Positions 1 through 64,000 of a stretch of 64,000 bases of DNA are shown one piece after another. Location of the stretch: NCBI GenBank assembly GCA_000702025.1, contig JNKJ01000006.1, forward strand, positions 1 to 64,000, read 5' to 3'. The notes below the pieces were generated by a model. It did no database searches and was not told the DNA's origin. It saw only the letters and a program-made list of their open reading frames with translations. How positions within the stretch are numbered: position 1 is the stretch's first letter; the number at the start of each line of letters is the position of its first letter. The DNA comes from Blautia schinkii DSM 10518. Its GTDB lineage: Bacteria > Bacillota > Clostridia > Lachnospirales > Lachnospiraceae. A program made the position numbers and the translations under genes.

Positions 1-281
1 AAAAGGAGCTGGACGAGAAAATCCAGCAGCTTCACGAAGCAATGGAAGCCGCTGCGCAGACCGCCGTTGACGCTGAAAAGTGGGTAGGACTGATGAAGCA
101 GTATGTCAACCCTACGGAGCTGACCGCCGAACTTCTGAACACTCTAATTGAAAAAATAACCGTCCACGAAGCTGTCAAGGGCGAGGACGGAAGCCGTGAG
201 CAGGAAGTAGAAATCTACTACCGCTTCATCGGCAAAATCGACTGACCTTTCTTTTTTACCCAACAATATCTTTAATTAAGG
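1..281 (+). mobile_element. Right end of an integrative element inserted in an XRE gene
   Basis: The recombinase tail ends at 245. From about position 282 the sequence continues in one frame as the C-terminal half of an XRE helix-turn-helix domain (ETGKSYPDLEMLMKISDHF...), whose first half is missing. In XRE proteins this segment normally follows a WE dipeptide, so the element probably interrupts the gene there. The junction is placed at about 275-285 by reading frame only. The left end is outside the window. Confidence 0.6.
3..245 (+). CDS. Large serine recombinase, C-terminal end (partial)
   Basis: An open frame enters from the left edge and ends at the TGA at 243-245, giving about 80 residues. 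The tail (LIEKITVHEAVKGEDG... ending VEIYYRFIGKID) matches what is known of the C-terminal DUF4368-type region of large serine recombinases of Tn4451/Tn5397-like elements. A coiled-coil-like charged stretch precedes it. The catalytic domain lies outside the window. The gene ends about 35 bp before an apparent insertion junction, which fits elements that carry the recombinase gene at their right end. Family assignment rests on a short tail. Confidence 0.75.
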   Translation, partial: KELDEKIQQLHEAMEAAAQTAVDAEKWVGLMKQYVNPTELTAELLNTLIEKITVHEAVKGEDGSREQEVEIYYRFIGKID

Positions 282-824
282 GAAACGGGAAAGAGTTATC
301 CGGATTTAGAAATGCTCATGAAAATAAGCGATCATTTCAAAGTATCTGTTGATGAATTATTAAGAGGGGATACAAGTGTTGTCCAAAAGATTGATTCAGA
401 AAAAAAGAAGAAAAATCATCTTCAAGTTTTCATTATCATTTTGATTTTTATAGCGGGTGCGACGATTCTTGGATTGTACTTCAAATTTAAAGCTGACAAT
501 TCCGTGAGCTTTACGATGGAGAAAAAGGAAACCTACCAGGAAACAAACACCGCGCAGGCTTTAATCGATGTGGGTAAAGGATATTTTACACTTCCTAAAA
601 GCGGGAAAATAAATATAGACGCAGAGGCGTCCACTGATGACGGAAAGCTTCATATTAAAATCACCGATGATAAAAATAAGATTTACTATCAATTGGATGG
701 ACAGACCATAAGTGATTCGCAGACTTTATATTTCGACAAAGGCTCTTATGTCATTCAGATCGTTGCTGATGATTATACAGAAGATGTAGTAAGTATGAAA
801 TATTACATAAAAGTGAGTAACTGA
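282..824 (+). pseudogene. Truncated XRE-family membrane regulator (5' end lost)
   Basis: Reading from 282 gives the last part of an XRE helix-turn-helix domain (SYPDLEMLMKISDHFKVSVDELLRGD), a lysine-rich linker, one membrane segment (about VFIIILIFIAGATILGLYF) and an extracellular C-terminal domain of about 110 residues. Proteins with XRE-TM-extracellular layout are common in Clostridia and Bacilli. The first roughly 40 residues, with the recognition helices, are missing and there is a stop just upstream at 273-275. An internal ATG at 312 could still start a membrane protein without a DNA-binding domain, but no good ribosome site precedes it. The likely cause is insertion of the element to the left. 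Confidence 0.65.
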
Positions 825-874
825 ACAGGCAGGTACGACTGTAATGTTACCGACAATCATCAGTAGTAGAAAAG

Positions 875-1630
875 ATGAAAAAAGTATTAACCGGAAGTAC
901 ATTAAAAATTTTGGCAGTAATATCTATGGTGATTGACCATTTTGCACAGGTGGTATTGAAGAATGGCATTATATTGAATGCGCCCTATTCAAGATTCAGT
1001 GATGCACAGTTTTCGTTGTTAATGAACATAACAAATATCTGCCATATTGCAGGGAGGATTGCTTTTCCTATTTTTTGTTTCCTGTTGGTAGAGGGATTTT
1101 TACATACCCATGATTTAAAAAAATATCTGCTTAATCTGGGAATATTTGCCGTTGTCTCGGAGCCGGTTTACGATTTGGCTTTGAAAGGGACACTGATCAG
1201 CCCGGATGGGCAAAATGTGATGTTTACATTATTGCTTGGCCTGATTGTCCTGACGGTAATAAAAAAAGCCTGCGGCAATATCTGGCTGGGTATGATTGTC
1301 ACAGCGGCAGGGGCGTTTATTTCTTATATCTGCAGGCTTGACGGCTGGTATTATGGGATATTGCTGATGGCGGTATTTTACTTTTTCCATGATAAGCCTG
1401 TATTGAGGAACGTTTTCGCAATTTTGATCATGTACATATGCGGACTGGATTTTTCAATCAGAGGATTAATAAGTCCTTATTTTATAACAGCCGCATGTTC
1501 TTTGATATTTATAAGCTTATATAACGGGAAACGGGGAATGAGGATGAAGTATTTCTTTTACGTATTTTATCCCGCGCATTTCATTGTTTTTTATGTGCTG
1601 TCGGCTTACATCATCGTTCCCCGGTTATAG
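875..1630 (+). CDS. TraX-family multi-pass membrane protein
   Basis: 251 residues with six to eight hydrophobic segments. The N-terminus (STLKILAVISMVIDHFAQV) and the later FPIFCFLLVEGFLHT segment are typical of the TraX family. E. coli F-plasmid TraX acetylates pilin; chromosomal homologues in Clostridia have no established role, and no pilus or conjugation genes lie nearby. The gene starts 50 bp after the truncated XRE gene, on the same strand, and may have been its partner before the insertion. The ribosome site is weak (AGTAGAAAAG). Confidence 0.75.
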   Translation: MKKVLTGSTLKILAVISMVIDHFAQVVLKNGIILNAPYSRFSDAQFSLLMNITNICHIAGRIAFPIFCFLLVEGFLHTHDLKKYLLNLGIFAVVSEPVYDLALKGTLISPDGQNVMFTLLLGLIVLTVIKKACGNIWLGMIVTAAGAFISYICRLDGWYYGILLMAVFYFFHDKPVLRNVFAILIMYICGLDFSIRGLISPYFITAACSLIFISLYNGKRGMRMKYFFYVFYPAHFIVFYVLSAYIIVPRL

Positions 1631-1672
1631 TAAGCTTCGGCAAAAGATATTCTAAAGAAAAGAGGTATCGGT

Positions 1673-3505
1673 TTGAATTCATATACAGTTGAATTTATAC
1701 ATGAAAATAGGGCGATTCAGGTGGAGGAGGGGACCACGATCCTCCAGGCTGAGCGTATGGCGGGGTTATCCCCGGATGCGCCCTGCGGGGGAAGTGGAAA
1801 ATGTGGAAAATGTCTTGTGAGGATCAGCGGGCGTGTGGAAAACTCTCTGACAAAAGATTCTCGGGCAAAAGACTTTGCGGAAACAGATTTTACAGAAAAG
1901 GGTTCCCCAGAAACGGAGCAGATTGTAAAAGCCTGCCGCACAGAGATTCATTCCGACCTTAAAGTAGAAACTTTGGGGCGGGCATCGTCTCACAAAATAC
2001 TTCTTGACGGCAGCGGCCGTGAGACAGTATTGAATCCTTCTCTGCAAATATGGGAGATCACCATTCCTCCGTGTAAAAACGGGGAGAGCACATCGGACTG
2101 GGAACGTCTCTGTGTGGCTCTGGAAAATGCCTGCGGCCGTTACATAAACGTGCAGCCGAACCTTAAGATTCTTTCCAAGATTGCAGCCCTGGTGAAAAAG
2201 CACAAGGGAAAAGCCCAGGCAGTGTTAAGTGGAAACTGTATCCTGGATGTGAGAGAGGTTTCTGAGCGCCCGTTTTTGATGGCGGCATTTGATGTGGGTA
2301 CTACCTCAGTGGCAGGTTATCTGCTGGATGCGCGGACAGGGGAAGAGCTTGGGACCGAAAGCGCGCTCAATCCGCAGACAGAATATGGAGCGGATGTGAT
2401 TATGCGTGCGAATTACGCTCTGGAGCGGGGAACACGGGAGCTCAGTGTCTCCATACGTGTCCTCCTTAAAAATATGCTTAAGAATCTGTGTGAAAAGGCA
2501 GGCTGTGACACAGAGGATGTATATCAAGTGAGCGTGGTGGGAAATACATGTATGCATCATCTTTTCCTGGGGATTTCTCCGGAGTCGCTTGTGCTGGCGC
2601 CTTATAATCCGGCTATCAGCGAGCCGCTTATACTTCCGGCTGAGGATTTCCGTCTTGGTGTGAACCCCGGTGCGCAGCTTCGGGTGCTTCCTGTGATCGC
2701 GGGATTCGTGGGTGCGGATACTGTGGCCTGCCTGGTTGCGGTAAACCTTGAAGATGAAGAAAAGATGACACTGATGATTGATATTGGTACAAACGGTGAG
2801 ATCGTCCTGGGAAATAAGGTCAGGAGAATCGCTTGTTCGACGGCGGCGGGTCCGGCCTTTGAGGGCGCGAAGATCGCCTGCGGAATGCGCGGCGCTGAGG
2901 GCGCTATAGAACACGCGCGGATGAGGGACGGCAGGATGGAATGTACGGTGATTGGCGGAGGAAAAGCGGAGGGTATCTGTGGTTCCGGTCTAATCGACAT
3001 TATTGCGGCGCTTCTTGACGCGGGGATTATTGATGAGAGCGGTAAGCTGTTGGAGAGTCCGCGTACTGTGGATATTGATGGAAAGCCGGCGTATCTGCTG
3101 TTTTCAGAGGCGGAGAGCGGAAGTGGGAAGCCGGTGTATTTAAGCCAGAAGGATATCCGGGAGGTCCAGCTTGCGAAGGGGGCGATTGCGGCGGGAATTC
3201 AATTGCTGGCGGTTAAGCTTGGGATTTCTCTTGAGGATATCGAGCAGGTGTACATAGCAGGGGCTTTCGGGAATTATATGGACCCGGCGGGAGCGTGCAG
3301 GTTAGGATTGATACCGCCGGAACTGTTTGAACGCATCATACCTATAGGCAATGCTGCGGGCGAGGGCGCGAAGCTTGCGCTTCTTAATAAAGAAGAATTT
3401 TGGCGCGCGGAGCGGCTTGGAAGGGATACGGAGTTTTTGGAACTGGCATCGATGGCGGAGTTTCAGGATTGGTTTGTGGAGGAACTGGAGTTTCCTCTTA
3501 AGTAA
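1673..3505 (+). CDS. Corrinoid activation protein, RACo-type [2Fe-2S]/ASKHA ATPase
   Basis: 610 residues. The N-terminus is a plant-type [2Fe-2S] ferredoxin domain with Cys38, Cys44, Cys47 and Cys88 (CGGSGKCGKC then ACR). From about residue 200 an ASKHA-type domain follows (AAFDVGTTSVAGY; IDIGTNGEIVLG; GICGSGLIDI; AGAFGNYMDP), as in DUF4445/RACo proteins. These use ATP to reduce inactive Co(II) corrinoid on methyltransferase corrinoid proteins. A TTG start is chosen because AGAGG lies 6 nt upstream and the ferredoxin domain begins there. The corrinoid protein it would serve is encoded at 4327-4962. Confidence 0.88.
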   Translation: MNSYTVEFIHENRAIQVEEGTTILQAERMAGLSPDAPCGGSGKCGKCLVRISGRVENSLTKDSRAKDFAETDFTEKGSPETEQIVKACRTEIHSDLKVETLGRASSHKILLDGSGRETVLNPSLQIWEITIPPCKNGESTSDWERLCVALENACGRYINVQPNLKILSKIAALVKKHKGKAQAVLSGNCILDVREVSERPFLMAAFDVGTTSVAGYLLDARTGEELGTESALNPQTEYGADVIMRANYALERGTRELSVSIRVLLKNMLKNLCEKAGCDTEDVYQVSVVGNTCMHHLFLGISPESLVLAPYNPAISEPLILPAEDFRLGVNPGAQLRVLPVIAGFVGADTVACLVAVNLEDEEKMTLMIDIGTNGEIVLGNKVRRIACSTAAGPAFEGAKIACGMRGAEGAIEHARMRDGRMECTVIGGGKAEGICGSGLIDIIAALLDAGIIDESGKLLESPRTVDIDGKPAYLLFSEAESGSGKPVYLSQKDIREVQLAKGAIAAGIQLLAVKLGISLEDIEQVYIAGAFGNYMDPAGACRLGLIPPELFERIIPIGNAAGEGAKLALLNKEEFWRAERLGRDTEFLELASMAEFQDWFVEELEFPLK

Positions 3506-3585
3506 GGGGAGGATCTCAGAGGTGCGGGTTTCGAGGGGGCAATCTCAGAGTTGCGAAAGCCCGAATGCCCCCTCGAGCTCCCCCT
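3505..3585 (+). repeat. Compound inverted repeat after the RACo gene
   Basis: CGAGGGGGCA at 3532-3541 pairs with TGCCCCCTCG at 3566-3575, enclosed by AGGGGAG (3505-3511) and CTCCCCCT (3578-3585). Inside, ATCTCAGAG occurs twice. No T-run follows, so a classical rho-independent terminator is not supported. It may be an mRNA-end structure or a small repeat. It shares no core sequence with the large hairpin elements at 11.5 and 24 kb. Confidence 0.5.
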
Positions 3586-3735
3586 GTTGGGCACGCTGAT
3601 TGATGTATGTTTTACTTGGTTGGGGTAATGGGGGATTGGGAAGGTCGAAGGGGATGAGAGATAAATAGGTAATAGTGAATAGTGTGTAGTGGATGATAAT
3701 ATGCAGGTGGATAACGGAGAAGGGGGTAGTTGTAG

Positions 3736-4281
3736 ATGAGTAGTTTGCAGATGCGGGAGATGGAAGTGTTAGGTAAGGATATTGGTTTTTCTAATGTTGC
3801 GGAGATGGATGTGGGGACGGTTAGGCTTTTGGGGGATGTTCGGAGGATGTGTGAGAGTAATGGGTGTGGGATGTATGGGAGGAATTGGAGTTGTCCGCCG
3901 GCTTGTGGGTCGTTGGAGGAGTGCGAAGCGCGGATCAGTGGCTACAGGCGGGGGATTTTGGTGCAGACGGTGGGAGAGCTGGAGGATGAGTTTGACGGTG
4001 AGGGGATGATGGAGACGGAGGCTCGTCATAAGGATGCGTTTGTGAGAATGCATGATGAGTTGAAGAAGGTGTTTCCGAAGTTGCTTTCGATTGGGGCGGG
4101 GTGTTGTACGAGGTGTAAGGTGTGCAGCTATCCGGATGCGCCGTGTAGGTTTCCGGAGAAGCAGTTTTCTTCTATGGAGGCTTATGGGATGCTGGTGACT
4201 CAGATTTGTCAGGATAACGGGATGGCTTATTATTATGGGCCGGGAACCATTGCATATACCAGTTGTTTTTTGCTCGAATAG
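3736..4281 (+). CDS. DUF2284 cysteine-rich metal-binding protein
   Basis: 181 residues rich in cysteine, with two clusters: CGMYGRNWSCPPACGSLEEC around residues 40-60 and GCCTRCKVCSYPDAPCRFP around 115-135. This matches the DUF2284 family, thought to bind a metal or iron-sulfur centre and often found beside corrinoid methyltransferase genes. The exact role is unknown. The gene lies between the corrinoid activator and the corrinoid protein, so a part in cofactor reduction or maturation is a reasonable inference. The first third of the gene and the DNA before it are markedly G/T-rich on this strand. Confidence 0.8.
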   Translation: MSSLQMREMEVLGKDIGFSNVAEMDVGTVRLLGDVRRMCESNGCGMYGRNWSCPPACGSLEECEARISGYRRGILVQTVGELEDEFDGEGMMETEARHKDAFVRMHDELKKVFPKLLSIGAGCCTRCKVCSYPDAPCRFPEKQFSSMEAYGMLVTQICQDNGMAYYYGPGTIAYTSCFLLE

Positions 4282-4326
4282 TCGTTATACTAAAGGGTAG
4301 AGTTCCTGAAAAGAGGAGATTTTACC

Positions 4327-4962
4327 ATGACGATAGTCCAGAGAATCAAGGAGGCCATTGAGGTAGGACGGCCGAAAGAAACGGAAAAGCTGATCAAACA
4401 GGCTTTAAGTGAGAATGTTAAACCTTCTGTGATGCTGGAAGAGGCAATGATACCTGCCATGCGCAGCGCTGGAGAATATTATAGAAATAATGACGGGGAT
4501 ATTCCGCGTATCCTTGCGGCTGCACGGAGTATGCGCAAGGGTCTTGATATCCTTGAACCATATATTGAGACGGAGGGCGGTAAGCCTCTTGCCACGATCG
4601 TATTGGGGACCGTCAAGGGGGATCTTCATGATATGGGGAAAAATCTGGTTGCTATCATGTTCCGCAGTGCGGGGTTTAAGGTGATTGATCTGGGTGTGGA
4701 TGTTTCGGAGAAAGAGTTTTTGAAGGCTGTGCGGAAAAACCCTGATGTGTCGCTTGTGTGTATATCCTCGCTTTTGACTACGGCTATGCCTGAAATGCGT
4801 CATGTGGTGAAAACTTTCCGGGAGTCCAAGGATTTGGCGCATATTAAGATTATGGTGGGCGGCGGCTCTGTGGACCAGGAGTTTGCTGATGATATTGGAG
4901 CTGACGCCTATACGGAAACGGCTGTGGATGCGGCGGAGAAGGCTAAGACGTTTTTTGTATAG
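4327..4962 (+). CDS. Corrinoid (cobalamin-binding) methyltransferase protein
   Basis: 211 residues in the two-domain form of methanol/methylamine corrinoid proteins (MtaC/MtbC/MttC type): an N-terminal helical cap (residues 1-90) and a Rossmann-like B12 domain with the base-off motif DLHDMG (Asp99, His101, Gly104), SSLLTTAM and a terminal GGGSVDQEFADDIGAD. His101 would ligate cobalt. It carries the methyl group between a substrate methyltransferase and a second acceptor. AGAGGAG lies 9 nt before the ATG. The URO-D-fold protein at 6742 is the natural partner; the substrate cannot be read from sequence. Confidence 0.92.
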   Translation: MTIVQRIKEAIEVGRPKETEKLIKQALSENVKPSVMLEEAMIPAMRSAGEYYRNNDGDIPRILAAARSMRKGLDILEPYIETEGGKPLATIVLGTVKGDLHDMGKNLVAIMFRSAGFKVIDLGVDVSEKEFLKAVRKNPDVSLVCISSLLTTAMPEMRHVVKTFRESKDLAHIKIMVGGGSVDQEFADDIGADAYTETAVDAAEKAKTFFV

Positions 4963-4986
4963 ATGGATTTAAAGATGGGGTAGGAT

Positions 4987-6513
4987 ATGAAACTGACAGC
5001 AGAAGTAGTAGTGGAGAGGTTACAAGAAAATATTCAGGTTTCCGCATATGGGAATCTTTCCGGGCGTCCGCCGTTTGGACGTCCGCTTTTATATGAAGAG
5101 GGACAGGAGATACGGAGGGGGCATTTCTATGTAGCGGAGGCTAAGGGGATTTGTGAAGCTGACTTTTATGGGGAGAACGTGTGCTTTATTTTGGTCAGTC
5201 GTCCGGGAGAGCATCATTCTATAGAAGAGATTCCTTATATTTATGTGGAAACAGTGGGAAGTGTTTCCTGGGTTTCCAATGAGGTTCAGGAGATTTTTGA
5301 TAAGCTTGAGGAGTGGAGAGAGAGCCTGGAGGAGATTCGTAATGATGACGGTACTCTGGAACAGCTCCTTCAGATTTCCAAGCCGGTGTTGGGTAATCCG
5401 CTTTCTGTGGTGGGTAAAGATTTTTCGCTGAAGGCGGAAGCCGGGCAGGAGGTCTTACCGGAGGAGGCGCGGATTTATTCCCGGGAATCTGTAAATATGG
5501 AGTACATTAATGCGCTCAAGCAGGATGATACCTACAATCAGATGCAGGAATCAAGAGAGGTTTTTCTTTATCCGGAATATATCACAGGGTGCCGTTCCTA
5601 TAATTTGAACCTATGGGAAAAGGATAAAAGCCATTACAGATTGGTGGTCACGGAATATGAAAAGAAGCTTACGGAGGGGGACCGCTATCTCCTTGAATGC
5701 CTTGCGCCTTATGTGCAGTATATTGCGTATCGGGAAGAGGCGGTTTCTCAGGGTGAGAACAACAGTCTGCGAATGATTTTTGAACGCATTCTCACAGACC
5801 GTACGGCTGATTATATGGAAATCAGTCAGCAGCTCATGTCTTTCGGCTGGCAGCAGGAAGCTCAGTATATGTGTCTTGTGTTTCAGGTCACTTATCTGGA
5901 TCAGCGTAACTTGACCACAAACGCAATCTGTGCATATCTGGAGAAAAACTTTTCCGGGACCTGTAGTTTTCCGTATAAGGATGATATTGTTACGTTTTTT
6001 AATCTTACAGTTATGGGTGTGGATTTGGATTCCCTTGAAGGCAGGCTTAAGTATTTTATCAGGGAAAGTTTTCTAAAGGCAGGCTATAGCTGGGTGATGG
6101 AGGGACATGGAAATCTTCGGCGGCAATATGTGCAGGCGTGTGTTGCTCTTGATGTGGGCAGCAGGGTAAATCCTTATCTTTGGATTCATCATTTTAATGA
6201 AATTGCGTTTTCGTATATATTGGAGCAGAGTGCGAGGCGGCTGCCGGGTTATATGCTTTGCCATGAGAAGCTTCGTGATCTTCAGAAACTGGATGAACAG
6301 CAGAATACAGAATATATGAAAACCTTAAAGATTTATCTGGACGAGCACTTAAATGCCATGCAGTCTGCTAAAAAGCTCTTTATCCATCGGAGTACTTTCC
6401 TGTACCGTCTTGATAAGATTAAATCAGTATTGGAATCGAATCTGGACGACCCCGAAGAGCTTCTGTATTTGAATTTCTCATTCCGTCTGCTGGATACAGA
6501 GAAGCGGAAATGA
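4987..6513 (+). CDS. PucR/CdaR-type transcriptional regulator
   Basis: 508 residues. The last 70 residues contain a PucR-type helix-turn-helix (LKIYLDEHLNAMQSAKKLFIHRSTFLYRLDKIK), preceded by a GGDEF-like CdaR region and a long N-terminal sensory part with no transmembrane segment. Such regulators usually activate neighbouring catabolic operons. It sits 25 bp after the corrinoid protein gene and before the methyltransferase gene, so it probably senses the methylated substrate or a product. The effector is unknown. Confidence 0.82.
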   Translation: MKLTAEVVVERLQENIQVSAYGNLSGRPPFGRPLLYEEGQEIRRGHFYVAEAKGICEADFYGENVCFILVSRPGEHHSIEEIPYIYVETVGSVSWVSNEVQEIFDKLEEWRESLEEIRNDDGTLEQLLQISKPVLGNPLSVVGKDFSLKAEAGQEVLPEEARIYSRESVNMEYINALKQDDTYNQMQESREVFLYPEYITGCRSYNLNLWEKDKSHYRLVVTEYEKKLTEGDRYLLECLAPYVQYIAYREEAVSQGENNSLRMIFERILTDRTADYMEISQQLMSFGWQQEAQYMCLVFQVTYLDQRNLTTNAICAYLEKNFSGTCSFPYKDDIVTFFNLTVMGVDLDSLEGRLKYFIRESFLKAGYSWVMEGHGNLRRQYVQACVALDVGSRVNPYLWIHHFNEIAFSYILEQSARRLPGYMLCHEKLRDLQKLDEQQNTEYMKTLKIYLDEHLNAMQSAKKLFIHRSTFLYRLDKIKSVLESNLDDPEELLYLNFSFRLLDTEKRK

Positions 6514-6554
6514 TTCTGGGACAGTATGCATAGTTCATAAAAATATCTTGAATT

Positions 6555-6588
6555 AGCGCCGGGAGTGGCTTGAAGAGCTTCCGGCGCT
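6555..6588 (+). terminator. Hairpin terminator after the PucR-type gene
   Basis: AGCGCCGG (6555-6562) pairs with CCGGCGCT (6581-6588), an 8-bp GC-rich stem with an 18-nt loop. The following ATTTGCT is only weakly T-rich, so termination may be partial. It separates the regulator from the methyltransferase gene. Confidence 0.55.
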
Positions 6589-6741
6589 ATTTGCTAAAAT
6601 GACCTTGCTACAAAGTGTAGCAGGAAATGCTTTAAAGTCAGCCATACGCAGGATTTACGAATATCCTTTGTTTTGATAAAATAATAGTAGTAAAATAATG
6701 CCCGGGTTTTTGTGGGCGCTGAATAAAAGGAGGTATTTCTT

Positions 6742-7734
6742 ATGTTGACAAAGAGACAGAATCTGCTTGAGACAATCCGTGGGGGCAAACCGGACAGATA
6801 TGTGAACCAGTACGAGGCTTTTGCCATGATCGTACCCAATCCGTATATGGTGAACAGCCCGGGGCCGGTATGCGGACAGGGACCGGTGAAAAACGCGTGG
6901 GGCGTGACAAACATATGGCCGGAGGGAACTCCCGGTTCCTTCCCTATTCATGACGAGGAGCACATTGTATGTAAGGATATCACACACTGGAGAGATTATG
7001 TACACGCACCGCGTCTGGATTATTCCGATGCGGAGTGGGAGCCGTTTATCAAAGAGGCTGAGAAAATTGACCGTAACGAATATTTTGCGACTCAATTTAT
7101 AGCCCCTGGTATTTTTGAGCAATGCCACCATCTGCAGGAGATTCAGAACTGCCTGATCAATTTCTATGAGGAACCGGAGTGTACAAAGGAATTGATTGAA
7201 TATCTTACGGAATGGGAGCTTCAATACGCAGAAAAAATCTGTAAGTACATTAAACCGGACGCTATTTTCCATCATGATGACTGGGGCAGCCAGACCTCTA
7301 CCTTTATTTCCCCGGATATGTTTGAGGAGTTTATTTTCCCTGCATATAAGAAGATTTATGGTTATTACAAGGAGCACGGTGTGGAGCTCATTGTTCATCA
7401 TGCAGACTGCTACGCGGCTACGCTGGTACCGTACATGATCGAGGCGGGCGTTGACATCTGGCAGGGTGTGATGACCTCCAATAAGATTGACGAGCTGATT
7501 GCGAAATATGGCGGCAAGATTACATTTATGGGCGGCATTGACAGTGCGTCTGTGGACCGTCCGGACTGGACACCTGAGCTGGTAGAGAGAGAAGTACGCA
7601 AGTCCTGTACCGCTTACGGCACGAAATACTATATTCCGAATACGACCCAGGGTCTGGGCATCAGCACCTTCCCCGGCGTATACGAGCAGGTATCCGAGGC
7701 GATTGAAAAGATTAGCAAGGAGCTGTTTAAATAA
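6742..7734 (+). CDS. URO-D-fold corrinoid methyltransferase (MtaA/MtbA-like)
   Basis: 330 residues of the uroporphyrinogen decarboxylase superfamily. It lacks a typical HemE N-terminus and has a metal-binding-like VHHADC segment near residue 215 and MGGIDSASVDRPDW, as in methyltransferases that act with corrinoid proteins. These transfer methyl groups from a methylated substrate to the corrinoid, or from it to an acceptor. AAAAGGAGG precedes the ATG by 8 nt. With the neighbouring corrinoid protein, activator and regulator it completes a plausible demethylation module. No MtrH-like second methyltransferase is visible. Confidence 0.82.
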   Translation: MLTKRQNLLETIRGGKPDRYVNQYEAFAMIVPNPYMVNSPGPVCGQGPVKNAWGVTNIWPEGTPGSFPIHDEEHIVCKDITHWRDYVHAPRLDYSDAEWEPFIKEAEKIDRNEYFATQFIAPGIFEQCHHLQEIQNCLINFYEEPECTKELIEYLTEWELQYAEKICKYIKPDAIFHHDDWGSQTSTFISPDMFEEFIFPAYKKIYGYYKEHGVELIVHHADCYAATLVPYMIEAGVDIWQGVMTSNKIDELIAKYGGKITFMGGIDSASVDRPDWTPELVEREVRKSCTAYGTKYYIPNTTQGLGISTFPGVYEQVSEAIEKISKELFK

Positions 7735-7878
7735 TCATCCGGCGTAAAAAAAATAAAAAATTTTTCATTTTAGGTTCTATGAGGGGGCCTGGGAGGCATA
7801 GAGTTATATTACCTGTGCAGCAATGGGTAATGCGCAGCCCCGGACTCTGGACAGGCGTGGTAGAAAAGGAGGGCCTAT

Positions 7879-8184
7879 ATGAAAAATGTGAAAAAATATT
7901 TCAAGATGATAATCACTGCAGTTATTTGTTTTGCCATGAGCCTCATTCCCGGCAAAAAGGCAAACGCGAAGGTCATTGAGGTACTTGCAGATGGACAGGC
8001 TGTTTCCCGTAATACCGAAAGAAACTCAGTAAATACCAGAACAGAAAATGTATCTGTATTCAGCAGAAGCAATGAAAACGTGACTCGTCAAAGCAATTGT
8101 CGCAGATTATATTTGAAAAAAGTGTTTTACTGGCTTCAGGGTCCGGGTGACAGGATTCCTCTTGCTTACGAAGGTTCAGGATAA
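7879..8184 (+). CDS. Small protein with signal-like N-terminus, unknown
   Basis: 101 residues. A strong ribosome site (AAAAGGAGGG) precedes the ATG by 7 nt. The N-terminus resembles a Sec signal (KKYFKMIITAVICFAMSLIP, then KKANAK as a possible cleavage region). The rest is polar (N, R, S-rich) and matches no family I recognise. The leader contains short inverted repeats. It may be a genuine secreted peptide or a truncated gene; its function is unknown. Confidence 0.45.
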   Translation: MKNVKKYFKMIITAVICFAMSLIPGKKANAKVIEVLADGQAVSRNTERNSVNTRTENVSVFSRSNENVTRQSNCRRLYLKKVFYWLQGPGDRIPLAYEGSG

Positions 8185-8187
8185 TAG

Positions 8188-8221
8188 AAAAAAGGGGCGG
8201 AAGCATAAAGGCCTCCGCCCC
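8188..8221 (-). terminator. Rho-independent terminator, minus strand
   Basis: GGGGCGGA (8194-8201) pairs with TCCGCCCC (8214-8221). The A-run at 8188-8193 becomes a T-run on the minus strand, so it works best for transcription leftward from the phosphoesterase gene. It may also slow the small plus-strand gene ending at 8184. The 180 bp between it and the phosphoesterase stop hold further small hairpins (around 8245-8265 and 8287-8300). Confidence 0.7.
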
Positions 8222-8399
8222 GGATACACAAATGTGCGGCTGCTCTCCGGCTCATCTGCCGGAGCGGCGGTATGATTATCGCGGCACCCCATCTGAGATG
8301 GGCGGTGGATAACACACATAGAGTATCAAAGCTTATCATATAAATGACAGCAGTTCGAATGGTATGAATTGCTGAAGATGTAATTGTTGCAGACAGAGA

Positions 8400-9584
8400 T
8401 CATCGGAAATTTACGGTAATGGAACAGATTTCGCTGTCTGTGCCCACACGCATGTTGGGGCCCCAGATGCCAACCCCGGAGGTTACAATATTGTGCATGT
8501 CTCCTTTTTTAAGGTAGCCACATGGATTCTCCCAGAATAAGTGGATGGTAAGGTTTCCGGGAAACATCTGGCCGTCATGGGTGTGGCCGCAGAGGTCTAA
8601 ATCTGCTCCGGCATCCGCTGTCTCCTGTAGTTCCTTGGGTTGATGGTCGATAAAAATAACAGGCTTGCTCTGGTCCAGCCCCTCAGTCAGCTGGGCCGGA
8701 GTCAGGCGGCCATCTTCTACTTTTTTTGCACGGGAATAATCCCTGCGTCCAACTAAATAGAATTTGTCGTCTATGAGCACGGATTCATCATTCAGCAGAT
8801 GGATATTTGCGTCTTTGAGCATTTGTTCCATACGGGGGTCATTGTGGTCCTCGTTTCCGCCGAAGGTGAAGCCTGCGAGAATCGGTTCGTTGAGGTCATG
8901 GTTGCCCCAGCACGCATAGACTCCGTATTTGGCCTGGATTGATTTCAGGCTGTTTTTTACGTCCTCGGGGAACTGGATGGCGTCATATTCATTGTCAAAG
9001 ATATCCCCGGCAAAGCATACAAGATCAGGCTTTTCTTCATTAATCTTCTTTACAAGCTGAGCCGCATGGTGACGTCCGACACTGTAGCCGAAGTGTGTGT
9101 CGGCGAGGAGAACAATCTTTAAGGACTTCATCCCCTCTACTTCTTTATCTACTTTCACTTCATAAGGTGTGGTCTTTAAGTCCCAGGCATGGAAAATACC
9201 ATAAATACTGGCGGTAACAATCAAGATGGCACACAGCGCTCCGGTGATAACAAAGGTGATACGGTAATGTACCCAGGATACGTGGAAAATATATTTGAGC
9301 ACAAGACGGCCAAGGTCCACGATAATGACCACCAGAATAATGTACAAAAAGGTCCCCAGGAAATAGTTGCCGATATTTTTGAGCACGCGGTGCAGCATGG
9401 GAGGCTTCTTGATCAGAAATCCGGTTAGCAGCGTAGTGGCGAGAAATATATAAAAGCCCACAAAAACAGCGCGGAAGGCAAAGGTCTGGAAGAAATGGTG
9501 ACAGGCTCCCATCCAGCGGATCATCCAGCGCACCACATAAAAATTAATCAGAATATAAACAGGTGCCAGTAAAAGTGCAATCAT
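8400..9584 (-). CDS. Membrane-anchored calcineurin-like phosphoesterase
   Basis: 394 residues. The first 130 contain about four membrane segments; from about residue 155 a metallophosphoesterase domain follows with the five expected motifs: ADTHFG (Asp162, His164), GDIFDN, GNHDLN, a central His and GHTHDGQMF. This resembles the YkuE/YaeI-type membrane phosphoesterases, which bind two metals and act on phosphoesters at the membrane; the natural substrate is unproven. It is transcribed alone, divergent from spoIID. GGAG lies 7 nt before the ATG. Confidence 0.9.
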   Translation of the reverse strand: MIALLLAPVYILINFYVVRWMIRWMGACHHFFQTFAFRAVFVGFYIFLATTLLTGFLIKKPPMLHRVLKNIGNYFLGTFLYIILVVIIVDLGRLVLKYIFHVSWVHYRITFVITGALCAILIVTASIYGIFHAWDLKTTPYEVKVDKEVEGMKSLKIVLLADTHFGYSVGRHHAAQLVKKINEEKPDLVCFAGDIFDNEYDAIQFPEDVKNSLKSIQAKYGVYACWGNHDLNEPILAGFTFGGNEDHNDPRMEQMLKDANIHLLNDESVLIDDKFYLVGRRDYSRAKKVEDGRLTPAQLTEGLDQSKPVIFIDHQPKELQETADAGADLDLCGHTHDGQMFPGNLTIHLFWENPCGYLKKGDMHNIVTSGVGIWGPNMRVGTDSEICSITVNFR

Positions 9585-9687
9585 AAAAAATCTCCAGTTC
9601 TATTAAATAATAAACCTAATTATAACACCCTTAAAGAGGGAAAAGAACCCCTTTATCACGTTATCCTGTAATTATTTGTAATTATCC

Positions 9688-9718
9688 GTATAATTTTTCA
9701 CAAAAGAAAACATATACT
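9688..9718 (+). promoter_or_regulatory. Possible sigma-E promoter for spoIID
   Basis: CATATACT (9711-9718) fits the sigma-E -10 consensus CATACAnT at seven of eight positions. GTATAAT (9688-9694), 16 bp upstream, resembles the -35. spoIID is a mother-cell sigma-E gene in known sporeformers, which supports the reading. Confidence 0.5.
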
Positions 9719-9746
9719 AAAATAAAGATACAACCAGGACATCTCT

Positions 9747-10598
9747 ATGAAAAATCGACGATACCCCTTGATTTCCGCAATTCCAGTCATACTTCTCATC
9801 CCTTACCTGGTCACAATTATTTTCAACGGGCTGGACACAGCGCTTGTCAACCGTCTGCCGGATGTGGAAACCTGCCTGCCTGCGGTGGTGTCTCTGCAGA
9901 TTGCGCAGGACAAGGAGCTGGAGGCCGTGAAGGCGCAGGCAGTGATTGCCAGGACGAACCTGTATCGCCGGATACTGGGAGATGAGACGCTCTACGATAT
10001 CCTCCGCGAGGTCCGGCAGACAATGGACAGTACATATATACGCCGCTTCTTTCCGGCGCAGGTTTATTTTCGGGCAGTATCAGAGACAAAGGATCAGGTG
10101 CTTGCCTGGCAGGGGGAGCTGAAGCTTGTTCCTTACCACGAAGTGAGCGGCGGGGTGACCAGGGACGGTAAGGAGGTTTTTCACAGCGAGGAGTATGCTT
10201 ATCTCAAATCCGTTGACAGCAGTATGGATAAAAAATCTCCGGATTATTTAGGCAGCAGTTACATAAAGGCCCAGCAGATGCCCCAAAGCCTGGTGATAGA
10301 AACCAGGGACCAGGCGGGGTATGTGATGGAGCTTTCGGCGGACGGCAGTCCATTAGAGGGCGAGGCATTCCGACAAGGGATGGGTTTGGCCTCCTCGAAT
10401 TTCACTGTACAAAAAGTGGGCGAACAATTCCGTTTCTTATGTAAAGGAAAAGGCCATGGCCTTGGATTTTCCCAGTATGGCGGCAATGAGCTTGCAAAAG
10501 CCGGGAGCGGCAGCCGGGAGATACTTGAGACGTATTTTCCGGAAATGGAACTGGAAGATATCAACAGTATTGAGTTCTTCTTCAAAAAAAGTGAATAG
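9747..10598 (+). CDS. spoIID: Stage II sporulation protein D (SpoIID)
   Basis: 283 residues. One N-terminal membrane segment (residues about 8-28) is followed by a SpoIID/LytB domain with the family patterns LEAVKAQAVIARTNLYR, EVSGGVTRDGKEV and the C-terminal GKGHGLGFSQYGGNELAKAG. SpoIID is a lytic transglycosylase of the DMP complex that thins peptidoglycan during forespore engulfment. It is followed closely by a spoIIQ-like gene, the usual clostridial neighbourhood. Only a weak AGGA precedes the ATG. Confidence 0.9.
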   Translation: MKNRRYPLISAIPVILLIPYLVTIIFNGLDTALVNRLPDVETCLPAVVSLQIAQDKELEAVKAQAVIARTNLYRRILGDETLYDILREVRQTMDSTYIRRFFPAQVYFRAVSETKDQVLAWQGELKLVPYHEVSGGVTRDGKEVFHSEEYAYLKSVDSSMDKKSPDYLGSSYIKAQQMPQSLVIETRDQAGYVMELSADGSPLEGEAFRQGMGLASSNFTVQKVGEQFRFLCKGKGHGLGFSQYGGNELAKAGSGSREILETYFPEMELEDINSIEFFFKKSE

Positions 10599-10660
10599 AC
10601 TCCCATATTCTGGACACCCTATAGTTACAGAAACAGATTACAAGTAGAGGTGAAAGGAAT

Positions 10661-11443
10661 ATGATGAAAAACAGAACAAAGAAGGTCATCGTAAATGGTG
10701 TGGTCCTGGCTGCACTGGCAGCAGTTGGAGTTACTGCGTATCAATTAGGTACAACTCCTGTGAAACAAAACAAAGACCAGGAAGAAATCCGTATGGAAAG
10801 CGTGCAGAATGAGGTGCCGCAGGAAACAGAAGAGCAGCCTATGGTGGACGCGGGTACAAACCGTGTGGAGGCAAACCTTGATAATGCTGTGGATATGGAA
10901 GGTACAGATGCAGATCTTGCTGCCGAAACAGAAGGCCCGGCTGTCGCTGATGGTACGTTAGCTGACACAGACATTGAGGAGGAGGCCGCCGATACATCAG
11001 CATCCGCGATTGCAGCTCCGGAGATTAATTTCTCTGAGGATACATCCATGGAATGGCCGGTATACGGAAATATTCTGCTGGACTACAGCATGGATCAGAC
11101 TACGTATTTTGCTACATTAGACCAGTATAAATTGAGCCCGGCAATCGCTGTACAGGCTGTGGAGGGTGCGCCTGTCATGGCAGCAGCCAATGGTACTGTG
11201 TTTTCAATCAGTGAGGATGCACAGACGGGGACTACAGTGACTATGGAGCTGGGGAATGGATACCAGGCTGTGTATGGTCAGCTTACGAATCTGGAGGTGG
11301 CGGAAGGCGATATCGTTGAGCAGGGGACGATTATCGGATATGTGAATGCGCCTACGAAATATTATAGCAGGGAAGGCAGTAATCTTTATTTTGCTATGAA
11401 GAAGGATGGGGAGCCGATTGACCCGATTGCGTATTTGCCGTGA
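10661..11443 (+). CDS. spoIIQ: SpoIIQ-like LytM/M23 domain protein, catalytic site degenerate
   Basis: 260 residues: N-terminal membrane segment (VVLAALAAVGVTAYQLG), an acidic linker of about 90 residues, and a C-terminal LytM fold (GNILLDYSMDQTTYF... DPIAYLP). Metal ligands of active M23 peptidases appear lost: HGNG reads LGNG, YxHL reads YGQL and the usual HLHFE reads NLYFA. It is therefore probably structural, like B. subtilis SpoIIQ, joining SpoIIIAH across the engulfment space. GAAAGGA precedes the ATG. The following spoIIID seen in many Clostridia is not present here. Confidence 0.82.
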   Translation: MMKNRTKKVIVNGVVLAALAAVGVTAYQLGTTPVKQNKDQEEIRMESVQNEVPQETEEQPMVDAGTNRVEANLDNAVDMEGTDADLAAETEGPAVADGTLADTDIEEEAADTSASAIAAPEINFSEDTSMEWPVYGNILLDYSMDQTTYFATLDQYKLSPAIAVQAVEGAPVMAAANGTVFSISEDAQTGTTVTMELGNGYQAVYGQLTNLEVAEGDIVEQGTIIGYVNAPTKYYSREGSNLYFAMKKDGEPIDPIAYLP

Positions 11444-11472
11444 TGATGGCTTTAATTAGATGAAAAAAAGTG

Positions 11473-11517
11473 GCGGGAATCTTTTTATGTGATAAAAGAT
11501 TTCTGCTGCTTTTTTTG
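11473..11517 (+). terminator. Terminator after spoIIQ
   Basis: GCGGGAATCTTTT (11473-11485) pairs along its whole length, with two G-T pairs, to AAAAGATTTCTGC (11494-11506). A T-run at 11510-11516 follows. It is a strong rho-independent terminator closing the spoIID-spoIIQ unit. Confidence 0.9.
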
Positions 11518-11526
11518 TGAGGAGAA

Positions 11527-11790
11527 GGGGGTTCCCGGGAAGTTGTGGAACGGTAAAGCGGATGGGCTTTGGGGCCGGGAGAGGGATTGTCCCTGTCGGG
11601 CTGATGCTCGCTTCCCTTCAACTAAGTTCTAACTGCGACTAAGCAGCTCACGAAGAGCGTTCGCCGCTAAGTCTCCGTAAGAACTGGATTTTCAGGCGCG
11701 CTTCCGCAAATCAGCCCAACAGGGACAATCCCTCTCCCGGCCCCCAAGCCCATCCGCTTTACCTACTTCTACGTTTCTGAACCTGCACCG
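11527..11790 (+). repeat. Long hairpin element, copy 1 (variable arms, 104-nt core)
   Basis: Left arm 11554-11605 and right arm 11710-11761 are inverted complements (50 of 52 positions). Between them is a 104-nt core (11606-11709) that starts GCTCGCTTCCCTTCAACTAA and ends GGCGCGCTTCCGCAA. Inside the core GTTCT (11626-11630) pairs with AGAAC (11680-11684). Outer flanks GGGTTCCCGGGAAGTTG on the left and CTACGTTTC on the right recur at copies 2 and 3. No ORF is carried. It fills the gap between spoIIQ and the next LacI gene. Nature unknown: a structured RNA, a fold-back DNA element or both. Confidence 0.88.
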
Positions 11791-11869
11791 ACCGCTATTT
11801 TCATTACCGTTTGACAATTTCTTAATAATTTTGCGGGGGCCCCTTATATTTGTAAAAAACATCCGGGCA

Positions 11870-11878
11870 TGCTATAAT
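11870..11878 (+). promoter_or_regulatory. Extended -10 promoter of the sucrose-locus LacI gene
   Basis: TGCTATAAT at 11870-11878 is an extended -10 (TGn-TATAAT). The -35 region (TGTAAA near 11851) is weak. It lies 47 bp before the ATG at 11926. Confidence 0.55.
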
Positions 11879-11925
11879 TAATCATCTTATTCGGAGTGCT
11901 TTTACTAAAGCGAAGAGGTGTCTAT

Positions 11926-12912
11926 ATGAATATCAATGAAATTGCCGAGCTTGCGGGAGTGTCAAGGGCGACGGTGTCGAGGTATCTGAATAATGGGTAT
12001 GTGAGCGAGGAGAAGAAGGTGCGCATCCGTCAGGTGATTGAGGAGACGGGATATCAGCCGTCTTCCCAGGCGCAGATGCTGCGTACGAAGAGGACGAAGC
12101 TGGTAGGTGTGATCCTGCCGAAAATCAATTCGGATACTATCAGCCGCGAGGTGGCTGGTATCAGTGAGATACTTACTCAGAGAGGGTATCAGATGATTCT
12201 GGCTAATACGAATAACAGCGTGGAGGAAGAGCTGAAATACCTGTCCCTTTTTAAGGACAATCAGGTGGACGGGGTGGTGTTTATTGCCACTATTATTACG
12301 AAAAAGCATAAGCAGATGCTTAAGGAATATAAGGTGCCGATTGTGATTCTGGGGCAGCATCTCGAGGGATATCCCTGTATCTATCAGGATGATTATCAGG
12401 CTGCGTATACGCTGGCTGAGAGGCTTGCGCAGGGCGGTGAAAATTTTGCCTATATCGGTGTCACGGAAAAGGACGAGGCTGTGGGACGCAGACGGCGTAA
12501 GGGTTTTGAGGATGCCTTACGCAGCAAGGGTATCAGTATTCTGCCGGAAAGGGTGAGAGAGGGTAGTTTTACCATGGAGTCAGGTTATGAGAAGGCAAGA
12601 GAGCTGTTTGAGAAGGCTCCGGGATTTGATTCTCTGATGTGTGCCACAGATACGATGGCAATTGGTGCCATGACCTATCTGAAGGAGATGGGGGTTTGTA
12701 TTCCCGTCGAAGTCCAGGTGGCGGGTGTTGGCGACGGCTCTCTTGGGAAAATCGTGGAGCCAAAGCTTACAACGGTTCATTTTTTCTATAAAACCAGCGG
12801 CAGAGAGGCGGCGTCCATGCTGACAGATTTGATTGAAAATGAGGGCGGCATCCGTAAGGAGATTAAAATGGGATGCGAAATCGTTCTCAGAAATTCTCAT
12901 AGGGCAAAATAG
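11926..12912 (+). CDS. LacI-family repressor of the sucrose locus
   Basis: About 328 residues from the ATG at 11926, preceded by AAGAGGTG; an upstream in-frame start at 11896 has no ribosome site. Residues 1-50 are a LacI helix-turn-helix (NEIAELAGVSRATVSRYLNNG), followed by a periplasmic-binding-like effector domain (KLVGVILPKINSDT; DSLMCATDTMAIGAM; TTVHFFY). Its two probable operators lie ahead of the downstream PTS gene, so it likely represses PTS and hydrolase until sucrose or a phosphorylated product binds. Confidence 0.9.
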   Translation: MNINEIAELAGVSRATVSRYLNNGYVSEEKKVRIRQVIEETGYQPSSQAQMLRTKRTKLVGVILPKINSDTISREVAGISEILTQRGYQMILANTNNSVEEELKYLSLFKDNQVDGVVFIATIITKKHKQMLKEYKVPIVILGQHLEGYPCIYQDDYQAAYTLAERLAQGGENFAYIGVTEKDEAVGRRRRKGFEDALRSKGISILPERVREGSFTMESGYEKARELFEKAPGFDSLMCATDTMAIGAMTYLKEMGVCIPVEVQVAGVGDGSLGKIVEPKLTTVHFFYKTSGREAASMLTDLIENEGGIRKEIKMGCEIVLRNSHRAK

Positions 12913-12958
12913 TAGATTAGTATAGATGTATTGTAAGATTGGTAAGGAATATAGGCTT

Positions 12959-13009
12959 AGTACAACAAATAAAAAGTTAGTGTGTCAGTTGCTTGTTATT
13001 CGTTGTGCT
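12959..13009 (+). terminator. Long imperfect hairpin after the LacI gene
   Basis: AGTACAACAAATAAAAAG (12959-12976) pairs at 15 of 18 positions with CTTGTTATTCGTTGTGCT (12992-13009). There is no T-run. It is probably a transcript-end structure together with the hairpin at 13051-13100. Confidence 0.5.
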
Positions 13010-13050
13010 GGATAAGAATCAGTAAAATATTGACATGACATAAAGAACAG

Positions 13051-13100
13051 AGCCAGGAAAATTCTCTGAACATGAAAAATCAGAGGATGCTTTCCTGGCT
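13051..13100 (+). terminator. Terminator between LacI and PTS genes
   Basis: AGCCAGGAAA (13051-13060) pairs with TTTCCTGGCT (13091-13100), and an inner TTCTCTGA/TCAGAGGA arm extends the stem. The following TTCGTGTATTAT is moderately T-rich. Confidence 0.65.
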
Positions 13101-13190
13101 TTCGTGTATTATACACAAATTTTGGGAATAATATTTGTGAGATGTTACTTATTTACAAATTAGAATGGTGGGAATATAATGAAATCAAGA

Positions 13191-13208
13191 TATGAGAACG
13201 ATTTCATA
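13191..13208 (+). promoter_or_regulatory. LacI operator 1 upstream of the PTS gene
   Basis: TATGAGAACGATTTCATA is an imperfect palindrome around a central CG, the usual LacI-family operator form. A second copy lies 68 bp downstream, on the other side of the -10 at 13239-13244. Confidence 0.75.
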
Positions 13209-13235
13209 TAAGGTATATCTAAACGAAGGGGATGC

Positions 13236-13244
13236 TGCTATAAT
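13236..13244 (+). promoter_or_regulatory. Extended -10 promoter of the sucrose operon
   Basis: TGCTATAAT, an extended -10 element, is bracketed by the two LacI operators. No good -35 is seen 17 bp upstream. The geometry suits repression by looping or by blocking polymerase. It gives a leader of nearly 200 nt before the PTS start. Confidence 0.65.
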
Positions 13245-13258
13245 AAATGGATATATAG

Positions 13259-13276
13259 TATGAGAACGATAACATA
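13259..13276 (+). promoter_or_regulatory. LacI operator 2 upstream of the PTS gene
   Basis: TATGAGAACGATAACATA shares the left half-site TATGAGAAC and central CG with operator 1 but has a weaker right half. It lies just downstream of the -10, in a road-block position. Confidence 0.7.
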
Positions 13277-13341
13277 TAATGAGTACAGCGTGATTAATAT
13301 CATATAGGCAGTAACACATGCGCAGTACCTATAAACATTGC

Positions 13342-13426
13342 CACATAAGTGATAGAACATAAGTAGTAGCACATAAGCAGTAGCACATAGGCAAGCAGCA
13401 CATAAACAATATCACATAAACATCAG
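13342..13426 (+). repeat. Degenerate 14-nt tandem repeat in the PTS leader
   Basis: Six units of 14-15 nt, each built on CACATAAgtagtag, run up to the ribosome site (GGGAGGA) of the PTS gene. Two more degenerate units may precede them. No spacers are present, so this is not a CRISPR. It probably forms an unstructured A-rich leader. Confidence 0.7.
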
Positions 13427-13443
13427 AAAAGAGGGAGGATATC

Positions 13444-15402
13444 ATGGATTACAGAAAAACAGCACAGGAAATCTATGAAAACATTGGAAAGAAAGAAAAT
13501 ATCATTTCCGCGGCGCATTGTGCCACACGTCTGCGCCTGGTTATAGCGGACAATGACAAGGCGGATAAGGAGACCGTGGAGAATATTGACGGGGTCAAGG
13601 GTGTTTTCTTTGCCCAGGGACAGATGCAGATTATTCTGGGCACGGGTGTGGTAAATAAGGTTTACGACGAATTTATCCAGATTGCGGGGATTACGGAGAG
13701 CAGCAAGGAGGAGCTTAAGCAGGTGGCTGCGTCCAGAGCGAATCCGCTTCAGAGACTGATTAAGACACTGGGAGACATTTTTGTTCCCATTATTCCGGCT
13801 ATTGTTGCCAGTGGTTTCCTTATGGGAATCATGGAAGCGCTGAATTTCATGGTAAACAACGGCTTCCTTAATATTGATACAAGTGGTTCGATTTATACAT
13901 TTGCGCAGCTTTTCAGCAATACGGCTTACACTTTCCTGCCTATCCTTATCGCATACAGCGGAGCTAAGGTGTTCGGCGCGAATCCTTATCTGGGCGCGGT
14001 TATCGGTATGATCATGATTCATCCGAATCTGCAGAATGCATGGACCGTGGCTACAGAGGGCGTGCAGGCGACTCAAAAGGTTTGGTTTGGGCTTTATTCC
14101 GTCGATATGGTAGGTTACCAGGGACATGTAATTCCGGTCATTATTGCAGTATGGGTGCTGGCACAGATTGAGAAACGCCTCCATAAGATTGTGCCGGCTA
14201 TGTTTGACCTTTTTGTGACACCTCTTGTAAGTGTGTTTGTGACCGGATATTTGACACTGTCTATTATCGGACCAATCTTTGTTACGGTAGAGAACGGACT
14301 GCTTGACGGTGTTCAATGGTTGATTGCATTGCCGATGGGTATCGGAAGCTTTATCATGGGCGCATTTTACGCGCCGACCGTTGTGGCAGGTGTGCATCAT
14401 ATGTATACCATCATTGATCTGGGGCAGATTGCGAAATTTGGCGTGACCTTCTGGCTACCGCTGGCTTCCGCAGCTAATGTGGCACAGGGAGGAGCTGCTC
14501 TTGCCGTAGCTTTAAAGACAAAGGACAAAAAGATTAAGGCTATGGCAGTGCCGTCTGCGCTGAGTGCCTGTATGGGTATTACAGAACCCGCGATTTTCGG
14601 TGTGAACCTTCGTTTTGGAAAACCGTTTGTTATGGCTTGTATCGGCGGTGCCTGCGGTGCGCTTTTTGCCTCCATCACAGGGCTTGGAGCAACAGGAACA
14701 GGAGTTACGGGTATCTTTGGTATTTTGCTGTGCCTGAACCAGCCGCTTACTTATGTGATTATGTTTGCAATTTCCATCGGTGTGGCCTTTGCGCTTACCT
14801 GGCTGTTTGGATATAAAGACGCGGAACCGCAGAAGGTTTCTGCAGGACCGGCTTCAGCAGTAGAGAGAGTTGGTTCTGACAGTATCGCCGTACAAGTTAG
14901 CGATACAGAAAATGCCGGCGCTGAAAACATGGCCGCACCAATTTCCGATTCCCTCCTTTTAAGTCCTCTGGAAGGCACGGCGATTCCGCTTTCCCAGGTC
15001 AAGGATGAAACATTTGCATCCGGTGCGCTGGGGCAGGGAATGGCTGTGATTCCGGAAAGAGGGCAGGTGACAGCGCCGTGTGACGCCACTGTAGAGATGG
15101 TTTTTGATACAAAGCACGCAATCGGCCTTACATCCGACAGCGGTGCAGAGCTTCTTATTCACATCGGTATTAACACGGTGGAATTGGAAGGAAAATACTA
15201 TACTGCCCATGTAAAGGATGGAGATCAGGTAAAAGCGGGACAGCTTTTGATTTCCTTTGATATAGAGCAGATCAAGGCCGCGGGCTACGATGTGACCACA
15301 CCGCTGATCGTGACAAATTCAGACGATTACAGTGAGATCAGACAGCTTACGGAAGGTACTGTAAACCAGAAAACCAAAGTATTGGAGATGGTAAAGGAAT
15401 GA
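13444..15402 (+). CDS. Sucrose-type PTS transporter, EIIBCA
   Basis: 652 residues in the order EIIB (about 1-90, phosphorylated Cys26 in SAAHCATRLRL), EIIC (about 105-460, ten or so membrane segments) and EIIA (about 490-650, active His573 in LLIHIGINTVEL). It imports a disaccharide and phosphorylates it. The next gene is a sucrose-6-phosphate hydrolase overlapping by ATGA, so sucrose is the probable substrate; a fructo-oligosaccharide is possible. GGGAGGAT lies 6 nt before the ATG. All three domains are complete. Confidence 0.92.
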   Translation: MDYRKTAQEIYENIGKKENIISAAHCATRLRLVIADNDKADKETVENIDGVKGVFFAQGQMQIILGTGVVNKVYDEFIQIAGITESSKEELKQVAASRANPLQRLIKTLGDIFVPIIPAIVASGFLMGIMEALNFMVNNGFLNIDTSGSIYTFAQLFSNTAYTFLPILIAYSGAKVFGANPYLGAVIGMIMIHPNLQNAWTVATEGVQATQKVWFGLYSVDMVGYQGHVIPVIIAVWVLAQIEKRLHKIVPAMFDLFVTPLVSVFVTGYLTLSIIGPIFVTVENGLLDGVQWLIALPMGIGSFIMGAFYAPTVVAGVHHMYTIIDLGQIAKFGVTFWLPLASAANVAQGGAALAVALKTKDKKIKAMAVPSALSACMGITEPAIFGVNLRFGKPFVMACIGGACGALFASITGLGATGTGVTGIFGILLCLNQPLTYVIMFAISIGVAFALTWLFGYKDAEPQKVSAGPASAVERVGSDSIAVQVSDTENAGAENMAAPISDSLLLSPLEGTAIPLSQVKDETFASGALGQGMAVIPERGQVTAPCDATVEMVFDTKHAIGLTSDSGAELLIHIGINTVELEGKYYTAHVKDGDQVKAGQLLISFDIEQIKAAGYDVTTPLIVTNSDDYSEIRQLTEGTVNQKTKVLEMVKE

Positions 15403-16889
15403 GTGCATTGTCAAAGGTTCTTGCACAAGAGATAAGAAAAATCGAAGATACACATTTAGTAGAGCAGACCCTTCAGAAATACCGTTTAACACATCATCTG
15501 ATGCCTCCGGCAGGCTGGCTGAACGACCCGAACGGATTATGTTATTTCAAGGGAAGATATCACGTGTTTTTCCAGTATTCACCTTTTGAGGTGGAAGGGG
15601 GTCTGAAATGCTGGGGCCATTATTCCAGTGAAGATCTTATCGAATGGAGATATGAGGGAGCGCCTCTGCTCCCCGACTCCCCGGACGACTGTCATGGTGT
15701 GTATTCAGGTTCTGCCCTTGTGGAGGGTGGAAAAATGCATTTGTTTTACACAGGTAATGTTAAATTAGACGGGGATTATGATTATATTAATAATGGCCGT
15801 GTCACCAGTACTATTCATGTGGAAAGTGAGGACGGCATACATTTCGGCGAAAAAGCAGTGGTAATTCCTTTTTCCGCGTACCCGGCGGACTATACGTGTC
15901 ATATACGCGATCCAAAAGTGTGGAAGCAGGGTGATACATACCGCATGATACTGGGCGGTAGAAAGAAAGATGATAGGGGAGCTGTGCTTTTTTATACATC
16001 GTCGGACTTAAGGGCTTGGAGCTTTGAGAAGGAAGTGAGCACAGAGGAGCCGTTTGGCTATATGTGGGAATGTCCGGACTATTTTGAGCTGGGGGGGCGG
16101 GGTGTGCTTTCCGTGTCGCCGCAGGGGCTTGAGAGGGAGGAATACCGTTATCAGAATGTATATCAGTCGGGCTATTTTCTCACAGATGTTGATGAAAAAA
16201 ATCCCGATGACGGCGCTTTCCGTAAATATATAAATGACGGCACTTTCCGTGAGTGGGACATGGGCTTCGATTTTTATGCGCCTCAGACTTTTACTGACGG
16301 GAAGGGGCGCAGGATTCTCATCGGCTGGATGGGAATGCCGGATGCACAGGAAGAATATATAAATCCTACTGCTCAGGAAGGGTGGCAGCATTGCCTTACG
16401 CTTCCGAGAGAGCTGACTGCAAAAGGCGAAAAGATTTACCAGTATCCGGTACAGGAATTCGATGCATTGAGGATGGAATGCTGTAAACTTAATTCAGAAA
16501 CTATATGTGATGCGGGAAAAGCACAAAATATGAAGAAAGTTCGGACTAATGTTGCTGGTCCTTTTGATTTAGAACTGGAAGTTGGAGGAGATTCAACGGA
16601 AATACATTTAGGAGCGGATTTAAGTTTGGTGTATGAGAATGGCTGCGCCGAGCTTAAGCTATCGGAAGAGGCCGGGGCCGGGCGTAGAAGAAGAAAAGCC
16701 AGGCTGGACGAACTGAAGGAAGTAAGAATTGTGGCGGATACATCAGCGGTGGAAATTTATTTAAACAGAGGAGAAGTGGTATTCTCTACCAGATATTTTC
16801 CGGCAGAAACAAAAAAATATTTGGAAATAAAGGCGGAAGCGTTCCGGGGCAGGGTTTATGCCCTGGCAGGTATGACTTTCTCTTTGTAA
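15399..16889 (+). CDS. scrB: Sucrose-6-phosphate hydrolase (GH32)
   Basis: 496 residues of glycoside hydrolase family 32. The three conserved blocks are visible: WLNDPNG with the nucleophile Asp near residue 48, RDPKVW, and WECPDYF with the acid/base Glu. A C-terminal beta-sandwich follows (VRIVADTSAVEIYLNRGE). It splits sucrose-6-phosphate into glucose-6-phosphate and fructose. The start codon overlaps the PTS stop (ATGA), so the two are translationally coupled. No signal peptide, consistent with a cytoplasmic phospho-sugar hydrolase. Confidence 0.93.
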   Translation: MSALSKVLAQEIRKIEDTHLVEQTLQKYRLTHHLMPPAGWLNDPNGLCYFKGRYHVFFQYSPFEVEGGLKCWGHYSSEDLIEWRYEGAPLLPDSPDDCHGVYSGSALVEGGKMHLFYTGNVKLDGDYDYINNGRVTSTIHVESEDGIHFGEKAVVIPFSAYPADYTCHIRDPKVWKQGDTYRMILGGRKKDDRGAVLFYTSSDLRAWSFEKEVSTEEPFGYMWECPDYFELGGRGVLSVSPQGLEREEYRYQNVYQSGYFLTDVDEKNPDDGAFRKYINDGTFREWDMGFDFYAPQTFTDGKGRRILIGWMGMPDAQEEYINPTAQEGWQHCLTLPRELTAKGEKIYQYPVQEFDALRMECCKLNSETICDAGKAQNMKKVRTNVAGPFDLELEVGGDSTEIHLGADLSLVYENGCAELKLSEEAGAGRRRRKARLDELKEVRIVADTSAVEIYLNRGEVVFSTRYFPAETKKYLEIKAEAFRGRVYALAGMTFSL

Positions 16890-16998
16890 CCGATTTTAAT
16901 TAAATGGGTATAAAAGCTTGATTGTCCGGAGTGCTGCCAGTGTGATTAGACAGAAAGTAAAAAACAATATTCACAAAATAAATAAACATACGTATAAT

Positions 16999-17052
16999 AA
17001 AAGCAGGTGGGAAAGCAAAATCCGCAATCGGTAATCTCCTACCTGCTTTTTT
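16999..17052 (+). terminator. Terminator of the sucrose operon
   Basis: AAAAGCAGGT (16999-17008) pairs with ACCTGCTTTT (17041-17050), followed by TTCTTT. It can act in both directions. The rest of 16890-17404 holds a small GC hairpin near 17056-17075 and two tandem repeats but no gene. Confidence 0.85.
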
Positions 17053-17201
17053 CTTTGCCGAGCAAGATTCGGCAAGACAATACGTCCGGCGCTGCCGGAT
17101 GATTTGTTTGAGTGACGTACTGTGTTTGACCGATTGCTTTCTAATAGAGAAAAGGAAGGCCGCTGCAGCTTACGCGCCAGCGGCAGTCCTATACATAGAT
17201 G

Positions 17202-17237
17202 GACCAAATACAATAGATAGACTAAATACAATAGATA
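17202..17237 (+). repeat. 18-nt tandem repeat, two units
   Basis: GACCAAATACAATAGATA is followed directly by GACTAAATACAATAGATA (one mismatch) and the start of a third unit. No gene overlaps it. Confidence 0.75.
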
Positions 17238-17294
17238 GACGGAAGGGGCTGGCAGTGCAGCCCTTTTCCAAAAAATCAATACCTTGTAGCAGTT

Positions 17295-17366
17295 GTAAAA
17301 TGGGCGTGCAAGCATGACGTAAAATAGACATGCAAGCGCGCCCTAAAGTGGATATTCAAACACGTA
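17295..17366 (+). repeat. 24-nt degenerate tandem repeat, three units
   Basis: Three adjacent 24-nt units start GTAAAATGGGCGTGCAAGC, GTAAAATAGACATGCAAGC and CTAAAGTGGATATTCAAAC. They lie just before the ribosome site of the GIY-YIG gene, as at several other genes in this window. Confidence 0.65.
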
Positions 17367-17404
17367 CGCTTCGTTCGCTGCTCATGGGAATAAAGGAGTA
17401 AAAA

Positions 17405-17647
17405 ATGAATTACACATATATTGTCCGCTGTGCGGACGGAACACTTTATACGGGTTGGACAAACTGTCTCAGCAAGCGCCTGAAAGCTCATAACAGCGGA
17501 AAAGACGGCGCTAAGTATACAAAAACAAAACGGCCTGTGGCACTGGTATACTATGAAGGTTTTGCCACAAAAGAAGAGGCTATGAGCCGGGAATATCAAA
17601 TTAAGCAGCTTACGCGGGAGAGGAAGCTGAAGTTGTTGGAATTTTGA
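17405..17647 (+). CDS. GIY-YIG nuclease-fold small protein (UPF0213/YhbQ type)
   Basis: 80 residues that are essentially one GIY-YIG domain: YTYIVRCADGTLYTGWT gives the paired tyrosine motifs, then KRLKAHNSGKDGAKYTKTKRP with the conserved Arg/His region and EAMSREYQIKQL with the metal-binding Glu. Stand-alone proteins of this size are widespread; a role in DNA damage handling has been suggested but the target is not settled. AAAGGAG precedes the ATG. Confidence 0.9.
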   Translation: MNYTYIVRCADGTLYTGWTNCLSKRLKAHNSGKDGAKYTKTKRPVALVYYEGFATKEEAMSREYQIKQLTRERKLKLLEF

Positions 17648-17702
17648 AAAAAATTCGTTAAAAATGCGATGCACAAGTAAAGCAGTACAATAATTTCGTT
17701 AC

Positions 17703-18365
17703 TTACACCGGCAAAGTGGATATAAAGAAATACATAAGTATGAAGTGGCACGCGCTCCCCAGCATAATAAACACATGGAAGATTTCGTGAGAACCAAAGT
17801 TTTTATGCTTGGAATCAAAAATAGGAAGCTTCAGTCCATAAATCACACCGCCAATCGTGTAAATGATTCCACCTGCAAGCAGCCATCCAAACCCGGCTTT
17901 TGGAAGGGACTTAAATATTGGTATGAATGCCAGCACACAAAGCCAGCCCATGCCAATGTACAACACAGAGGATACCCATTTAGGGCAGGTGATCCAAAGT
18001 CCTTTGAGTACAATACCTAAGATGGCGATTGACCATACAAGAGCACAGAGGATATAGCCTGTACGGTTATGCAGAGCAATCAGGCAAATGGGTGTATAGC
18101 TTCCTGCAATCATGATAAAAATCATCATATGGTCCATTTTACGCAGCCTGCGGTTGACCTTTTCTGTGGAGTCTACGGAGTGATAAACGGTACTGGCAGT
18201 GTAAAGTAAAAACATAGTCAGTATAAAAATACTTAAGGCTATAATATGCAGCGTATCTGCATTCCTGGCAGCCTTGATGATCAGAGGAGCTGCGCCTACA
18301 GCGGCGAGCAGCATAGCAATACCATGAGTAATGGCGCTTCCCGGGTCCTTTAATTTCAGTTTCAT
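17703..18365 (-). CDS. trhA: TrhA/hemolysin III family (PAQR-like) membrane protein
   Basis: 220 residues with seven hydrophobic segments. Conserved polar residues of the family are present: DPGSAITHGIAML near the N-terminus, STVYHSVD, KMDHMMIFIMIAGSYTP and the C-terminal HEIFHVFIMLGSACHF with two histidines. The family maintains membrane fluidity in bacteria and is distantly related to metal-dependent PAQR receptors. It is a single-gene unit with GGAGGCG before the ATG and a perfect palindrome 40 bp upstream that may be its operator. Confidence 0.92.
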   Translation of the reverse strand: MKLKLKDPGSAITHGIAMLLAAVGAAPLIIKAARNADTLHIIALSIFILTMFLLYTASTVYHSVDSTEKVNRRLRKMDHMMIFIMIAGSYTPICLIALHNRTGYILCALVWSIAILGIVLKGLWITCPKWVSSVLYIGMGWLCVLAFIPIFKSLPKAGFGWLLAGGIIYTIGGVIYGLKLPIFDSKHKNFGSHEIFHVFIMLGSACHFILMYFFISTLPV

Positions 18366-18405
18366 ATGAATCGCCTCCTAAAAAGAATCTGTAACAATGT
18401 TGTAA

Positions 18406-18424
18406 TGTAGTTTTGAAAACTACA
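18406..18424. promoter_or_regulatory. Perfect palindrome upstream of trhA
   Basis: TGTAGTTTTGAAAACTACA: two 9-bp arms around a single G. It lies 41 bp upstream of the trhA start codon, in the likely promoter region on the minus strand. Size and symmetry fit a dimeric repressor such as a TetR-type protein. No such regulator is adjacent. The remaining bases to 18731 are AT-rich and show nothing else clear. Confidence 0.6.
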
Positions 18425-18731
18425 TATGAAGTATATGATAACTATAACACAAATATTCGTAAATGCAAGGGCTTTTTTATTGTTTTTGAATTGTTTGATA
18501 ATAGCAGCCGTAATTTAAACAGGCGTGAATATTATCTTGGTTGACAGTAGTGTGTGCCTATCGGGGTGGTAGGGGTCATTGTAAGCGAAACATCTTGAGA
18601 TAAGTATAGATTTTGGCTTACTGTAGATACTACGGACAGGTCATAAATAATTGATAATCGCAATAAAGACAAGATGTGAAGATAAGATTTAAATATAACA
18701 TAAAAATAATATAGAATAATATTTTATAAAA

Positions 18732-18760
18732 TTGACTTAAATAAAGATATGGTTTATTAT
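18732..18760 (+). promoter_or_regulatory. Promoter of the hipBA pair
   Basis: TTGACT (18732-18737), 17-bp spacer, TATTAT (18755-18760). The HipB-like start codon lies 29 bp downstream after GGAGGAGG. Confidence 0.8.
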
Positions 18761-18788
18761 ATTAAACATAAGACGGAGGAGGTGTGCT

Positions 18789-19109
18789 ATGAGCAAAAAA
18801 ACCACAATCATTATGCCGGAAACCCAGGAAATCCTGGCAACCATGGGAGAGCAGATAAAATTTGCCAGATTGCGCAGAAGATTATCCGTAGAACTTGTCG
18901 CTGAACGAGCTGGCATCAGCAGGGCAACTCTTTGGTCCGTGGAAAAGGGGGCGTCTTCCGTTTCAATGGGAACCTATGCTGCAGTTCTGCACGCGTTAAA
19001 TGGAATGGATCGAGATTTGCTGCTTGTAGCTAAAGACGATGAACTGGGACGAAAATTGCAGGATTTGAGCTTACCGGTACGGATGAGGGCGCCGAAAGGA
19101 ATGAAATAA
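18789..19109 (+). CDS. hipB: HipB-like XRE antitoxin/regulator
   Basis: 106 residues with a helix-turn-helix in the middle (QIKFARLRRRLSVELVAERAGISRATLWSVEKG, residues about 20-55). It lies one base before the HipA gene, the usual antitoxin-toxin order. HipB proteins neutralise HipA and repress their own promoter. AGACGGAGGAGG gives a very strong ribosome site, as often seen for antitoxins. Confidence 0.85.
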   Translation: MSKKTTIIMPETQEILATMGEQIKFARLRRRLSVELVAERAGISRATLWSVEKGASSVSMGTYAAVLHALNGMDRDLLLVAKDDELGRKLQDLSLPVRMRAPKGMK

Positions 19110-19110
19110 T

Positions 19111-20379
19111 ATGAGCGCGGACAGCAAGAACATTTATGTATATGAAAATTGGTCAGGAGAAATTCCTAAGTTGATTGGGATTTTACATACAGATGGCGGA
19201 AGAGGTAAGGAACTCTTTTCTTTTGAATATGCAAACAGCTGGTTAGAAGAAACGAGCGAATGCTTAATTTTAGACCCGGATTTGAACTTATATAAGGGTC
19301 GTCAATATACACCGTTAGATAAAACTTTGTTTGGTATTTTTGCAGATTCCTGCCCGGACAGGTGGGGGAGAATGCTTATGAAACGACGTGAGGCACTCCT
19401 TGCAAGAAAGGAAGCGCGCAGACCAAAGGCGCTCAGAGAAAGTGATTTTCTACTTGGAGTATATGATGAATCAAGAATGGGCGCTTTGCGTTTTTCTGTG
19501 GAAGAAAATGGGCCTTTTCTTTCTAATGATAAGGAATTTATAACACCGCCATGGGCTACACTTCGAAAATTAGAGACGGCATCCATTGCTTTTGAAAGCG
19601 ATGGAAACGAATTGGAGGAGAAATGGCTCAACCAGCTTCTGGCACCGGGGTCATCATTGGGAGGGGCAAGGCCAAAAGCAACAGTACAGGCACCGGACCA
19701 GACATTATGGATAGCGAAATTTCCATCAAGACATGATGAATGGAATTCAGGAGCTTGGGAAATGACAGTTCATGATTTAGCAAAACTATGTGGATTGAAT
19801 GTTCCGGAGGCGAAGCTTGAGAAATTTTCTAAATATGGAAGTACTTTTATTGTTAAAAGATTTGACCGTGAGGGCAAACAGAGAATACATTTTGCTTCTG
19901 CAATGACATTGCTTGGTAAAGTAGATGGAGCGTCAGCAGAAGATGGAACCAGTTATCTGGATATCGCATCCTTTATTAAATCTAATGGTTCAAATCCCAA
20001 AAAGGATTTACAAGAACTATGGAAACGAATTGTTTTTAATATGCTGGTATCAAATACAGACGACCATTTAAGAAATCATGGATTTATCCTTTGTGGCCGT
20101 GGGTGGGAACTTTCTCCTGTTTATGATGTGAACCCTACAATTTATGGAGACTGCTTGGCGTTAAATGTTAGCCAGGAAGATAATTTATTGGATTTGAACT
20201 TGGCTTTGGAAACAGCACAATACTATGGTTTTAGCAAGAAAGAGGCGAGAGATAAAATCACGGAGATGCAAAGCATAGTAAAAAACAATTGGGTAGGGTT
20301 AGCTGGAAAATATGGTTTAAATAGAAATGCCGTAGAATATATGCGGCCTGCTTTTGCACTTACAGACAAAACAGTGTAA
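19111..20379 (+). CDS. hipA: HipA-type serine/threonine kinase toxin
   Basis: 422 residues. The N-terminal HipA_N region includes FADSCPDRWGRMLMKRRE and LLGVYDESRMGALRFS; the kinase part has the Gly-rich SSLGGARPKA loop, IAKFPSRHDEW with the ATP-binding Lys, the catalytic NTDDHLRNHGF and the metal-binding PVYDVNPT. HipA kinases phosphorylate aminoacyl-tRNA synthetases in studied cases. All catalytic motifs look intact, so it should be active. It is transcribed with hipB. Confidence 0.9.
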   Translation: MSADSKNIYVYENWSGEIPKLIGILHTDGGRGKELFSFEYANSWLEETSECLILDPDLNLYKGRQYTPLDKTLFGIFADSCPDRWGRMLMKRREALLARKEARRPKALRESDFLLGVYDESRMGALRFSVEENGPFLSNDKEFITPPWATLRKLETASIAFESDGNELEEKWLNQLLAPGSSLGGARPKATVQAPDQTLWIAKFPSRHDEWNSGAWEMTVHDLAKLCGLNVPEAKLEKFSKYGSTFIVKRFDREGKQRIHFASAMTLLGKVDGASAEDGTSYLDIASFIKSNGSNPKKDLQELWKRIVFNMLVSNTDDHLRNHGFILCGRGWELSPVYDVNPTIYGDCLALNVSQEDNLLDLNLALETAQYYGFSKKEARDKITEMQSIVKNNWVGLAGKYGLNRNAVEYMRPAFALTDKTV

Positions 20380-20479
20380 TCGTTTAAGAAGTTTTGAAGC
20401 GTTTAGTATAAATTTTTCTCCATTAACAGATACTACTATCAACAAAAGATACCAGAAATTCATAACGGAGGAAAATTTT

Positions 20480-21028
20480 ATGAAAGCTACAGGAATTGTC
20501 CGCAGGATCGATGATTTGGGAAGAGTGGTAATTCCCAAGGAAATTCGCAGGACTTTAAGAATCAAAGAAGGAACCCCTCTTGAGATATTCACAGACAGAG
20601 AAGGGGAGGTTATCCTAAAAAAATATTCGCCTATCGGCGAGTTAAGCATTTTTGCAAAAGAATACGCAGAGGCGCTTTCCCAGACAACAGGCTTGGTGGT
20701 CTGTATTACCGACCATGACCAGGTTGTAGCGGCAGCAGGGCTTGGCAGCAAAGAATTTGCCGGAAAGGAGATCAGCAAAGAGCTGGAGGCTGCTATTTCC
20801 GACCGGGAAGGAAAATGCCTGAACGGCAATGATAAAGGAAAAATCCCGGTTGTGGAGGAGCAGAAGGAAGTTCTTTATTCCCAGGTGATCCAGCCGATCA
20901 TCTGCGCCGGAGACGCTATCGGCTCAGTGATCCTCATGGGAAAGAATGAAAAGGATGTCATGGGTGATGCAGAAAGGATGCTGGTCCAGACTGCAGCCGG
21001 GTTTCTCGGCAGACAGATGGAACAATAA
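20480..21028 (+). CDS. spoVT: Stage V sporulation protein T (SpoVT)
   Basis: 182 residues from the ATG at 20480 (CGGAGGAAAA upstream); an in-frame start at 20354 lies inside the hipA end and has no ribosome site. Residues 1-50 form an AbrB-type swapped-hairpin DNA-binding domain (MKATGIVRRIDDLGRVVIPKEIRR) and the rest a GAF-like domain (FAKEYAEALSQTTGLVVCITD). SpoVT tunes sigma-G genes in the forespore and spore germination. Full length and typical. Confidence 0.93.
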   Translation: MKATGIVRRIDDLGRVVIPKEIRRTLRIKEGTPLEIFTDREGEVILKKYSPIGELSIFAKEYAEALSQTTGLVVCITDHDQVVAAAGLGSKEFAGKEISKELEAAISDREGKCLNGNDKGKIPVVEEQKEVLYSQVIQPIICAGDAIGSVILMGKNEKDVMGDAERMLVQTAAGFLGRQMEQ

Positions 21029-21048
21029 ACTGCCCGTAGAAGATGTAT

Positions 21049-21606
21049 TTAACGGATTTCCGCTTTACTTTCCCGCAGGCAGTGAAATTCTTCCAATGTC
21101 ATGCCGGTAAGCGCAAGGTAGGCGGCCAGAGGCTTTGTCACATAGCGGATATGCCAGGGTTCATAGGGAACCTGGGTTATCTGCTCCTTGTTCTTGGGAT
21201 AACGGAGAATGAAGCCGTAGAGGGAGGCATTGCGGGAGAGCCAGATGCCTTCCGGCGTGGAAGCGAATTCGTCCGTAAGCTCCATGCCTATCTGCGGGCA
21301 GGAGAGATCCAGGGCAAGGCCGCTTTGATGCTCGCTGGTGCCGGGCGCGGCCACATAAGGACTTCCGGTGTACAATTCTTTCTGCCTTTGGAAAGAACGG
21401 TAGCCGGAAATTCCGTAGAGATTCAGTCCCTCCCGTCGGCTCTGGGTAATCAGATTGTGCGCCGCTCTGGCGGTTTTTACTTCCAAAAGACGCTTTGGGT
21501 CCCCGGGCACAGCGTCAAATGGGATGCCAATGTCAATCAAATGCTCAGGGATATACCCTTCAGGAAGCGGGTGCTCCCGGTTGATCAGCCGCGTATAAAA
21601 ATTCAT
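21049..21606 (-). CDS. VanY/M15-family D-Ala-D-Ala carboxypeptidase-like protein
   Basis: 185 residues of the peptidase M15B fold with the zinc-binding motif SEHQSGLALD, the substrate Arg region GISGYRSFQRQ and the second metal motif EPWHIRYV. Such enzymes remove the terminal D-Ala from peptidoglycan stems. No signal peptide or membrane segment is visible, which is unusual for a wall enzyme and suggests a cytoplasmic or spore role. Its ribosome site sits in the arm of a hairpin (21613-21655). Confidence 0.85.
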   Translation of the reverse strand: MNFYTRLINREHPLPEGYIPEHLIDIGIPFDAVPGDPKRLLEVKTARAAHNLITQSRREGLNLYGISGYRSFQRQKELYTGSPYVAAPGTSEHQSGLALDLSCPQIGMELTDEFASTPEGIWLSRNASLYGFILRYPKNKEQITQVPYEPWHIRYVTKPLAAYLALTGMTLEEFHCLRESKAEIR

Positions 21607-21612
21607 ATAGAC

Positions 21613-21655
21613 AAACCCCCTTTCCTTCTATGTTTATGATAGGAATAGGGGGTTT
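21613..21655 (-). promoter_or_regulatory. Hairpin covering the ribosome site of the VanY-like gene
   Basis: AAACCCCCT (21613-21621) pairs with AGGGGGTTT (21647-21655). On the minus strand this lies between the pncB stop and the VanY-like start, and the second arm contains the AAGGGGG ribosome site. No T-run follows, so it reads as translational masking or a weak terminator after pncB. Confidence 0.6.
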
Positions 21656-21661
21656 ATGACT

Positions 21662-23125
21662 TTAATCCATAGCTTTTTCGCCCATTTCTTCTAAAAGCTC
21701 TTTTTTCATATCGTAGAGCCTCTGCGAAAGGTCTACATAAACCTTCTGAGGATTCACAAAACGTCTTGATTCATCCCACAAGGTATCCTGCTCCTTTTGG
21801 CAGTAGCTGCGCAGCTCCATTACGGAAGGAGAGGTGTATACGCGTTTTCCGCCTTTGATCACCTGTATGAGCAGCTCGCGGAGTCCATAAGTACCGCCGA
21901 GGACCTTGGTTTTCTTCCAGGTGTCAATTGGGTCAAAAATGATCATGGTTTCATCAGGGTCCAGGGCCTCGCTTGCAAGGCAGATGAGGTCAGCCTTAAT
22001 CTTGCCGCTGGTCTTGCTGTATATGCGGTATACTGTCTTATCTCCCGGGTTGGTTACCTTCTCCGTGTTCTCGGAGAGCTTGATTTTAGGAATGAAACTA
22101 TTGCTGTCCGGATCTTTTACTGCAGCGAGCTTATACACGCCGCCAAATGCCGGATTGTCATTGGAGGTGATCAGCCTGGTGCCCACACCCCAGGAATTAA
22201 TCTTTGCATCCTGCGCTTTCAGGCTCTCAATGAGATATTCATCCAGATCACTGGACGCGGAAATGATCGCATCGTCAAAGCCGGCTGCAGCGAGCATCTT
22301 ATAAGCTTCCTTAGAAAGATATGCAAGGTCGCCGCTGTCGATACGGATGCCGTATTTTGTGAGCGGAATACCCTCCTCGCGCATTTCTTCAAACACACGG
22401 ATTGCATTAGGTACACCGGACTTCAGTACGTCGTAGGTATCCACCAGCAGCGTACAGGAATCAGGATATAATTTTGCGTAGGTTTTAAACGCAGTATATT
22501 CATCCGGGAAGCTCATAATCCAACTATGGGCATGGGTTCCCAGAACGGGTACGTCAAACATCTGTCCTGCCAGAACGTTCGAGGTGCCGACACACCCGCC
22601 GATGACAGCCGCACGAGCGCCGAAAATACCAGCATCCGGTCCCTGTGCGCGTCTCAAGCCGAATTCCATGACTCCGTCGCCTTTGGCTGCGTGGCAGACA
22701 CGTGCCGCCTTGGTGGCGATCAGGCTTTGGTGATTAATAATGTTTAAAATTGCTGTTTCTACAAGCTGGGCTTCCATAATAGGCGCCACTACTTTGACCA
22801 GCGGCTCACGGGGGAATATGACTGTGCCCTCGGGGATAGCGTAAATATCTCCGGTAAAATGGAAGTTGCTTAAGTACTCCAGAAAATCTTCCTCAAATAT
22901 GCCGATGCTGCGCAGATAACTGATGTCATCCTCGGTAAAACGTAGGTTTTCGATGTACTCAATCATTTGCTCCAGGCCGGCCATGATGGCAAAGCTGCCT
23001 CCACAAGGGTTTGTGCGGTAGAACATATCAAAAATCACAGTTTGGTTTGTCGGATTCTTAAAATAACCCTGCATCATGGTCAATTCATAAAGATCGGTGA
23101 GCAGAGTCAGGTTGTTTGCTCTCAT
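21662..23125 (-). CDS. pncB: Nicotinate phosphoribosyltransferase
   Basis: 487 residues with the family hallmarks: N-terminal LTLLTDLYELTMMQGYF, the MEFGLRRAQGPD segment with the phosphorylation-site region and Arg, and YGIRIDSGDLAYLSKEAYKML plus SWGVGTRLITSNDNPAFGGVYKL. It converts nicotinate and PRPP to nicotinate mononucleotide in NAD salvage. Length is typical of the long PncB form. AAGGAGAAA precedes the ATG. It follows the DeoR-type gene on the same strand with a 121-bp gap, so co-transcription is possible. Confidence 0.94.
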   Translation of the reverse strand: MRANNLTLLTDLYELTMMQGYFKNPTNQTVIFDMFYRTNPCGGSFAIMAGLEQMIEYIENLRFTEDDISYLRSIGIFEEDFLEYLSNFHFTGDIYAIPEGTVIFPREPLVKVVAPIMEAQLVETAILNIINHQSLIATKAARVCHAAKGDGVMEFGLRRAQGPDAGIFGARAAVIGGCVGTSNVLAGQMFDVPVLGTHAHSWIMSFPDEYTAFKTYAKLYPDSCTLLVDTYDVLKSGVPNAIRVFEEMREEGIPLTKYGIRIDSGDLAYLSKEAYKMLAAAGFDDAIISASSDLDEYLIESLKAQDAKINSWGVGTRLITSNDNPAFGGVYKLAAVKDPDSNSFIPKIKLSENTEKVTNPGDKTVYRIYSKTSGKIKADLICLASEALDPDETMIIFDPIDTWKKTKVLGGTYGLRELLIQVIKGGKRVYTSPSVMELRSYCQKEQDTLWDESRRFVNPQKVYVDLSQRLYDMKKELLEEMGEKAMD

Positions 23126-23246
23126 ATGTTTTCTCCTTGGATTATATGGTTGGTTGTCTCAATCCACGCCCGGTAATCTCGCTTACTACGGATTCTTCCT
23201 ATGCGGATGCGCAGACCGGTCTTCCGGTACATTCGTGTTCACTGTA

Positions 23247-24029
23247 CTAAGCAGTGAATACGTTAATGTTATGTTCCCTATAATAGTCTAAATAATTCTG
23301 CTCCACAGATGTATTTAGAATTACATTAGGGATTACATCAAGATCACATAAATGAGTAAATGTTCTTTTGTTAAATTTCGCATTGTTGGCCAGGAGATAA
23401 ACCTGACGGGAATTCGTGATCAGGTGATTGTAAAGAGGAAGCTGCGCCCGATTAATAATGGAATACCCATAGTTTAAATCCACGCCGTCCACCGTAAAAA
23501 ATACTTTATCGAAATATAATTTCTCTAAAGTGTGAACCGTATATTCATCCAGTGTCTCTATATGATTTGTGCCCACGTGAATGTTGCCGCCCAACACAAG
23601 AACAGAAATTCCTGGATTGGATGCCAGCTCCACAACTGCTGTGATATTGGTCGTAACAACTGTAATGTCCTTTTTTTGACTTGCATTAATATACTTACAC
23701 AAAAGATTGCAGGTTATACCGGCGCCAATGAATATAATATCATTGGAGGTTATAAATTGAGAGGCTTTTTTCGCAATAGAATCCTTGTCTGTGATGGAAG
23801 AGTCTGAATCCGCGGAAACGGTCAGAGAGCTCTGAGCAGGAATGTCGGAAGGCACGCTCTGTGCGCCGCCGTGGGTTTTCATGATAAGGCCCTGCTGGCT
23901 GAGTACATGTAAGTCTCTCCGCAGTGTAGCCAGCGAAGCGCCGGTCAGTTCGCTGAGCTGCTTGGTGCTGGCGATTTTATTTGTATTTAAGTAGTTAACG
24001 ATAAACTTTTGCCTTTCGAGAGCTAGCAT
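23247..24029 (-). CDS. DeoR/GlpR-family regulator
   Basis: 260 residues from the ATG at 24029, which follows GGAGGAAA; an in-frame TTG at 24044 overlaps that ribosome site and is rejected. N-terminal DeoR helix-turn-helix (TKQLSELTGASLATLRRDLHVLSQQGLI, residues about 18-45) and a C-terminal sugar-phosphate sensor domain (ITSNDIIFIGAGITCNLLCKYI; FTVDGVDLNYGYSI). Family members sense phosphorylated sugars. The polyol operon or deoC at 25-35 kb are candidate targets, though neither is adjacent. Confidence 0.85.
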   Translation of the reverse strand: MLALERQKFIVNYLNTNKIASTKQLSELTGASLATLRRDLHVLSQQGLIMKTHGGAQSVPSDIPAQSSLTVSADSDSSITDKDSIAKKASQFITSNDIIFIGAGITCNLLCKYINASQKKDITVVTTNITAVVELASNPGISVLVLGGNIHVGTNHIETLDEYTVHTLEKLYFDKVFFTVDGVDLNYGYSIINRAQLPLYNHLITNSRQVYLLANNAKFNKRTFTHLCDLDVIPNVILNTSVEQNYLDYYREHNINVFTA

Positions 24030-24055
24030 TAAAATTTCCTCCAATAATAATCAAT

Positions 24056-24149
24056 AATCTCTCGAAAACTTCTGCCGGTTCAGGTTTTGAGGTGCGGGAG
24101 TTTTGTTTGCTCACTAGGACAATGTGGTTTTTAGGGGGTGCGAGAGATT
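24056..24149. promoter_or_regulatory. Inverted half-sites upstream of the DeoR-type gene
   Basis: AATCTCTCG (24056-24064) and its inverted complement CGAGAGATT (24141-24149) lie 76 bp apart in the upstream region; an AT-rich -10-like stretch is next to the far site. A 9-bp match at this spacing could support autoregulation by looping. Confidence 0.45.
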
Positions 24150-24220
24150 AAAGATATTTGACTATAATTATAATATAAATAGAACAGTGTTTCAATAAAT
24201 GTTTCCAAATATTTAAGATT

Positions 24221-24478
24221 TAAAGGGGGCCCCTGGAAATGTATTGAACGGTAAGAGGAAGGAAATTGGGTGCGGAGGCGCTGGTGCTGTCTTGTCAGGC
24301 ATTGCTCGCTTCCCTTCAACTAAATGCCAACTGCGACTAAGACGCTCACGAAGAGCGTTCGCGTCTAAGTCTTAGTAGGCATTGGATTTTCAGGCGCGCT
24401 TCCGCAAAATGCCTGACAAGGCCAGCACCAGCGCCTCCGCACCCAATTTCCTTCCTCTTACCTACCACTACGTTTTCG
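24221..24478 (+). repeat. Long hairpin element, copy 2 (variable arms, 104-nt core)
   Basis: Left arm 24251-24303 and right arm 24408-24461 are inverted complements with about three differences. The core 24304-24407 is exactly 104 nt and matches the core of copy 1 except at helix positions: ATGCC/GGCAT replaces GTTCT/AGAAC, and GACGC/GCGTC forms a second short stem. Arm sequence differs from copy 1. Outer flanks GGGGGCCCCTGGAAATG and CTACGTTTTC match the other copies. Head-to-head with copy 3 across about 190 bp of non-coding DNA. Confidence 0.88.
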
Positions 24479-24669
24479 TCCCCTTTGTGGTAGTGGTTGT
24501 TTTCGCCGGGAGGCTATTCCTGCGGGAGACAAGCTGCGCGGTGGTGAGGGTATGTTTATTCCCGCGACCTACAAGTCGAGCGGCCATGTTCGTATGGACA
24601 TTGTATCAACGTTGTTGTATTAAATTTGCGGTTTGAAAATCTTCCGGTAAAAACGACAAACACTGTGGA

Positions 24670-24967
24670 AGGGGTGGGAACGTAGAAGAAGGCTAGGGGG
24701 AAGTTGGGGGCTGGGGCCGGGCTTATATCCGGGGCAGGCTGATTTGCGGAAGCGCGCCTGAAAATCCAATGCCTACGGAGACTTAGGAGCGAACGCTCTT
24801 CGTGAACTTCTTAGTCGCAGTTGGCATTTAGTTGAAGGGAAGCGAGCATCAGCCTGCCCCGGATATAAGCCCGGCCCCAGCCCCCAACTTCCCCCTAGCC
24901 GTTCGATAACTTTCCGGGGTGAACCCTTCCCTTCCGTTCGATAACTTCCCGGGGAATCCCTTCCTTA
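24670..24967 (-). repeat. Long hairpin element, copy 3 (inverted, perfect arms)
   Basis: Arms 24691-24743 and 24848-24900 are perfect inverted complements (53 of 53). The 104-nt core 24744-24847 is the reverse complement of the family core; like copy 2 it has the ATGCC/GGCAT helix but another sequence in the next helix. The outer left flank is present twice in tandem: CCGTTCGATAACTTTCCGGGG from 24899 and CCGTTCGATAACTTCCCGGGG from 24934 (35-nt period). No protein is encoded. Confidence 0.9.
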
Positions 24968-25009
24968 TACAAACTGCCATGGAAGAATCCCCATGGCAGT
25001 CTAATATTC

Positions 25010-25666
25010 CTATTTTGATTGAGTTTTTTCGATTTTGACTAGCCTGCTGGTTCCGAGACGGGAGGCGCCGAGGTTTATGAAGGTTTTTCCGTCGTCGAAG
25101 GAAGATATTCCTCCGGCAGCTTTTATTTTTACGTCGGGACCTACGTTTTCGGCGAAGAGTTTTACGTCGTCGAAGGTAGCGCCTGAGGTGGAGAAGCCGG
25201 TGGAGGTTTTTATATAGTCTGCGCCTGCTTCTGTGACAAGTTTGCACATGGTGATTTTTTCTTCGTCTGTGAGCAGGCAGGTTTCGATAATTACCTTTAA
25301 GATGTGGCTGCCGCATACTTCTTTTAAGGTTTTGATTTCATTTAGGATATAATCGTAATCTTTGTCTTTTAAGGCTCCGATGTTGATGACCATGTCGATT
25401 TCGTCTGCGCCGTTTTCCAGAGCGTTTTTTGTCTCGAATACCTTTGTTTCTAAGGTGCTGTAGCCGTTTGGAAAGCCGATTACAGTGCATACGGACATGG
25501 AGTCGCCTACATATTCATGGGCTTTTTTTACGTAGGACGGCGGGATGCAAACGGATGCGGTGCCGTACTTTATGGCGTCATCACAGATGGTTTTTATTTC
25601 GTCCCAGGTTGCAGACTGGGTAAGTAGAGTGTGATCGACTTTTGATAGGATTTCGGTGTGTGTCAT
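25010..25666 (-). CDS. deoC: Deoxyribose-phosphate aldolase
   Basis: 218 residues of class I aldolase DeoC: start [40 protein letters not shown], the Schiff-base segment [10 protein letters not shown] and [16 protein letters not shown] with the active lysine, then [10 protein letters not shown]. It splits 2-deoxyribose-5-phosphate into acetaldehyde and glyceraldehyde-3-phosphate. Transcribed alone, divergent from the polyol operon, from a consensus promoter with an operator-like palindrome. No deoxynucleoside phosphorylase or kinase gene is nearby. Confidence 0.94.
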
Positions 25667-25704
25667 AGTAATTAATTCCTTTCTTAATAGAGTTTATGAG
25701 GTCG

Positions 25705-25719
25705 GTTAGTTTGTCTAAC
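25705..25719. promoter_or_regulatory. Operator-like palindrome in the deoC promoter
   Basis: GTTAGTTTGTCTAAC: GTTAG and CTAAC arms around 5 nt, lying 3 bp downstream of the deoC -10. The position suits repression. Confidence 0.6.
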
Positions 25720-25722
25720 ATG

Positions 25723-25751
25723 ATTATATAGGATGTGTGAGAATATGTCAA
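25723..25751 (-). promoter_or_regulatory. deoC promoter
   Basis: On the minus strand TTGACA (25751-25746), 17-bp spacer, TATAAT (25728-25723): both hexamers match consensus. Confidence 0.9.
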
Positions 25752-25851
25752 CATAGTTTGATTGAAAATGATTGAAAATGACTATATTAGCAAAAAGTGA
25801 CACTAAAATACGATGAAGAAGCGAAATTATTAGATAAAAATAAAAAAGTAC

Positions 25852-25880
25852 TTGAAAAGTTGGAATGAATGTGATACGAT
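25852..25880 (+). promoter_or_regulatory. Promoter of the polyol operon
   Basis: TTGAAA (25852-25857), 17-bp spacer, TACGAT (25875-25880). The long leader to 26019 contains an inverted repeat. Confidence 0.7.
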
Positions 25881-25895
25881 GAGCGTACAAAAGGA

Positions 25896-25978
25896 GAGAA
25901 AAACGTCAAAAAGAATTAAAACAATCAAAAACAATCAGAAGTAATTGATTGGTGTAAAGGTATACGGGCGTTTTTCTC
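25896..25978 (+). promoter_or_regulatory. Inverted repeat in the polyol operon leader
   Basis: GAGAAAAACG (25896-25905) pairs with CGTTTTTCTC (25969-25978); an inner AATCA/TGATT pair lies between. The T-rich second arm could make a weak attenuator, or the arms could be operator half-sites. Confidence 0.5.
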
Positions 25979-26018
25979 ACCGAAACAACGAGGAATCAAA
26001 AATAAGGAGGAAAAATGT

Positions 26019-27098
26019 ATGCAGAAACAAACAAAAAAGAGGATAATGGCAGTTGCAGCAGCGAGCGCATTGACATTATCTATGTTGCCGGCAAATGTTT
26101 ACGCTGAGGAAGCGAAGGAAAGCTTTTCCATCGGATTTGCGCTTAGAACGGCAAATGGCTCCTATTACGCGGCAATCGGTGACATTGTAAAAGCAAAATG
26201 TGATGAGCTTGGCTGGGAATGTACTGTTTTGGATGCAAACAATGACACAACAAAGGAACTGGAAAATATGGAGACGCTTGTTGCCTCTGATGTAGATTTG
26301 ATTTTTCTGGACTGTGTAGACCCGAGCGCGGCAACTGCGAGCCAGCAGGTAGCGTCAGATGCTGAAATTCCTATTATCAATCTTGACTCAGGCGTGGATG
26401 ATATGAGTATGCAGGTTACAACTGTATACTCGGATAACGAGCAGAATGGTCTCGCAGTAGGGAAATACTATGCAGAAGGCCTGGAAGCGGATTATGAGAT
26501 AAGCGCAATCCTGCTGAGCGGCAACACAGGCTCCATTGCAGGAACCCAGAGACGTGACGGCATGTTGGCCGGTATTATCATGCAGCGCACCGGATGTACC
26601 GAGGAAGAGGCTTGGAAAGCAGCAGAAGAGATGGAAGCTTCACTTGTAAGCTCAGGCAAGGCATCTAATGAAGACGCAAAATTCACTATTACCGGTCAGG
26701 GATGGGGCAATTGGACAATTGATGAAGGTCTTGTGGCTGCAGAAGACTTAATCACTGCAAATCCGGATGTAAATCTTGTATTAGGCGAAAACGATCCTAT
26801 GCTAATGGGCGCGCTTACGGCTCTTGACAATGCGGGAATTACTTATGGTAAGGACGGAACCGTGAAGCTTATAAGTGCAGCAGACGGAAGCAAGGATGGC
26901 TATGACGCGATCAAGGAAGGCAAAATTTTAGCGATTGGCGAAAACAGCCCTGTTAAGATAGGCGAGCTTGGCATGGAAATCGCACAGGATATTCTAGTGA
27001 ACGGAACAGATCCGGATACATATGAAGATATTACGATGACAGAGGCGGTTGCTGTAACAGAGGCGAATGTCGATGAGCATTATGACTATGGATTCTAA
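26019..27098 (+). CDS. Ribose-type ABC sugar-binding protein
   Basis: 359 residues of the RbsB-like Peripla_BP_4 fold (FSIGFALRTANGSYYAAIGDIV; DVDLIFLDCVDPSAA; AILLSGNTGSIAGTQRR; VLGENDPMLMGAL). The N-terminal signal (KKRIMAVAAASALTLSMLPANVYA-EE) ends in a signal-peptidase-I-like site and has no lipobox cysteine, odd for a Gram-positive binding protein. AAGGAGG precedes the ATG. It heads an operon with ATPase, permease and enzymes for a polyol or pentose, so it should deliver that substrate. Confidence 0.9.
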   Translation: MQKQTKKRIMAVAAASALTLSMLPANVYAEEAKESFSIGFALRTANGSYYAAIGDIVKAKCDELGWECTVLDANNDTTKELENMETLVASDVDLIFLDCVDPSAATASQQVASDAEIPIINLDSGVDDMSMQVTTVYSDNEQNGLAVGKYYAEGLEADYEISAILLSGNTGSIAGTQRRDGMLAGIIMQRTGCTEEEAWKAAEEMEASLVSSGKASNEDAKFTITGQGWGNWTIDEGLVAAEDLITANPDVNLVLGENDPMLMGALTALDNAGITYGKDGTVKLISAADGSKDGYDAIKEGKILAIGENSPVKIGELGMEIAQDILVNGTDPDTYEDITMTEAVAVTEANVDEHYDYGF

Positions 27099-27155
27099 TG
27101 AATTCTGATAAAGTATGATTGCATAATACTTTATGTGATACGTTAAAGTTGTGGT

Positions 27156-27175
27156 GGGGCTGTTTCGGCAGCCCC
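27156..27175 (+). promoter_or_regulatory. Intercistronic hairpin between binding protein and ATPase
   Basis: GGGGCTG (27156-27162) pairs with CAGCCCC (27169-27175) around a 6-nt loop, with no T-run. Such hairpins after binding-protein genes commonly protect the upstream mRNA and raise its yield over the ATPase. Confidence 0.7.
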
Positions 27176-27195
27176 ATCTGTATAGGGGTGAAGAT

Positions 27196-28692
27196 ATGGA
27201 AAATGCACAGTATCGATTAGAAATGAAGAATATCAGCAAGCAGTTTGGGGGCATACGTGCGCTGGACGATGTTTCTGTGCAGGTAAGGCCCGGGGAAATC
27301 CATGCACTTATCGGTGAAAACGGTGCAGGTAAATCTACACTGATAAAAATTCTCTCCGGCGCATATACCCGTGATACAGGAAAGATTTGTATGGATGGAC
27401 AGGAGGTAAACATCGCCTCTCCATTAGATGCCAAAAATCTCGGGATTGCCGTTATCTATCAGGAGTTTATGCTGGCACCTGATCTGACTGTGGCGGAGAA
27501 TATTTATATAGATAAGCTTGCGGGAAAGGGTAAGCTTATCAATTGGAAAAAGCTAAAGCAGGATGCAAAGGAACGGCTTGAGGAGCTTGGCTTTGGCAAT
27601 ATATCTACCATGGAAAAGGTAGGAAGATTAAGTGTGGCACATCAGCAGATTGTTGAAATCTGTAAATGTCTTACACGAAACGCGAAGATTTTAATTTTGG
27701 ATGAGCCTACAGCTGTGTTGACAGTCACAGAGATAGAAAAACTCTTTTCCCTGATCCGTCTGTTAAAGCAAAAGGGAGTGAGCATTATATTTGTATCTCA
27801 TCATATGAACGAAATTTTTGAGTTATGTGATTCTTATACAGTGCTGAAGGACGGAAAATATGTAAATAACGGAATGGTGCAGGACGTAACGACAAATGAT
27901 CTCATACACATGATGATCGGCAGGGAATTAACACAAATGTTCCCTAAAAGAAATGCAAAGATAGGTGAAGTTATCTTAAAGGTAGAAAACTTGAAGGCGG
28001 AAAACAAGGTAGACAATGTCAGTTTTGAGGTGCGCAGCGGTGAGGTCTTGGGATTTTCAGGGTTGGTCGGTTCAGGCCGCACCGAAACCATGAGGGTAAT
28101 CTTTGGAGTGGATAAAAAAACATCAGGAAAGATAACGTTTATGGGAGAAGAGATTCAGCCCAGGGAACCAAAGGACGCGGTACAGAAAGGGCTTGGATAT
28201 CTTTCGGAAAACCGGAAAAGCCTTGGTCTGCTTATCAACCAAAGTATCAGAATGAACACGACATTGGCTTCTTTAAATAAAGTAACAAATAAGGGATTCA
28301 TCAGACACAAATATGAAAAAGAGTATGTGAAAAATCTTTTATCGCAGATGTCAACAAAATATGGAGATATGGATGACAAGGTAAATAGCCTGAGTGGAGG
28401 AAATCAACAGAAAATCAGTTTTGCCAAGTGGATTTCTGCAGACTGTAAATGCATAGTTTTTGATGAACCAACCCGAGGCGTTGACGTGGGAGCAAAGGTG
28501 GAAATATATGAGCTGATAAACAGGCTGGCCGAGCAGGGAGTTGCGGTGATTATTATTTCTTCTGAGATGACGGAGATTATTGGAATGTGTGACCGTACAG
28601 TTGTCATGGCCCGGGGACGGATAACGGGAGAAATCGGGAAGGAATACCTGAATGAAGGTACGATTATTAAATTTGCGATGAAGGAGGATTAG
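27196..28692 (+). CDS. Ribose-type ABC transporter, fused double ATPase
   Basis: 498 residues from the ATG at 27196 (GGGGTGAAG upstream; the longer frame from 27151 runs through the preceding hairpin). Two ABC domains in tandem: the first with Walker A GENGAGKSTLIK, Walker B ILILDEPTA and a diverged signature LSVAHQQ; the second with the degenerate Walker A typical of RbsA-type proteins (GLVGSGRTE), signature LSGGNQQK and Walker B FDEPTRGVD. It powers import of the sugar bound by the preceding protein. Confidence 0.93.
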   Translation: MENAQYRLEMKNISKQFGGIRALDDVSVQVRPGEIHALIGENGAGKSTLIKILSGAYTRDTGKICMDGQEVNIASPLDAKNLGIAVIYQEFMLAPDLTVAENIYIDKLAGKGKLINWKKLKQDAKERLEELGFGNISTMEKVGRLSVAHQQIVEICKCLTRNAKILILDEPTAVLTVTEIEKLFSLIRLLKQKGVSIIFVSHHMNEIFELCDSYTVLKDGKYVNNGMVQDVTTNDLIHMMIGRELTQMFPKRNAKIGEVILKVENLKAENKVDNVSFEVRSGEVLGFSGLVGSGRTETMRVIFGVDKKTSGKITFMGEEIQPREPKDAVQKGLGYLSENRKSLGLLINQSIRMNTTLASLNKVTNKGFIRHKYEKEYVKNLLSQMSTKYGDMDDKVNSLSGGNQQKISFAKWISADCKCIVFDEPTRGVDVGAKVEIYELINRLAEQGVAVIIISSEMTEIIGMCDRTVVMARGRITGEIGKEYLNEGTIIKFAMKED

Positions 28693-28695
28693 GAA

Positions 28696-29640
28696 ATGAA
28701 GAAAAATAATAAGGTGGGTAAAATTCTATTAGACAATAATACCTATATTATATTTTTGGCGCTGTTTATCATATGCTGTCTGCTTTCTGATAAATTTTTT
28801 TCATATCTGAATCTGAGGAATATTCTCCTTCAGCAGGCCGGACCGATTTTGGTCGCAGTGGGAATGCTGATGGTAATATTGACAGGCGGCATTGATCTTT
28901 CGGTGGGCTCGGTGATGGCGGTAGGCTCTTCTCTGGCGGCCGTACTGATGTCGAGTATGAACGTTCCGTGGGGACTGGCTATTCTTATAGCGCTGGCAGT
29001 GGGAGTTGTGCTGGGTGCTTTTACAGGTTTTCTCGTGGCGTACCTGAATTTCCAGGGATTTGTCGCTTCCCTGGCAGTCATGACGATTGCCCGGGGTATC
29101 GCTTATACGATTACAAACGCAACCCCGGTAAACCTTAAAAGCGGCACGCTGAATACATTGACCTCAAAGCAGTTTGGGTATCCGATTATAATTATAACAA
29201 TATTGATGATTCTTATTTTTATTATCCTGGAAAAGTATACAGCTTACGGGCGTATCGTCATCGCCGTCGGAAGCAACAGCGAGGCAGTGAAGCTTTCCGG
29301 TATCCGGGTAAAGAGATATTTGCTTTCTGTTTATGTGATAAGTGGATTTCTTGCTACGCTGGCAGGTATTTTTATAGCGGCGCGTTCTAATGTCGGCAAC
29401 TCTACGATAGGTGAAGGACAAGAACTTGATGCCATTGCGGCATGCGTGATTGGCGGAGCCAGCCTTGCGGGCGGTAAAGGTTCCGTGACGAAAACAGTAA
29501 TCGGCGCTTTGACCCTGGCGTTGATTGGAAATATTATGAACCTTCTTGCAGTACCTGCATATCCGCAGAGGATTATAAAGGGATTTATCATCATCGTTGC
29601 AGTCTTACTTCAGGTAGTGACAGACAGGGATAAGCAGTAG
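28696..29640 (+). CDS. Ribose-type ABC transporter permease
   Basis: 314 residues, eight to ten membrane segments, of the RbsC/BPD_transp_2 family: GGIDLSVGSVMAVGSSLAAVL and the cytoplasmic coupling segment GRIVIAVGSNSEAVKLSGIRVKR are typical, as is CVIGGASLAGGKGSV. It starts 3 bp after the ATPase stop region and forms the membrane channel of the importer. Confidence 0.93.
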   Translation: MKKNNKVGKILLDNNTYIIFLALFIICCLLSDKFFSYLNLRNILLQQAGPILVAVGMLMVILTGGIDLSVGSVMAVGSSLAAVLMSSMNVPWGLAILIALAVGVVLGAFTGFLVAYLNFQGFVASLAVMTIARGIAYTITNATPVNLKSGTLNTLTSKQFGYPIIIITILMILIFIILEKYTAYGRIVIAVGSNSEAVKLSGIRVKRYLLSVYVISGFLATLAGIFIAARSNVGNSTIGEGQELDAIAACVIGGASLAGGKGSVTKTVIGALTLALIGNIMNLLAVPAYPQRIIKGFIIIVAVLLQVVTDRDKQ

Positions 29641-29679
29641 TAGACAAGGATAAGCAGCAGGCAAGGATAAACAGCAGCA
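29623..29679 (+). repeat. Degenerate tandem repeat before the dehydrogenase gene
   Basis: Three units of 17-20 nt based on GACAAGGATAAGCAGCAG. The first covers the last codons of the permease gene. The array ends 3 bp before the ribosome site of the next gene. Confidence 0.65.
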
Positions 29680-29694
29680 GAAAGGAGAGGGCTT

Positions 29695-30717
29695 ATGAAA
29701 GCAGCAAGATTTTATGAAAAAGGTAAACTTGTAGTTGAGGATGTTCCGGTCAGGGAACCGAAAGAATACGAGGTTGTGGTAAGAATAAGATATAGCGGAA
29801 TCTGCGGCACGGACGTACATATTTTTGACGGGGAAAAGGGTTCTGCTGAGGTGAACCCGCCGGTTACACTTGGCCATGAATTTTCGGGAGATATTGTGAA
29901 GCTTGGAGTCTCCGTGGAAAAATTAAAGGAAGGGGACAGAGTCAGTGTTGATCCCAATACCTATTGTGGGAAATGTTATTTCTGTGCAAACGGAAAGAAG
30001 CACTTGTGTACTTCTATGACGGGTCTGGGAACTGCTTTGGACGGTTCCTTTGCGGAATATATCACGGTTCCGGAGGAAAATGTATATCTGGTTGCCGACA
30101 ATGTATCGTATGAAGAAGCTGCAATGACAGAACCCATATCCTGCTGTATTCATGGTTTTGACATGACGGGCGTTCAGGCCGGAGATACGGTTATGGTAGT
30201 GGGAACAGGAAATATAGGTCTGATCATGGTACAGCTCGCAAAGCATGCCGGGGCGACAACTGTCATTGCGGTCGAGCCAAATGAAAAGCGAAGAGAAAAG
30301 GCAAAGCTTTTAGGGGCTGATATTGGTGTAAACCCAATGAGTGATAATCTTGATGAAGTTTTAAACAAATATAATATTAACAATATTGATAAAGTAATTG
30401 ACTGTGCAGGACGTACCTCCACGGCAGAGTATTCCGTCAAATATGCAGGAAAAGGCGCTATGGTGATGCTCTTTGGGCTTACAGGGCCTGATGACATTAT
30501 GGGACTTCATCCATTCGATGTATTTAAGAAGGAATTGACGATTAAAGGTTCTTTCGTAAACCCGGATACATTTGAAAGAGCAGGCAGACTTTTAAGCTCA
30601 GGAGTGGTTAAGGTAGATTCGATAATCACAGATATTGTTGAACTGGATGATATCCAGAAGGTTTTTGAGGAACGGCTTTATGCAAAGGACGGAAAGGTTC
30701 TTATTAAATGTTTCTAA
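29695..30717 (+). CDS. Zinc-dependent alcohol/polyol dehydrogenase (MDR)
   Basis: 340 residues of the medium-chain dehydrogenase family. Catalytic zinc ligands in GICGTDVH and LGHEFSGD; structural zinc cysteines in YCGKCYFCANGKKHLC; Rossmann motif GTGNIGL followed by VEPNEKRR, which suggests NAD rather than NADP use. Similar to sorbitol, xylitol and threonine dehydrogenases. In this operon it probably oxidises a polyol to a ketose. AAAGGAGAGG precedes the ATG. Confidence 0.9.
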   Translation: MKAARFYEKGKLVVEDVPVREPKEYEVVVRIRYSGICGTDVHIFDGEKGSAEVNPPVTLGHEFSGDIVKLGVSVEKLKEGDRVSVDPNTYCGKCYFCANGKKHLCTSMTGLGTALDGSFAEYITVPEENVYLVADNVSYEEAAMTEPISCCIHGFDMTGVQAGDTVMVVGTGNIGLIMVQLAKHAGATTVIAVEPNEKRREKAKLLGADIGVNPMSDNLDEVLNKYNINNIDKVIDCAGRTSTAEYSVKYAGKGAMVMLFGLTGPDDIMGLHPFDVFKKELTIKGSFVNPDTFERAGRLLSSGVVKVDSIITDIVELDDIQKVFEERLYAKDGKVLIKCF

Positions 30718-30732
30718 ATGGAGGTGTGAGGA

Positions 30733-31875
30733 ATGTCTGTTTATTCAAAATTTTCGAGAGGCTGGTGTTCTCCGGAGCGCTATGTGCAGGGGCCAAATGA
30801 ATTTGACAATTTAAAACTGTATACAGATAAGTTTGGCACAAGGGTTGCGGCGTTTATTGACAGTTTTTTATATTCTGCTTATACGGAAAGAATAAATCAA
30901 ATTTATAATGACGGTAAGCATCAGGTTCAGACGCTTGTTTTTGACACAGAGGTGACAGAAGAAACAATTGAGGAAAGAACACAGGAGCTGCTCACACATA
31001 AACCGGATGTGATTCTGGGGATTGGCGGGGGCAAAACCATTGACGTGGCTAAGGCCGTGGGGACTAAGCTGGATACTCCGTTTATTATCGTGCCTACGAT
31101 AGCAGCAACAGATGCGCCCACCAGCTCTCTGTCAGTCATATACAGAAAAGATGGTTCACATGCAGGTGAATTTTTTTATGACCACAGTCCCAGGATTTTA
31201 GTGGTTGACAGCAAAATCATCGCGGATGCGCCGACACGATTCCTGGTTTCAGGAATGGGAGACGCGCTTGCCACATTGATTGAGGCGGATTCCACCAGAA
31301 AATCCAATACGCCTAATCTTGTTTACCATAAGGATGGAGGCTTCCGCCAGACACTGGCAGGCCGGGCTATTGCGAAAGCGTGTTATGATTCTCTGATGAA
31401 ATATGGCGTACAGGCCAAAATAGCGTGTGAGAATCATGTGGTAACAGAGGCTTTGGAGAATATTATTGAAACAAATATTCTATTAAGCGGCCTGGGCTTT
31501 GAAAACAATGCAACCTCTGGGGCTCATTCTATAAACGACGGGCTTACTGCAATGGAAAACAGCTCTAAGACTATGCACGGAGAAAAGGTTGCGTTTGGTT
31601 GTATTGTCCAGCTTATTGCAGAGTGTGCAAAGACGGAGTATTTGGAGGAAGTGCTTACTTTCTGCATGAGCGTGGGGCTGCCTGTCTGCCTGGAGGACGT
31701 TTTTGTAGAAAATACAGATGAAAATATCAGAAAAATCACGCAGGCATCAATGCACAGTAATTGGAATAACATGCCATTTGAGGTGGATGAGGATCTGGTG
31801 TTTGCGGCCATAAAGACGGCAGATGCTTACGGAAAAGCATTTAAAGAAGAATGGATTAGGAAAAAGGGAGTGTGA
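30733..31875 (+). CDS. Iron-type glycerol dehydrogenase family protein (GldA-like)
   Basis: 380 residues of the iron-containing dehydrogenase superfamily, GldA branch: ILGIGGGKTIDVAKAVG nucleotide loop, PTIAATDAPTSSLSVIY, and metal ligands expected in SGMGDALATLIE and in the later GAHSINDGL and MHGEKVAFG histidines. It should oxidise glycerol or another small polyol, or reduce a ketose. Two different dehydrogenases in one operon suggest two polyol substrates or two steps. Start follows GGAGGTG. Confidence 0.88.
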   Translation: MSVYSKFSRGWCSPERYVQGPNEFDNLKLYTDKFGTRVAAFIDSFLYSAYTERINQIYNDGKHQVQTLVFDTEVTEETIEERTQELLTHKPDVILGIGGGKTIDVAKAVGTKLDTPFIIVPTIAATDAPTSSLSVIYRKDGSHAGEFFYDHSPRILVVDSKIIADAPTRFLVSGMGDALATLIEADSTRKSNTPNLVYHKDGGFRQTLAGRAIAKACYDSLMKYGVQAKIACENHVVTEALENIIETNILLSGLGFENNATSGAHSINDGLTAMENSSKTMHGEKVAFGCIVQLIAECAKTEYLEEVLTFCMSVGLPVCLEDVFVENTDENIRKITQASMHSNWNNMPFEVDEDLVFAAIKTADAYGKAFKEEWIRKKGV

Positions 31876-31879
31876 AGGT

Positions 31880-32734
31880 ATGAAATTCGACAGTGAAAAA
31901 GTTAGTACTCTCTCCGTTGCTATAAGGAAAAATATACTTAGAACTATTGCATCTAAGGGTACAGGACATGTAGGAGGCTCGCTTTCTATTGCGGATACTT
32001 TGGCGGTTCTGTATGGTGGTGTGATGAATATAGATCCAGCTAATCCACAAAAAGCGGACAGGGATTATATTGTTTTATCCAAAGGGCACTGTGGACCGGC
32101 AATGTATGCAGCTCTGGCTGCTAAAGGGTATTTTGGTGAGGCAGAACTGGATACCTTGAATCAAAACGGTACTATATTGCCAAGCCATACGGACAGGGCG
32201 AAGACGCCGGGGGTAGATATGACGACAGGCTCTCTCGGACAAGGGGCGTCTCTGGCTGCTGGAGCAGCGTTTGCGGATAAGCTTAACAATGCATCTAATT
32301 ACACATATCTGATTCTTGGAGATGGTGAGCTTGATGAGGGGCAGGTATGGGAGTCTGTGCTGTTTGCCGCGCATAATCATCTGTCGAATCTGATTACTTT
32401 CGTGGACGTGAATGGTAAGCAATTGGACGGTACAACGGATGAAGTATGCTGTCTGGGTGATATCGGAAGAAAATTCGATGCGTTTGGATATCATGTGATA
32501 GAGGTTGAGAATGGCAATGATGTTTCACAGATTTATGATGCAATTCAGGATGCAAAGAGGGAGCGAAATATTCCTTCAGCTATCATTCTGCATACCATCA
32601 AGGGTGCGGGAGTAAAAAAATACGCGGAGATGGAAAACTGCCATTCAACTAATGTGGATATAAAGAATTTAGATGAGTTTTACAGAGAATTGGAAAAACC
32701 GGCAGAACGGACAGGAGGTGTGTCCCATGACTGA
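31880..32734 (+). CDS. Transketolase, N-terminal subunit
   Basis: 284 residues from the ATG at 31880 (GTGAAGG upstream; an upstream start at 31823 lies inside the previous gene). It is the thiamine-diphosphate-binding half: SLSIADTLAVLYGG, LSKGHCGPAMYAAL and the ThDP motif GDGELDEGQVWE. It pairs with the next gene, which overlaps it by 8 bp. Split transketolases are common in Clostridia and archaea. With the kinase at 33665 it would pass xylulose-5-phosphate into the pentose phosphate pathway. Confidence 0.92.
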   Translation: MKFDSEKVSTLSVAIRKNILRTIASKGTGHVGGSLSIADTLAVLYGGVMNIDPANPQKADRDYIVLSKGHCGPAMYAALAAKGYFGEAELDTLNQNGTILPSHTDRAKTPGVDMTTGSLGQGASLAAGAAFADKLNNASNYTYLILGDGELDEGQVWESVLFAAHNHLSNLITFVDVNGKQLDGTTDEVCCLGDIGRKFDAFGYHVIEVENGNDVSQIYDAIQDAKRERNIPSAIILHTIKGAGVKKYAEMENCHSTNVDIKNLDEFYRELEKPAERTGGVSHD

Positions 32735-33656
32735 ATTAAGAAAGGTTTTTTCGGAAACATTGGCAGAGCTGATGGAGAGTAACAGGGATGTGGTATATTT
32801 AGAAGCGGACCTGGCGGGAGCGCTTGGGACAACCTCGCTTTTTACGGATTTTCCTGAGCAGGCATTTGACGTGGGCATTATGGAAGCTAATATGGTTGGC
32901 GTAGGGGCCGGAATGTCAGTGAAAGGCAAGATTCCGTTTATGCACAGCTTTGGTACCTTTGCATCAAGACGATGCGCAGACCAGACTTTTTTATCCGGAT
33001 GCTATAATCATGCAAATATCAAGATAATAGGGTCAGATCCCGGCGTTTCGGCGGAGGCGAACGGTGGTACGCACATGCCGTTTGAGGATATGGGAATATA
33101 CAGGAGTTTTCCGAAAATGACTGTTCTGGATGTGGCGGAGCCTCACCTTTTAAAAGCGGTTCTACGAAGTATGGCCAGTCAGTATGGAGTAATGTACCTC
33201 CGTTTTCCCAGAAAAGGAAAAACAGAATATTATAAGGAAACGCAGGAGATTACAATTGGAAAAGGAATTACGGTAAAGAACGGCACAGATGTAACAATCA
33301 TCGCATCAGGTATTGAGGTAGAGGAGGCACTTGCTGCGGCTGAAGAACTGAAGGAACAGGGAATCAGTGTACGGGTAGTGGATATGTTCACTGTGAAGCC
33401 GCTCGATGAGGAGCTTGTGCTTGCATGTGCCAACGAAACGGGGGCAATTGTAACCGCGGAAAATCATAACAAAATTGGCGGACTTGGCTCTGCAGTGGCT
33501 GAGGTCCTGGCTGAGAATGTCCCGGTTCCTTTTAAGCGTGTGGGTGTGCCAGATTGTTTCGGCGAAGTGGGAGACAAGCAGTTTCTTAGTAATAAATTTG
33601 GTATTTCAAAGGAACATATTAAAGATGCGGTGAAGGATGTTTTGAAAAGGAAATAG
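32727..33656 (+). CDS. Transketolase, C-terminal subunit
   Basis: 309 residues from the ATG at 32727, preceded by GGAGGTGTG; the longer frame from 32673 has no ribosome site. It contains the pyrimidine-binding domain (VVYLEADLAGALGTT, FDVGIMEANMVGVGAGM with the catalytic Glu, MHSFGTFASRRCADQ) and the C-terminal domain (VTIIASGIEVEEAL; VTAENHNKIGGLGSAV). It forms the active enzyme with the preceding subunit. Confidence 0.93.
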   Translation: MTELRKVFSETLAELMESNRDVVYLEADLAGALGTTSLFTDFPEQAFDVGIMEANMVGVGAGMSVKGKIPFMHSFGTFASRRCADQTFLSGCYNHANIKIIGSDPGVSAEANGGTHMPFEDMGIYRSFPKMTVLDVAEPHLLKAVLRSMASQYGVMYLRFPRKGKTEYYKETQEITIGKGITVKNGTDVTIIASGIEVEEALAAAEELKEQGISVRVVDMFTVKPLDEELVLACANETGAIVTAENHNKIGGLGSAVAEVLAENVPVPFKRVGVPDCFGEVGDKQFLSNKFGISKEHIKDAVKDVLKRK

Positions 33657-33664
33657 GTGATCAC

Positions 33665-35152
33665 ATGGGTTATTTGATGGGAATTGACCTGGGCACCTCT
33701 AGCGTTAAGGTGCTTATCACAGACGCATCTGGTGCGGTAAAAGGAATCGGTCAGACGGGCTACGAAGTACTGACTCCGGAAATGGGATATGCGGAGCAGG
33801 ATCCGGCGGTATGGTGGAGCTGTACAAAGCAGGCTGTGAAAGAGGCGCTTTTTACTTCTGGTATTTGCGGAGACGAAATTGATGGAATTGGTTTTTCCGG
33901 ACAGATGCATGGGATGGTGCCACTGGATAGGGATAAAAAGCCGGTTGGAATGGCCGTTATCCATCTTGACCAGAGGTCACTGGAAGAGAAGAAACAGATT
34001 TTTGATATAGCAGGAGAGCTTTTGTCAAAAGAACTTCTCAATCAGCCAAGCGCGGGGATGATGATTTGTTCGTTGCTGTGGATGAAGCATAAAAGGCCCG
34101 AAGTGTATGAGCGTATTGAATTGGTGATGTCGCCAAAGGATTATATACGATATAAAATGACAGGAGTTATCTGCACAGACTATAGCGATGCCAGCGCCAC
34201 GCTTGTTTTTTCCGTGAAAAGCAGGTGCTGGTGCAAAGAATTGATACGGCGCCTGGAACTAAAGGAAGATATTTGGCCGCCTGTATATGAATCCTGTGAG
34301 GAAATAGGAACCGTATGCAAAGAAGCATCTCAAGAGCTTGGGATTTCTGTGAGCACGAGGGTGGTTACCGGAGGCGGGGACTGTGCGGCTCAGTTGATTG
34401 GAAATGCAGTAATTGGTGAAGGGATAGTGTCCTGCAATATCGGAACGGCTTCGCAGCTTGCGGTTGTAACGGACAGTCCGGTATTTGATGATGATATGAG
34501 GTGCCAGTTATGGTGCCATTCCATCCCGGGGCTGTGGATTTTCCAAGGCGGAGCACTCAACGGAGGAAATACCTTAAGCTGGTTGAAGAATAAGATTCTG
34601 AGAGATGGCAGACCTTTTGCGGAATTAGACAAAGAAGCATTGGATGTGGCGGCCGGAAGTGAGGGGCTTGTTTTTCTCCCCTATATTGCAGGAGAAAGAA
34701 CGCCTTATAATAATCCAAAAGCCAGGGGCGTATATTTTGGACTGGGCCTGAAGCATGGCCAGGCACACATGGTGCGTGCCGCTATGGAAGGTGTAATGTA
34801 TAATCTAAAGCAATGCAAAAATATATTTGACGAGATGCGCATTCCTCAGAAAAAGCTGATTGCCTCGGGCGGCGCGGCAAAGGGTAAATGCTGGAAGCAG
34901 ATTCAGGCAGATATGTTGGATATGCCGGTGTTTACAACAATGGTGCAGGAGGAGGCTTGTATGGGGGCCGCGATTATGGCTTCTGTAGGGATTGGGTATT
35001 ATAAGGATGTATACACGGCCTGCAAAGAAATCGTTGTCCTTGACGCGGAGGTGACGGAACCGATTCAGGAAAATGTAAAAAGGTATCAGGAGCAGCAGGA
35101 GATATTCTGTGAGCTTTATGAAGGGCTTAAGGGATTTTATTCGAGGCTGTAA
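33665..35152 (+). CDS. xylB: Xylulokinase-like FGGY carbohydrate kinase
   Basis: 495 residues: N-terminal ATPase lobe GIDLGTSSVKVLITD, substrate loop GFSGQMHGMVPLDRD, HLDQRS, and C-terminal lobe with VVTGGGDCAAQLIGNAV, GGALNGGNTLSWLK and the FGGY signature region LIASGGAAKGKCWKQIQADML. GQMHG is the xylulokinase form of the substrate loop, but related pentulose kinases share it. It ends the operon and probably makes D-xylulose-5-phosphate (or a similar ketose phosphate) for the transketolase. Confidence 0.88.
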   Translation: MGYLMGIDLGTSSVKVLITDASGAVKGIGQTGYEVLTPEMGYAEQDPAVWWSCTKQAVKEALFTSGICGDEIDGIGFSGQMHGMVPLDRDKKPVGMAVIHLDQRSLEEKKQIFDIAGELLSKELLNQPSAGMMICSLLWMKHKRPEVYERIELVMSPKDYIRYKMTGVICTDYSDASATLVFSVKSRCWCKELIRRLELKEDIWPPVYESCEEIGTVCKEASQELGISVSTRVVTGGGDCAAQLIGNAVIGEGIVSCNIGTASQLAVVTDSPVFDDDMRCQLWCHSIPGLWIFQGGALNGGNTLSWLKNKILRDGRPFAELDKEALDVAAGSEGLVFLPYIAGERTPYNNPKARGVYFGLGLKHGQAHMVRAAMEGVMYNLKQCKNIFDEMRIPQKKLIASGGAAKGKCWKQIQADMLDMPVFTTMVQEEACMGAAIMASVGIGYYKDVYTACKEIVVLDAEVTEPIQENVKRYQEQQEIFCELYEGLKGFYSRL

Positions 35153-35302
35153 ATGGTATTGGTTATTAAGTGGGTATCGGTGGATTTTGGGTAAATGCGG
35201 CTGTTTTGGAAAGAAAGTGGCTGCATTTACCGTGAAAAATGTTGTAAAAATATGCGGGGAAAAGTTAGCCGAAAAAAAGCTGAAAAAAATTAAAAAAAGG
35301 GC

Positions 35303-35331
35303 TTGCATTTTTTTTTAGACTATTATATAAT
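35303..35331 (+). promoter_or_regulatory. Promoter of tRNA-Gln
   Basis: TTGCAT (35303-35308), 17-bp spacer, TATAAT (35326-35331), 42 bp before the tRNA. Confidence 0.8.
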
Positions 35332-35373
35332 ACCACTTGTCGCAAGCGATAAACATGTAAAGCAAGCGAATTT

Positions 35374-35445
35374 AGGGCTATCGCCAAACGGTAAGGCAAC
35401 GGACTCTGACTCCGTCATTTCAAGGTTCGAATCCTTGTAGCCCTG
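35374..35445 (+). tRNA. trnQ: tRNA-Gln (anticodon CTG)
   Basis: A complete cloverleaf: acceptor AGGGCTA/TAGCCCT, D-arm GCC...GGC, anticodon stem ACGGA/TCCGT with loop CTCTGAC and anticodon CTG (reads CAG), T-arm CAAGG/CCTTG with TTCGAAT. Discriminator G; CCA is not encoded. It stands alone, with its own promoter and terminator. Confidence 0.95.
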
Positions 35446-35451
35446 CTTGAG

Positions 35452-35477
35452 AGCATCTCGGAAGAGGTGCTTTTTTT
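35452..35477 (+). terminator. Terminator of tRNA-Gln
   Basis: AGCATCT (35452-35458) pairs with AGGTGCT (35465-35471), followed by a T-run to 35477. Confidence 0.9.
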
Positions 35478-35702
35478 GCGTGGAAAATCCAGTGTTTATG
35501 CGGTTTTGGGCAGTGCAAGGATAAATTTTTTGTTGAGGGTTTTTACTGTTCGTTGCTAAGAATCCCCAATTAAGAGTAAAGTGAGCAAATGGATTGATTA
35601 AATTTATATAAACACATAGTACGCAATTACGAAAGATGCTATAATAGTATATATCAAAGATGTATCAATGGGCGTTGAAAGAGCGATTGCGAGGTGTCAA
35701 GT

Positions 35703-36005
35703 ATGAGTAAAAAGATTTATACTCCAGAACAGATAAAAGATATTTTATATCCAGTATTTCGTGCTCATAATGTTCGAAGAGCGGTTTTATTTGGTTCCTA
35801 TGTGAAGGGAAAAGCGAAAGAAAATAGTGATGTAGATATCCTGGTAGATAGCGGTCTGCACGGTTTGGCCTTTTATGGTCTGTTAGAGGATGTTGTAACG
35901 TCGTTAGGCAAGGACGTTGATTTGTTAGACTTAGCAGAAATTGTTCCAGATTCTCAAGTAGATAAGGAGATTAAGAATAACGGGGTAGTTATTTATGGAA
36001 AGTAA
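35703..36005 (+). CDS. MntA-type nucleotidyltransferase (antitoxin)
   Basis: 100 residues from the ATG at 35703, after GAGGTG. The minimal nucleotidyltransferase motif is complete: GSYVKGKAKENSDVDILVD, with the third carboxylate in DVDLLDL. MntA-type proteins AMPylate and so silence the HepT RNase toxin. The next gene, overlapping by 11 bp, is a damaged hepT, so this antitoxin may have outlived its toxin. Confidence 0.88.
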   Translation: MSKKIYTPEQIKDILYPVFRAHNVRRAVLFGSYVKGKAKENSDVDILVDSGLHGLAFYGLLEDVVTSLGKDVDLLDLAEIVPDSQVDKEIKNNGVVIYGK

Positions 36006-36272
36006 AGATTTGCAGGTGTTAAATAAAATTTATGAGCATATTAAATCCATTTTAAATTATTGTTCGGACTGTTCGAATTTAAATGAGTTTAGATTAAATA
36101 ATATGCGTGTAGAGGCTTGTGTTTTTAATTTAATGCAAATTGGATATGCAGGGGTTGAAATGAAAATCGTTTGGGAGACGATTTCAGAAGATTACCTCAA
36201 TTAAAAGAGGAATTGGAAACGTATATCTATAATATAGACAACCCTAATTCCCGCTCTGAAAGCTGTTCCTAA
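35995..36272 (+). pseudogene. HepT toxin remnant (internal deletion and frameshift)
   Basis: The frame starts like HepT/DUF86 (IYEHIKSILNYC... VEACVFNLMQIG) but jumps straight to YAGVEMKIVWETISED, skipping about 40 residues that in the family hold the catalytic R-x(4-6)-H (RNxIVH) motif. After ISED a one-base loss shifts the frame to the TAA at 36202-36204; reading one frame over from 36192 restores LPQLKEELETYI. Two lesions, so it cannot be an active RNase. Short repeated codons at QIG/HG-YAG may have guided the deletion. Confidence 0.8.
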
Positions 36273-36296
36273 ATATTAGAAGTGAATATAAGTGTG

Positions 36297-36342
36297 AAAA
36301 TAGGCATCTGTGCAGTGTGAAGCTGTGAGATGCCTATTTTTA
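36297..36342 (+). terminator. Terminator after the mntA/hepT remnant
   Basis: AAATAGGCATCT (from 36298) pairs with AGATGCCTATTT (36328-36339), then more T residues. The rest of the gap to 36670 holds an operator, a promoter and a long leader. Confidence 0.85.
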
Positions 36343-36373
36343 TGTTTATGTGAAAAGTGGCAAAACGCAGCGT

Positions 36374-36389
36374 TTGAAATGTGTTTCAA
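36374..36389. promoter_or_regulatory. RpiR-type operator upstream of the sugar locus
   Basis: TTGAAATGTGTTTCAA: TTGAAA and TTTCAA around 4 nt. The same TGAAA-N4-TTTCA pattern lies beside the RpiR gene at 44113-44126, so both are probably its binding sites. Confidence 0.65.
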
Positions 36390-36438
36390 TTTTCGCAAAA
36401 ACGGTGAGAATTACACACAAATTGCCAAAAATTAGACA

Positions 36439-36467
36439 TTGAAATGCGATAAGTTGTGCAGTATCAT
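36439..36467 (+). promoter_or_regulatory. Promoter of the 36.7-kb sugar locus
   Basis: TTGAAA (36439-36444), 17-bp spacer, TATCAT (36462-36467). The operator lies 50 bp upstream, more like an activator site than a block. Confidence 0.6.
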
Positions 36468-36669
36468 AAAAACATGATAATAAATACAGAAAATATTGTG
36501 CATTTTGACATGATGGCGAGGACTTTTATTGTGAAAGGTGCGCGGACGGAGATAAGGAGGGATGAGAAAAAGAACTGTAGTACCAGATTTGAGTGTCAGT
36601 TATGATTCGGAATTACCAACTTATAAGACTTAATAAGAAAAAACATGTAAAGGATGAAAGGAGAAGTTT

Positions 36670-37929
36670 ATGAAGAAAACATTGAGTATTTTATTAGCAG
36701 CAACTTTAGTCTGTTCCGCATTGCCGGCGACAGTCATGGCAGAGGGAGAGGAAAAGGTTACACTTGAGTTTGCCCAATGGTGGGAGAACGAGCTTCCTGA
36801 GGGAAAGATGGCTGAAATTATTGCAAATTTTGAAGAGCAGCATCCCAATATTGAAATTAAGCTCGTAACAAATCCTTATTCCAGTACCCATGACGCTCTG
36901 GTAGCGGGTGCTGCAACTGGAACTATGTCAGATGTGTGTGGTGTGGACGGAACCTGGATTTATGATTTATCTAAGATGAATGCTCTTCTTGATATTGATA
37001 CATATGTGGAAAAAGAGGATAAGTTTACAGCGGATGATGTTTCCTGTGTAAAAGTTGGCGGAACTACCTATATGATTCCGGTTGTTGTGTATTCTTATCA
37101 TATGTATGCAAATATGACACTTTTAAAGGAGCATGGAATTACAGAGCTTCCCACAACCTTTGATGAGTTCCTGGCAGACTGTGAAGAGGTTAATGACCCT
37201 GACAATAATGTTTATGGCTGGATTACAGCTCTTTCAGAGGCATATCCGTCCTCCTCGCAGGACCAGTTTATGAGCTGGGTATGGGCTAATCAAGGTTCAA
37301 TGATTGGTGATGACGGCAGTGCGGTATTTGCAGACGACCAGGCTGTAGCAGATACGCTTGAATTCTTTAAGAAATGTTATGACGCAGGTGTTGTGAACCC
37401 TGGTATCTTCTCAATGACATCCTCGGACATGCAGGATACCTTTGCAAACGGATATGCGGCATTCATGCTTACAACCTGTTCAACAATCAACACACTCCGT
37501 GCATCCAACCCAGATTTGGAATTTACAATGGGTGCTGTTCCTGTTAAGGACGGCTTAGAGGGAGAAAGCGGAGTTATGTATGCTCCCTGGGGGCTTGGGA
37601 TTGCAGCGAATACGGAACATCCGGATGAAGCTTGGGAGTTTGTTTCTTACCTTTTAAGCCCGGAAGTAAATACGGAGTTTGCAGGCTATGCGAATGCTTT
37701 CCCGGGAAATACAAAATCAGAAGTGGTTTCCGAGGATGAAGCTTTTGCAAATGCATATAAAATTGTTCAGGATAATTATCTGACAAACCAGATGCAGGGA
37801 CTGCCATCAGCAGAAGAGCTGATGAAAAACCTTACAATACAGTCTCAGCTTGCCATTACGGGTGACCAGGAAATAACGGAGTCTCTTACAAATGCGCAGG
37901 ATTACTGGAACAGTATCATTAAAGAATGA
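36670..37929 (+). CDS. ABC sugar-binding protein (CUT1 type)
   Basis: 419 residues of the SBP_bac_1 fold (VTLEFAQWWENELPEGKMAEIIANFEEQHPNI; FMLTTCSTINTLRAS; APWGLGIAANTEHPDEAWEFVSYL). The signal peptide ends ALPATVMA-EGEE; a Cys occurs at LVCSALP but the preceding residues do not make a lipobox. AAAGGAGAAG precedes the ATG. Two CUT1 permease genes follow but no ATPase gene, so a shared MsmK/UgpC-type ATPase from elsewhere would be needed, as is common for this class. Confidence 0.92.
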   Translation: MKKTLSILLAATLVCSALPATVMAEGEEKVTLEFAQWWENELPEGKMAEIIANFEEQHPNIEIKLVTNPYSSTHDALVAGAATGTMSDVCGVDGTWIYDLSKMNALLDIDTYVEKEDKFTADDVSCVKVGGTTYMIPVVVYSYHMYANMTLLKEHGITELPTTFDEFLADCEEVNDPDNNVYGWITALSEAYPSSSQDQFMSWVWANQGSMIGDDGSAVFADDQAVADTLEFFKKCYDAGVVNPGIFSMTSSDMQDTFANGYAAFMLTTCSTINTLRASNPDLEFTMGAVPVKDGLEGESGVMYAPWGLGIAANTEHPDEAWEFVSYLLSPEVNTEFAGYANAFPGNTKSEVVSEDEAFANAYKIVQDNYLTNQMQGLPSAEELMKNLTIQSQLAITGDQEITESLTNAQDYWNSIIKE

Positions 37930-37972
37930 TCATATAAGAATGACCATATAAGGTACTGCTGGTTGCATTTAT

Positions 37973-38016
37973 CCGGCAGGCGGATGCCAGGCAATTATGC
38001 CTGACATCCGCGCCGG
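37973..38016 (+). promoter_or_regulatory. Strong intercistronic hairpin after the binding-protein gene
   Basis: CCGGC...GGATG (37973 onward) pairs with CATCC...GCCGG (to 38016), with CAGGCA/TGCCTG inside. No T-run. Likely protects the binding-protein mRNA. A 15-nt near-repeat (GAATGATCATATAAG, GAATGACCATATAAG) lies just before, at about 37924-37952. Confidence 0.7.
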
Positions 38017-38079
38017 TAATTACCTCGCGCGGTTCGATTATTTGCTGACGTGTACAAAATGAATCAAGAAAGGGAAAAT

Positions 38080-38934
38080 ATGAAAAGGAGAAAAATAACA
38101 CCATATCTCTATCTGCTCCCGATTATTTTAGTTTTCTGTGTACTGCTTGTTTATCCGATTTCTCAGGTAATCAGTTTTTCAGTTAAGGATAATGTCATTG
38201 TCAATCCTACGCCGCATTTTGTAGGGCTTGATAATTTTATCAATATATTCAAGTCAGATAAATTTTGGAAGGCCCTGGGAAATTCTCTGGAATTCTCAAT
38301 CGTGTCGCTTATTTTTCATATCATACTCGGTATTGTCTTTGCGTTGATGTTGAACTCAAATCTGCTGAATTCCAGATTCAGGGGAGTTGTCAGAGCCTTG
38401 TATATCGTACCGTGGACCTTCACGGTGTCTATCGTCGCTATTTTGTGGCGTTTGATGCTGAATAACAGCGGTATTATCAATACAATTTTTGGCCTGGGGA
38501 TTGATTGGTTTGGCAGCAGAGAGCTGGCGGCAAAAGCTGTAATTTTCGTCAATATCTGGTGTTCTTATCCGTTTTATATGATCAGTATTCTTGCCGCACT
38601 GCAGGGTATTTCCACAGTATATTATGAGGCGGCAAGCATTGACGGAGCTAATGCTGTTCAGAAATTTTTCAGTATTACACTGCCTCATTTAAGACCAGTG
38701 ATGATAAGTCTGATGCTGCTCGATTTTGTGTGGTCCATGCAGCAGCTTTCTTTGACCTATATCACTACCGGAGGCGGTCCGATCGGCTCTTCGGAAACGG
38801 TGGGAACGTATACATATAATCTGGCGTTTAAGAACTATCAGTTCTCAATGGCGTCTGCCAGCGCTGTGATCATGATGCTGTTATGCTTGTTTATAGCTGT
38901 CTTTTATGTAAGGAGGCAGACGAGACTGGATTAG
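38080..38934 (+). CDS. CUT1 ABC sugar permease (MsmF/UgpA-like)
   Basis: 284 residues from the ATG at 38080, preceded by GAAAGGG; in-frame starts at 38050 (GTG) and 38059 have no ribosome site. Six membrane segments and the binding-protein-dependent permease loop EAASIDGANAVQKFFSITLPHLRP. Forms the membrane channel with the next gene. Confidence 0.92.
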   Translation: MKRRKITPYLYLLPIILVFCVLLVYPISQVISFSVKDNVIVNPTPHFVGLDNFINIFKSDKFWKALGNSLEFSIVSLIFHIILGIVFALMLNSNLLNSRFRGVVRALYIVPWTFTVSIVAILWRLMLNNSGIINTIFGLGIDWFGSRELAAKAVIFVNIWCSYPFYMISILAALQGISTVYYEAASIDGANAVQKFFSITLPHLRPVMISLMLLDFVWSMQQLSLTYITTGGGPIGSSETVGTYTYNLAFKNYQFSMASASAVIMMLLCLFIAVFYVRRQTRLD

Positions 38935-38952
38935 AGCTGGGAAAGGAGAAAT

Positions 38953-39792
38953 ATGAAGAAATCAACGAAAATGCGCCTTACCAAAATTTTAATGGAATTA
39001 GGCCTGCTTGTGGGGCTTGTCTATGCTTTGTTTCCGGTCGTATGGATGATCAGCTGTGCCTTTAAGTCCAACACAGAGGTATTTACAGTGCCTCAGAGGA
39101 TCATTCCCCGCAATATTACCTTTGAGGCATTCACAAGTGTACTCACTGATACCACAAAGCTGCGGTATTTTCTCAACAGCTATGTGATTGCGCTGACTAC
39201 CACTGCCATTACTTTATTTGTGGCTATCCTCGCTGCATATGCATTGAGCCGCTATGATTTTAAGGCGAAAAAACCGCTGAATGCTTTTATTATCATTACG
39301 CAGGCAGTTCCGCCGATTACATTGCTGATTCCATATTTCGGGATGCTGGTGCTGTTCGGCTTGTATGATTCTTATTGGGCCTTGATTGTTACCTATCTGG
39401 TATTCACCCTGCCATATGCAACCATAATGATTACGGGATATATTAATACCCTGCCAAAGGATTTGGATGAGGCTGTGGCGATTGACGGCGGCTCCACCTG
39501 GTGTGTGTTGTGGAGGGTACTTGTACCGATAGCCAAGCCGGGACTTGTGGCGACAGCGATTTATACGTTTCTTCAGTGCTGGAATGAATATTTATTCGCC
39601 TTGTGTCTGACAAAGTCAGGGGAAATGCGGACGGTTCCGATTGGCATCCAGCTATTGATGGGGCAGATTACCTATAGTTGGAATGAAATGATGGCCATGA
39701 GTATTTTGGGGTCCATTCCAATCATTATTCTGTTCGTTTTTGCCCAGAATTATTTTATTGCAGGCTTGTCGGCAGGAGCCATAAAGAGCTGA
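38953..39792 (+). CDS. CUT1 ABC sugar permease (MsmG/UgpE-like)
   Basis: 279 residues, six membrane segments, and the coupling loop DEAVAIDGGSTWCVLWRVLVPIAKPG. The start follows GAAAGGAG. Second half of the heteromeric channel. No ATPase gene follows. Confidence 0.92.
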   Translation: MKKSTKMRLTKILMELGLLVGLVYALFPVVWMISCAFKSNTEVFTVPQRIIPRNITFEAFTSVLTDTTKLRYFLNSYVIALTTTAITLFVAILAAYALSRYDFKAKKPLNAFIIITQAVPPITLLIPYFGMLVLFGLYDSYWALIVTYLVFTLPYATIMITGYINTLPKDLDEAVAIDGGSTWCVLWRVLVPIAKPGLVATAIYTFLQCWNEYLFALCLTKSGEMRTVPIGIQLLMGQITYSWNEMMAMSILGSIPIIILFVFAQNYFIAGLSAGAIKS

Positions 39793-39827
39793 TAATTAAA
39801 GTCCAGCAGGGTCAAGGAGCCATGGAA

Positions 39828-39918
39828 GAAGCATAAAGCCAGAGTATAAAGCTAGAATATAAGGTCAGAGTATAAAACTAGAGTATAAAACTAGTGTATA
39901 CAAGTAGATCATACAAGG
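39828..39918 (+). repeat. 13-nt degenerate tandem repeat, seven units
   Basis: Seven consecutive 13-nt units, consensus AGAGTATAAAACT, fill 39828-39918 exactly (91 nt) and end at the ribosome site GGGAGGTGG of the URO-D-like gene. Two central units are identical. No spacers and no secondary structure. Confidence 0.8.
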
Positions 39919-39931
39919 GAGGTGGAACGGA

Positions 39932-40969
39932 ATGTGGTTCTGTGAGAGAATTCATGATTTAAAAATTGAGGAATTGGTCATCAATTTTCTTCCTTCGTGG
40001 TGGTATAAAAATCATGGAATTGAATACGGCAGGAAGATGTATTTTGATCCGGATTATCGCTTACAAATGTATTTAAATATGGAGGAAATTTATTATAAGC
40101 GTTTTGGAAAGGATACAGGAACAGGATGCTCAAACCCGAAGCCTACAGTGATTCAGCCGGACTTTGATAATACCTTTTATCAGTGTATGCTGGGACTGGA
40201 GGTGCAGTATCCTGTGGATCAATATCCCATGGGCATCGGAGCTTTAACGGAGGAGCAGATTGTGGGACTTGAGGTTCCGGAGAATTTATGGGAGGTTTAT
40301 CCTTACACAGAGGTATATAGCCAGGTAGAATATATGAACCGTAAGCTTGGGCTGAGTGTACCGCCTATGATGAAAACGAGAGGGATTTTGAATGAGGCAA
40401 TTCAAATCTGTTCTACAGATTTCTATGGTTATCTGCTGGATGAGGATTATGAAGAGGAGAGAACAAAAGTCATGGAATTTGTTTCGGGTGTCATACGCCA
40501 GCAGATATTTAGAAACTGTGAGCTGAACCCGGATTTTATGCATATTATGATGAATTGTACATGCGCGGTGGCTGGAGCACCAGCGTATAAGAGAGAGGTT
40601 TTTCAGTATGATAGAGGATTATATGATTACTGCCTGAACCAGGGAAGAAAAATCGGACTACATCACTGTGGGAAGTTTGATAATTTTGTAAATATTTACG
40701 GGGAAATGGACCGGCTTCAATATATCGAGATTGGGCATGAAAGCTCAATACGTCCGGTGCTTGATCAATTTAAAAATGCGCATATTCAATATATTATGAG
40801 CACAAATCTGCTTAGCTTTGGAACGGCGGCTCAAATAAGACAAAAGGTCGGAGAAATATTGGAGGAAACGAAGGGTGACTGGGGGCGGTTCTCCATACAG
40901 GCGCCGGATATGGACGCAAGTATACCGGATGAGAATGTCTTTGCGCTGATTGATTCTTTGAAATTATGA
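39932..40969 (+). CDS. URO-D-like superfamily protein in a sugar operon
   Basis: 345 residues. The C-terminal half matches the uroporphyrinogen decarboxylase/methyltransferase fold: GLHHCGKFDNFVNIYGEMDRLQYIEIG with a possible H-x-C metal motif, and HIQYIMSTNLLSFGTAAQIRQKVGEILEE. The N-terminal half is less familiar. No corrinoid protein is encoded beside it. It could demethylate an imported methylated sugar using the corrinoid protein at 4.3 kb, or have another lyase-like role; both are speculation. GGGAGGTGG precedes the ATG. Confidence 0.65.
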   Translation: MWFCERIHDLKIEELVINFLPSWWYKNHGIEYGRKMYFDPDYRLQMYLNMEEIYYKRFGKDTGTGCSNPKPTVIQPDFDNTFYQCMLGLEVQYPVDQYPMGIGALTEEQIVGLEVPENLWEVYPYTEVYSQVEYMNRKLGLSVPPMMKTRGILNEAIQICSTDFYGYLLDEDYEEERTKVMEFVSGVIRQQIFRNCELNPDFMHIMMNCTCAVAGAPAYKREVFQYDRGLYDYCLNQGRKIGLHHCGKFDNFVNIYGEMDRLQYIEIGHESSIRPVLDQFKNAHIQYIMSTNLLSFGTAAQIRQKVGEILEETKGDWGRFSIQAPDMDASIPDENVFALIDSLKL

Positions 40970-40985
40970 AGAAGGGCTGGATTAT

Positions 40986-42197
40986 ATGGGGGAAAAAATT
41001 GCAATGGGCTTTCACGCCACGGTGGATTATGAGCTTGAGTGGGATGCGGAAAAGTTTATCAACTTAGTCAGTGATCACCAAATCAAAGCTAATGAGCTTA
41101 ACGCAGATATTCAGCCGGACAGTGAAAGAAATATGCTGAGGATTGCGTTAGTTCATATGAAAGAGGGAAGCGGCGCGGAATTCACACCGGAGACGAATGA
41201 ACTGTGTGTAAACTTTGCAAAGCATTTTGTCTATCGTCAGACATTGGGAGGGACAGCCTTGCGGGCCGCACTTGCCATCGGCAGACTAGGATACGGAACC
41301 GAGCTTTCTATATGCTGCTTTAACAGATTGGTGAGACAAGGGATTCCTTTCAATGTCCACTATTTTTCCAATATCGGACAGGGACGGGAGGAGATATATC
41401 CGCATGTGGTACTGACTTATCCTTCCGGTGCGAGGATTAAGGCAAACGATATTGATTTTGTAACGCCCAGAGAAAACAGGATTTTGTTTTCGAATGATGA
41501 GGAAGCAAAAGCGATGGCGGTTTCGCAGGAGTTTCTGCCGCGCATGAGGGATGCAAAGGTATTTCTATTAGGATGCTTCAGTGAGGTTCTTGATTTTCAT
41601 GTTCTGAAGCAGCGGATGGCAGAGACTAGGGAACTCCTTAACAAGAGGAATCCTGATACTCTTCTGGTTATGGAAGATGGCTGCTATATACAAAAGAGTT
41701 TCAGGAACTATGTACATAAAGAGTTGATGAAATGTAAACCAGACATACTGAGCATGAACGAGGATGAACTCCAGGAGTATGTGGGAAAAAGATTTGATAT
41801 TTTAGATGCCGATCTGGTGCTGGATGCATTAGAGCAATGTCAAACAAGAATCGGAGTTCCTTTGCTGGTCGTCCATAGCTCAAAATGGGCTTTAGCCTAT
41901 GGTACTGATGCCGGAAAGGTAAAGCAGGCGTTGGAGACAGGAATCTGTGTTTCGTCTATGCACTTTTGTTATGGAAATGCTTGCGACAGAGAAGAACTTC
42001 GGAGGGTTTCTGCTATGGATGTAAAACGTGAAGGAGAAGCTTTCTGTAAGAAAATAAAAGAACTGGCCGGCACAAGGGTTTGCGCTGTTTTGACAAAGGA
42101 TTTAAGCGGAGTACGTAATCCCACCGTAGTCGGGCTCGGGGACTGTTTTGCAGCGGGTTTGGTGCTTGGATTGACGGAGTTGGTTTTAGATTTGTAG
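40986..42197 (+). CDS. ADP-dependent PFK/glucokinase-like sugar kinase 1
   Basis: 403 residues with the ribokinase-like GxGD motif NPTVVGLGDCFAAGL at the end, an NxxE-like SMNEDEL around residue 255 and a sugar-binding GGTALRAALAIGRLG. The order and spacing recall the ADP-dependent phosphofructokinase/glucokinase family (ADP_PFK_GK), rare in bacteria. It is a paralogue of the kinase at 44196, sharing YPSGARIKANDIDF...PRENR. It is followed by a class II aldolase, so it probably phosphorylates a ketose phosphate or ketose to the aldolase substrate. Confidence 0.7.
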   Translation: MGEKIAMGFHATVDYELEWDAEKFINLVSDHQIKANELNADIQPDSERNMLRIALVHMKEGSGAEFTPETNELCVNFAKHFVYRQTLGGTALRAALAIGRLGYGTELSICCFNRLVRQGIPFNVHYFSNIGQGREEIYPHVVLTYPSGARIKANDIDFVTPRENRILFSNDEEAKAMAVSQEFLPRMRDAKVFLLGCFSEVLDFHVLKQRMAETRELLNKRNPDTLLVMEDGCYIQKSFRNYVHKELMKCKPDILSMNEDELQEYVGKRFDILDADLVLDALEQCQTRIGVPLLVVHSSKWALAYGTDAGKVKQALETGICVSSMHFCYGNACDREELRRVSAMDVKREGEAFCKKIKELAGTRVCAVLTKDLSGVRNPTVVGLGDCFAAGLVLGLTELVLDL

Positions 42198-42249
42198 AGA
42201 AAAGTTTAAGTTTAGGTAAAAGAGATCAGATGCAAAAAGGAGAATAAAT

Positions 42250-43224
42250 ATGTTGTATAACATGAAAGAGATACTGGCGGCTGCAGATCAAAATGGTTTT
42301 GCTGTTCCGGCTTTTAACATCAGCAATTACGCAATGTTTAACGGAATTATGGATATATCGGAGAAAATGAACGCACCTGTGATTATTGAGATTCATCCAA
42401 ATGAACTAAAGCACATAGGTACGGATGTGATTGCGGCCTTTAAGTTAAGGGCATCTCAATCAAAGGCTCCTGTGTGTATTCACCTGGACCATGGTGCTTC
42501 CTTTGAAAACGTGATAGCGGCGATCAGAGCGGGATTTACTTCTGTTATGATTGACGCATCTGCCCTGCCATATGACGAAAACGTAGCATTGACCAGAAAA
42601 GTGGTTGAGGCTGCACACGCGGCGGTTACGTATACAACTGTGGAGGACGTTTCCGATTGCCGTATGTGTGCAGATCTAGAGGACAGGAAAAAATGGCATT
42701 ATGCGCCGTCCTTTTTTGCAGGAGATGTTTCGGTTGAAGGAGAGCTGGGAAATGTAGGAAGTATAGATGAAATCACTGGTAAGGTTACAGAGGGAATGCA
42801 TTTTACAGAGCCGGAAGAAGCGGTAAGCTTTATCAAAGAAACAGGTGTTGACTGTCTGGCAATCGGAATCGGGACCAGTCATGGCCTTTATCCCAAGGGA
42901 TTTGTCCCGCATATTCAGATTGACCGCCTGAAAGCAATCCGTAAGGCGATTAAGAATGCCGGCCTTGATACAAAGCTGGTCCTTCACGGCGGCTCAGGTA
43001 ATCCAAACGAAGAGCTTACACAGGCAGCAAAGAACGGAATATCAAAAATAAATATTTCCAGCGATATTAAAAAAGCATACTACAGCAAAATGAAAGAGGT
43101 TCTTGAAAATGATAAGCTTCGGGAACCAAATGAAATAGAGCCTTTGTGCATTCGTGCAATGCAGGAGGTCGCTGCGGACAGAATCAGATGGTTTGGTGCT
43201 GACAATACACTTGGGTATTATTGA
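42250..43224 (+). CDS. Class II fructose/tagatose-bisphosphate aldolase-like protein 1
   Basis: 324 residues. Class II aldolase motifs: AVPAFNISN, CIHLDHGASFENV with zinc ligand His, GELGNVGS, IGIGTSHGLY, VLHGGSGNPNE, INISSDIKKA. The family is usually about 285 residues; here some 32 extra residues (starting VTYTTVEDVSDC) sit between the AAHA helix and GELG, near the active site, and bring two cysteines. Probably cleaves a phosphorylated ketose into two three-carbon units; the exact substrate is unknown. AAAAGGAG precedes the ATG. Confidence 0.82.
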   Translation: MLYNMKEILAAADQNGFAVPAFNISNYAMFNGIMDISEKMNAPVIIEIHPNELKHIGTDVIAAFKLRASQSKAPVCIHLDHGASFENVIAAIRAGFTSVMIDASALPYDENVALTRKVVEAAHAAVTYTTVEDVSDCRMCADLEDRKKWHYAPSFFAGDVSVEGELGNVGSIDEITGKVTEGMHFTEPEEAVSFIKETGVDCLAIGIGTSHGLYPKGFVPHIQIDRLKAIRKAIKNAGLDTKLVLHGGSGNPNEELTQAAKNGISKINISSDIKKAYYSKMKEVLENDKLREPNEIEPLCIRAMQEVAADRIRWFGADNTLGYY

Positions 43225-44066
43225 TGTCTGCCGTTAGGATACGATGGAAGCTTAGTCTGATTATGCTTTAACGCCTCAAGGGTGTCCTGATAATTGGTAA
43301 TATAGGTTTCCGAGTCCATGTCAACAAGACGGGTAAAGAGGAGGTCTATGATCAGGAGAATCGGAAACTGAGGAGATATAAACATCCCTGTGTTCATTTG
43401 CGGCAGAGACGCGGCATACAGGACCACATCAAACTTATAATTCTTAGAATGCCGCGATGTGATGAATATTGTTTTGGCTCCATTATTATGCGCGTTTTTC
43501 AATCCAAGCAGGGTGTTTTTCGTCGTTCCGCTTAAGGAAATACCGATTACAAGGGTTCCAGGCTCTACAATAGCGGAATTAGTGAGCATCATGAAATCAT
43601 TTGTATACACTTCAACCGGCAGGCCGAGACGCTTAAAACGTATCATAAATTCCCCTGCTGCATAACCAGACAGACCATCGCCGTAAATCATAATGCGTTT
43701 ACTGTTGCGTATAAGGCTGATTGCTTTTTCCAGGGCACGATTGTCGATGTTTTTTGGGGCTTCAGTTAGTATGAATGCATAGTCTTCATATACTTTGCGG
43801 TCAGAAGAGTTTAAGGTATCGGATTGGCTCCGTTCTGCGGAATCTATTTTATATTGGTAAATAAATTCGCGGAAACCATCAAAGCCAAGCTTCTGGGCAA
43901 AGCGGGAAAGGGAGGCCTTGGAAACAAAGAGCGATGCGGTGATTTCTGCGGGATTGATTTCTTCAGGCGGGGTGGTATTCAAAAAATAGTCAGCAATAAT
44001 CCGTTCAACACTTGTCATAGTTGCGTATTTTGAGCGTATTTGAGCAAATAATGAACTGTTTACCAT
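43218..44066 (-). CDS. MurR/RpiR-family regulator
   Basis: 282 residues from the ATG at 44066, which follows AAGGAGGGG; the longer frame to 44120 is rejected. N-terminal RpiR helix-turn-helix (SVERIIADYFL... ITASLFVSKASLSRFAQKLGF) and a C-terminal SIS sugar-phosphate domain (KRIMIYGDGLSGYAAGEFMIRF; LVIGISLSGTTKNTLLGL). It lies between the two kinase/aldolase pairs, facing left, and overlaps the end of aldolase 1 by 7 bp. It probably senses a phosphorylated intermediate of this pathway. Confidence 0.9.
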   Translation of the reverse strand: MVNSSLFAQIRSKYATMTSVERIIADYFLNTTPPEEINPAEITASLFVSKASLSRFAQKLGFDGFREFIYQYKIDSAERSQSDTLNSSDRKVYEDYAFILTEAPKNIDNRALEKAISLIRNSKRIMIYGDGLSGYAAGEFMIRFKRLGLPVEVYTNDFMMLTNSAIVEPGTLVIGISLSGTTKNTLLGLKNAHNNGAKTIFITSRHSKNYKFDVVLYAASLPQMNTGMFISPQFPILLIIDLLFTRLVDMDSETYITNYQDTLEALKHNQTKLPSYPNGRHQ

Positions 44067-44112
44067 AATATTCCCCTCCTTAAGTCTGATATTTGCAAGA
44101 AATATTTTATCA

Positions 44113-44126
44113 TGAAACAAATTTCA
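44113..44126. promoter_or_regulatory. RpiR-type operator between rpiR and kinase 2
   Basis: TGAAACAAATTTCA: TGAAA and TTTCA arms around 4 nt, in the divergent promoter region of the RpiR gene and the second kinase gene. Matches the site at 36374-36389. Confidence 0.65.
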
Positions 44127-44195
44127 GCGCAATACTAATGAACGAATTGAAAAACCCATAATTTTCAGAAGGTTAAGAGGAAACGGGAGGGCTGT

Positions 44196-45377
44196 ATGGA
44201 TAAAATAGCGCTAGGATTTTCAAATACGGTTGACTATGAAATAGAGTGGGATGCGTCTTATCTGGAGAAGCTGATTCGTTATGTTGGATTATACGAGGAT
44301 GACATAAAAGAGATGCAGAATATTCGTAGTATGAAAGAGCTCTTGTCCTCTATATTATTCCATATGCGGGATGGTTCGGGCTGTGGATTATTGACCGAGG
44401 TGCCGCAAGTGATAGAGGAGTTTATAAAAGGAACGAAATATCGCGTGGCATTAGGCGGGACAAATTTACGCGCTGCGGAGATTATTTCAGCTCTTGGCGG
44501 AAGTGCCTTGGTGCACCTGGTATCGTTGAATGAGGATACGAAGAAGCTTATGCCTGCAAATATCTCCTGGATTGGAGGAGAAGAGTTCCAATGCTGCTTT
44601 CCCCATATAGCGATTCAGTTTCCTAAAAATGCATACATCAAAGCCAATGATATTGAAATCACCTCGCCGAGAGAAAACCGTGTAATCTATTCCGGCGATA
44701 CTGCGTGTGCACACATGCCTTTAAATCTTGAATTTTTCAACAGGGCCTGTAAGGCGCGGGCTGTATTGCTGTCAAGCTTTGACCTTATTACAGACCCACA
44801 TATATTGCAAATGCGTGTGTCGGAGGTGAAAGCAGGACTACAGGCAGTTGACAGAAGCAGGACGGTGGTGTTTTATGAACATGCTTTCTTCGGGGATGAA
44901 ACGGCTGGAGATTTCGTGCGGAATGAACTTGGTGGATATATTGATATTTATAGTATGAATGAAGATGAATTCCAGACACTTATCGGAAAGAAAATCAATC
45001 TGCTGGATGAAACTGAGGTGGCGGAGGGGCTTATGGCGGCTCGTGAAAAGCTGCCAACGTCAACGATGATCGTACATACCTGTTATTGGGCGTTGGTATT
45101 TGGCAGCAGGGCAGATGAGTTTACGGAGGCGCTTCAATATGGAATGCTAACCGCATCCACAAGATATCGGTGTCAGAAGGTGGATAAAGCCGGGATTGAG
45201 GCCACAGGAAAGCTGCCGTTACAAATACGGGCAGGGCAGTTTGCGAAGAGACTTGAGGCTGGCTTTGAAAGCGGATTGAGATGCTTGCCTGCGGCAGAAA
45301 TTAACGTGAGTAATCCTACCACAGTTGGGCTGGGAGACAGCTTTGTGGGAGGCTTTTTATATAAACTTATATACTAA
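44196..45377 (+). CDS. ADP-dependent PFK/glucokinase-like sugar kinase 2
   Basis: 393 residues, paralogous to the kinase at 40986 along its whole length: start IALGFSNTVDYEIEWDA, sugar region ALGGTNLRAAEIISALGG, ANDIEITSPRENRVIYSGD, NxxE-like SMNEDEF and terminal NPTTVGLGDSFVGG. Glu in VFYEHAFF may be the HxE-type metal ligand. Divergence between the two suggests an old duplication and different substrates. AACGGGAGGG precedes the ATG. The next gene is again a class II aldolase. Confidence 0.7.
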   Translation: MDKIALGFSNTVDYEIEWDASYLEKLIRYVGLYEDDIKEMQNIRSMKELLSSILFHMRDGSGCGLLTEVPQVIEEFIKGTKYRVALGGTNLRAAEIISALGGSALVHLVSLNEDTKKLMPANISWIGGEEFQCCFPHIAIQFPKNAYIKANDIEITSPRENRVIYSGDTACAHMPLNLEFFNRACKARAVLLSSFDLITDPHILQMRVSEVKAGLQAVDRSRTVVFYEHAFFGDETAGDFVRNELGGYIDIYSMNEDEFQTLIGKKINLLDETEVAEGLMAAREKLPTSTMIVHTCYWALVFGSRADEFTEALQYGMLTASTRYRCQKVDKAGIEATGKLPLQIRAGQFAKRLEAGFESGLRCLPAAEINVSNPTTVGLGDSFVGGFLYKLIY

Positions 45378-45392
45378 AGGGAGGCAATACTT

Positions 45393-46304
45393 ATGCTCTA
45401 TACAATGAAACAGTTATTAGAAATTGCAAACAAAGAGAACTTCGCGATTCCGGCACCGAATATACAGAATGAACTGACTGCAAGAGCGGTAATCGAAGCG
45501 GCAGAAAAAATGAATTCTCCGCTTATCATCGATATTGCATTTCCGATTCATCCGGATATCGTTTTTCTTGGGGAAATGACCCGTCGTCTGGCAGAGGAAT
45601 CCCCGATGCCGATTGCAATCAATCTGGACCATGGAGGAAGTCGTTGGGCAGATTTTGATTTGTGCCTGAAAGAGGTTATGCCGTGTATCCGGGCCGGGTT
45701 TACTTCAATCATGGTGGACCGCTCCAGTCTGCCATATAAGGAAAATGTCAGCCATGTGCAAATGATGACAAAGATTGCGCATGCCATGGGAATCTCCGTG
45801 GAGGCTGAGCTTGGACATGTGGGCGATGGAGAAAAGTATGATGATAAGAGTGATATGGTGCTGACAGATCCGGGTGAAGCGAGAAGTTTTATTGAGGAAA
45901 CCGGGGTGGATTGCCTTGCTGTCTCCATCGGAACGGCGCATGGTCAGTATAAGGGGAAACCGTATTTGGATTTTGACCGTTTGGAGAAGATTAAAACGGC
46001 GACAGATAATTTTCCTCTTGTATTACATGGAGGAAGCGGGACAGGAGAAGAGAATCTGAGGAAGGCGAGCCGCATGGGGATTAATAAGGTTAATGTAGGA
46101 ACAGATTTATTTAAGGCTTCCCTGAATGCAGTGCGTACTGCTGATTTGGACGGCGGTAAGATTTATGATATCTGGCAGGTGATTAATGATAGTTGGAGAG
46201 ATGAGTTGATTCGGTGGATAGAGCTTCTGGGATGTGCCGGAAAAGCACCGGAGTATCTGGCGGCAGATACGGTGCAGAAGAGGAGGATTCATTATATGGT
46301 TTGA
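45393..46304 (+). CDS. Class II fructose/tagatose-bisphosphate aldolase-like protein 2
   Basis: 303 residues with AIPAPNIQN, INLDHGGSRWADF, SVEAELGHVGDGE, VSIGTAHGQY, VLHGGSGTGEENL and VNVGTDLFKA. Zinc ligands and active-site Asp are in place. It lacks the insert of aldolase 1 and is the more ordinary member. It follows kinase 2 by 15 bp, so each kinase is coupled to its own aldolase. Substrate unknown. Confidence 0.85.
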   Translation: MLYTMKQLLEIANKENFAIPAPNIQNELTARAVIEAAEKMNSPLIIDIAFPIHPDIVFLGEMTRRLAEESPMPIAINLDHGGSRWADFDLCLKEVMPCIRAGFTSIMVDRSSLPYKENVSHVQMMTKIAHAMGISVEAELGHVGDGEKYDDKSDMVLTDPGEARSFIEETGVDCLAVSIGTAHGQYKGKPYLDFDRLEKIKTATDNFPLVLHGGSGTGEENLRKASRMGINKVNVGTDLFKASLNAVRTADLDGGKIYDIWQVINDSWRDELIRWIELLGCAGKAPEYLAADTVQKRRIHYMV

Positions 46305-46361
46305 GATGTGGGAGGGGATAGAGAGAAGTATTAACGGATAGGCGGTAGAGTATTTGCTATA

Positions 46362-46437
46362 AACTCAAACTTCGTACATAGATTCAGTTGTCAACGGTTA
46401 CGTTCAAACATGGAATCTTAAGTACGAAGTTTGAGTT
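46362..46437. terminator. Bidirectional terminator, 16-bp perfect stem
   Basis: AACTCAAACTTCGTAC (46362-46377) pairs perfectly with GTACGAAGTTTGAGTT (46422-46437); an inner AGATTC/GAATCT pair extends it. It lies between convergent genes (aldolase 2 and the membrane protein at 46440), and the right arm almost touches the stop of the latter. Confidence 0.75.
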
Positions 46438-46439
46438 GT

Positions 46440-47522
46440 TTACTTTTTCCCCCGCTTATAATTTTGAGAAAAGCATAGCCGATACAGGCGCTTATGCTTC
46501 TCGGGATTGCGCGCCGCAACCACACAGGCAGTTCCATAAAGCACCATCACAGCCAAAAAACCACCAATCAGAATTACCCCTGTTCTCCGCCATTCTTTCT
46601 CCTGCTGCCTGGTCATATCAAAGGTGACATACTCCGTTCCGTTTTCATCACTCAAACTGCACACATGATAATAAGCGGATCTTGACCGGCTTGCCGCCAT
46701 ATACTCCGCATATACTGACAACTTTATGGATTTATCGGCAGTGCTCCAGAACTGATCGATATTCTGCGCATACTTCCGGAAATCTTTTATGACAAAGGGT
46801 TCCTCCTGAGTCTGTAGATAAAAGCTCAGGTCCACCGCACCCGCAGAGCCATTCTCCATAGGCGCTTCAAAATAATCCGAGGTCACCTTTGAAGGCGGCA
46901 GATTAATATACAGCAAGATTCCTCCCAAAAATGACAGCAATAGGAGGGCAACCATAATATATTCGCTTGAATCATCGACATTGCCGTTAAACACATCCCG
47001 AGGAAGTGTCCTGGTCCTCGGTATATCTGCTCCGCTATTTGCTTCCGCGTATCCTTTTTGGGCAGTTCGGAGAAATCTCTCGCCGCCCTCTATCGCACTG
47101 CTGATTGCTATTTTTGTTCTTCCTACAATTATGTAAACCTGCGCTCCTATGAAAATTCCTGTAATGTCTTTATAATCATATTTTTTCTTGACCATCCCAA
47201 AATTCCGTACTACAAAGGATGTTTTATTATACCATATTCTCTCGCTGATCCATTGCCACACCATTACAAGACCACCAATGCAGATAATGCCAAAGCAGGG
47301 TAAAAGCCCATAGTTCAGCCTGCTTCTATGTGATGCAAACATAGCGCAGATTACACCGCCAAAAAACACTGCACAAATACATCCAATAATAGGGTATAAT
47401 GCTCTTACCCTTGCGCATCCACGCTTCGATTTTTTTGGTGCCCTGCGCATGTAATTTAGTAAGAAATGTCCCAGCCCAGATATCGCTGCAATTAAGGCTA
47501 TCCCCCAAATAATCCTAAGCAT
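46440..47522 (-). CDS. Membrane protein of unknown function
   Basis: 360 residues from the ATG at 47522, the only start with GGAGG at a good distance; longer frames to 47588 are less likely. Membrane segments at the N-terminus (three, with KKSKRGCARVRAL between), one in the middle (YIMVALLLLSFLGGILLYI) and one near the end (GVILIGGFLAVMVLYGTACVV). Between the third and fourth is a soluble PH-like stretch (SFVVRNFGMVKKKYDYKDITGI). I do not recognise the family. Confidence 0.7.
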   Translation of the reverse strand: MLRIIWGIALIAAISGLGHFLLNYMRRAPKKSKRGCARVRALYPIIGCICAVFFGGVICAMFASHRSRLNYGLLPCFGIICIGGLVMVWQWISERIWYNKTSFVVRNFGMVKKKYDYKDITGIFIGAQVYIIVGRTKIAISSAIEGGERFLRTAQKGYAEANSGADIPRTRTLPRDVFNGNVDDSSEYIMVALLLLSFLGGILLYINLPPSKVTSDYFEAPMENGSAGAVDLSFYLQTQEEPFVIKDFRKYAQNIDQFWSTADKSIKLSVYAEYMAASRSRSAYYHVCSLSDENGTEYVTFDMTRQQEKEWRRTGVILIGGFLAVMVLYGTACVVAARNPEKHKRLYRLCFSQNYKRGKK

Positions 47523-47663
47523 ACACATACCTCCAATTAAAGCCATTTTACCATAACAGGCGAGATTGTTGTATCGCCTATTTTGCAATTAACGCTTATT
47601 TCCAGTCCATATGTTCCCAGTTCCTGAAGCTGAGATATATTTCTGATACAGGTGTGTTTGTTT

Positions 47664-47727
47664 GTGGTATCAGAACAGATATTTCGAGACAAAATGATTG
47701 TCTGAAGGGGTTATACAGGATATAATA
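47664..47727 (+). promoter_or_regulatory. Duplicated promoter block, copy A (before the zeta-like kinase)
   Basis: TTGTCT (47699-47704), 17-bp spacer, TATAAT (47722-47727). The -35 overlaps AGACAAAATGATTGTCT, a 6-bp inverted repeat that could be an operator. The whole 64-bp block recurs at 49132-49195 with about nine differences, again ahead of a toxin-antitoxin-like module. Confidence 0.75.
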
Positions 47728-47783
47728 GTAAAGAAGAAATTTAATATGTTATATTAAATGTGGAATGAAGGGAGAAACGAATT

Positions 47784-47963
47784 ATGTGTGATGTGAAAAA
47801 GTATGAAAAAATTTATGAGGAAATAGCTTGCCTTGATGCAGAAGATACATTACAGCTTATGCTGGAGGCTCAGACAGAAGAACAGAGAGAGTTTTATCAG
47901 ATGGTCGGAGATTTTTTGCTACAAAAAAAGCAAAGAGAGGCGATAGAAAGGAATTTATTTTAA
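47784..47963 (+). CDS. Small putative antitoxin (59 residues)
   Basis: 59 codons, start preceded by GAAGGGAGAAAC, stop directly followed by the ATG of the kinase gene. Acidic and helical (KKYEKIYEEIACLDAEDTLQLM...QREAIERNLF) with no recognisable domain. Position, size and tight coupling suggest the antitoxin of the zeta-like toxin. It differs from the classical epsilon antitoxin as far as I can tell. It is too short for many ORF finders. Confidence 0.65.
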   Translation: MCDVKKYEKIYEEIACLDAEDTLQLMLEAQTEEQREFYQMVGDFLLQKKQREAIERNLF

Positions 47964-48524
47964 ATGAAAAAATATGTAGTGATAGGTGGGGTAAATGGGG
48001 CAGGGAAATCCACATTGTATGTTTCGGAATCAAACATGTGGAAGTTACCCAGAGTTAATATTGATGAGATTGTAAAAGAATTAGGAGATTGGCGAAACAT
48101 ATCTGATGTAATGAAAGCCGGAAAAATAGCGGTTAAACTGATTGATAGATATTTCTCAGAGAAGGTATCTTTTAATCAGGAAACAACGTTATGCGGAAAA
48201 TCTATTATTCGGAATATTATAAGAGCAAAAGAGCTTGGATATACCATAGAACTTCATTATGTGGGCGTTGATTCTGTTGAAATTGCGAAGGAAAGAGTGA
48301 AAAAGAGAGTTTCTAATGGTGGTCATGGTATTCCAGATAAGGATATTGAGAAAAGATATGAGGAGTCATTTGACAACTTGAAACGTATTCTAAAACTCTG
48401 TGACTTAGTTATACTTTATGATAATACACAAGAGTTTAGACGATTTGCAATATTTTGTAACGGTAGGGCTGTACGATTGTCTCATAAAGTACCGCTATGG
48501 TTTAGAGAACGGAATTTTATATAA
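47964..48524 (+). CDS. Zeta-toxin-like P-loop kinase
   Basis: 186 residues. Walker A loop VIGGVNGAGKSTLY at the very N-terminus, NIDEIVKELGDW, SFNQETTLCGKS, an arginine-rich lid (AKERVKKRVSNGGHGIPDKDIEKRYEES) and VILYDNT. This is the zeta toxin/uncharacterised P-loop form; zeta toxins phosphorylate UDP-GlcNAc, but many short chromosomal members are untested. The ATG directly abuts the stop of the 59-residue partner gene. Confidence 0.8.
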   Translation: MKKYVVIGGVNGAGKSTLYVSESNMWKLPRVNIDEIVKELGDWRNISDVMKAGKIAVKLIDRYFSEKVSFNQETTLCGKSIIRNIIRAKELGYTIELHYVGVDSVEIAKERVKKRVSNGGHGIPDKDIEKRYEESFDNLKRILKLCDLVILYDNTQEFRRFAIFCNGRAVRLSHKVPLWFRERNFI

Positions 48525-48767
48525 AATCTGCCCCAAACATCTCTTTATATTTTCTTTATCGTCTAACTATCTTAATAATCAAGCGATGCGCAATATCACC
48601 AACAATTTCCAATAAAACTCTAAAAAGTGAAAAATAATCAACATTTTTGTCAAGATATCTCTCTTAACGTATCGTTTATTATAGCTTAAAATAAGCTTAT
48701 TAAAGGACAAGCGATTCCGTATCCGCGGTGCGGTACAGGCAGAATAAAAAATGGGAGGTATTGAGAG

Positions 48768-49022
48768 ATGAGGATGAGAAGGAAGCTTGCGACTACTACA
48801 GGATTGAGCCTTATGTGTGGTGTTCCGTGTTATGCGGAGGAGGGCATGGAGATTGTACAGAGAACCAAGGACGGAAAGAAATATATGTTCGTGCCTAACT
48901 TCCAGGCTCAGCTGCAGGATATTTTTGTGAAAAAGGGGCTCCGGTCACTTTACGATGATGTGCAGTTTATGGAGCAGATTAAGCTGGATGCTTATGAGAC
49001 CGGTGTGTTTGAAGTATTGTAG
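48768..49022 (+). CDS. Small protein, possible glycosidase C-terminal remnant
   Basis: 84 residues after GGGAGGTATTGAG. A short signal-like start (RKLATTTGLSLMCGVPCYAEE) is followed by DGKKYMFVPNFQAQLQDIFVKKGL and a tail LDAYETGVFEVL, which resembles the last beta-strands of family 42 beta-galactosidases (…LxPYxVxVxE). It may be a remnant fused to a signal, or a small secreted protein. The gap before it (48525-48767) is AT-rich and shows no clear feature. Confidence 0.4.
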   Translation: MRMRRKLATTTGLSLMCGVPCYAEEGMEIVQRTKDGKKYMFVPNFQAQLQDIFVKKGLRSLYDDVQFMEQIKLDAYETGVFEVL

Positions 49023-49131
49023 ATGAGGATTTAAATTCGTGTAGAGACATGTTTATATTCTGTGATTAGATAGGGTTCCCGGAATGGGGCTTACGAAAGA
49101 GCATCTTCTTTGTGATGAGAGTTCGCTTGAT

Positions 49132-49195
49132 TGTGGCATCAGAATAGGTATTTCAGGACAAAATGATTGTCTAAAGGGGGTGTACAGGATATAAT
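49132..49195 (+). promoter_or_regulatory. Duplicated promoter block, copy B
   Basis: TTGTCT (49167-49172), 17-bp spacer, TATAAT (49190-49195), with GACAAAATGATTGTC over the -35. About 86 percent identical to 47664-47727. It lies 97 bp before the broken nucleotidyltransferase gene. Confidence 0.75.
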
Positions 49196-49292
49196 TAATT
49201 ACAACAGTTGGCATTGACAATATAAAAATTATACAAAGTAAATATATACAGGTTCTTCTAATTGAAAATGAACTGTAGAGAGGGAAGTGTAT

Positions 49293-49562
49293 ATGACAGT
49301 TGGATATATTAGAAATGTAGTTGTTACCCTGATACCAAAGTACCCGATCAGCAAAATTACGTTATTTGGTTCAAGGGCTGCTGGGACAGAAAGTACAGAC
49401 AGTGATGTGGATTTGATTATAGAATTTTCTTCGACTATTTAGTTAATAACATTGGCAAGTATCCGTTATGAATTGGAAGAAGCTTTCGGCGTGTCTGTCG
49501 ATGTTATACATGGACAAATTTCTGAAACGGATATCATTGAGGTTGATAAAGAGGTGATTTAG
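49293..49562 (+). pseudogene. MNT nucleotidyltransferase antitoxin with in-frame stop
   Basis: Starts after GAGAGGGAAG and reads as a minimal nucleotidyltransferase (ITLFGSRAAGTESTDSDVDLIIEFSSTI), then TAG at 49440-49442, then continues in the same frame with the expected second half (LITLASIRYELEEAFGVSVDVIHG...IDKEVI-like end) to TAG at 49560-49562. The catalytic motif is before the stop, but the third carboxylate (VDVIHG) is after it. A single stop codon separates it from a normal gene of 89 residues. Confidence 0.85.
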
Positions 49563-49563
49563 T

Positions 49564-49650
49564 ATGCAGCATAGAGATCAAATTAAAAAGATTTATTTTA
49601 AATTAGGTTCGAGCATGATACGTAGCAAACACAGAATGGAGGAAATATAA
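49564..49650 (+). pseudogene. HepT-like fragment after the MNT pseudogene
   Basis: The ATG lies one base after the MNT frame ends. MQHRDQIKKIYFKLGSS resembles the first residues of HepT/DUF86 proteins, then the frame runs into unrelated sequence and stops at TAA 49648-49650. Probably the first few codons of a deleted toxin gene. Confidence 0.5.
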
Positions 49651-50354
49651 TGAGCTACAGTTTTGACGGCCGTGTGCGTTACAGTGAAATCGGGGAGAAT
49701 GGGTGTCTTACATTGCCGGGAATTCTGAATTATTTTCAGGATTGCTGCACGTTTCACTCTGAATCTATCGGCCTGGGCGTGGACGCGCTGAAAAAGAAGG
49801 AAAAGGGCTGGGTGCTTTCTGCCTGGCAGGTAGTGGTGAACCGGTATCCCCGCATGGGGGAGGACATCCGTACAACTACATGGCCGTACGATTTCCGCGG
49901 ATTCCTGGGTAAACGTAACTTTACGATGGACACGGCAGAGGGCGAGCGGCTGGCGTATGCGAATACCTTGTGGACGCATATGAATATACGTACGGGTTTT
50001 CCGGAAAAGCTAACCCCGGAGGATACAGCGGGCTATGAATTGGGCGAAAAGCTTAAAATGGACTATGCGCCTCGGAAGATCAGCGTGCCTGAGGATAGGA
50101 CAGAAAAGGAAGCTTTTGTGGTACAGAAGCATCATCTGGATACAAACCATCACGTGAACAATTGCCAGTATGTGCGTATGGCAGCCGATTATCTGCCGGA
50201 GGGATTTAAAATCCGCCAGCTTCGGGCTGAGTATAAGCAGCAGGCAAAGCTGCATGATACAATCTGCCCTGAGGTGTGTTGTGAGACAGGGAAAATCATA
50301 ATTTTGCTTAACAATGAGGATGGGGTACCGTATACGGTAGTAGAATTCGCATGA
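49650..50354 (+). CDS. Acyl-ACP thioesterase
   Basis: 234 residues in two hotdog domains (FatA/FatB type). First domain: RYSEIGENGCLTLPGILNYFQDC and VVVNRYPRMGEDIRTTTWP; second domain: HLDTNHHVNNCQYVRMAADYL with the conserved D-x-N-x-H-x-N pattern. It releases free fatty acids from acyl carrier protein. ATGGAGGAAAT precedes the ATG, which overlaps the TAA of the hepT fragment by one base. Stand-alone gene. Confidence 0.92.
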   Translation: MSYSFDGRVRYSEIGENGCLTLPGILNYFQDCCTFHSESIGLGVDALKKKEKGWVLSAWQVVVNRYPRMGEDIRTTTWPYDFRGFLGKRNFTMDTAEGERLAYANTLWTHMNIRTGFPEKLTPEDTAGYELGEKLKMDYAPRKISVPEDRTEKEAFVVQKHHLDTNHHVNNCQYVRMAADYLPEGFKIRQLRAEYKQQAKLHDTICPEVCCETGKIIILLNNEDGVPYTVVEFA

Positions 50355-50429
50355 TTTCGCTGTTTTTCACCATTTTTCTGTGAAAAGATGCTTGTGGACG
50401 AGCAAAGAATCCCTTATAATTTAAGTTAA

Positions 50430-50443
50430 CACACGTAAGTGTG
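50430..50443. promoter_or_regulatory. Palindrome upstream of the 50.5-kb LacI gene
   Basis: CACACGTAAGTGTG: CACAC/GTGTG arms around GTAA. It lies 12 bp after a TATAAT (50415-50420) with TTGTGG 17 bp upstream, so it may be an autoregulatory operator. A hairpin (AAGAACATCCTG/CAGGGTGTTTCTT) follows at about 50451-50482, covering the DNA just before the ribosome site. Confidence 0.55.
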
Positions 50444-50498
50444 AAAACAAGAAGAACATCCTGTACTCCAGGGTGTTTCTTGACATAAGGGTGAAAAT

Positions 50499-51578
50499 AT
50501 GAGTGGAATTAAAGATGTCGCAAAGAGAGCCGGTGTATCAATCTCAACGGTTTCTAATGTATTGAACAAGTCTAAATATGTCAGTCCTGAGCTGGTGAAG
50601 CGGGTGGAGGATGCCGTTAAGGAGCTTTCCTACGAGGTAAATCCCATAGCCAGAAGTATGAAGAGTAATAAGTCAGGAACAATCGGTGTTATCACGGAAG
50701 ATATGTGTGGTGTATTTTATCCTTATGTGGTTAAGGGCATTAATTCTGTCGCCATGGAGAAGGGGTACCAGATTATTATCTGCGATACGCAGGGCACTTA
50801 TGGCGATCGTGAGGCTATCAAGAGAGAGCAGCAGCTATTCCGCAGATTATTTGCCAGCCGAGTAGACGGCATTCTTTTTGTTTCCAGTATACCAAATGAG
50901 ATGAAAGAAAAATATTTTGCCGGAATTAAGAAGCAGGCGAACCAGTATAAAAAGATTCCTATTGTGAGCCTGGAGCGTGATTTTACGAGTGTGGGTATCG
51001 ATTCTGTGTATTTCGACGGCTTTGACAATACGAAAAGGGCTGTGCAACATCTCATTGACTGCGGTTGTAAGAAGATTGGACATATCACAGGGCCGACTGG
51101 GATGCAGATCGCTCAGGAGCGTATTCAGGGTTATAAAAGCTGCATGGAGGATAATGGCCTTTCTTATGATGACAAAATGATTGTTTTTGGTGATTACAGC
51201 CATCAGAGCGGTTACATGGCAATGCGTAAGCTACTGTACGATGTTCCGGACATCGACGGGGTTTTCTGTGGAAATGACCAGATGGCGATAGGTGCGCTTA
51301 AGGTTCTCAAGGAATGCGGGCGGCGGGTGCCGGAGGATATAAAGCTGATGGGGTATGATGATGTTTTTATTTCCAGCGTTGTGGAGCCGTCGATTTCTAC
51401 CTTTCATATCCAGAAGCGGCATGCAGGCATTGAGGCTGCCAAGATGTTATTCGAGCGTATAGAGAATCCGGAGGATGAGAAGCATGTTGCCAGAGGGCTT
51501 AAGATGGAAGGACGTCTTGTGGTGCGTAAGTCTACGGTGGCAACGGCGCCGGAGGATTGGATACTTTCGGATTGGTGA
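50499..51578 (+). CDS. LacI-family regulator
   Basis: 359 residues. Helix-turn-helix KDVAKRAGVSISTVSNVLNKSKYVSPELV at the N-terminus and hinge helix NPIARSMKS; effector domain from TIGVITEDMCGVFYPYV to VDIDGVFCGNDQMAIGALKV and ISTFHIQ. The start follows AAGGGTG. No sugar gene is directly downstream, so its target is uncertain; it shares the helix-turn-helix style (VSNV...KYVSPELV) with the fused regulator at 53.9 kb. Confidence 0.9.
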   Translation: MSGIKDVAKRAGVSISTVSNVLNKSKYVSPELVKRVEDAVKELSYEVNPIARSMKSNKSGTIGVITEDMCGVFYPYVVKGINSVAMEKGYQIIICDTQGTYGDREAIKREQQLFRRLFASRVDGILFVSSIPNEMKEKYFAGIKKQANQYKKIPIVSLERDFTSVGIDSVYFDGFDNTKRAVQHLIDCGCKKIGHITGPTGMQIAQERIQGYKSCMEDNGLSYDDKMIVFGDYSHQSGYMAMRKLLYDVPDIDGVFCGNDQMAIGALKVLKECGRRVPEDIKLMGYDDVFISSVVEPSISTFHIQKRHAGIEAAKMLFERIENPEDEKHVARGLKMEGRLVVRKSTVATAPEDWILSDW

Positions 51579-51594
51579 AAATTGGATAGCTGTT

Positions 51595-51720
51595 GTGAAG
51601 TATCTCTGTGCCAGAAAAGGTCTGATATATCCCTATGTGGGGAGATGCCTGCCTGAGCTTAGCGCAGAGGAACGGGGATGTATTGATACTTATCTCCGTA
51701 ACCATGAGGCGATGTATTGA
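51595..51720 (+). CDS. Possible 41-residue protein
   Basis: An open frame from GTG at 51595 to TGA at 51720 lies between the LacI stop and a strong terminator, giving KYLCARKGLIYPYVGRCLPELSAEER and DTYLRNHEAMY. The ribosome site is weak (GGATAG). The frame also runs back inside the LacI gene. It may be the end of a decayed gene or a real small protein. Confidence 0.25.
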   Translation: MKYLCARKGLIYPYVGRCLPELSAEERGCIDTYLRNHEAMY

Positions 51721-51728
51721 TGTAAATG

Positions 51729-51793
51729 CCGCCCCAGATATGTCAATCCCATTTTAATTATGGCGTTGGCAAACCTGGGGCGGGATTTTTTTT
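51729..51793 (+). terminator. Terminator after the 50.5-kb LacI gene
   Basis: CCGCCCCAG (51729-51737) pairs with CTGGGGCGG (51775-51783); an inner stem continues (TCAATCCCATTTT against the GGCGTTGGCA side only weakly). A T-run at 51786-51793 follows. From 51794 to 52060 the DNA is AT-rich with no feature I can support. Confidence 0.85.
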
Positions 51794-52060
51794 GTCTTGT
51801 GCCCGCTCATATAGATGTTCCGGGCGTAAACGCAGTACAAGGATAAAAAAGTTTCAGTTGTATTAATAGTTTTAACTACAGTAAGAATGGAGGAAATGCT
51901 TTTCGATGGGATTTGATAAAAATATATAAAAATTTTCCGAAATTATCTGCTTGCGTTTATCGATTAAAAGAAAGAAAAAAGAAATAAAGTAAAAATATAT
52001 GAATTACAGTATGATTTTCTATGTATAGTCCACAAAAACAACAAAATTATCAGAAAAATA

Positions 52061-52090
52061 TTGACTTTAATCTTCTTACAACAGTATAAT
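52061..52090 (+). promoter_or_regulatory. Promoter of the Abhydrolase_10 gene
   Basis: TTGACT (52061-52066), 18-bp spacer, TATAAT (52085-52090). A TTGCGCAA operator lies just downstream at 52102-52111. Confidence 0.8.
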
Positions 52091-52101
52091 AAACATAAAA
52101 T

Positions 52102-52111
52102 ATTGCGCAAA
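52102..52111. promoter_or_regulatory. TTGCGCAA operator 1
   Basis: ATTGCGCAAA inside the near-palindrome AAAATATTGCGCAAATATTT, 12 bp after the -10. One of four such sites (52.1, 53.8, 58.2 and 58.5 kb). LacI-family operators have this central CG form. Confidence 0.75.
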
Positions 52112-52190
52112 TATTTTATGATATTTTTCTGAGTATTCCGTACGGAGGAGGGACGAGAAAAAACTGTTGTTTGTAGTGGAGGGAAAAGAT

Positions 52191-53741
52191 ATGATGAAAA
52201 AAGTTTTAAAGGCTTTTGCAGCCGGGACAATTACCCTTTCGGTAATGATTTGTAGTTCGGTGTATGGGCAGTCGGAGGCATTTGTAAAAATTCCGGATTT
52301 CGAAGGGCCGATTCCGATTACAGAAACGTCTCATCCTTTTACGGTAGGTGGTACAGATCTGGCAGCCAACGGATATGTGCTTGAAGAGTATTACGTGAGC
52401 GGAACCTCTAATGTATATGACTGGGGTGAGGATGGCAGTGCGGAGAAACCCCAGGTTAGAACAGCTGATGCGCCTTATACTACCAGGATTGTGGTGCGAA
52501 AGCCCCAGAATACAGGAAGCTTCAGCGGAAATGTATGGGTGGAATTGAATAATCCGTCCCGGGGCTGGGATGTGGAGGTGCAGTGGCCTGTGGTCCAGGA
52601 GGAGGTTATGTCTTCCAGAGATATTTGGGTTGCCATGACTGCCAAACCTAATGTGATTGCGGCACTTAAGCGTGTGGATGAGGAGCGTTACGGAAAGCTT
52701 TCTATGGATAATCCTTTGCCGCCGGAGGAACAAACGGCAGGTTTGCTGCCTGGCGAGGAAGGGTACGACGAAAATCTTTCCAAGCTTTATGAAAACGGTC
52801 TTGTGTGGGATATGTTCAGTCAGGTAGGAGCGCTGATGCGGGATAATAACGGACCGTTGGCAGGCTATGATGTTAAATATGTGTTTGGGACCGGAGAATC
52901 CCAGACAGGCTTTTATCTTAATACTTATGCAGCCAATTTCGCTGAGGATGCTATGCTGGAAGAGGGAAAAACCGTATATGACGGATTTATTTCTGCTTCC
53001 GGAGCCGGCAAAGTGATTGCTATCAACCAGGCATTGGAGCCTCTTGGGCCTGATGACCCCAGAAGCCGGCTTCCTCAAAAGCATGTTCCGTTTATGAGAA
53101 TAGATTCCCAGGGGGATATCTTCCGCCTCGGAAGTTATGAGTGGCGCAGGGAGGACTGCGATGACGAGGATGCGGGATATCGGATTTATGAAATTGCGGG
53201 CGCGCCTCATGGTCCTTCTTATATTATGGGATATCAGCCCTTGGAGACAGATATTCTGAAAACGGGTAACCTTCCGTCTCAGGTTCCGTATCAGTATGGG
53301 GGAATGGAAGAAAAAGCAAATCATTTTTACCGGCAGTATATGGAAAAAGCGATGTACTATAATTTTAAAGAATGGGTTATAAACGGAACCTTGCCGCCGA
53401 AGGCAGAGCCTATTGAGGTTACGGAAGACGGGACGGCGTTTGTCTATGATGAACACGGAAACGTAAAAGGAGGAGTGAGGAGTCCTGCCCTGGATGTTCC
53501 TACAGCTACTTACCGTGAGCTTGCCACAGAAATGGAGGGGCAGCCCTATGCCTGGTCATTTGGCAGTCAGGAAGATTTTAGTACAAGTAAACTGCAGGAG
53601 CTTTACGGGGTCATTGAACCTCAACAGACTTATGTGAAAATGGTGGAAGAATCCGCGGATAAATTAACTGAGGAGGGGTTCTTGCTCCCTGAGGATGCGG
53701 CGGCCATTTCTGTGCAGGCGCAGTATACACCAATTCCATAA
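52191..53741 (+). CDS. Secreted alpha/beta-hydrolase domain protein (Abhydrolase_10 type)
   Basis: 516 residues from the ATG at 52191, seven bases after GGAGGG. A signal peptide (KKVLKAFAAGTITLSVMICSSVYG-QS) is followed by GPIPITETSHPFTVGGTDLAANGYVLEEYYVSG and WVELNNPSRGWDVEVQW, the pattern of PF20091. The probable nucleophile is Ser in GTGESQTGFY and a His occurs in GAPHGPSY. Function in the family is unproven; it may be an esterase that frees a glycoside or acylated substrate for the importer at 59-63 kb, with which it shares operators. Confidence 0.82.
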   Translation: MMKKVLKAFAAGTITLSVMICSSVYGQSEAFVKIPDFEGPIPITETSHPFTVGGTDLAANGYVLEEYYVSGTSNVYDWGEDGSAEKPQVRTADAPYTTRIVVRKPQNTGSFSGNVWVELNNPSRGWDVEVQWPVVQEEVMSSRDIWVAMTAKPNVIAALKRVDEERYGKLSMDNPLPPEEQTAGLLPGEEGYDENLSKLYENGLVWDMFSQVGALMRDNNGPLAGYDVKYVFGTGESQTGFYLNTYAANFAEDAMLEEGKTVYDGFISASGAGKVIAINQALEPLGPDDPRSRLPQKHVPFMRIDSQGDIFRLGSYEWRREDCDDEDAGYRIYEIAGAPHGPSYIMGYQPLETDILKTGNLPSQVPYQYGGMEEKANHFYRQYMEKAMYYNFKEWVINGTLPPKAEPIEVTEDGTAFVYDEHGNVKGGVRSPALDVPTATYRELATEMEGQPYAWSFGSQEDFSTSKLQELYGVIEPQQTYVKMVEESADKLTEEGFLLPEDAAAISVQAQYTPIP

Positions 53742-53822
53742 AGCATCGGTCCGGGATGCTGCGGAAAGGGAACCTCACATATCATAAGATTTGTCAAAGC
53801 CAATTATTTTCAGCGGAGGTAG

Positions 53823-53832
53823 TTGCGCAAAT
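53823..53832. promoter_or_regulatory. TTGCGCAA operator 2 (upstream of the fused LacI gene)
   Basis: TTGCGCAAAT directly upstream of the -35 of the regulator gene, consistent with autoregulation. Confidence 0.7.
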
Positions 53833-53836
53833 TTTA

Positions 53837-53865
53837 TTGACACTTTTTTTGGCAACAGCTATAAT
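53837..53865 (+). promoter_or_regulatory. Consensus promoter of the fused LacI gene
   Basis: TTGACA (53837-53842), 17-bp spacer, TATAAT (53860-53865): both elements match consensus. The transcript would start near 53872, so a start codon at 53874 would leave no leader, which argues for a later start. Confidence 0.88.
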
Positions 53866-53903
53866 GGAATTAAATGCAGTGTCAAACAGCAAAGAAAGGA
53901 AAT

Positions 53904-55997
53904 ATGGGGGTCCCGAAAATGGCGACAATTAAAGATATAGCAAAAATAGCCGGGGTTTCTACATCTACCGTATCTCATGTGGTGAACCATACTCGTTATG
54001 TCAGCCCGGAATTGGTGGAAAAAGTAGAGAAGGCAATTCAGGAGCTTGACCAGCTGCCGAATTTTATAGTAAAAAAAACAAAGGGATATAAGAATCCGGG
54101 GGTACAAAAATATGTGCTGCTTTTGCGCTCCGAAAACAGCAGTCTTTTTCAGCGGCAGATTGAGGAGAGCATGGAAGCACTGTTTACAGATGCAGAGTAC
54201 ACGCTGCTGGCTGTGGGATACGACAAAAGTGCTGCCCGTCTTGAAATTGTCAAAACTATGCTTATGGATAAACCGGAGCTTTGCGGAGTAATCGCGTTTC
54301 CTGATGAGATGGGAGTCCTGGATGCTTCGTTTTTTCAGGGAGCAAGTGTGCCTGTTGTTTTGATAGGGAAGGATCTACAGGATTTTAATACAGATGTTCT
54401 GTATTCAGATACCTTTGAAGGAAGCTACCGTGCAGTGAAGCATTTGATAAAAAACGGCCATGAACATATAGCGTTTTTAGGCAGCTGGCAGGATTATACC
54501 GCCCGGCGTCTTGAGGGGTATAAGAAGGCCTTGGAGGATTACCATATCCGATTTAACGAAGAACTGGTGTTCTCTAAACTGAACACAGAAGAAGAAGTGT
54601 TTACGGTCCTGGAGAAAATGATGGGTGCCCCTGTGATTCCTACGGCGGTCATTGCTGCCAATTCTGCCCCCCTTATTCCTCTTTTAAAATACATGAATGC
54701 ACATAATATTCTCATTCCAAAAGATATATCCGTGGTGAGTCTTAACGATTTTGAGTGGGCTTCGCTGCTGACTCCGGAAATGACATGTATTGACAAGCAG
54801 CCGGAAGAATTTGCTGCACTGTCGGCAAGGATTCTGTTGGGACGTATACAAAAAGGAGAGGCGGCGAATGCGGCGGCACTTGAACAGGATTATCAGCACA
54901 TTACATTATCCACACAGCTCAATGTAAGAGGATCTACCTGCGGCATCGGAAGGGGACCCTTCGGTGAAAAAGCGGAAAATGCAGATTCCCTTATTTTGTC
55001 GGAGGCGGAGAAGGAGATGATACGCCGTAAGAATTATACAGCGGCTATTTCCTTCCATTATACAGGTAAGGCGTGGATGCGGCTGCAGGAAAACGGAATT
55101 AAGAAAATCTTCGGGGAACTGGGGATATCACTGATTGCTGTGACAGATGCGCATTTTGATGCTTCATTGCAATGCAAACAGCTGGAAAGCATCCGTTTTC
55201 TGGATCCTGATATCCTGATCGCAATTCCGGTGGACAGCCGGGATACAGCGGAAGCCTTCCGGGAGATTGCGAAAAGTGATACCAAATTGGTTTTGATTAC
55301 AAATATACCGGAGGGAATCACCTCCAGGGACTATGTTTCCTGCATTTCTGTAAATGAACATTCTCATGGCCGCAATATGGGACATGGACTTGGTGAATAT
55401 ATGGTGCATCATGGGCTGCGCCATGCGGGGCTCATACGTCATGGCGACCAGAATTTTTTTGCCACCAAGCAAAGAGATGATGCTGCGGAACAGGTGCTGG
55501 CGGAAGAATTTCCTGAACTGCATATCTGCGGGGAAATGAATTTTCTTCTGGAAAGTGAAGTGTACAAAAAAACATTGGATTTTGTAAACCACCATCCCGA
55601 AGTGGAAGCATTGTACGTTTCCTGGGACGGCCCGGCGCTGGAGGTGATTAAGGCGCTCACGGATATGAACCGTACAGATATTGCGGTGGTGACAGGTGAC
55701 CTTGATTATTCTATTGCAATGAACATGGCGAAAGGCGGTATGGTGAAGATGCTCAGCGCCCAATGTCCTTATGAACAGGGAGAGGCTATTGCACTAGCTG
55801 CGGCTAATGCACTTTTGGGAAAGAAAACCCCTTCATTTATAGGTATTGAGCCTGTGTGTGTGGGACCTGATAATCTACTGAAGACATGGGGCAATGTATT
55901 CAGGGAAGAGCCGCCTGCTGAGCTTCGTAATGCGATCCGGCAGAATCCAAACCATATCAGCCACAAAAAAGAAAGCTTATCATACGGAGAAATATAA
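53904..55997 (+). CDS. LacI repressor fused to a second sugar-binding-protein domain
   Basis: 697 residues from 53904 (AAAGGAAA upstream); starts at 53874 and 53919 are alternatives, the last giving the classic MATIKDIAKIAGVSTSTVSHVV. Order: LacI helix-turn-helix (1-60), LacI effector domain (about 75-345), then from about residue 370 an RbsB-type domain that aligns with the binding protein at 59369: YTAAISFHYTGKAW here against YTAAISFHYGGNDW there, also DPDILIAIPVD, NYVSC-like YVSCISVNEH and CPYEQGEAIALAAANALLGK. LacI regulators are usually about 340 residues. No signal peptide, so both sensors are cytoplasmic. Confidence 0.9.
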   Translation: MGVPKMATIKDIAKIAGVSTSTVSHVVNHTRYVSPELVEKVEKAIQELDQLPNFIVKKTKGYKNPGVQKYVLLLRSENSSLFQRQIEESMEALFTDAEYTLLAVGYDKSAARLEIVKTMLMDKPELCGVIAFPDEMGVLDASFFQGASVPVVLIGKDLQDFNTDVLYSDTFEGSYRAVKHLIKNGHEHIAFLGSWQDYTARRLEGYKKALEDYHIRFNEELVFSKLNTEEEVFTVLEKMMGAPVIPTAVIAANSAPLIPLLKYMNAHNILIPKDISVVSLNDFEWASLLTPEMTCIDKQPEEFAALSARILLGRIQKGEAANAAALEQDYQHITLSTQLNVRGSTCGIGRGPFGEKAENADSLILSEAEKEMIRRKNYTAAISFHYTGKAWMRLQENGIKKIFGELGISLIAVTDAHFDASLQCKQLESIRFLDPDILIAIPVDSRDTAEAFREIAKSDTKLVLITNIPEGITSRDYVSCISVNEHSHGRNMGHGLGEYMVHHGLRHAGLIRHGDQNFFATKQRDDAAEQVLAEEFPELHICGEMNFLLESEVYKKTLDFVNHHPEVEALYVSWDGPALEVIKALTDMNRTDIAVVTGDLDYSIAMNMAKGGMVKMLSAQCPYEQGEAIALAAANALLGKKTPSFIGIEPVCVGPDNLLKTWGNVFREEPPAELRNAIRQNPNHISHKKESLSYGEI

Positions 55998-56035
55998 AAA
56001 GGTTCCCGGCGCATCCTACTGCCGGGAACCTTTTT
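55996..56035. terminator. Bidirectional terminator between regulator and Gfo/Idh genes
   Basis: AAAAAGGTTCCCGGC (55996-56010) pairs perfectly with GCCGGGAACCTTTTT (56021-56035). A- and T-runs at both ends let it serve both convergent genes. Confidence 0.92.
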
Positions 56036-56041
56036 AACGGT

Positions 56042-57217
56042 TTATTCTTCGATTTCCTTTACTGTCGTCCACTGATGAGTCTTTGCAGATTCTATTACCG
56101 CGTCGGAGATCAGTTCGATGGCGTAGCCGTCGCGGAAGTTTGGTTCCGGCTGTCTGCCCTCGGCGATCGCTTGGAAGAAATCGTAAGTTTCTATGATTTT
56201 TGTCTCTGTATAACCAATTCCCAGTGCCGGTATGGGCCAAAGAGCATTGCCGTAGGGATGTGCTGGTCCGGTATATACGGTGCGGAAACCGCGGCGGTCA
56301 TCCCCGTCCTTGGCGAAGCAGACCTGAAGTTCATCTCTGCGCTCGTAGTTGAAGAAGAGGGAACCTTCTGTTCCGTGGATTTCGAAGGTGATAAAATTAT
56401 TGCGTCCCCAGGCGTTTCTGGTTGCTTCAATTGTCCCGAAGGCGCCGTTTTTGCACTGAACCATAAAGCAGCATTGGTCATCTACGTCTACAGGTTCTTT
56501 GGGGATGCTGCTGTCCCCTTTGCTGTTTCCAAGGCTGTCGGCAAGGCCTGACTGAACCGGGCGTTCCGGAATATAGGTGGCGGTTCTTGCATTTACGGAA
56601 TCAAATTCTCCCACCAAAAAGCGCAGCATGTCAACCACGTGAGTTCCGATATCGCCTAAGGCCCCGGTGCCACAGACATCTTTCTGGAAGCGCCATGATA
56701 ATGGGGAATCGGGGTCTGCAGACCAGTCCTGCAGATAAGTACCGCGAAAATCTAAAATCCGGCCGATGGCTCCTTCTTTAATGTACTTTTTTGCCAGTTG
56801 CACGGCGGGGGTACGGCGGTAATTGAAGGCAACCATTGTAGTCACATTGTTTTCTTTTGCTGCAAGATACATCTCTTTTGCCTGCAGAGTAGTGAGCGCC
56901 AGAGGCTTTTCGCAAAGAATATGTTTGCCTGCGTTGGCTGCGGCAATGGCTATTTCCGCGTGCACATTGTTGGGGGTACAGATATCGACCACATCAATAT
57001 CAGGGTCTTCTACAATCTTATGCCAGTCTGTACTGTAAGATTCGAAGGCCAGTTTGGCGGCAGAATCTTTGGCTGTTTCTTCGTTGATATCCACGATCAT
57101 TTTTTTTACGGGAATAGCAGGTGCAGGCCAGAAAAACATAGGCATTCCTGCGTAAGCCACAGAATGGGCTTTTGCCATAAAGCCGGCTCCGATCAGTCCG
57201 ATGTTCATTTTTTTCAT
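56042..57217 (-). CDS. Gfo/Idh/MocA-family oxidoreductase 1
   Basis: 391 residues. NAD(P)-binding Rossmann motif GLIGAGFMAKAHS, EKPLALTT with the family EKP lysine, and C-terminal alpha/beta domain with SWRFQKDVCGTGALGDIGTHVVDM carrying the catalytic GDIGTH. Close paralogue of the gene at 63084, including WSADP and the TRNAWGRNNFITFE segment. The family oxidises sugar or inositol hydroxyls; several members make 3-keto-glycosides. Downstream of a TIM-barrel isomerase in a minus-strand pair controlled by a TTGCGCAA operator. Confidence 0.92.
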   Translation of the reverse strand: MKKMNIGLIGAGFMAKAHSVAYAGMPMFFWPAPAIPVKKMIVDINEETAKDSAAKLAFESYSTDWHKIVEDPDIDVVDICTPNNVHAEIAIAAANAGKHILCEKPLALTTLQAKEMYLAAKENNVTTMVAFNYRRTPAVQLAKKYIKEGAIGRILDFRGTYLQDWSADPDSPLSWRFQKDVCGTGALGDIGTHVVDMLRFLVGEFDSVNARTATYIPERPVQSGLADSLGNSKGDSSIPKEPVDVDDQCCFMVQCKNGAFGTIEATRNAWGRNNFITFEIHGTEGSLFFNYERRDELQVCFAKDGDDRRGFRTVYTGPAHPYGNALWPIPALGIGYTETKIIETYDFFQAIAEGRQPEPNFRDGYAIELISDAVIESAKTHQWTTVKEIEE

Positions 57218-57232
57218 AATATCTTACCTCCT

Positions 57233-58147
57233 TCAGATAATGAATTGCCGCATGTAGCGGTATGAAAGTTTTAATGAATCTAGTACCTTTTCTTTTGTTC
57301 CTTCGAACGCTTTGTCCTCGATTTCGATGCAGGTATATCCGTCATAGCCGATGTCGGTGAGTGCGGAAACATATTTTCCCCAATCCACATCTCCAAGTCC
57401 GGGCAGTTTTGGGGACATATATTCCAATGGATAAGCCATAGTACCGGCATCCTTTAATTTGTCCGGATAAATCTTGATATCTTTGTAATGCACATGGAAA
57501 ATCTTGTCTTTAAATTCATACAAAGGGCGTATGTAGTCAATATTCTGCCAGATGAAATGGGATGGGTCGTAATTCAGCCCGAAATAATCACTGGGAATGA
57601 GGGAAAATGCCTTTCGCCAAATAGCAGGGGTAGTCATCAGATTCTGTCCGCCCGGCCATTGGCCTGCATCAAAGAGCATAGGGCAGTTCTCGATTGCTAT
57701 TCTTACCTTATGTTTTTCTGCTTTTTGAATAATGGGAGTCCATACTTCCTGGAAAATTTTCAGGTTTTCTTCAATTGTTTTGTTCTGTATCCTGCCGATG
57801 AATGTGGTTATGGTGTCAACGTGAAATTTGGGAGCTGCTTCGATCATGGCGTTCAGATGGCGGACTATTTCTGCCCGCTTGTCCAGGTCTTCTGTCAACG
57901 GGTTGGGATAATATGCCAGGGCAGAGATGGAAACATTTTTCTGGCGGCAGTATTGGTTAATTGATTCGATTTTTTCATCACTCAGCTCTTCGATGTTGAT
58001 GTGAGTGACACCTGCATATCTCCGGGAAGCCTTTTCTACAGGCCAGCAGGCAACTTCTACACATTCGTATCCTATGGAGGCAGCAGTATCGATCATCTCT
58101 TCGAAGGAAGAGGAATCAAGAATGGCTGATACAAATCCTAACTTCAT
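57233..58147 (-). CDS. TIM-barrel sugar isomerase/epimerase-like protein 1
   Basis: 304 residues of the AP_endonuc_2 (xylose isomerase-like TIM barrel) family: KLGFVSAILDSSSFEEMID, HVDTITTFIGR, VRIAIENCPML with a metal-binding Glu, FGLNYDPSHF, KIFHVHYKDIKI with His-Asp/Glu ligands, and TCIEIED. Related proteins isomerise or epimerise keto sugars and inososes or act as lyases on 3-keto-glycosides. First gene of the minus-strand pair with oxidoreductase 1, 15 bp apart. AAGGAGAAAC precedes the ATG. Confidence 0.9.
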   Translation of the reverse strand: MKLGFVSAILDSSSFEEMIDTAASIGYECVEVACWPVEKASRRYAGVTHINIEELSDEKIESINQYCRQKNVSISALAYYPNPLTEDLDKRAEIVRHLNAMIEAAPKFHVDTITTFIGRIQNKTIEENLKIFQEVWTPIIQKAEKHKVRIAIENCPMLFDAGQWPGGQNLMTTPAIWRKAFSLIPSDYFGLNYDPSHFIWQNIDYIRPLYEFKDKIFHVHYKDIKIYPDKLKDAGTMAYPLEYMSPKLPGLGDVDWGKYVSALTDIGYDGYTCIEIEDKAFEGTKEKVLDSLKLSYRYMRQFII

Positions 58148-58180
58148 ATTGTTTCTCCTTTTTTTATTCGTTTTACATAA

Positions 58181-58192
58181 ATTTGCGCAAAT
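58181..58192. promoter_or_regulatory. TTGCGCAA operator 3
   Basis: ATTTGCGCAAAT, a perfect 12-bp palindrome, downstream of the minus-strand promoter (58233-58205) and 34 bp before the isomerase 1 start. Confidence 0.8.
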
Positions 58193-58204
58193 TTCCTTGA
58201 AACC

Positions 58205-58233
58205 ATTATGCTACAACGAAATAGAAATGTCAA
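58205..58233 (-). promoter_or_regulatory. Promoter of the minus-strand isomerase/oxidoreductase pair
   Basis: On the minus strand TTGACA (58233-58228), 17-bp spacer, CATAAT (58210-58205). The operator lies immediately downstream. Confidence 0.85.
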
Positions 58234-58414
58234 TCATAGAAAAAATCAAAGTGTGAAATTCGAAGAATGGGATAAGGTGCTTTCTATAAAATTTGCGGTT
58301 GTGTGAGTTTGCATTATATTAAGAATGAATAATTCAGATAAAGGCACTTTTGCTAGAAAATATGGGTAAAATTCATAGAAAACAACCAAAAAATAAAAAA
58401 ATGACGGTGTCTGG

Positions 58415-58443
58415 TTGACAAGAAAAAAGAAATGGGATATGAT
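58415..58443 (+). promoter_or_regulatory. Promoter of the plus-strand isomerase/transport operon
   Basis: TTGACA (58415-58420), 17-bp spacer, TATGAT (58438-58443). TTGCGCAA operator 4 follows. Confidence 0.88.
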
Positions 58444-58458
58444 GAAAACGCATAAAAA

Positions 58459-58468
58459 TTTGCGCAAA
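58459..58468. promoter_or_regulatory. TTGCGCAA operator 4
   Basis: TTTGCGCAAA, 15 bp after the -10, in the same road-block position as operators 1 and 3. Confidence 0.78.
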
Positions 58469-58503
58469 TAACTGAGAAAAACAAGAAAACAAGGAGGAAA
58501 CAT

Positions 58504-59313
58504 ATGAAACTAGGATATATGACAAATGGATTCGGTCCTCTCGTTGGCGACGGCGGCGGAGTTACAAGTGTAAAGGATATCCGTTACTTAACAATCTGTG
58601 ACGATGAGGCAGTATTAAAAGAAATTACTGATGTGGGATTCCGGTATATTGAAGTTCTGGAGGGCAATCTTACAAAATATGCAGGAGATATCCAGGTACT
58701 GAAGGATATGCTTGCCAGATATCATGCAGGAATGATGAGTGTCTGTGTGGGAGCCAACTTTATCTATAAGGATGCTCTTGAGGATGAGATGTACCACATG
58801 AAAACAGTTGCATCCCTTGCGCAGAAGGTGGGAGTTTCTTATGTAGGCTTCTGCGGCGGCGCGATCAGAGGAAAAGGCATTCAGGACGGAGACTATAAGC
58901 TGTTGGCAGAGGGCCTGGATGAGGCCGGGAAAATTTTTGCAGATTATGGGATTGAAGCCAGCTATCATCCCCATTTAGGCTCCATGGCAGAACATCCGGA
59001 CCAGATAGATAAGCTGTTCGCATTGACAGATATTAAAATATGTCCGGATTTGGCTCACCTTGCGGCAGGCGGCGGAGACCCTCTGGAAATAGTAAAGAAA
59101 TACTACGACAGAATTTCCTTCGTACATCTTAAGGATTTAGACGCAGACGGATTTGCTCCTCTGGGAACAGGAAGTATAGATATAGAGGGTGTACTTGGTT
59201 TCCTGAAGGAAAAGGGATATGCAGGAGATTATCTTGTGGAAGTGGATGGTTATGCAGGAGATCCGAGAAAAGCATGTGAGATTTCCTATGGCTATCTTAA
59301 AGGAAAACTGTGA
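58504..59313 (+). CDS. TIM-barrel sugar isomerase/epimerase-like protein 2
   Basis: 269 residues of the AP_endonuc_2 family: FRYIEVLEGNLTKYAGD, YVGFCGGAIRG, IEASYHPHLGSMAE with histidine ligands, DIKICPDLAHLAAGGGDP and ISFVHLKDLDADGFAPLGTGSIDIEGVLGFL. The HLKD and PLGxG segments resemble IolE/inosose-type and 3-keto-sugar enzymes. First gene of a long operon with binding protein, ATPase, permease and a second Gfo/Idh oxidoreductase. AAGGAGGAAAC precedes the ATG. Confidence 0.9.
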   Translation: MKLGYMTNGFGPLVGDGGGVTSVKDIRYLTICDDEAVLKEITDVGFRYIEVLEGNLTKYAGDIQVLKDMLARYHAGMMSVCVGANFIYKDALEDEMYHMKTVASLAQKVGVSYVGFCGGAIRGKGIQDGDYKLLAEGLDEAGKIFADYGIEASYHPHLGSMAEHPDQIDKLFALTDIKICPDLAHLAAGGGDPLEIVKKYYDRISFVHLKDLDADGFAPLGTGSIDIEGVLGFLKEKGYAGDYLVEVDGYAGDPRKACEISYGYLKGKL

Positions 59314-59368
59314 AAACAGAGTAGTTCAGAGACTGCTTTGTAAATAAAAAAGACAGGAGGGTTTTAGA

Positions 59369-60466
59369 ATGAAGAAGAAACTGTTGAGTGTGCTGCTTAC
59401 GGCGGCGATGGTGACAACCATGGGTGTGGGGATGACAACTACGGCATTTGCGGCAGAGGAAGAGCCGGTTATAATGTCAACCGGACCTAACGGAGAAACT
59501 GCAACACCGGCAACGGAGCTTTCTCTTACGGATGAAGAAATTGAGAAGGTAAAAGAAGGAGGCTACACAGCGGCAATCAGCTTCCACTACGGTGGAAATG
59601 ACTGGTCTACTGCACAGCAGAAGGGATTAAAGGATACCTTTGAAAAGCTGGGAATAGAAGTTACGGCCATTACAGATGCCAATTTTTCAGCAGAGAAACA
59701 GGTTTCAGACCTGGAAACCATTATGGCGAAGAATCCTGATATTCTTGTATCTATTCCTACAGATGCAACCTCTACAGCAGATGCCTACCGCCGTGTGGCA
59801 GAGGCTGGGACAAAGATCGTATTTATGGATAATGTTCCCAATGGTTTTAAAGCAGGGGAAAATTACGTGAGCTGTGTTTCCGCGGATAACTATGGCAACG
59901 GAGTGATCGCAGCGGATCTCATCGGTGAGGCTTTGGAAGGAAAGGGAAAAATAGGCGTTATTTATTATGATGTTGATTTCTTTGTGACCAATCAGAGACT
60001 GGAAGCTTTTGAAAAAGAAATGGCAGACAAGTATCCGGATATTGAAATCGCATCTAAGATGGGATTCCAGGATGAAAACGGCTGTGATGTGGTGGCTGAT
60101 GCCATGATCACTCAGAATCCGGATATCCAGGCTATTTTTGCACATTGGGATATTCCTTGTGAGGGTACTTTATCTGCATTACGTGCAGCTGGACGCGATG
60201 ATATTCTTCTGAGTACCATTGACCTGGGAAATAACATCGCAAAAGAAATCGCCCAGGGGCATGTGCTGGGCCTTGGCGCACAGCTTCCCTATGACCAGGG
60301 CGTTGCGGAAGCAACTCTGGCAGCCTATGCACTCCTTGGAAAAGAAGCACCGGATTATGTTGCTGTACCTGCAAAACGTGTAGAGCAGTCGAACCTTCTG
60401 GAAGCTTATGAAGATGTATATCACACAGAGGCTCCTGACACGATCAAAGATGCGATGGCAAAATAA
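59369..60466 (+). CDS. Ribose-type ABC sugar-binding protein 2
   Basis: 365 residues. A signal peptide (KKLLSVLLTAAMVTTMGVGMTTTAFA-AEEE) without a lipobox Cys precedes an RbsB-type fold: YTAAISFHYGGNDWSTAQQKGLKDTF, NPDILVSIPTDATST, YVSCVSADNYGNG, IQAIFAHWDIPCEG, LPYDQGVAEATLAAYALLGKEAPDY. The C-terminal domain of the regulator at 53.9 kb is its paralogue, so both may bind the same sugar. GACAGGAGGG precedes the ATG. Confidence 0.93.
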   Translation: MKKKLLSVLLTAAMVTTMGVGMTTTAFAAEEEPVIMSTGPNGETATPATELSLTDEEIEKVKEGGYTAAISFHYGGNDWSTAQQKGLKDTFEKLGIEVTAITDANFSAEKQVSDLETIMAKNPDILVSIPTDATSTADAYRRVAEAGTKIVFMDNVPNGFKAGENYVSCVSADNYGNGVIAADLIGEALEGKGKIGVIYYDVDFFVTNQRLEAFEKEMADKYPDIEIASKMGFQDENGCDVVADAMITQNPDIQAIFAHWDIPCEGTLSALRAAGRDDILLSTIDLGNNIAKEIAQGHVLGLGAQLPYDQGVAEATLAAYALLGKEAPDYVAVPAKRVEQSNLLEAYEDVYHTEAPDTIKDAMAK

Positions 60467-60472
60467 CCGGCT

Positions 60473-60514
60473 GCAGAGATGTGGGGCAGGGAACTTCCCT
60501 GCCTGCATTTCTGC
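60473..60514 (+). promoter_or_regulatory. Intercistronic hairpin between binding protein 2 and ATPase
   Basis: GCAGAGATG...GGCAGGGAA pairs with TTCCCTGCC...CATTTCTGC over about 18 bp with few mismatches and no T-run. Same position and probable role as the hairpins at 27156 and 37973. Confidence 0.75.
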
Positions 60515-60547
60515 CCCTGATGTAATAAGAAAGAACAGGTGGGAATT

Positions 60548-62047
60548 ATGAGCGATTACGTATTGGAGATGAAGGGGATTGAAAAATCTTTTGCGGTGCC
60601 TGTGCTGAAAGGTGTGGATTTTTCCATAAAAAAGGGAGAAGTCCACGCTCTTGTGGGAGGCAACGGAGCAGGAAAATCTACTCTGATGAAAATTATGACA
60701 GGAGTTTACAGTAAGGATGCCGGGGAAATTTCTATCGGCGGTAAGGCGGTGGAAATCAACAGTATCCATGATGCTAACCGTTATGGGATTGCAATGATTT
60801 TCCAGGAGCTTTCCCTGATTCAGACAATGACAGTTGCAGAAAATATTTTTCTTGGAGAAGAAGTGACAAAAAATGGTATCCGCGATACCTCTTATATGAA
60901 CAAAAAATCTAAAGAGGTATTGGAAAGTCTTGGCATAGAGGTAGAACCGGAGACCGTGGTCAGTACACTGAGTGTAGGCATGAGCCAGATGGTGGAAATT
61001 GCCAAGGCAGTTGCCAAGGACGCAAAAATCCTGGTTTTGGATGAACCAACTGCGTCACTTTCCGACTCTGAGACAGAACATCTCTTTCATCTGATTTCTG
61101 ATTTAAAAGAAAAAGGCGTTTCTATGGTCTACATATCCCACAGAATGAATGAAATTCTGAAAATTGCGGATTCCATTACCATTTTAAGAGACGGAGTGAT
61201 CGCACACTCTGACATGGTAAAAAACATGAATCTGGATTCTATTATCATGCATATGCTGGGGAGCGGGGAGGGCAAGAAGTTTGACTGGGTGGAACGAAGC
61301 TACGATGAAACTGCCCAGGATTTGCTGACAGTAGAACATTTGAAGGTGAATGATAACATTACAGATATTTCTTTCTCCTTGAAACCGGGAGAAATTCTAG
61401 GGTTTGCAGGTCTCATGGGAAGCGGCAGAACAGAAATCCTGGAAACTCTTTTCGGGCGAAGGCGGATGCAGGGAGGAACTGTGAAGCTGCGCGGCGCACA
61501 GGTTGCGCTGAAAAATACCCAGGATGCTATCAAAGCAGGATTTGCATTGATTCCCGAGGACAGAAGAAAGCAAGGTCTGGTTTTGATTCATACGGTTAAA
61601 GAAAATGCAATACTTCCAAAGGTTTCCAGATTATGCAAGAGTAAAGTTTTTGTGGATGAGAAGCGTGCCAATGCTATGGTGGAGGACAATGTTAAACAGC
61701 TTAATATTGTCACGGATGGCATACATAAACGAATCAACCTTCTTTCCGGCGGAAACCAGCAGAAGGTAGTGGTGGCAAAATGGCTGAATATGAATCCGGA
61801 AATCATCATGCTGGACGAGCCCACTGCCGGTGTGGATATTGGCGCGAAAGCAGAAATTATTGATTTGATCCGGAATTTTGCGGATGAAGGAAAGGGCGTG
61901 CTGTTTGTTTCCTCAGAGCTTACAGAATTGATGGCTGTGTGTGACAGGATCATCGTTCTTTTTGACGGAAAAATAACCGGAAGCCTTTCCAGGAGAGAAA
62001 TTAGAGCGGAGGAGGAATTACAGCATGCAATCCAGCAAGAGTGCTAA
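60548..62047 (+). CDS. Ribose-type ABC transporter, fused double ATPase 2
   Basis: 499 residues from the ATG at 60548, preceded by AGGTGGG; the frame also offers GTG at 60539. First domain Walker A GGNGAGKSTLMK, signature LSVGMSQM and Walker B LVLDEPTASL; second domain GLMGSGRTE, LSGGNQQK and MLDEPTAGVD. Powers the importer of binding protein 2. Its end overlaps the permease start by 23 bp. Confidence 0.93.
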   Translation: MSDYVLEMKGIEKSFAVPVLKGVDFSIKKGEVHALVGGNGAGKSTLMKIMTGVYSKDAGEISIGGKAVEINSIHDANRYGIAMIFQELSLIQTMTVAENIFLGEEVTKNGIRDTSYMNKKSKEVLESLGIEVEPETVVSTLSVGMSQMVEIAKAVAKDAKILVLDEPTASLSDSETEHLFHLISDLKEKGVSMVYISHRMNEILKIADSITILRDGVIAHSDMVKNMNLDSIIMHMLGSGEGKKFDWVERSYDETAQDLLTVEHLKVNDNITDISFSLKPGEILGFAGLMGSGRTEILETLFGRRRMQGGTVKLRGAQVALKNTQDAIKAGFALIPEDRRKQGLVLIHTVKENAILPKVSRLCKSKVFVDEKRANAMVEDNVKQLNIVTDGIHKRINLLSGGNQQKVVVAKWLNMNPEIIMLDEPTAGVDIGAKAEIIDLIRNFADEGKGVLFVSSELTELMAVCDRIIVLFDGKITGSLSRREIRAEEELQHAIQQEC

Positions 62048-62990
62048 GAAAAGTATCCAGTGGGATAAATACATGGTCTACATTATTTTTGTGGTGGTAT
62101 TTATCGTGTTTGCAATTGCATTGGGTAATAAAGGATTTTTAAATAAAAATAACATTATCAATATTTTGCGTCAGACAGCAATGATTTCTATTATGGCGGT
62201 TGCCGGAACCTTTGTTATGGCGGCGGGGCAGATCGACCTGACTGTAGGCGCGACAGCGGCAATGACTGCCATGTTTGTATCCCTGATTTTACAGAGTACC
62301 AATTCCATTATCCTGGCCCTGGTGGCAGGAATTGGCTTTGGATGTATTGTGGGAGCGGTCAACGGTATTCTTGTGACGAAATTTGGTTTGCCTGCGTTCC
62401 TGGCAACCATGGGTATGATGCAGATCGTGCGGGGCAGTGCCATGTGGATTACTGATACCTCCGCTGTTCCCATCGGGAACGAAACTTTTTGTAAGATTTT
62501 TGGAATCGGAGATGTTGCAGGTATTCCTGTATTGATTTTGTGGACGGTTGTTTTTTACATTGTGGGCGTGCTGATTTTTAATAAAACTCCGTTTGGAAGG
62601 CATACACTGGCAACCGGAGGAAATGAGACTTCGGCGCAGTATAGCGGCATCAATACGGTAAAAGTGAAAATTATTGCGTTTGTGATGTCGGGTGCTTTTG
62701 CAGCCTTTGCAGGTATCTTGTATGCGGGACGCCTTCAGGCCGGACGATATTCTTACGGCGACGGAGATGAAATGTCGGTAATCGCAGCCGTGGTATTGGG
62801 CGGAACTTCCATGTCCGGTGGGACAGGTTCAGTTATCGGAGCACTTTTTGGTTCTGTTCTTATGGGCATGATCAACAATGCATTGATTCTTGCAAACCTG
62901 AGCAGCGCACAGCAGACAGTTGTAAAGGGCGTTATCATTGTACTGGCAGTAGCTATGAGCAATCTTGCGCAAAAAAAGAACAGGAGATAA
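62025..62990 (+). CDS. Ribose-type ABC transporter permease 2
   Basis: 321 residues of the RbsC family with eight to ten membrane segments, AAGQIDLTVGATAAMTA and GRHTLATGGNETSAQYSGINTVKVK. The start lies inside the end of the ATPase gene (GGAGGAATTACAGC-ATG), so translation is coupled. Confidence 0.93.
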   Translation: MQSSKSAKKSIQWDKYMVYIIFVVVFIVFAIALGNKGFLNKNNIINILRQTAMISIMAVAGTFVMAAGQIDLTVGATAAMTAMFVSLILQSTNSIILALVAGIGFGCIVGAVNGILVTKFGLPAFLATMGMMQIVRGSAMWITDTSAVPIGNETFCKIFGIGDVAGIPVLILWTVVFYIVGVLIFNKTPFGRHTLATGGNETSAQYSGINTVKVKIIAFVMSGAFAAFAGILYAGRLQAGRYSYGDGDEMSVIAAVVLGGTSMSGGTGSVIGALFGSVLMGMINNALILANLSSAQQTVVKGVIIVLAVAMSNLAQKKNRR

Positions 62991-63083
62991 ACAGAGTTAA
63001 GCCTTGTAGAACACACAGGTACTTTGAGGTTAATAAGGTGAATTACATAACAAGTAAAAAAGTGGAAAATGGAGGATATAAGG

Positions 63084-64000
63084 ATGAAAAAATTAAATGT
63101 TGGATTAGTAGGAGCAGGTTTTATGGGAAAAGCACATGTGGTGGGATATTCTAATATGCCCAAATTTTTCTGGCCTGCACCAGCAATGCCGGTGATGAAA
63201 ACCATCTGTGATATTGTGCCTGAAATTGCAGAAGAGTCTAGAGAACGTTTCGGATTCGAAAAATCCTGTACAGACTGGCATGAAATCATTAATGATCCGG
63301 AAATTGATGTGGTAAGTGTTTGTACTCCTAATAATGCCCATGCGGAAATTACTATTGCAGCTTTGAAGGCCGGAAAACATGTGATTTGTGAAAAACCTAT
63401 CGCAGCTACTTTGGAGGATGCAAAGGCCATGGCAGAGGCGGCGGAGGAAGCGGCACAGAAGGGAATTATCAGCATGAATGCTTACCAATACCGCAGAGTG
63501 CCGGCGGTTGACCTGGCGAAAAAGTTCATTGATGAAGGTTCCATCGGCAAGATTCTCAATGTAAGATGTACCTATCTGCAGAGCTGGTCCGCAGATCCTT
63601 CCTCTCCGCTTTCCTGGAGATTCCAGAAGGATATTGCAGGAGCGGGAACTTTGGGGGATATTGCTTCTCATGTCATTGATATTGCCCAGTATCTTGCCGG
63701 AGATATTGACGAGGTCACAGGTATGATGAAAACTTACATCACCGAGAGACCGGTACAGGAGGGCGGTGTAGACCTTCTGGGTACTGTAAAACTGGGAGAT
63801 AATGCAGAAAAGAAACCGGTGGATGTGGACGATGAAGACAGCTTCCTTGTTAAATTCAAGAGCGGCGCGGTGGGAAGTATTGAAGCCACCAGAAATGCCT
63901 GGGGACGTAATAATTTTATTACAGTAGAACTTCACGGAACTCTGGGAAGCCTTTACTTTAATTATGAGAGATTAAATGAACTTCAGGTATGCTTTGCCAA
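63084..64000 (+). CDS. Gfo/Idh/MocA-family oxidoreductase 2 (runs off the window)
   Basis: 305 residues are visible and the frame is still open at the right edge. Starts after GGAGGATATAAGG. Rossmann motif GLVGAGFMGKAHV, CEKPIAATLED, YLQSWSADPSSPLSWRFQKDIAGAGTLGDIASHVIDIAQ and ATRNAWGRNNFITVE. About the same layout as oxidoreductase 1 at 56042, so the regulon has two such enzymes and two TIM-barrel partners, a likely two-step or two-substrate oxidation and isomerisation scheme. Confidence 0.92.
   Translation, partial: MKKLNVGLVGAGFMGKAHVVGYSNMPKFFWPAPAMPVMKTICDIVPEIAEESRERFGFEKSCTDWHEIINDPEIDVVSVCTPNNAHAEITIAALKAGKHVICEKPIAATLEDAKAMAEAAEEAAQKGIISMNAYQYRRVPAVDLAKKFIDEGSIGKILNVRCTYLQSWSADPSSPLSWRFQKDIAGAGTLGDIASHVIDIAQYLAGDIDEVTGMMKTYITERPVQEGGVDLLGTVKLGDNAEKKPVDVDDEDSFLVKFKSGAVGSIEATRNAWGRNNFITVELHGTLGSLYFNYERLNELQVCFA

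Follow-up and report, generated by a model that had tools for sequence, protein, structure and literature searches.

The three long-armed hairpins of the window (the whole stretch of 64,000 nucleotides from Blautia schinkii DSM 10518 analysed here) belong to a new family of mobile fold-back elements that behave like REPINs or MITEs, with about 150 copies in the genome of the window (hereafter G000). Each unit forms a rod-like hairpin of ~250-300 nt, in which long stems of variable sequence lie between conserved loops and the apex is a core of 104 nt. We hold it to be probable that these are non-autonomous mobile elements whose stems stay matched by the copying of one arm from the other, and whose loops are recognised by an enzyme acting in trans.

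The initial annotation had described three copies with a 104-nt core and long complementary arms, and this was confirmed by the matches of a covariance model (R1) built from 51 cores and by the pairing of the arms. Copy 1 (11527-11775, plus strand) comprises, in order, the leader (GGGG..CCC..GAACGG), the left arm (11552-11605), the core (11605-11708; 128.4 bits with R1), the right arm (11710-11763) and the tail motif CTACGTT. Copy 2 (24225-24474; core 24303-24406, 129.5 bits) lies on the same strand, and copy 3 (24679-24926, minus strand) in the opposite orientation, with its core at 24745-24848 (126.3 bits), its left arm at 24848-24900 (right on the plus strand) and its right arm at 24691-24743 (left on the plus strand). 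The limits of the units were drawn from the sequence and from the leader and tail consensuses, and the arms of copies 1 and 3 were delimited by an inverted-repeat search (54 nt at 96% and 53 nt at 100%, the latter 53/53). Counted as pairs, the arms match at 51/53 positions without gaps in copy 1, at 60/66 with one gap in copy 2, where the pairing was traced outward, and at 52/52 in copy 3. Copies 2 and 3 are tail-to-tail, separated by a spacer (24475-24678) without similarity to other spacers. The replacement of GTTCT/AGAAC in the core of copy 1 by ATGCC/GGCAT had been correctly described, and reading of the next short core helix likewise showed both of its sides to be altered, copy 1 having a single A.C mismatch there.

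Around these copies, the leader of copy 3 appears by reading to be doubled in tandem (24901-24965), and a similar tandem leader precedes the copy at C15:57813. The strong promoter-like sites of the window (10-11 of 12 positions) serve the flanking genes and are directed away from the elements, and two weak ones (9 of 12) are directed towards copy 1. We do not claim a partner remnant behind copy 1, as the best leader match there (16/26) equals the shuffled maximum; for the single copies at C7:161087, C8:173560 and C18:57987, the leader match reaches 21-22 of 26 positions, against 16-17 in shuffled sequence.

Throughout G000, the leader consensus is aggGgnncCCcGGaAaGgTgTTGAACGG (56 copies), followed by a left arm mostly of 48-52 nt, the core, the right arm and the tail, with the consensus CCTcaCCT.CCaCTACGTT (55 copies). 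The leader side faces gene starts in 74/122 cases and gene ends in 48/122. In other genera, the base of the hairpin reads GGACGC..GCTGTGT or GCTGG, and more paired, unconserved stem can be read beyond it. An extra branch of ~160 nt is present at one core position in seven G000 copies (the long forms L062, L064, L044, L091, L115, L161 and L145). In the six scored copies, 23-25 positions of its 26-nt stem are paired, and the changes in this stem are two-sided in 14 cases and one-sided in 7. An insertion sequence interrupting several cores was also considered and proved wrong, these cores holding the extra hairpin branch. The RNA fold of a 281-nt stretch around copy 1 is far more stable than shuffled sequence (z -12.7), as is the DNA fold of the other strand (z -14.2); the core alone folds no better than chance (z -0.9). 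The view that the core corresponds to no named family is upheld in Rfam, in which no family over a core reached its threshold, either at gathering or at relaxed settings; the best overlap was with the miRNA precursor MIR6201, which scored 32.9 bits, with 69 required, on a single copy in L115. Among the open-licence PMC papers listed in a literature search, none describes the element.

The search for the core in the whole genome showed the observation to be real and far larger than three copies. In the 6.68 Mb of G000, the core pattern, when as many as 3 mismatches are allowed, occurs at 143 places (0 for the reversed control), and R1 recovers at least 146 copies, with 150 of 2082 candidates scored. 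A visual comparison shows some places that the pattern matches and that the R1 list lacks (at least C26:639, C38:635, C38:15557 and C3:14), and the true number of cores is therefore somewhat above 146. A core is also found at the start or end of contigs C1, C18, C23, C24, C26, C33, C34, C37 and C38, as well as C42, C43, C46, C52, C56 and C57. Contigs thus start or end inside cores, so the short-read assembly breaks at the elements and the copy number may be underestimated. Sufficient flanks (at least 130 nt on each side) are available for 124/146 R1 copies, of which 107 have arms of at least 45 pairs. Eight more reach at least 40 pairs under settings that admit longer cores and somewhat shorter arms, for a total of 115/124. 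Long arms are absent from the nine others (C5:287811, C11:286, C19:333, C19:112173, C19:121078, C24:86933, C26:83300, C45:28366 and C55:338), among which C19:333 has 13 pairs and C55:338 has 23 perfect pairs.

Beyond G000, the core is patchy among relatives and often multi-copy. With filters that lose weak matches and a ceiling on the matches counted per genome, R1 detects it in 20/60 genomes of the genus and in 17/299 of the family, the latter sampled at nearly one genome per genus (G000 included in both). No match was obtained in viral contigs with one exact pattern, nor in plasmids and phages with one core query each. Across genera, conservation lies in the middle of the element and in the unpaired loops, not in the ends. 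The claim that arm sequences differ between copies holds between genomes: of 25 arms taken from four other genomes, only one is similar to an arm of G000, the same as in the shuffled control, and no matches between genomes were found when the arms of these four were compared with each other. Within G000, in contrast, the arms are not private, as 101/107 left arms match an arm of another copy at E<=0.01. In G085, 0/7 arms match even within the genome.

The changing arms had been taken to speak against a transposable inverted repeat. This does not hold, as the element is mobile, which follows from target duplications in one relative (G059), from empty sites and from the patchy, multi-copy distribution. 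The G059 hairpins end in GATGTC..GACATC; 17 loci were fetched (L162-L178), 14 tried and 13 scored with both ends, and target duplications of 6-9 bp were found in 13/13, with a tolerated shift of at most 2 bases. Eleven of these direct repeats are exact (6-8 bp) and two have one mismatch (7-9 bp). Their summed score is 83 versus 15.2 +- 7.1 for shuffled flanks, with 0/2000 shuffles as high. The same genome contains internally deleted hairpins that keep one or both ends (L238-L257), down to ~30 nt in L256. By eye, no clear target duplications were seen for the G000 doublets or the G192 elements. The proposed comparison of empty sites was carried out for copy 1, whose flanking genes are adjacent in 17/64 genomes of the genus. 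The gap between the matched parts of these genes is ~85-332 bases in relatives versus ~456-498 in the window. Of these 17 relatives, 7 were read, and R1 detected a core in none of them, nor at four more loci where the left neighbour is different or farther off (0/11 loci in total). The genes that flank the single copies in G004, G047 and G008 look like ordinary cellular ones.

The unit is not the same in all genomes, since single units have transposed in G059 and a two-hairpin unit of ~0.8 kb repeats in G192. In G000, neighbouring copies less than 3 kb apart are invariably arranged plus then minus, tail-to-tail (40/40), with 206-1151 nt between cores, and single units also occur. The same arrangement was found in 9/9 such pairs of other genomes (G085, G046 twice, G289, G161 twice, G040, G290 and G116). 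Apart from the cores of the long forms and a small number of short matches, the G000 spacers have no extended similarity to one another. The ~0.8 kb element of G192 aligns from copy to copy and includes a second, different giant hairpin, two copies of which accompany a single rod at L336 and again at L340. In 4/4 scored loci, the left end of the element coincides with the stop codon of an open frame that is at least 495 nt long. An example of the second hairpin, at L311:945-1312 (G192:C29), spans ~368 nt with an RNA fold of -240 kcal/mol; this hairpin recurs at many places in G192, in extra copies as well, and has no Rfam match at threshold.

The statement that pairing rather than sequence is conserved is strongly substantiated across genera. 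In an alignment of 72 distinct rows (from 76 matches, three weak antisense ones included), 25/26 pairs vary on both sides and 92.8% of cells pair. The covariation score is 0.614, versus 0.172 +- 0.009 in shuffled alignments and no more than 0.115 when the partners are slid, although these figures are favoured by an alignment fitted to the tested structure. Strong covariation is not in itself proof of a functional RNA, because arm copying would yield the same signal. With the three weak antisense matches dropped, the core helices contain 44 G.U versus 75 A.C, 39 of the latter from one column, and 42 versus 36 once this column is removed.

From the 63/124 G000 copies with gapless arms of at least 45, 19 independent closest pairs were obtained, in which 186 arm positions changed on both arms versus 43 on one. 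Among 78 arm mismatches, 21 are G.T and 28 A.C, and this lack of preference for G.T speaks against RNA selection, which would favour G.U. Lengths are mirrored as well. In the 92/146 copies with both anchors (15 were dropped for a short flank, 17 and 13 for lacking the left or right anchor, respectively, and 9 for a short core), the two arm lengths differ by the same amount, to within 2 nt, in 88, where 59 are expected and no shuffle exceeds 70. Length variants are mirrored in both arms in 11/14 cases, and arm lengths correlate with a Spearman coefficient of 0.79 (Pearson 0.22, lowered by four outliers). In G192, indels of 5 and ~10 nt are present in both arms. In one copy, L028:2125, the core helix whose mismatches are conserved in the other rows has become a perfect palindrome. 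Given the mirrored lengths, the excess of double over single changes and the absence of a G.T preference, the arms are most likely kept matched by copying one from the other, and the initial suggestion of hairpin-templated copying is the best reading of these data. The lack of a preference for G.U places the shaping of the arms at the DNA level; the core may still have an RNA role. Part of the arm diversity comes from module exchange rather than copying, because whole hairpin types are swapped within one G192 frame: among 11 G192 copies, the sequence adjacent to the hairpin is 82-83% identical on average, the left arms fall below 60% in 29/55 comparisons, and these low-identity comparisons mostly correspond, by reading, to two hairpin types.

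These observations could also be read as a host structured RNA multiplied in the genome, its helices kept by stepwise compensatory mutations and its loops folding or binding a protein. The very strong covariation, the unpaired loops conserved across genera and the covarying stem of the extra branch would be expected of such an RNA, as would the CTAA..GGAT loop, which we take to resemble the UAA/GAN RNA motif. We nevertheless consider it unlikely, as G.U is not preferred over A.C in either the arms or the core helices, single mutations do not account for the mirrored indels, the element is absent from most relatives (40/60), and no promoter consensus was found upstream of the leader in the aligned G000 copies. 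A combined reading also seems improbable to us, in which a structured element would be recognised by its loops and not its ends, might move in a SINE-like manner through a folded RNA or single-strand copy, and would have one arm resynthesised from the other. If true, copies would gain new yet self-matching arms through this resynthesis. The reverse transcriptase domain PF00078 gave no signal, occurring in 9/12 carriers versus 12/12 non-carriers.

An encoded mobiliser was not found among Y1/RAYT transposases, reverse transcriptases or the intervals between facing copies. An ordinary MITE, that is, a DDE transposon that has lost internal sequence and whose matching terminal repeats serve as recognition sites for the transposase encoded by a related insertion sequence, with the hairpin and core as passengers, agrees with the G059 target duplications and inverted ends and with the deletion derivatives retaining both ends. 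We judge this to be possible though rather unlikely: conservation across genera is in the middle and not at the ends, a G059 whole-arm query retrieved only hairpins and their derivatives and no related transposon (40 candidates scored), and an autonomous element between the facing copies of G290 and G116 was rejected because the frames in these intervals (2.2 and 2.9 kb) read as host genes. Mobilisation of a REPIN-like system by a RAYT (Y1) transposase appears highly doubtful. The inverted, extragenic doublets are suggestive of it, and full-length frames that we take to be RAYT-like occur in 5/12 carriers and in none of the matches listed for 12 non-carriers, a contrast picked after the list was seen. 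These frames (200-277 aa; G040, G002, G192, G085 and G289, L317-L321) have no cores nearby. Any Y1 match is found in 9/12 carriers versus 10/12 non-carriers, G000 has only Y1 fragments, and 14 stretches around Y1 matches contain no core, showing no consistent link between this transposase and the element. Furthermore, single units make target duplications in G059, and IS200/IS605-type transposition is not known to make any.

Loop recognition with arm copying is, in our view, the probable explanation. Intramolecular arm-to-arm copying, by replicative template switching or fold-back primed synthesis, would keep the stems matched, and a putative trans-acting enzyme would recognise the folded element through the conserved loops, leaving the stems free to change.

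Among known systems, the element resembles REPINs (PMC3116915) in being non-autonomous, high-copy, extragenic and organised in inverted doublets and hairpins. In contrast to REP units, of 20-40 bp (PMC3733652), its unit is far larger, its arms change in a mirrored way, target duplications are made in G059 and no RAYT lies beside the elements. We do not file it as a REPIN because the defining features, when tested, were not found together: inverted palindromic doublets are present, along with single units, but a RAYT next to its own repeats is absent from G000 and from the Y1 stretches. MITEs and stem-loop repeats (for example bcr1, from the Bacillus cereus group) are likewise small, intergenic and hairpin-folding (PMC2267715, in part), and MITEs share the target duplications. 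Here, in contrast, the apical core and loops are conserved, the ends are common to G059 copies and different between genomes, and no related insertion sequence was retrieved by the G059 query. The proposed copying mechanism fits the template-switch model of PMC8794818, described from ancestral reconstructions of RNA genes, where stems stay perfect through multi-base, two-sided changes in one event; the difference is that we deal with a mobile element of ~150 copies in one genome. The coding palindromes of Nematomorpha mitochondria are also long perfect inverted repeats, lying within protein genes, and the abstract of PMC6649704 describes no mobile high-copy element.

The element points to a putative mobilising system in Clostridia. 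With ~150 parallel copies in one genome and sets in other genera, in all of which the two sides of the long stems change jointly, in length as well as in sequence, the question of whether stem pairing is maintained by compensatory selection or by template switching becomes directly testable, and the element constitutes a natural test of the copying of one side of a hairpin from the other.
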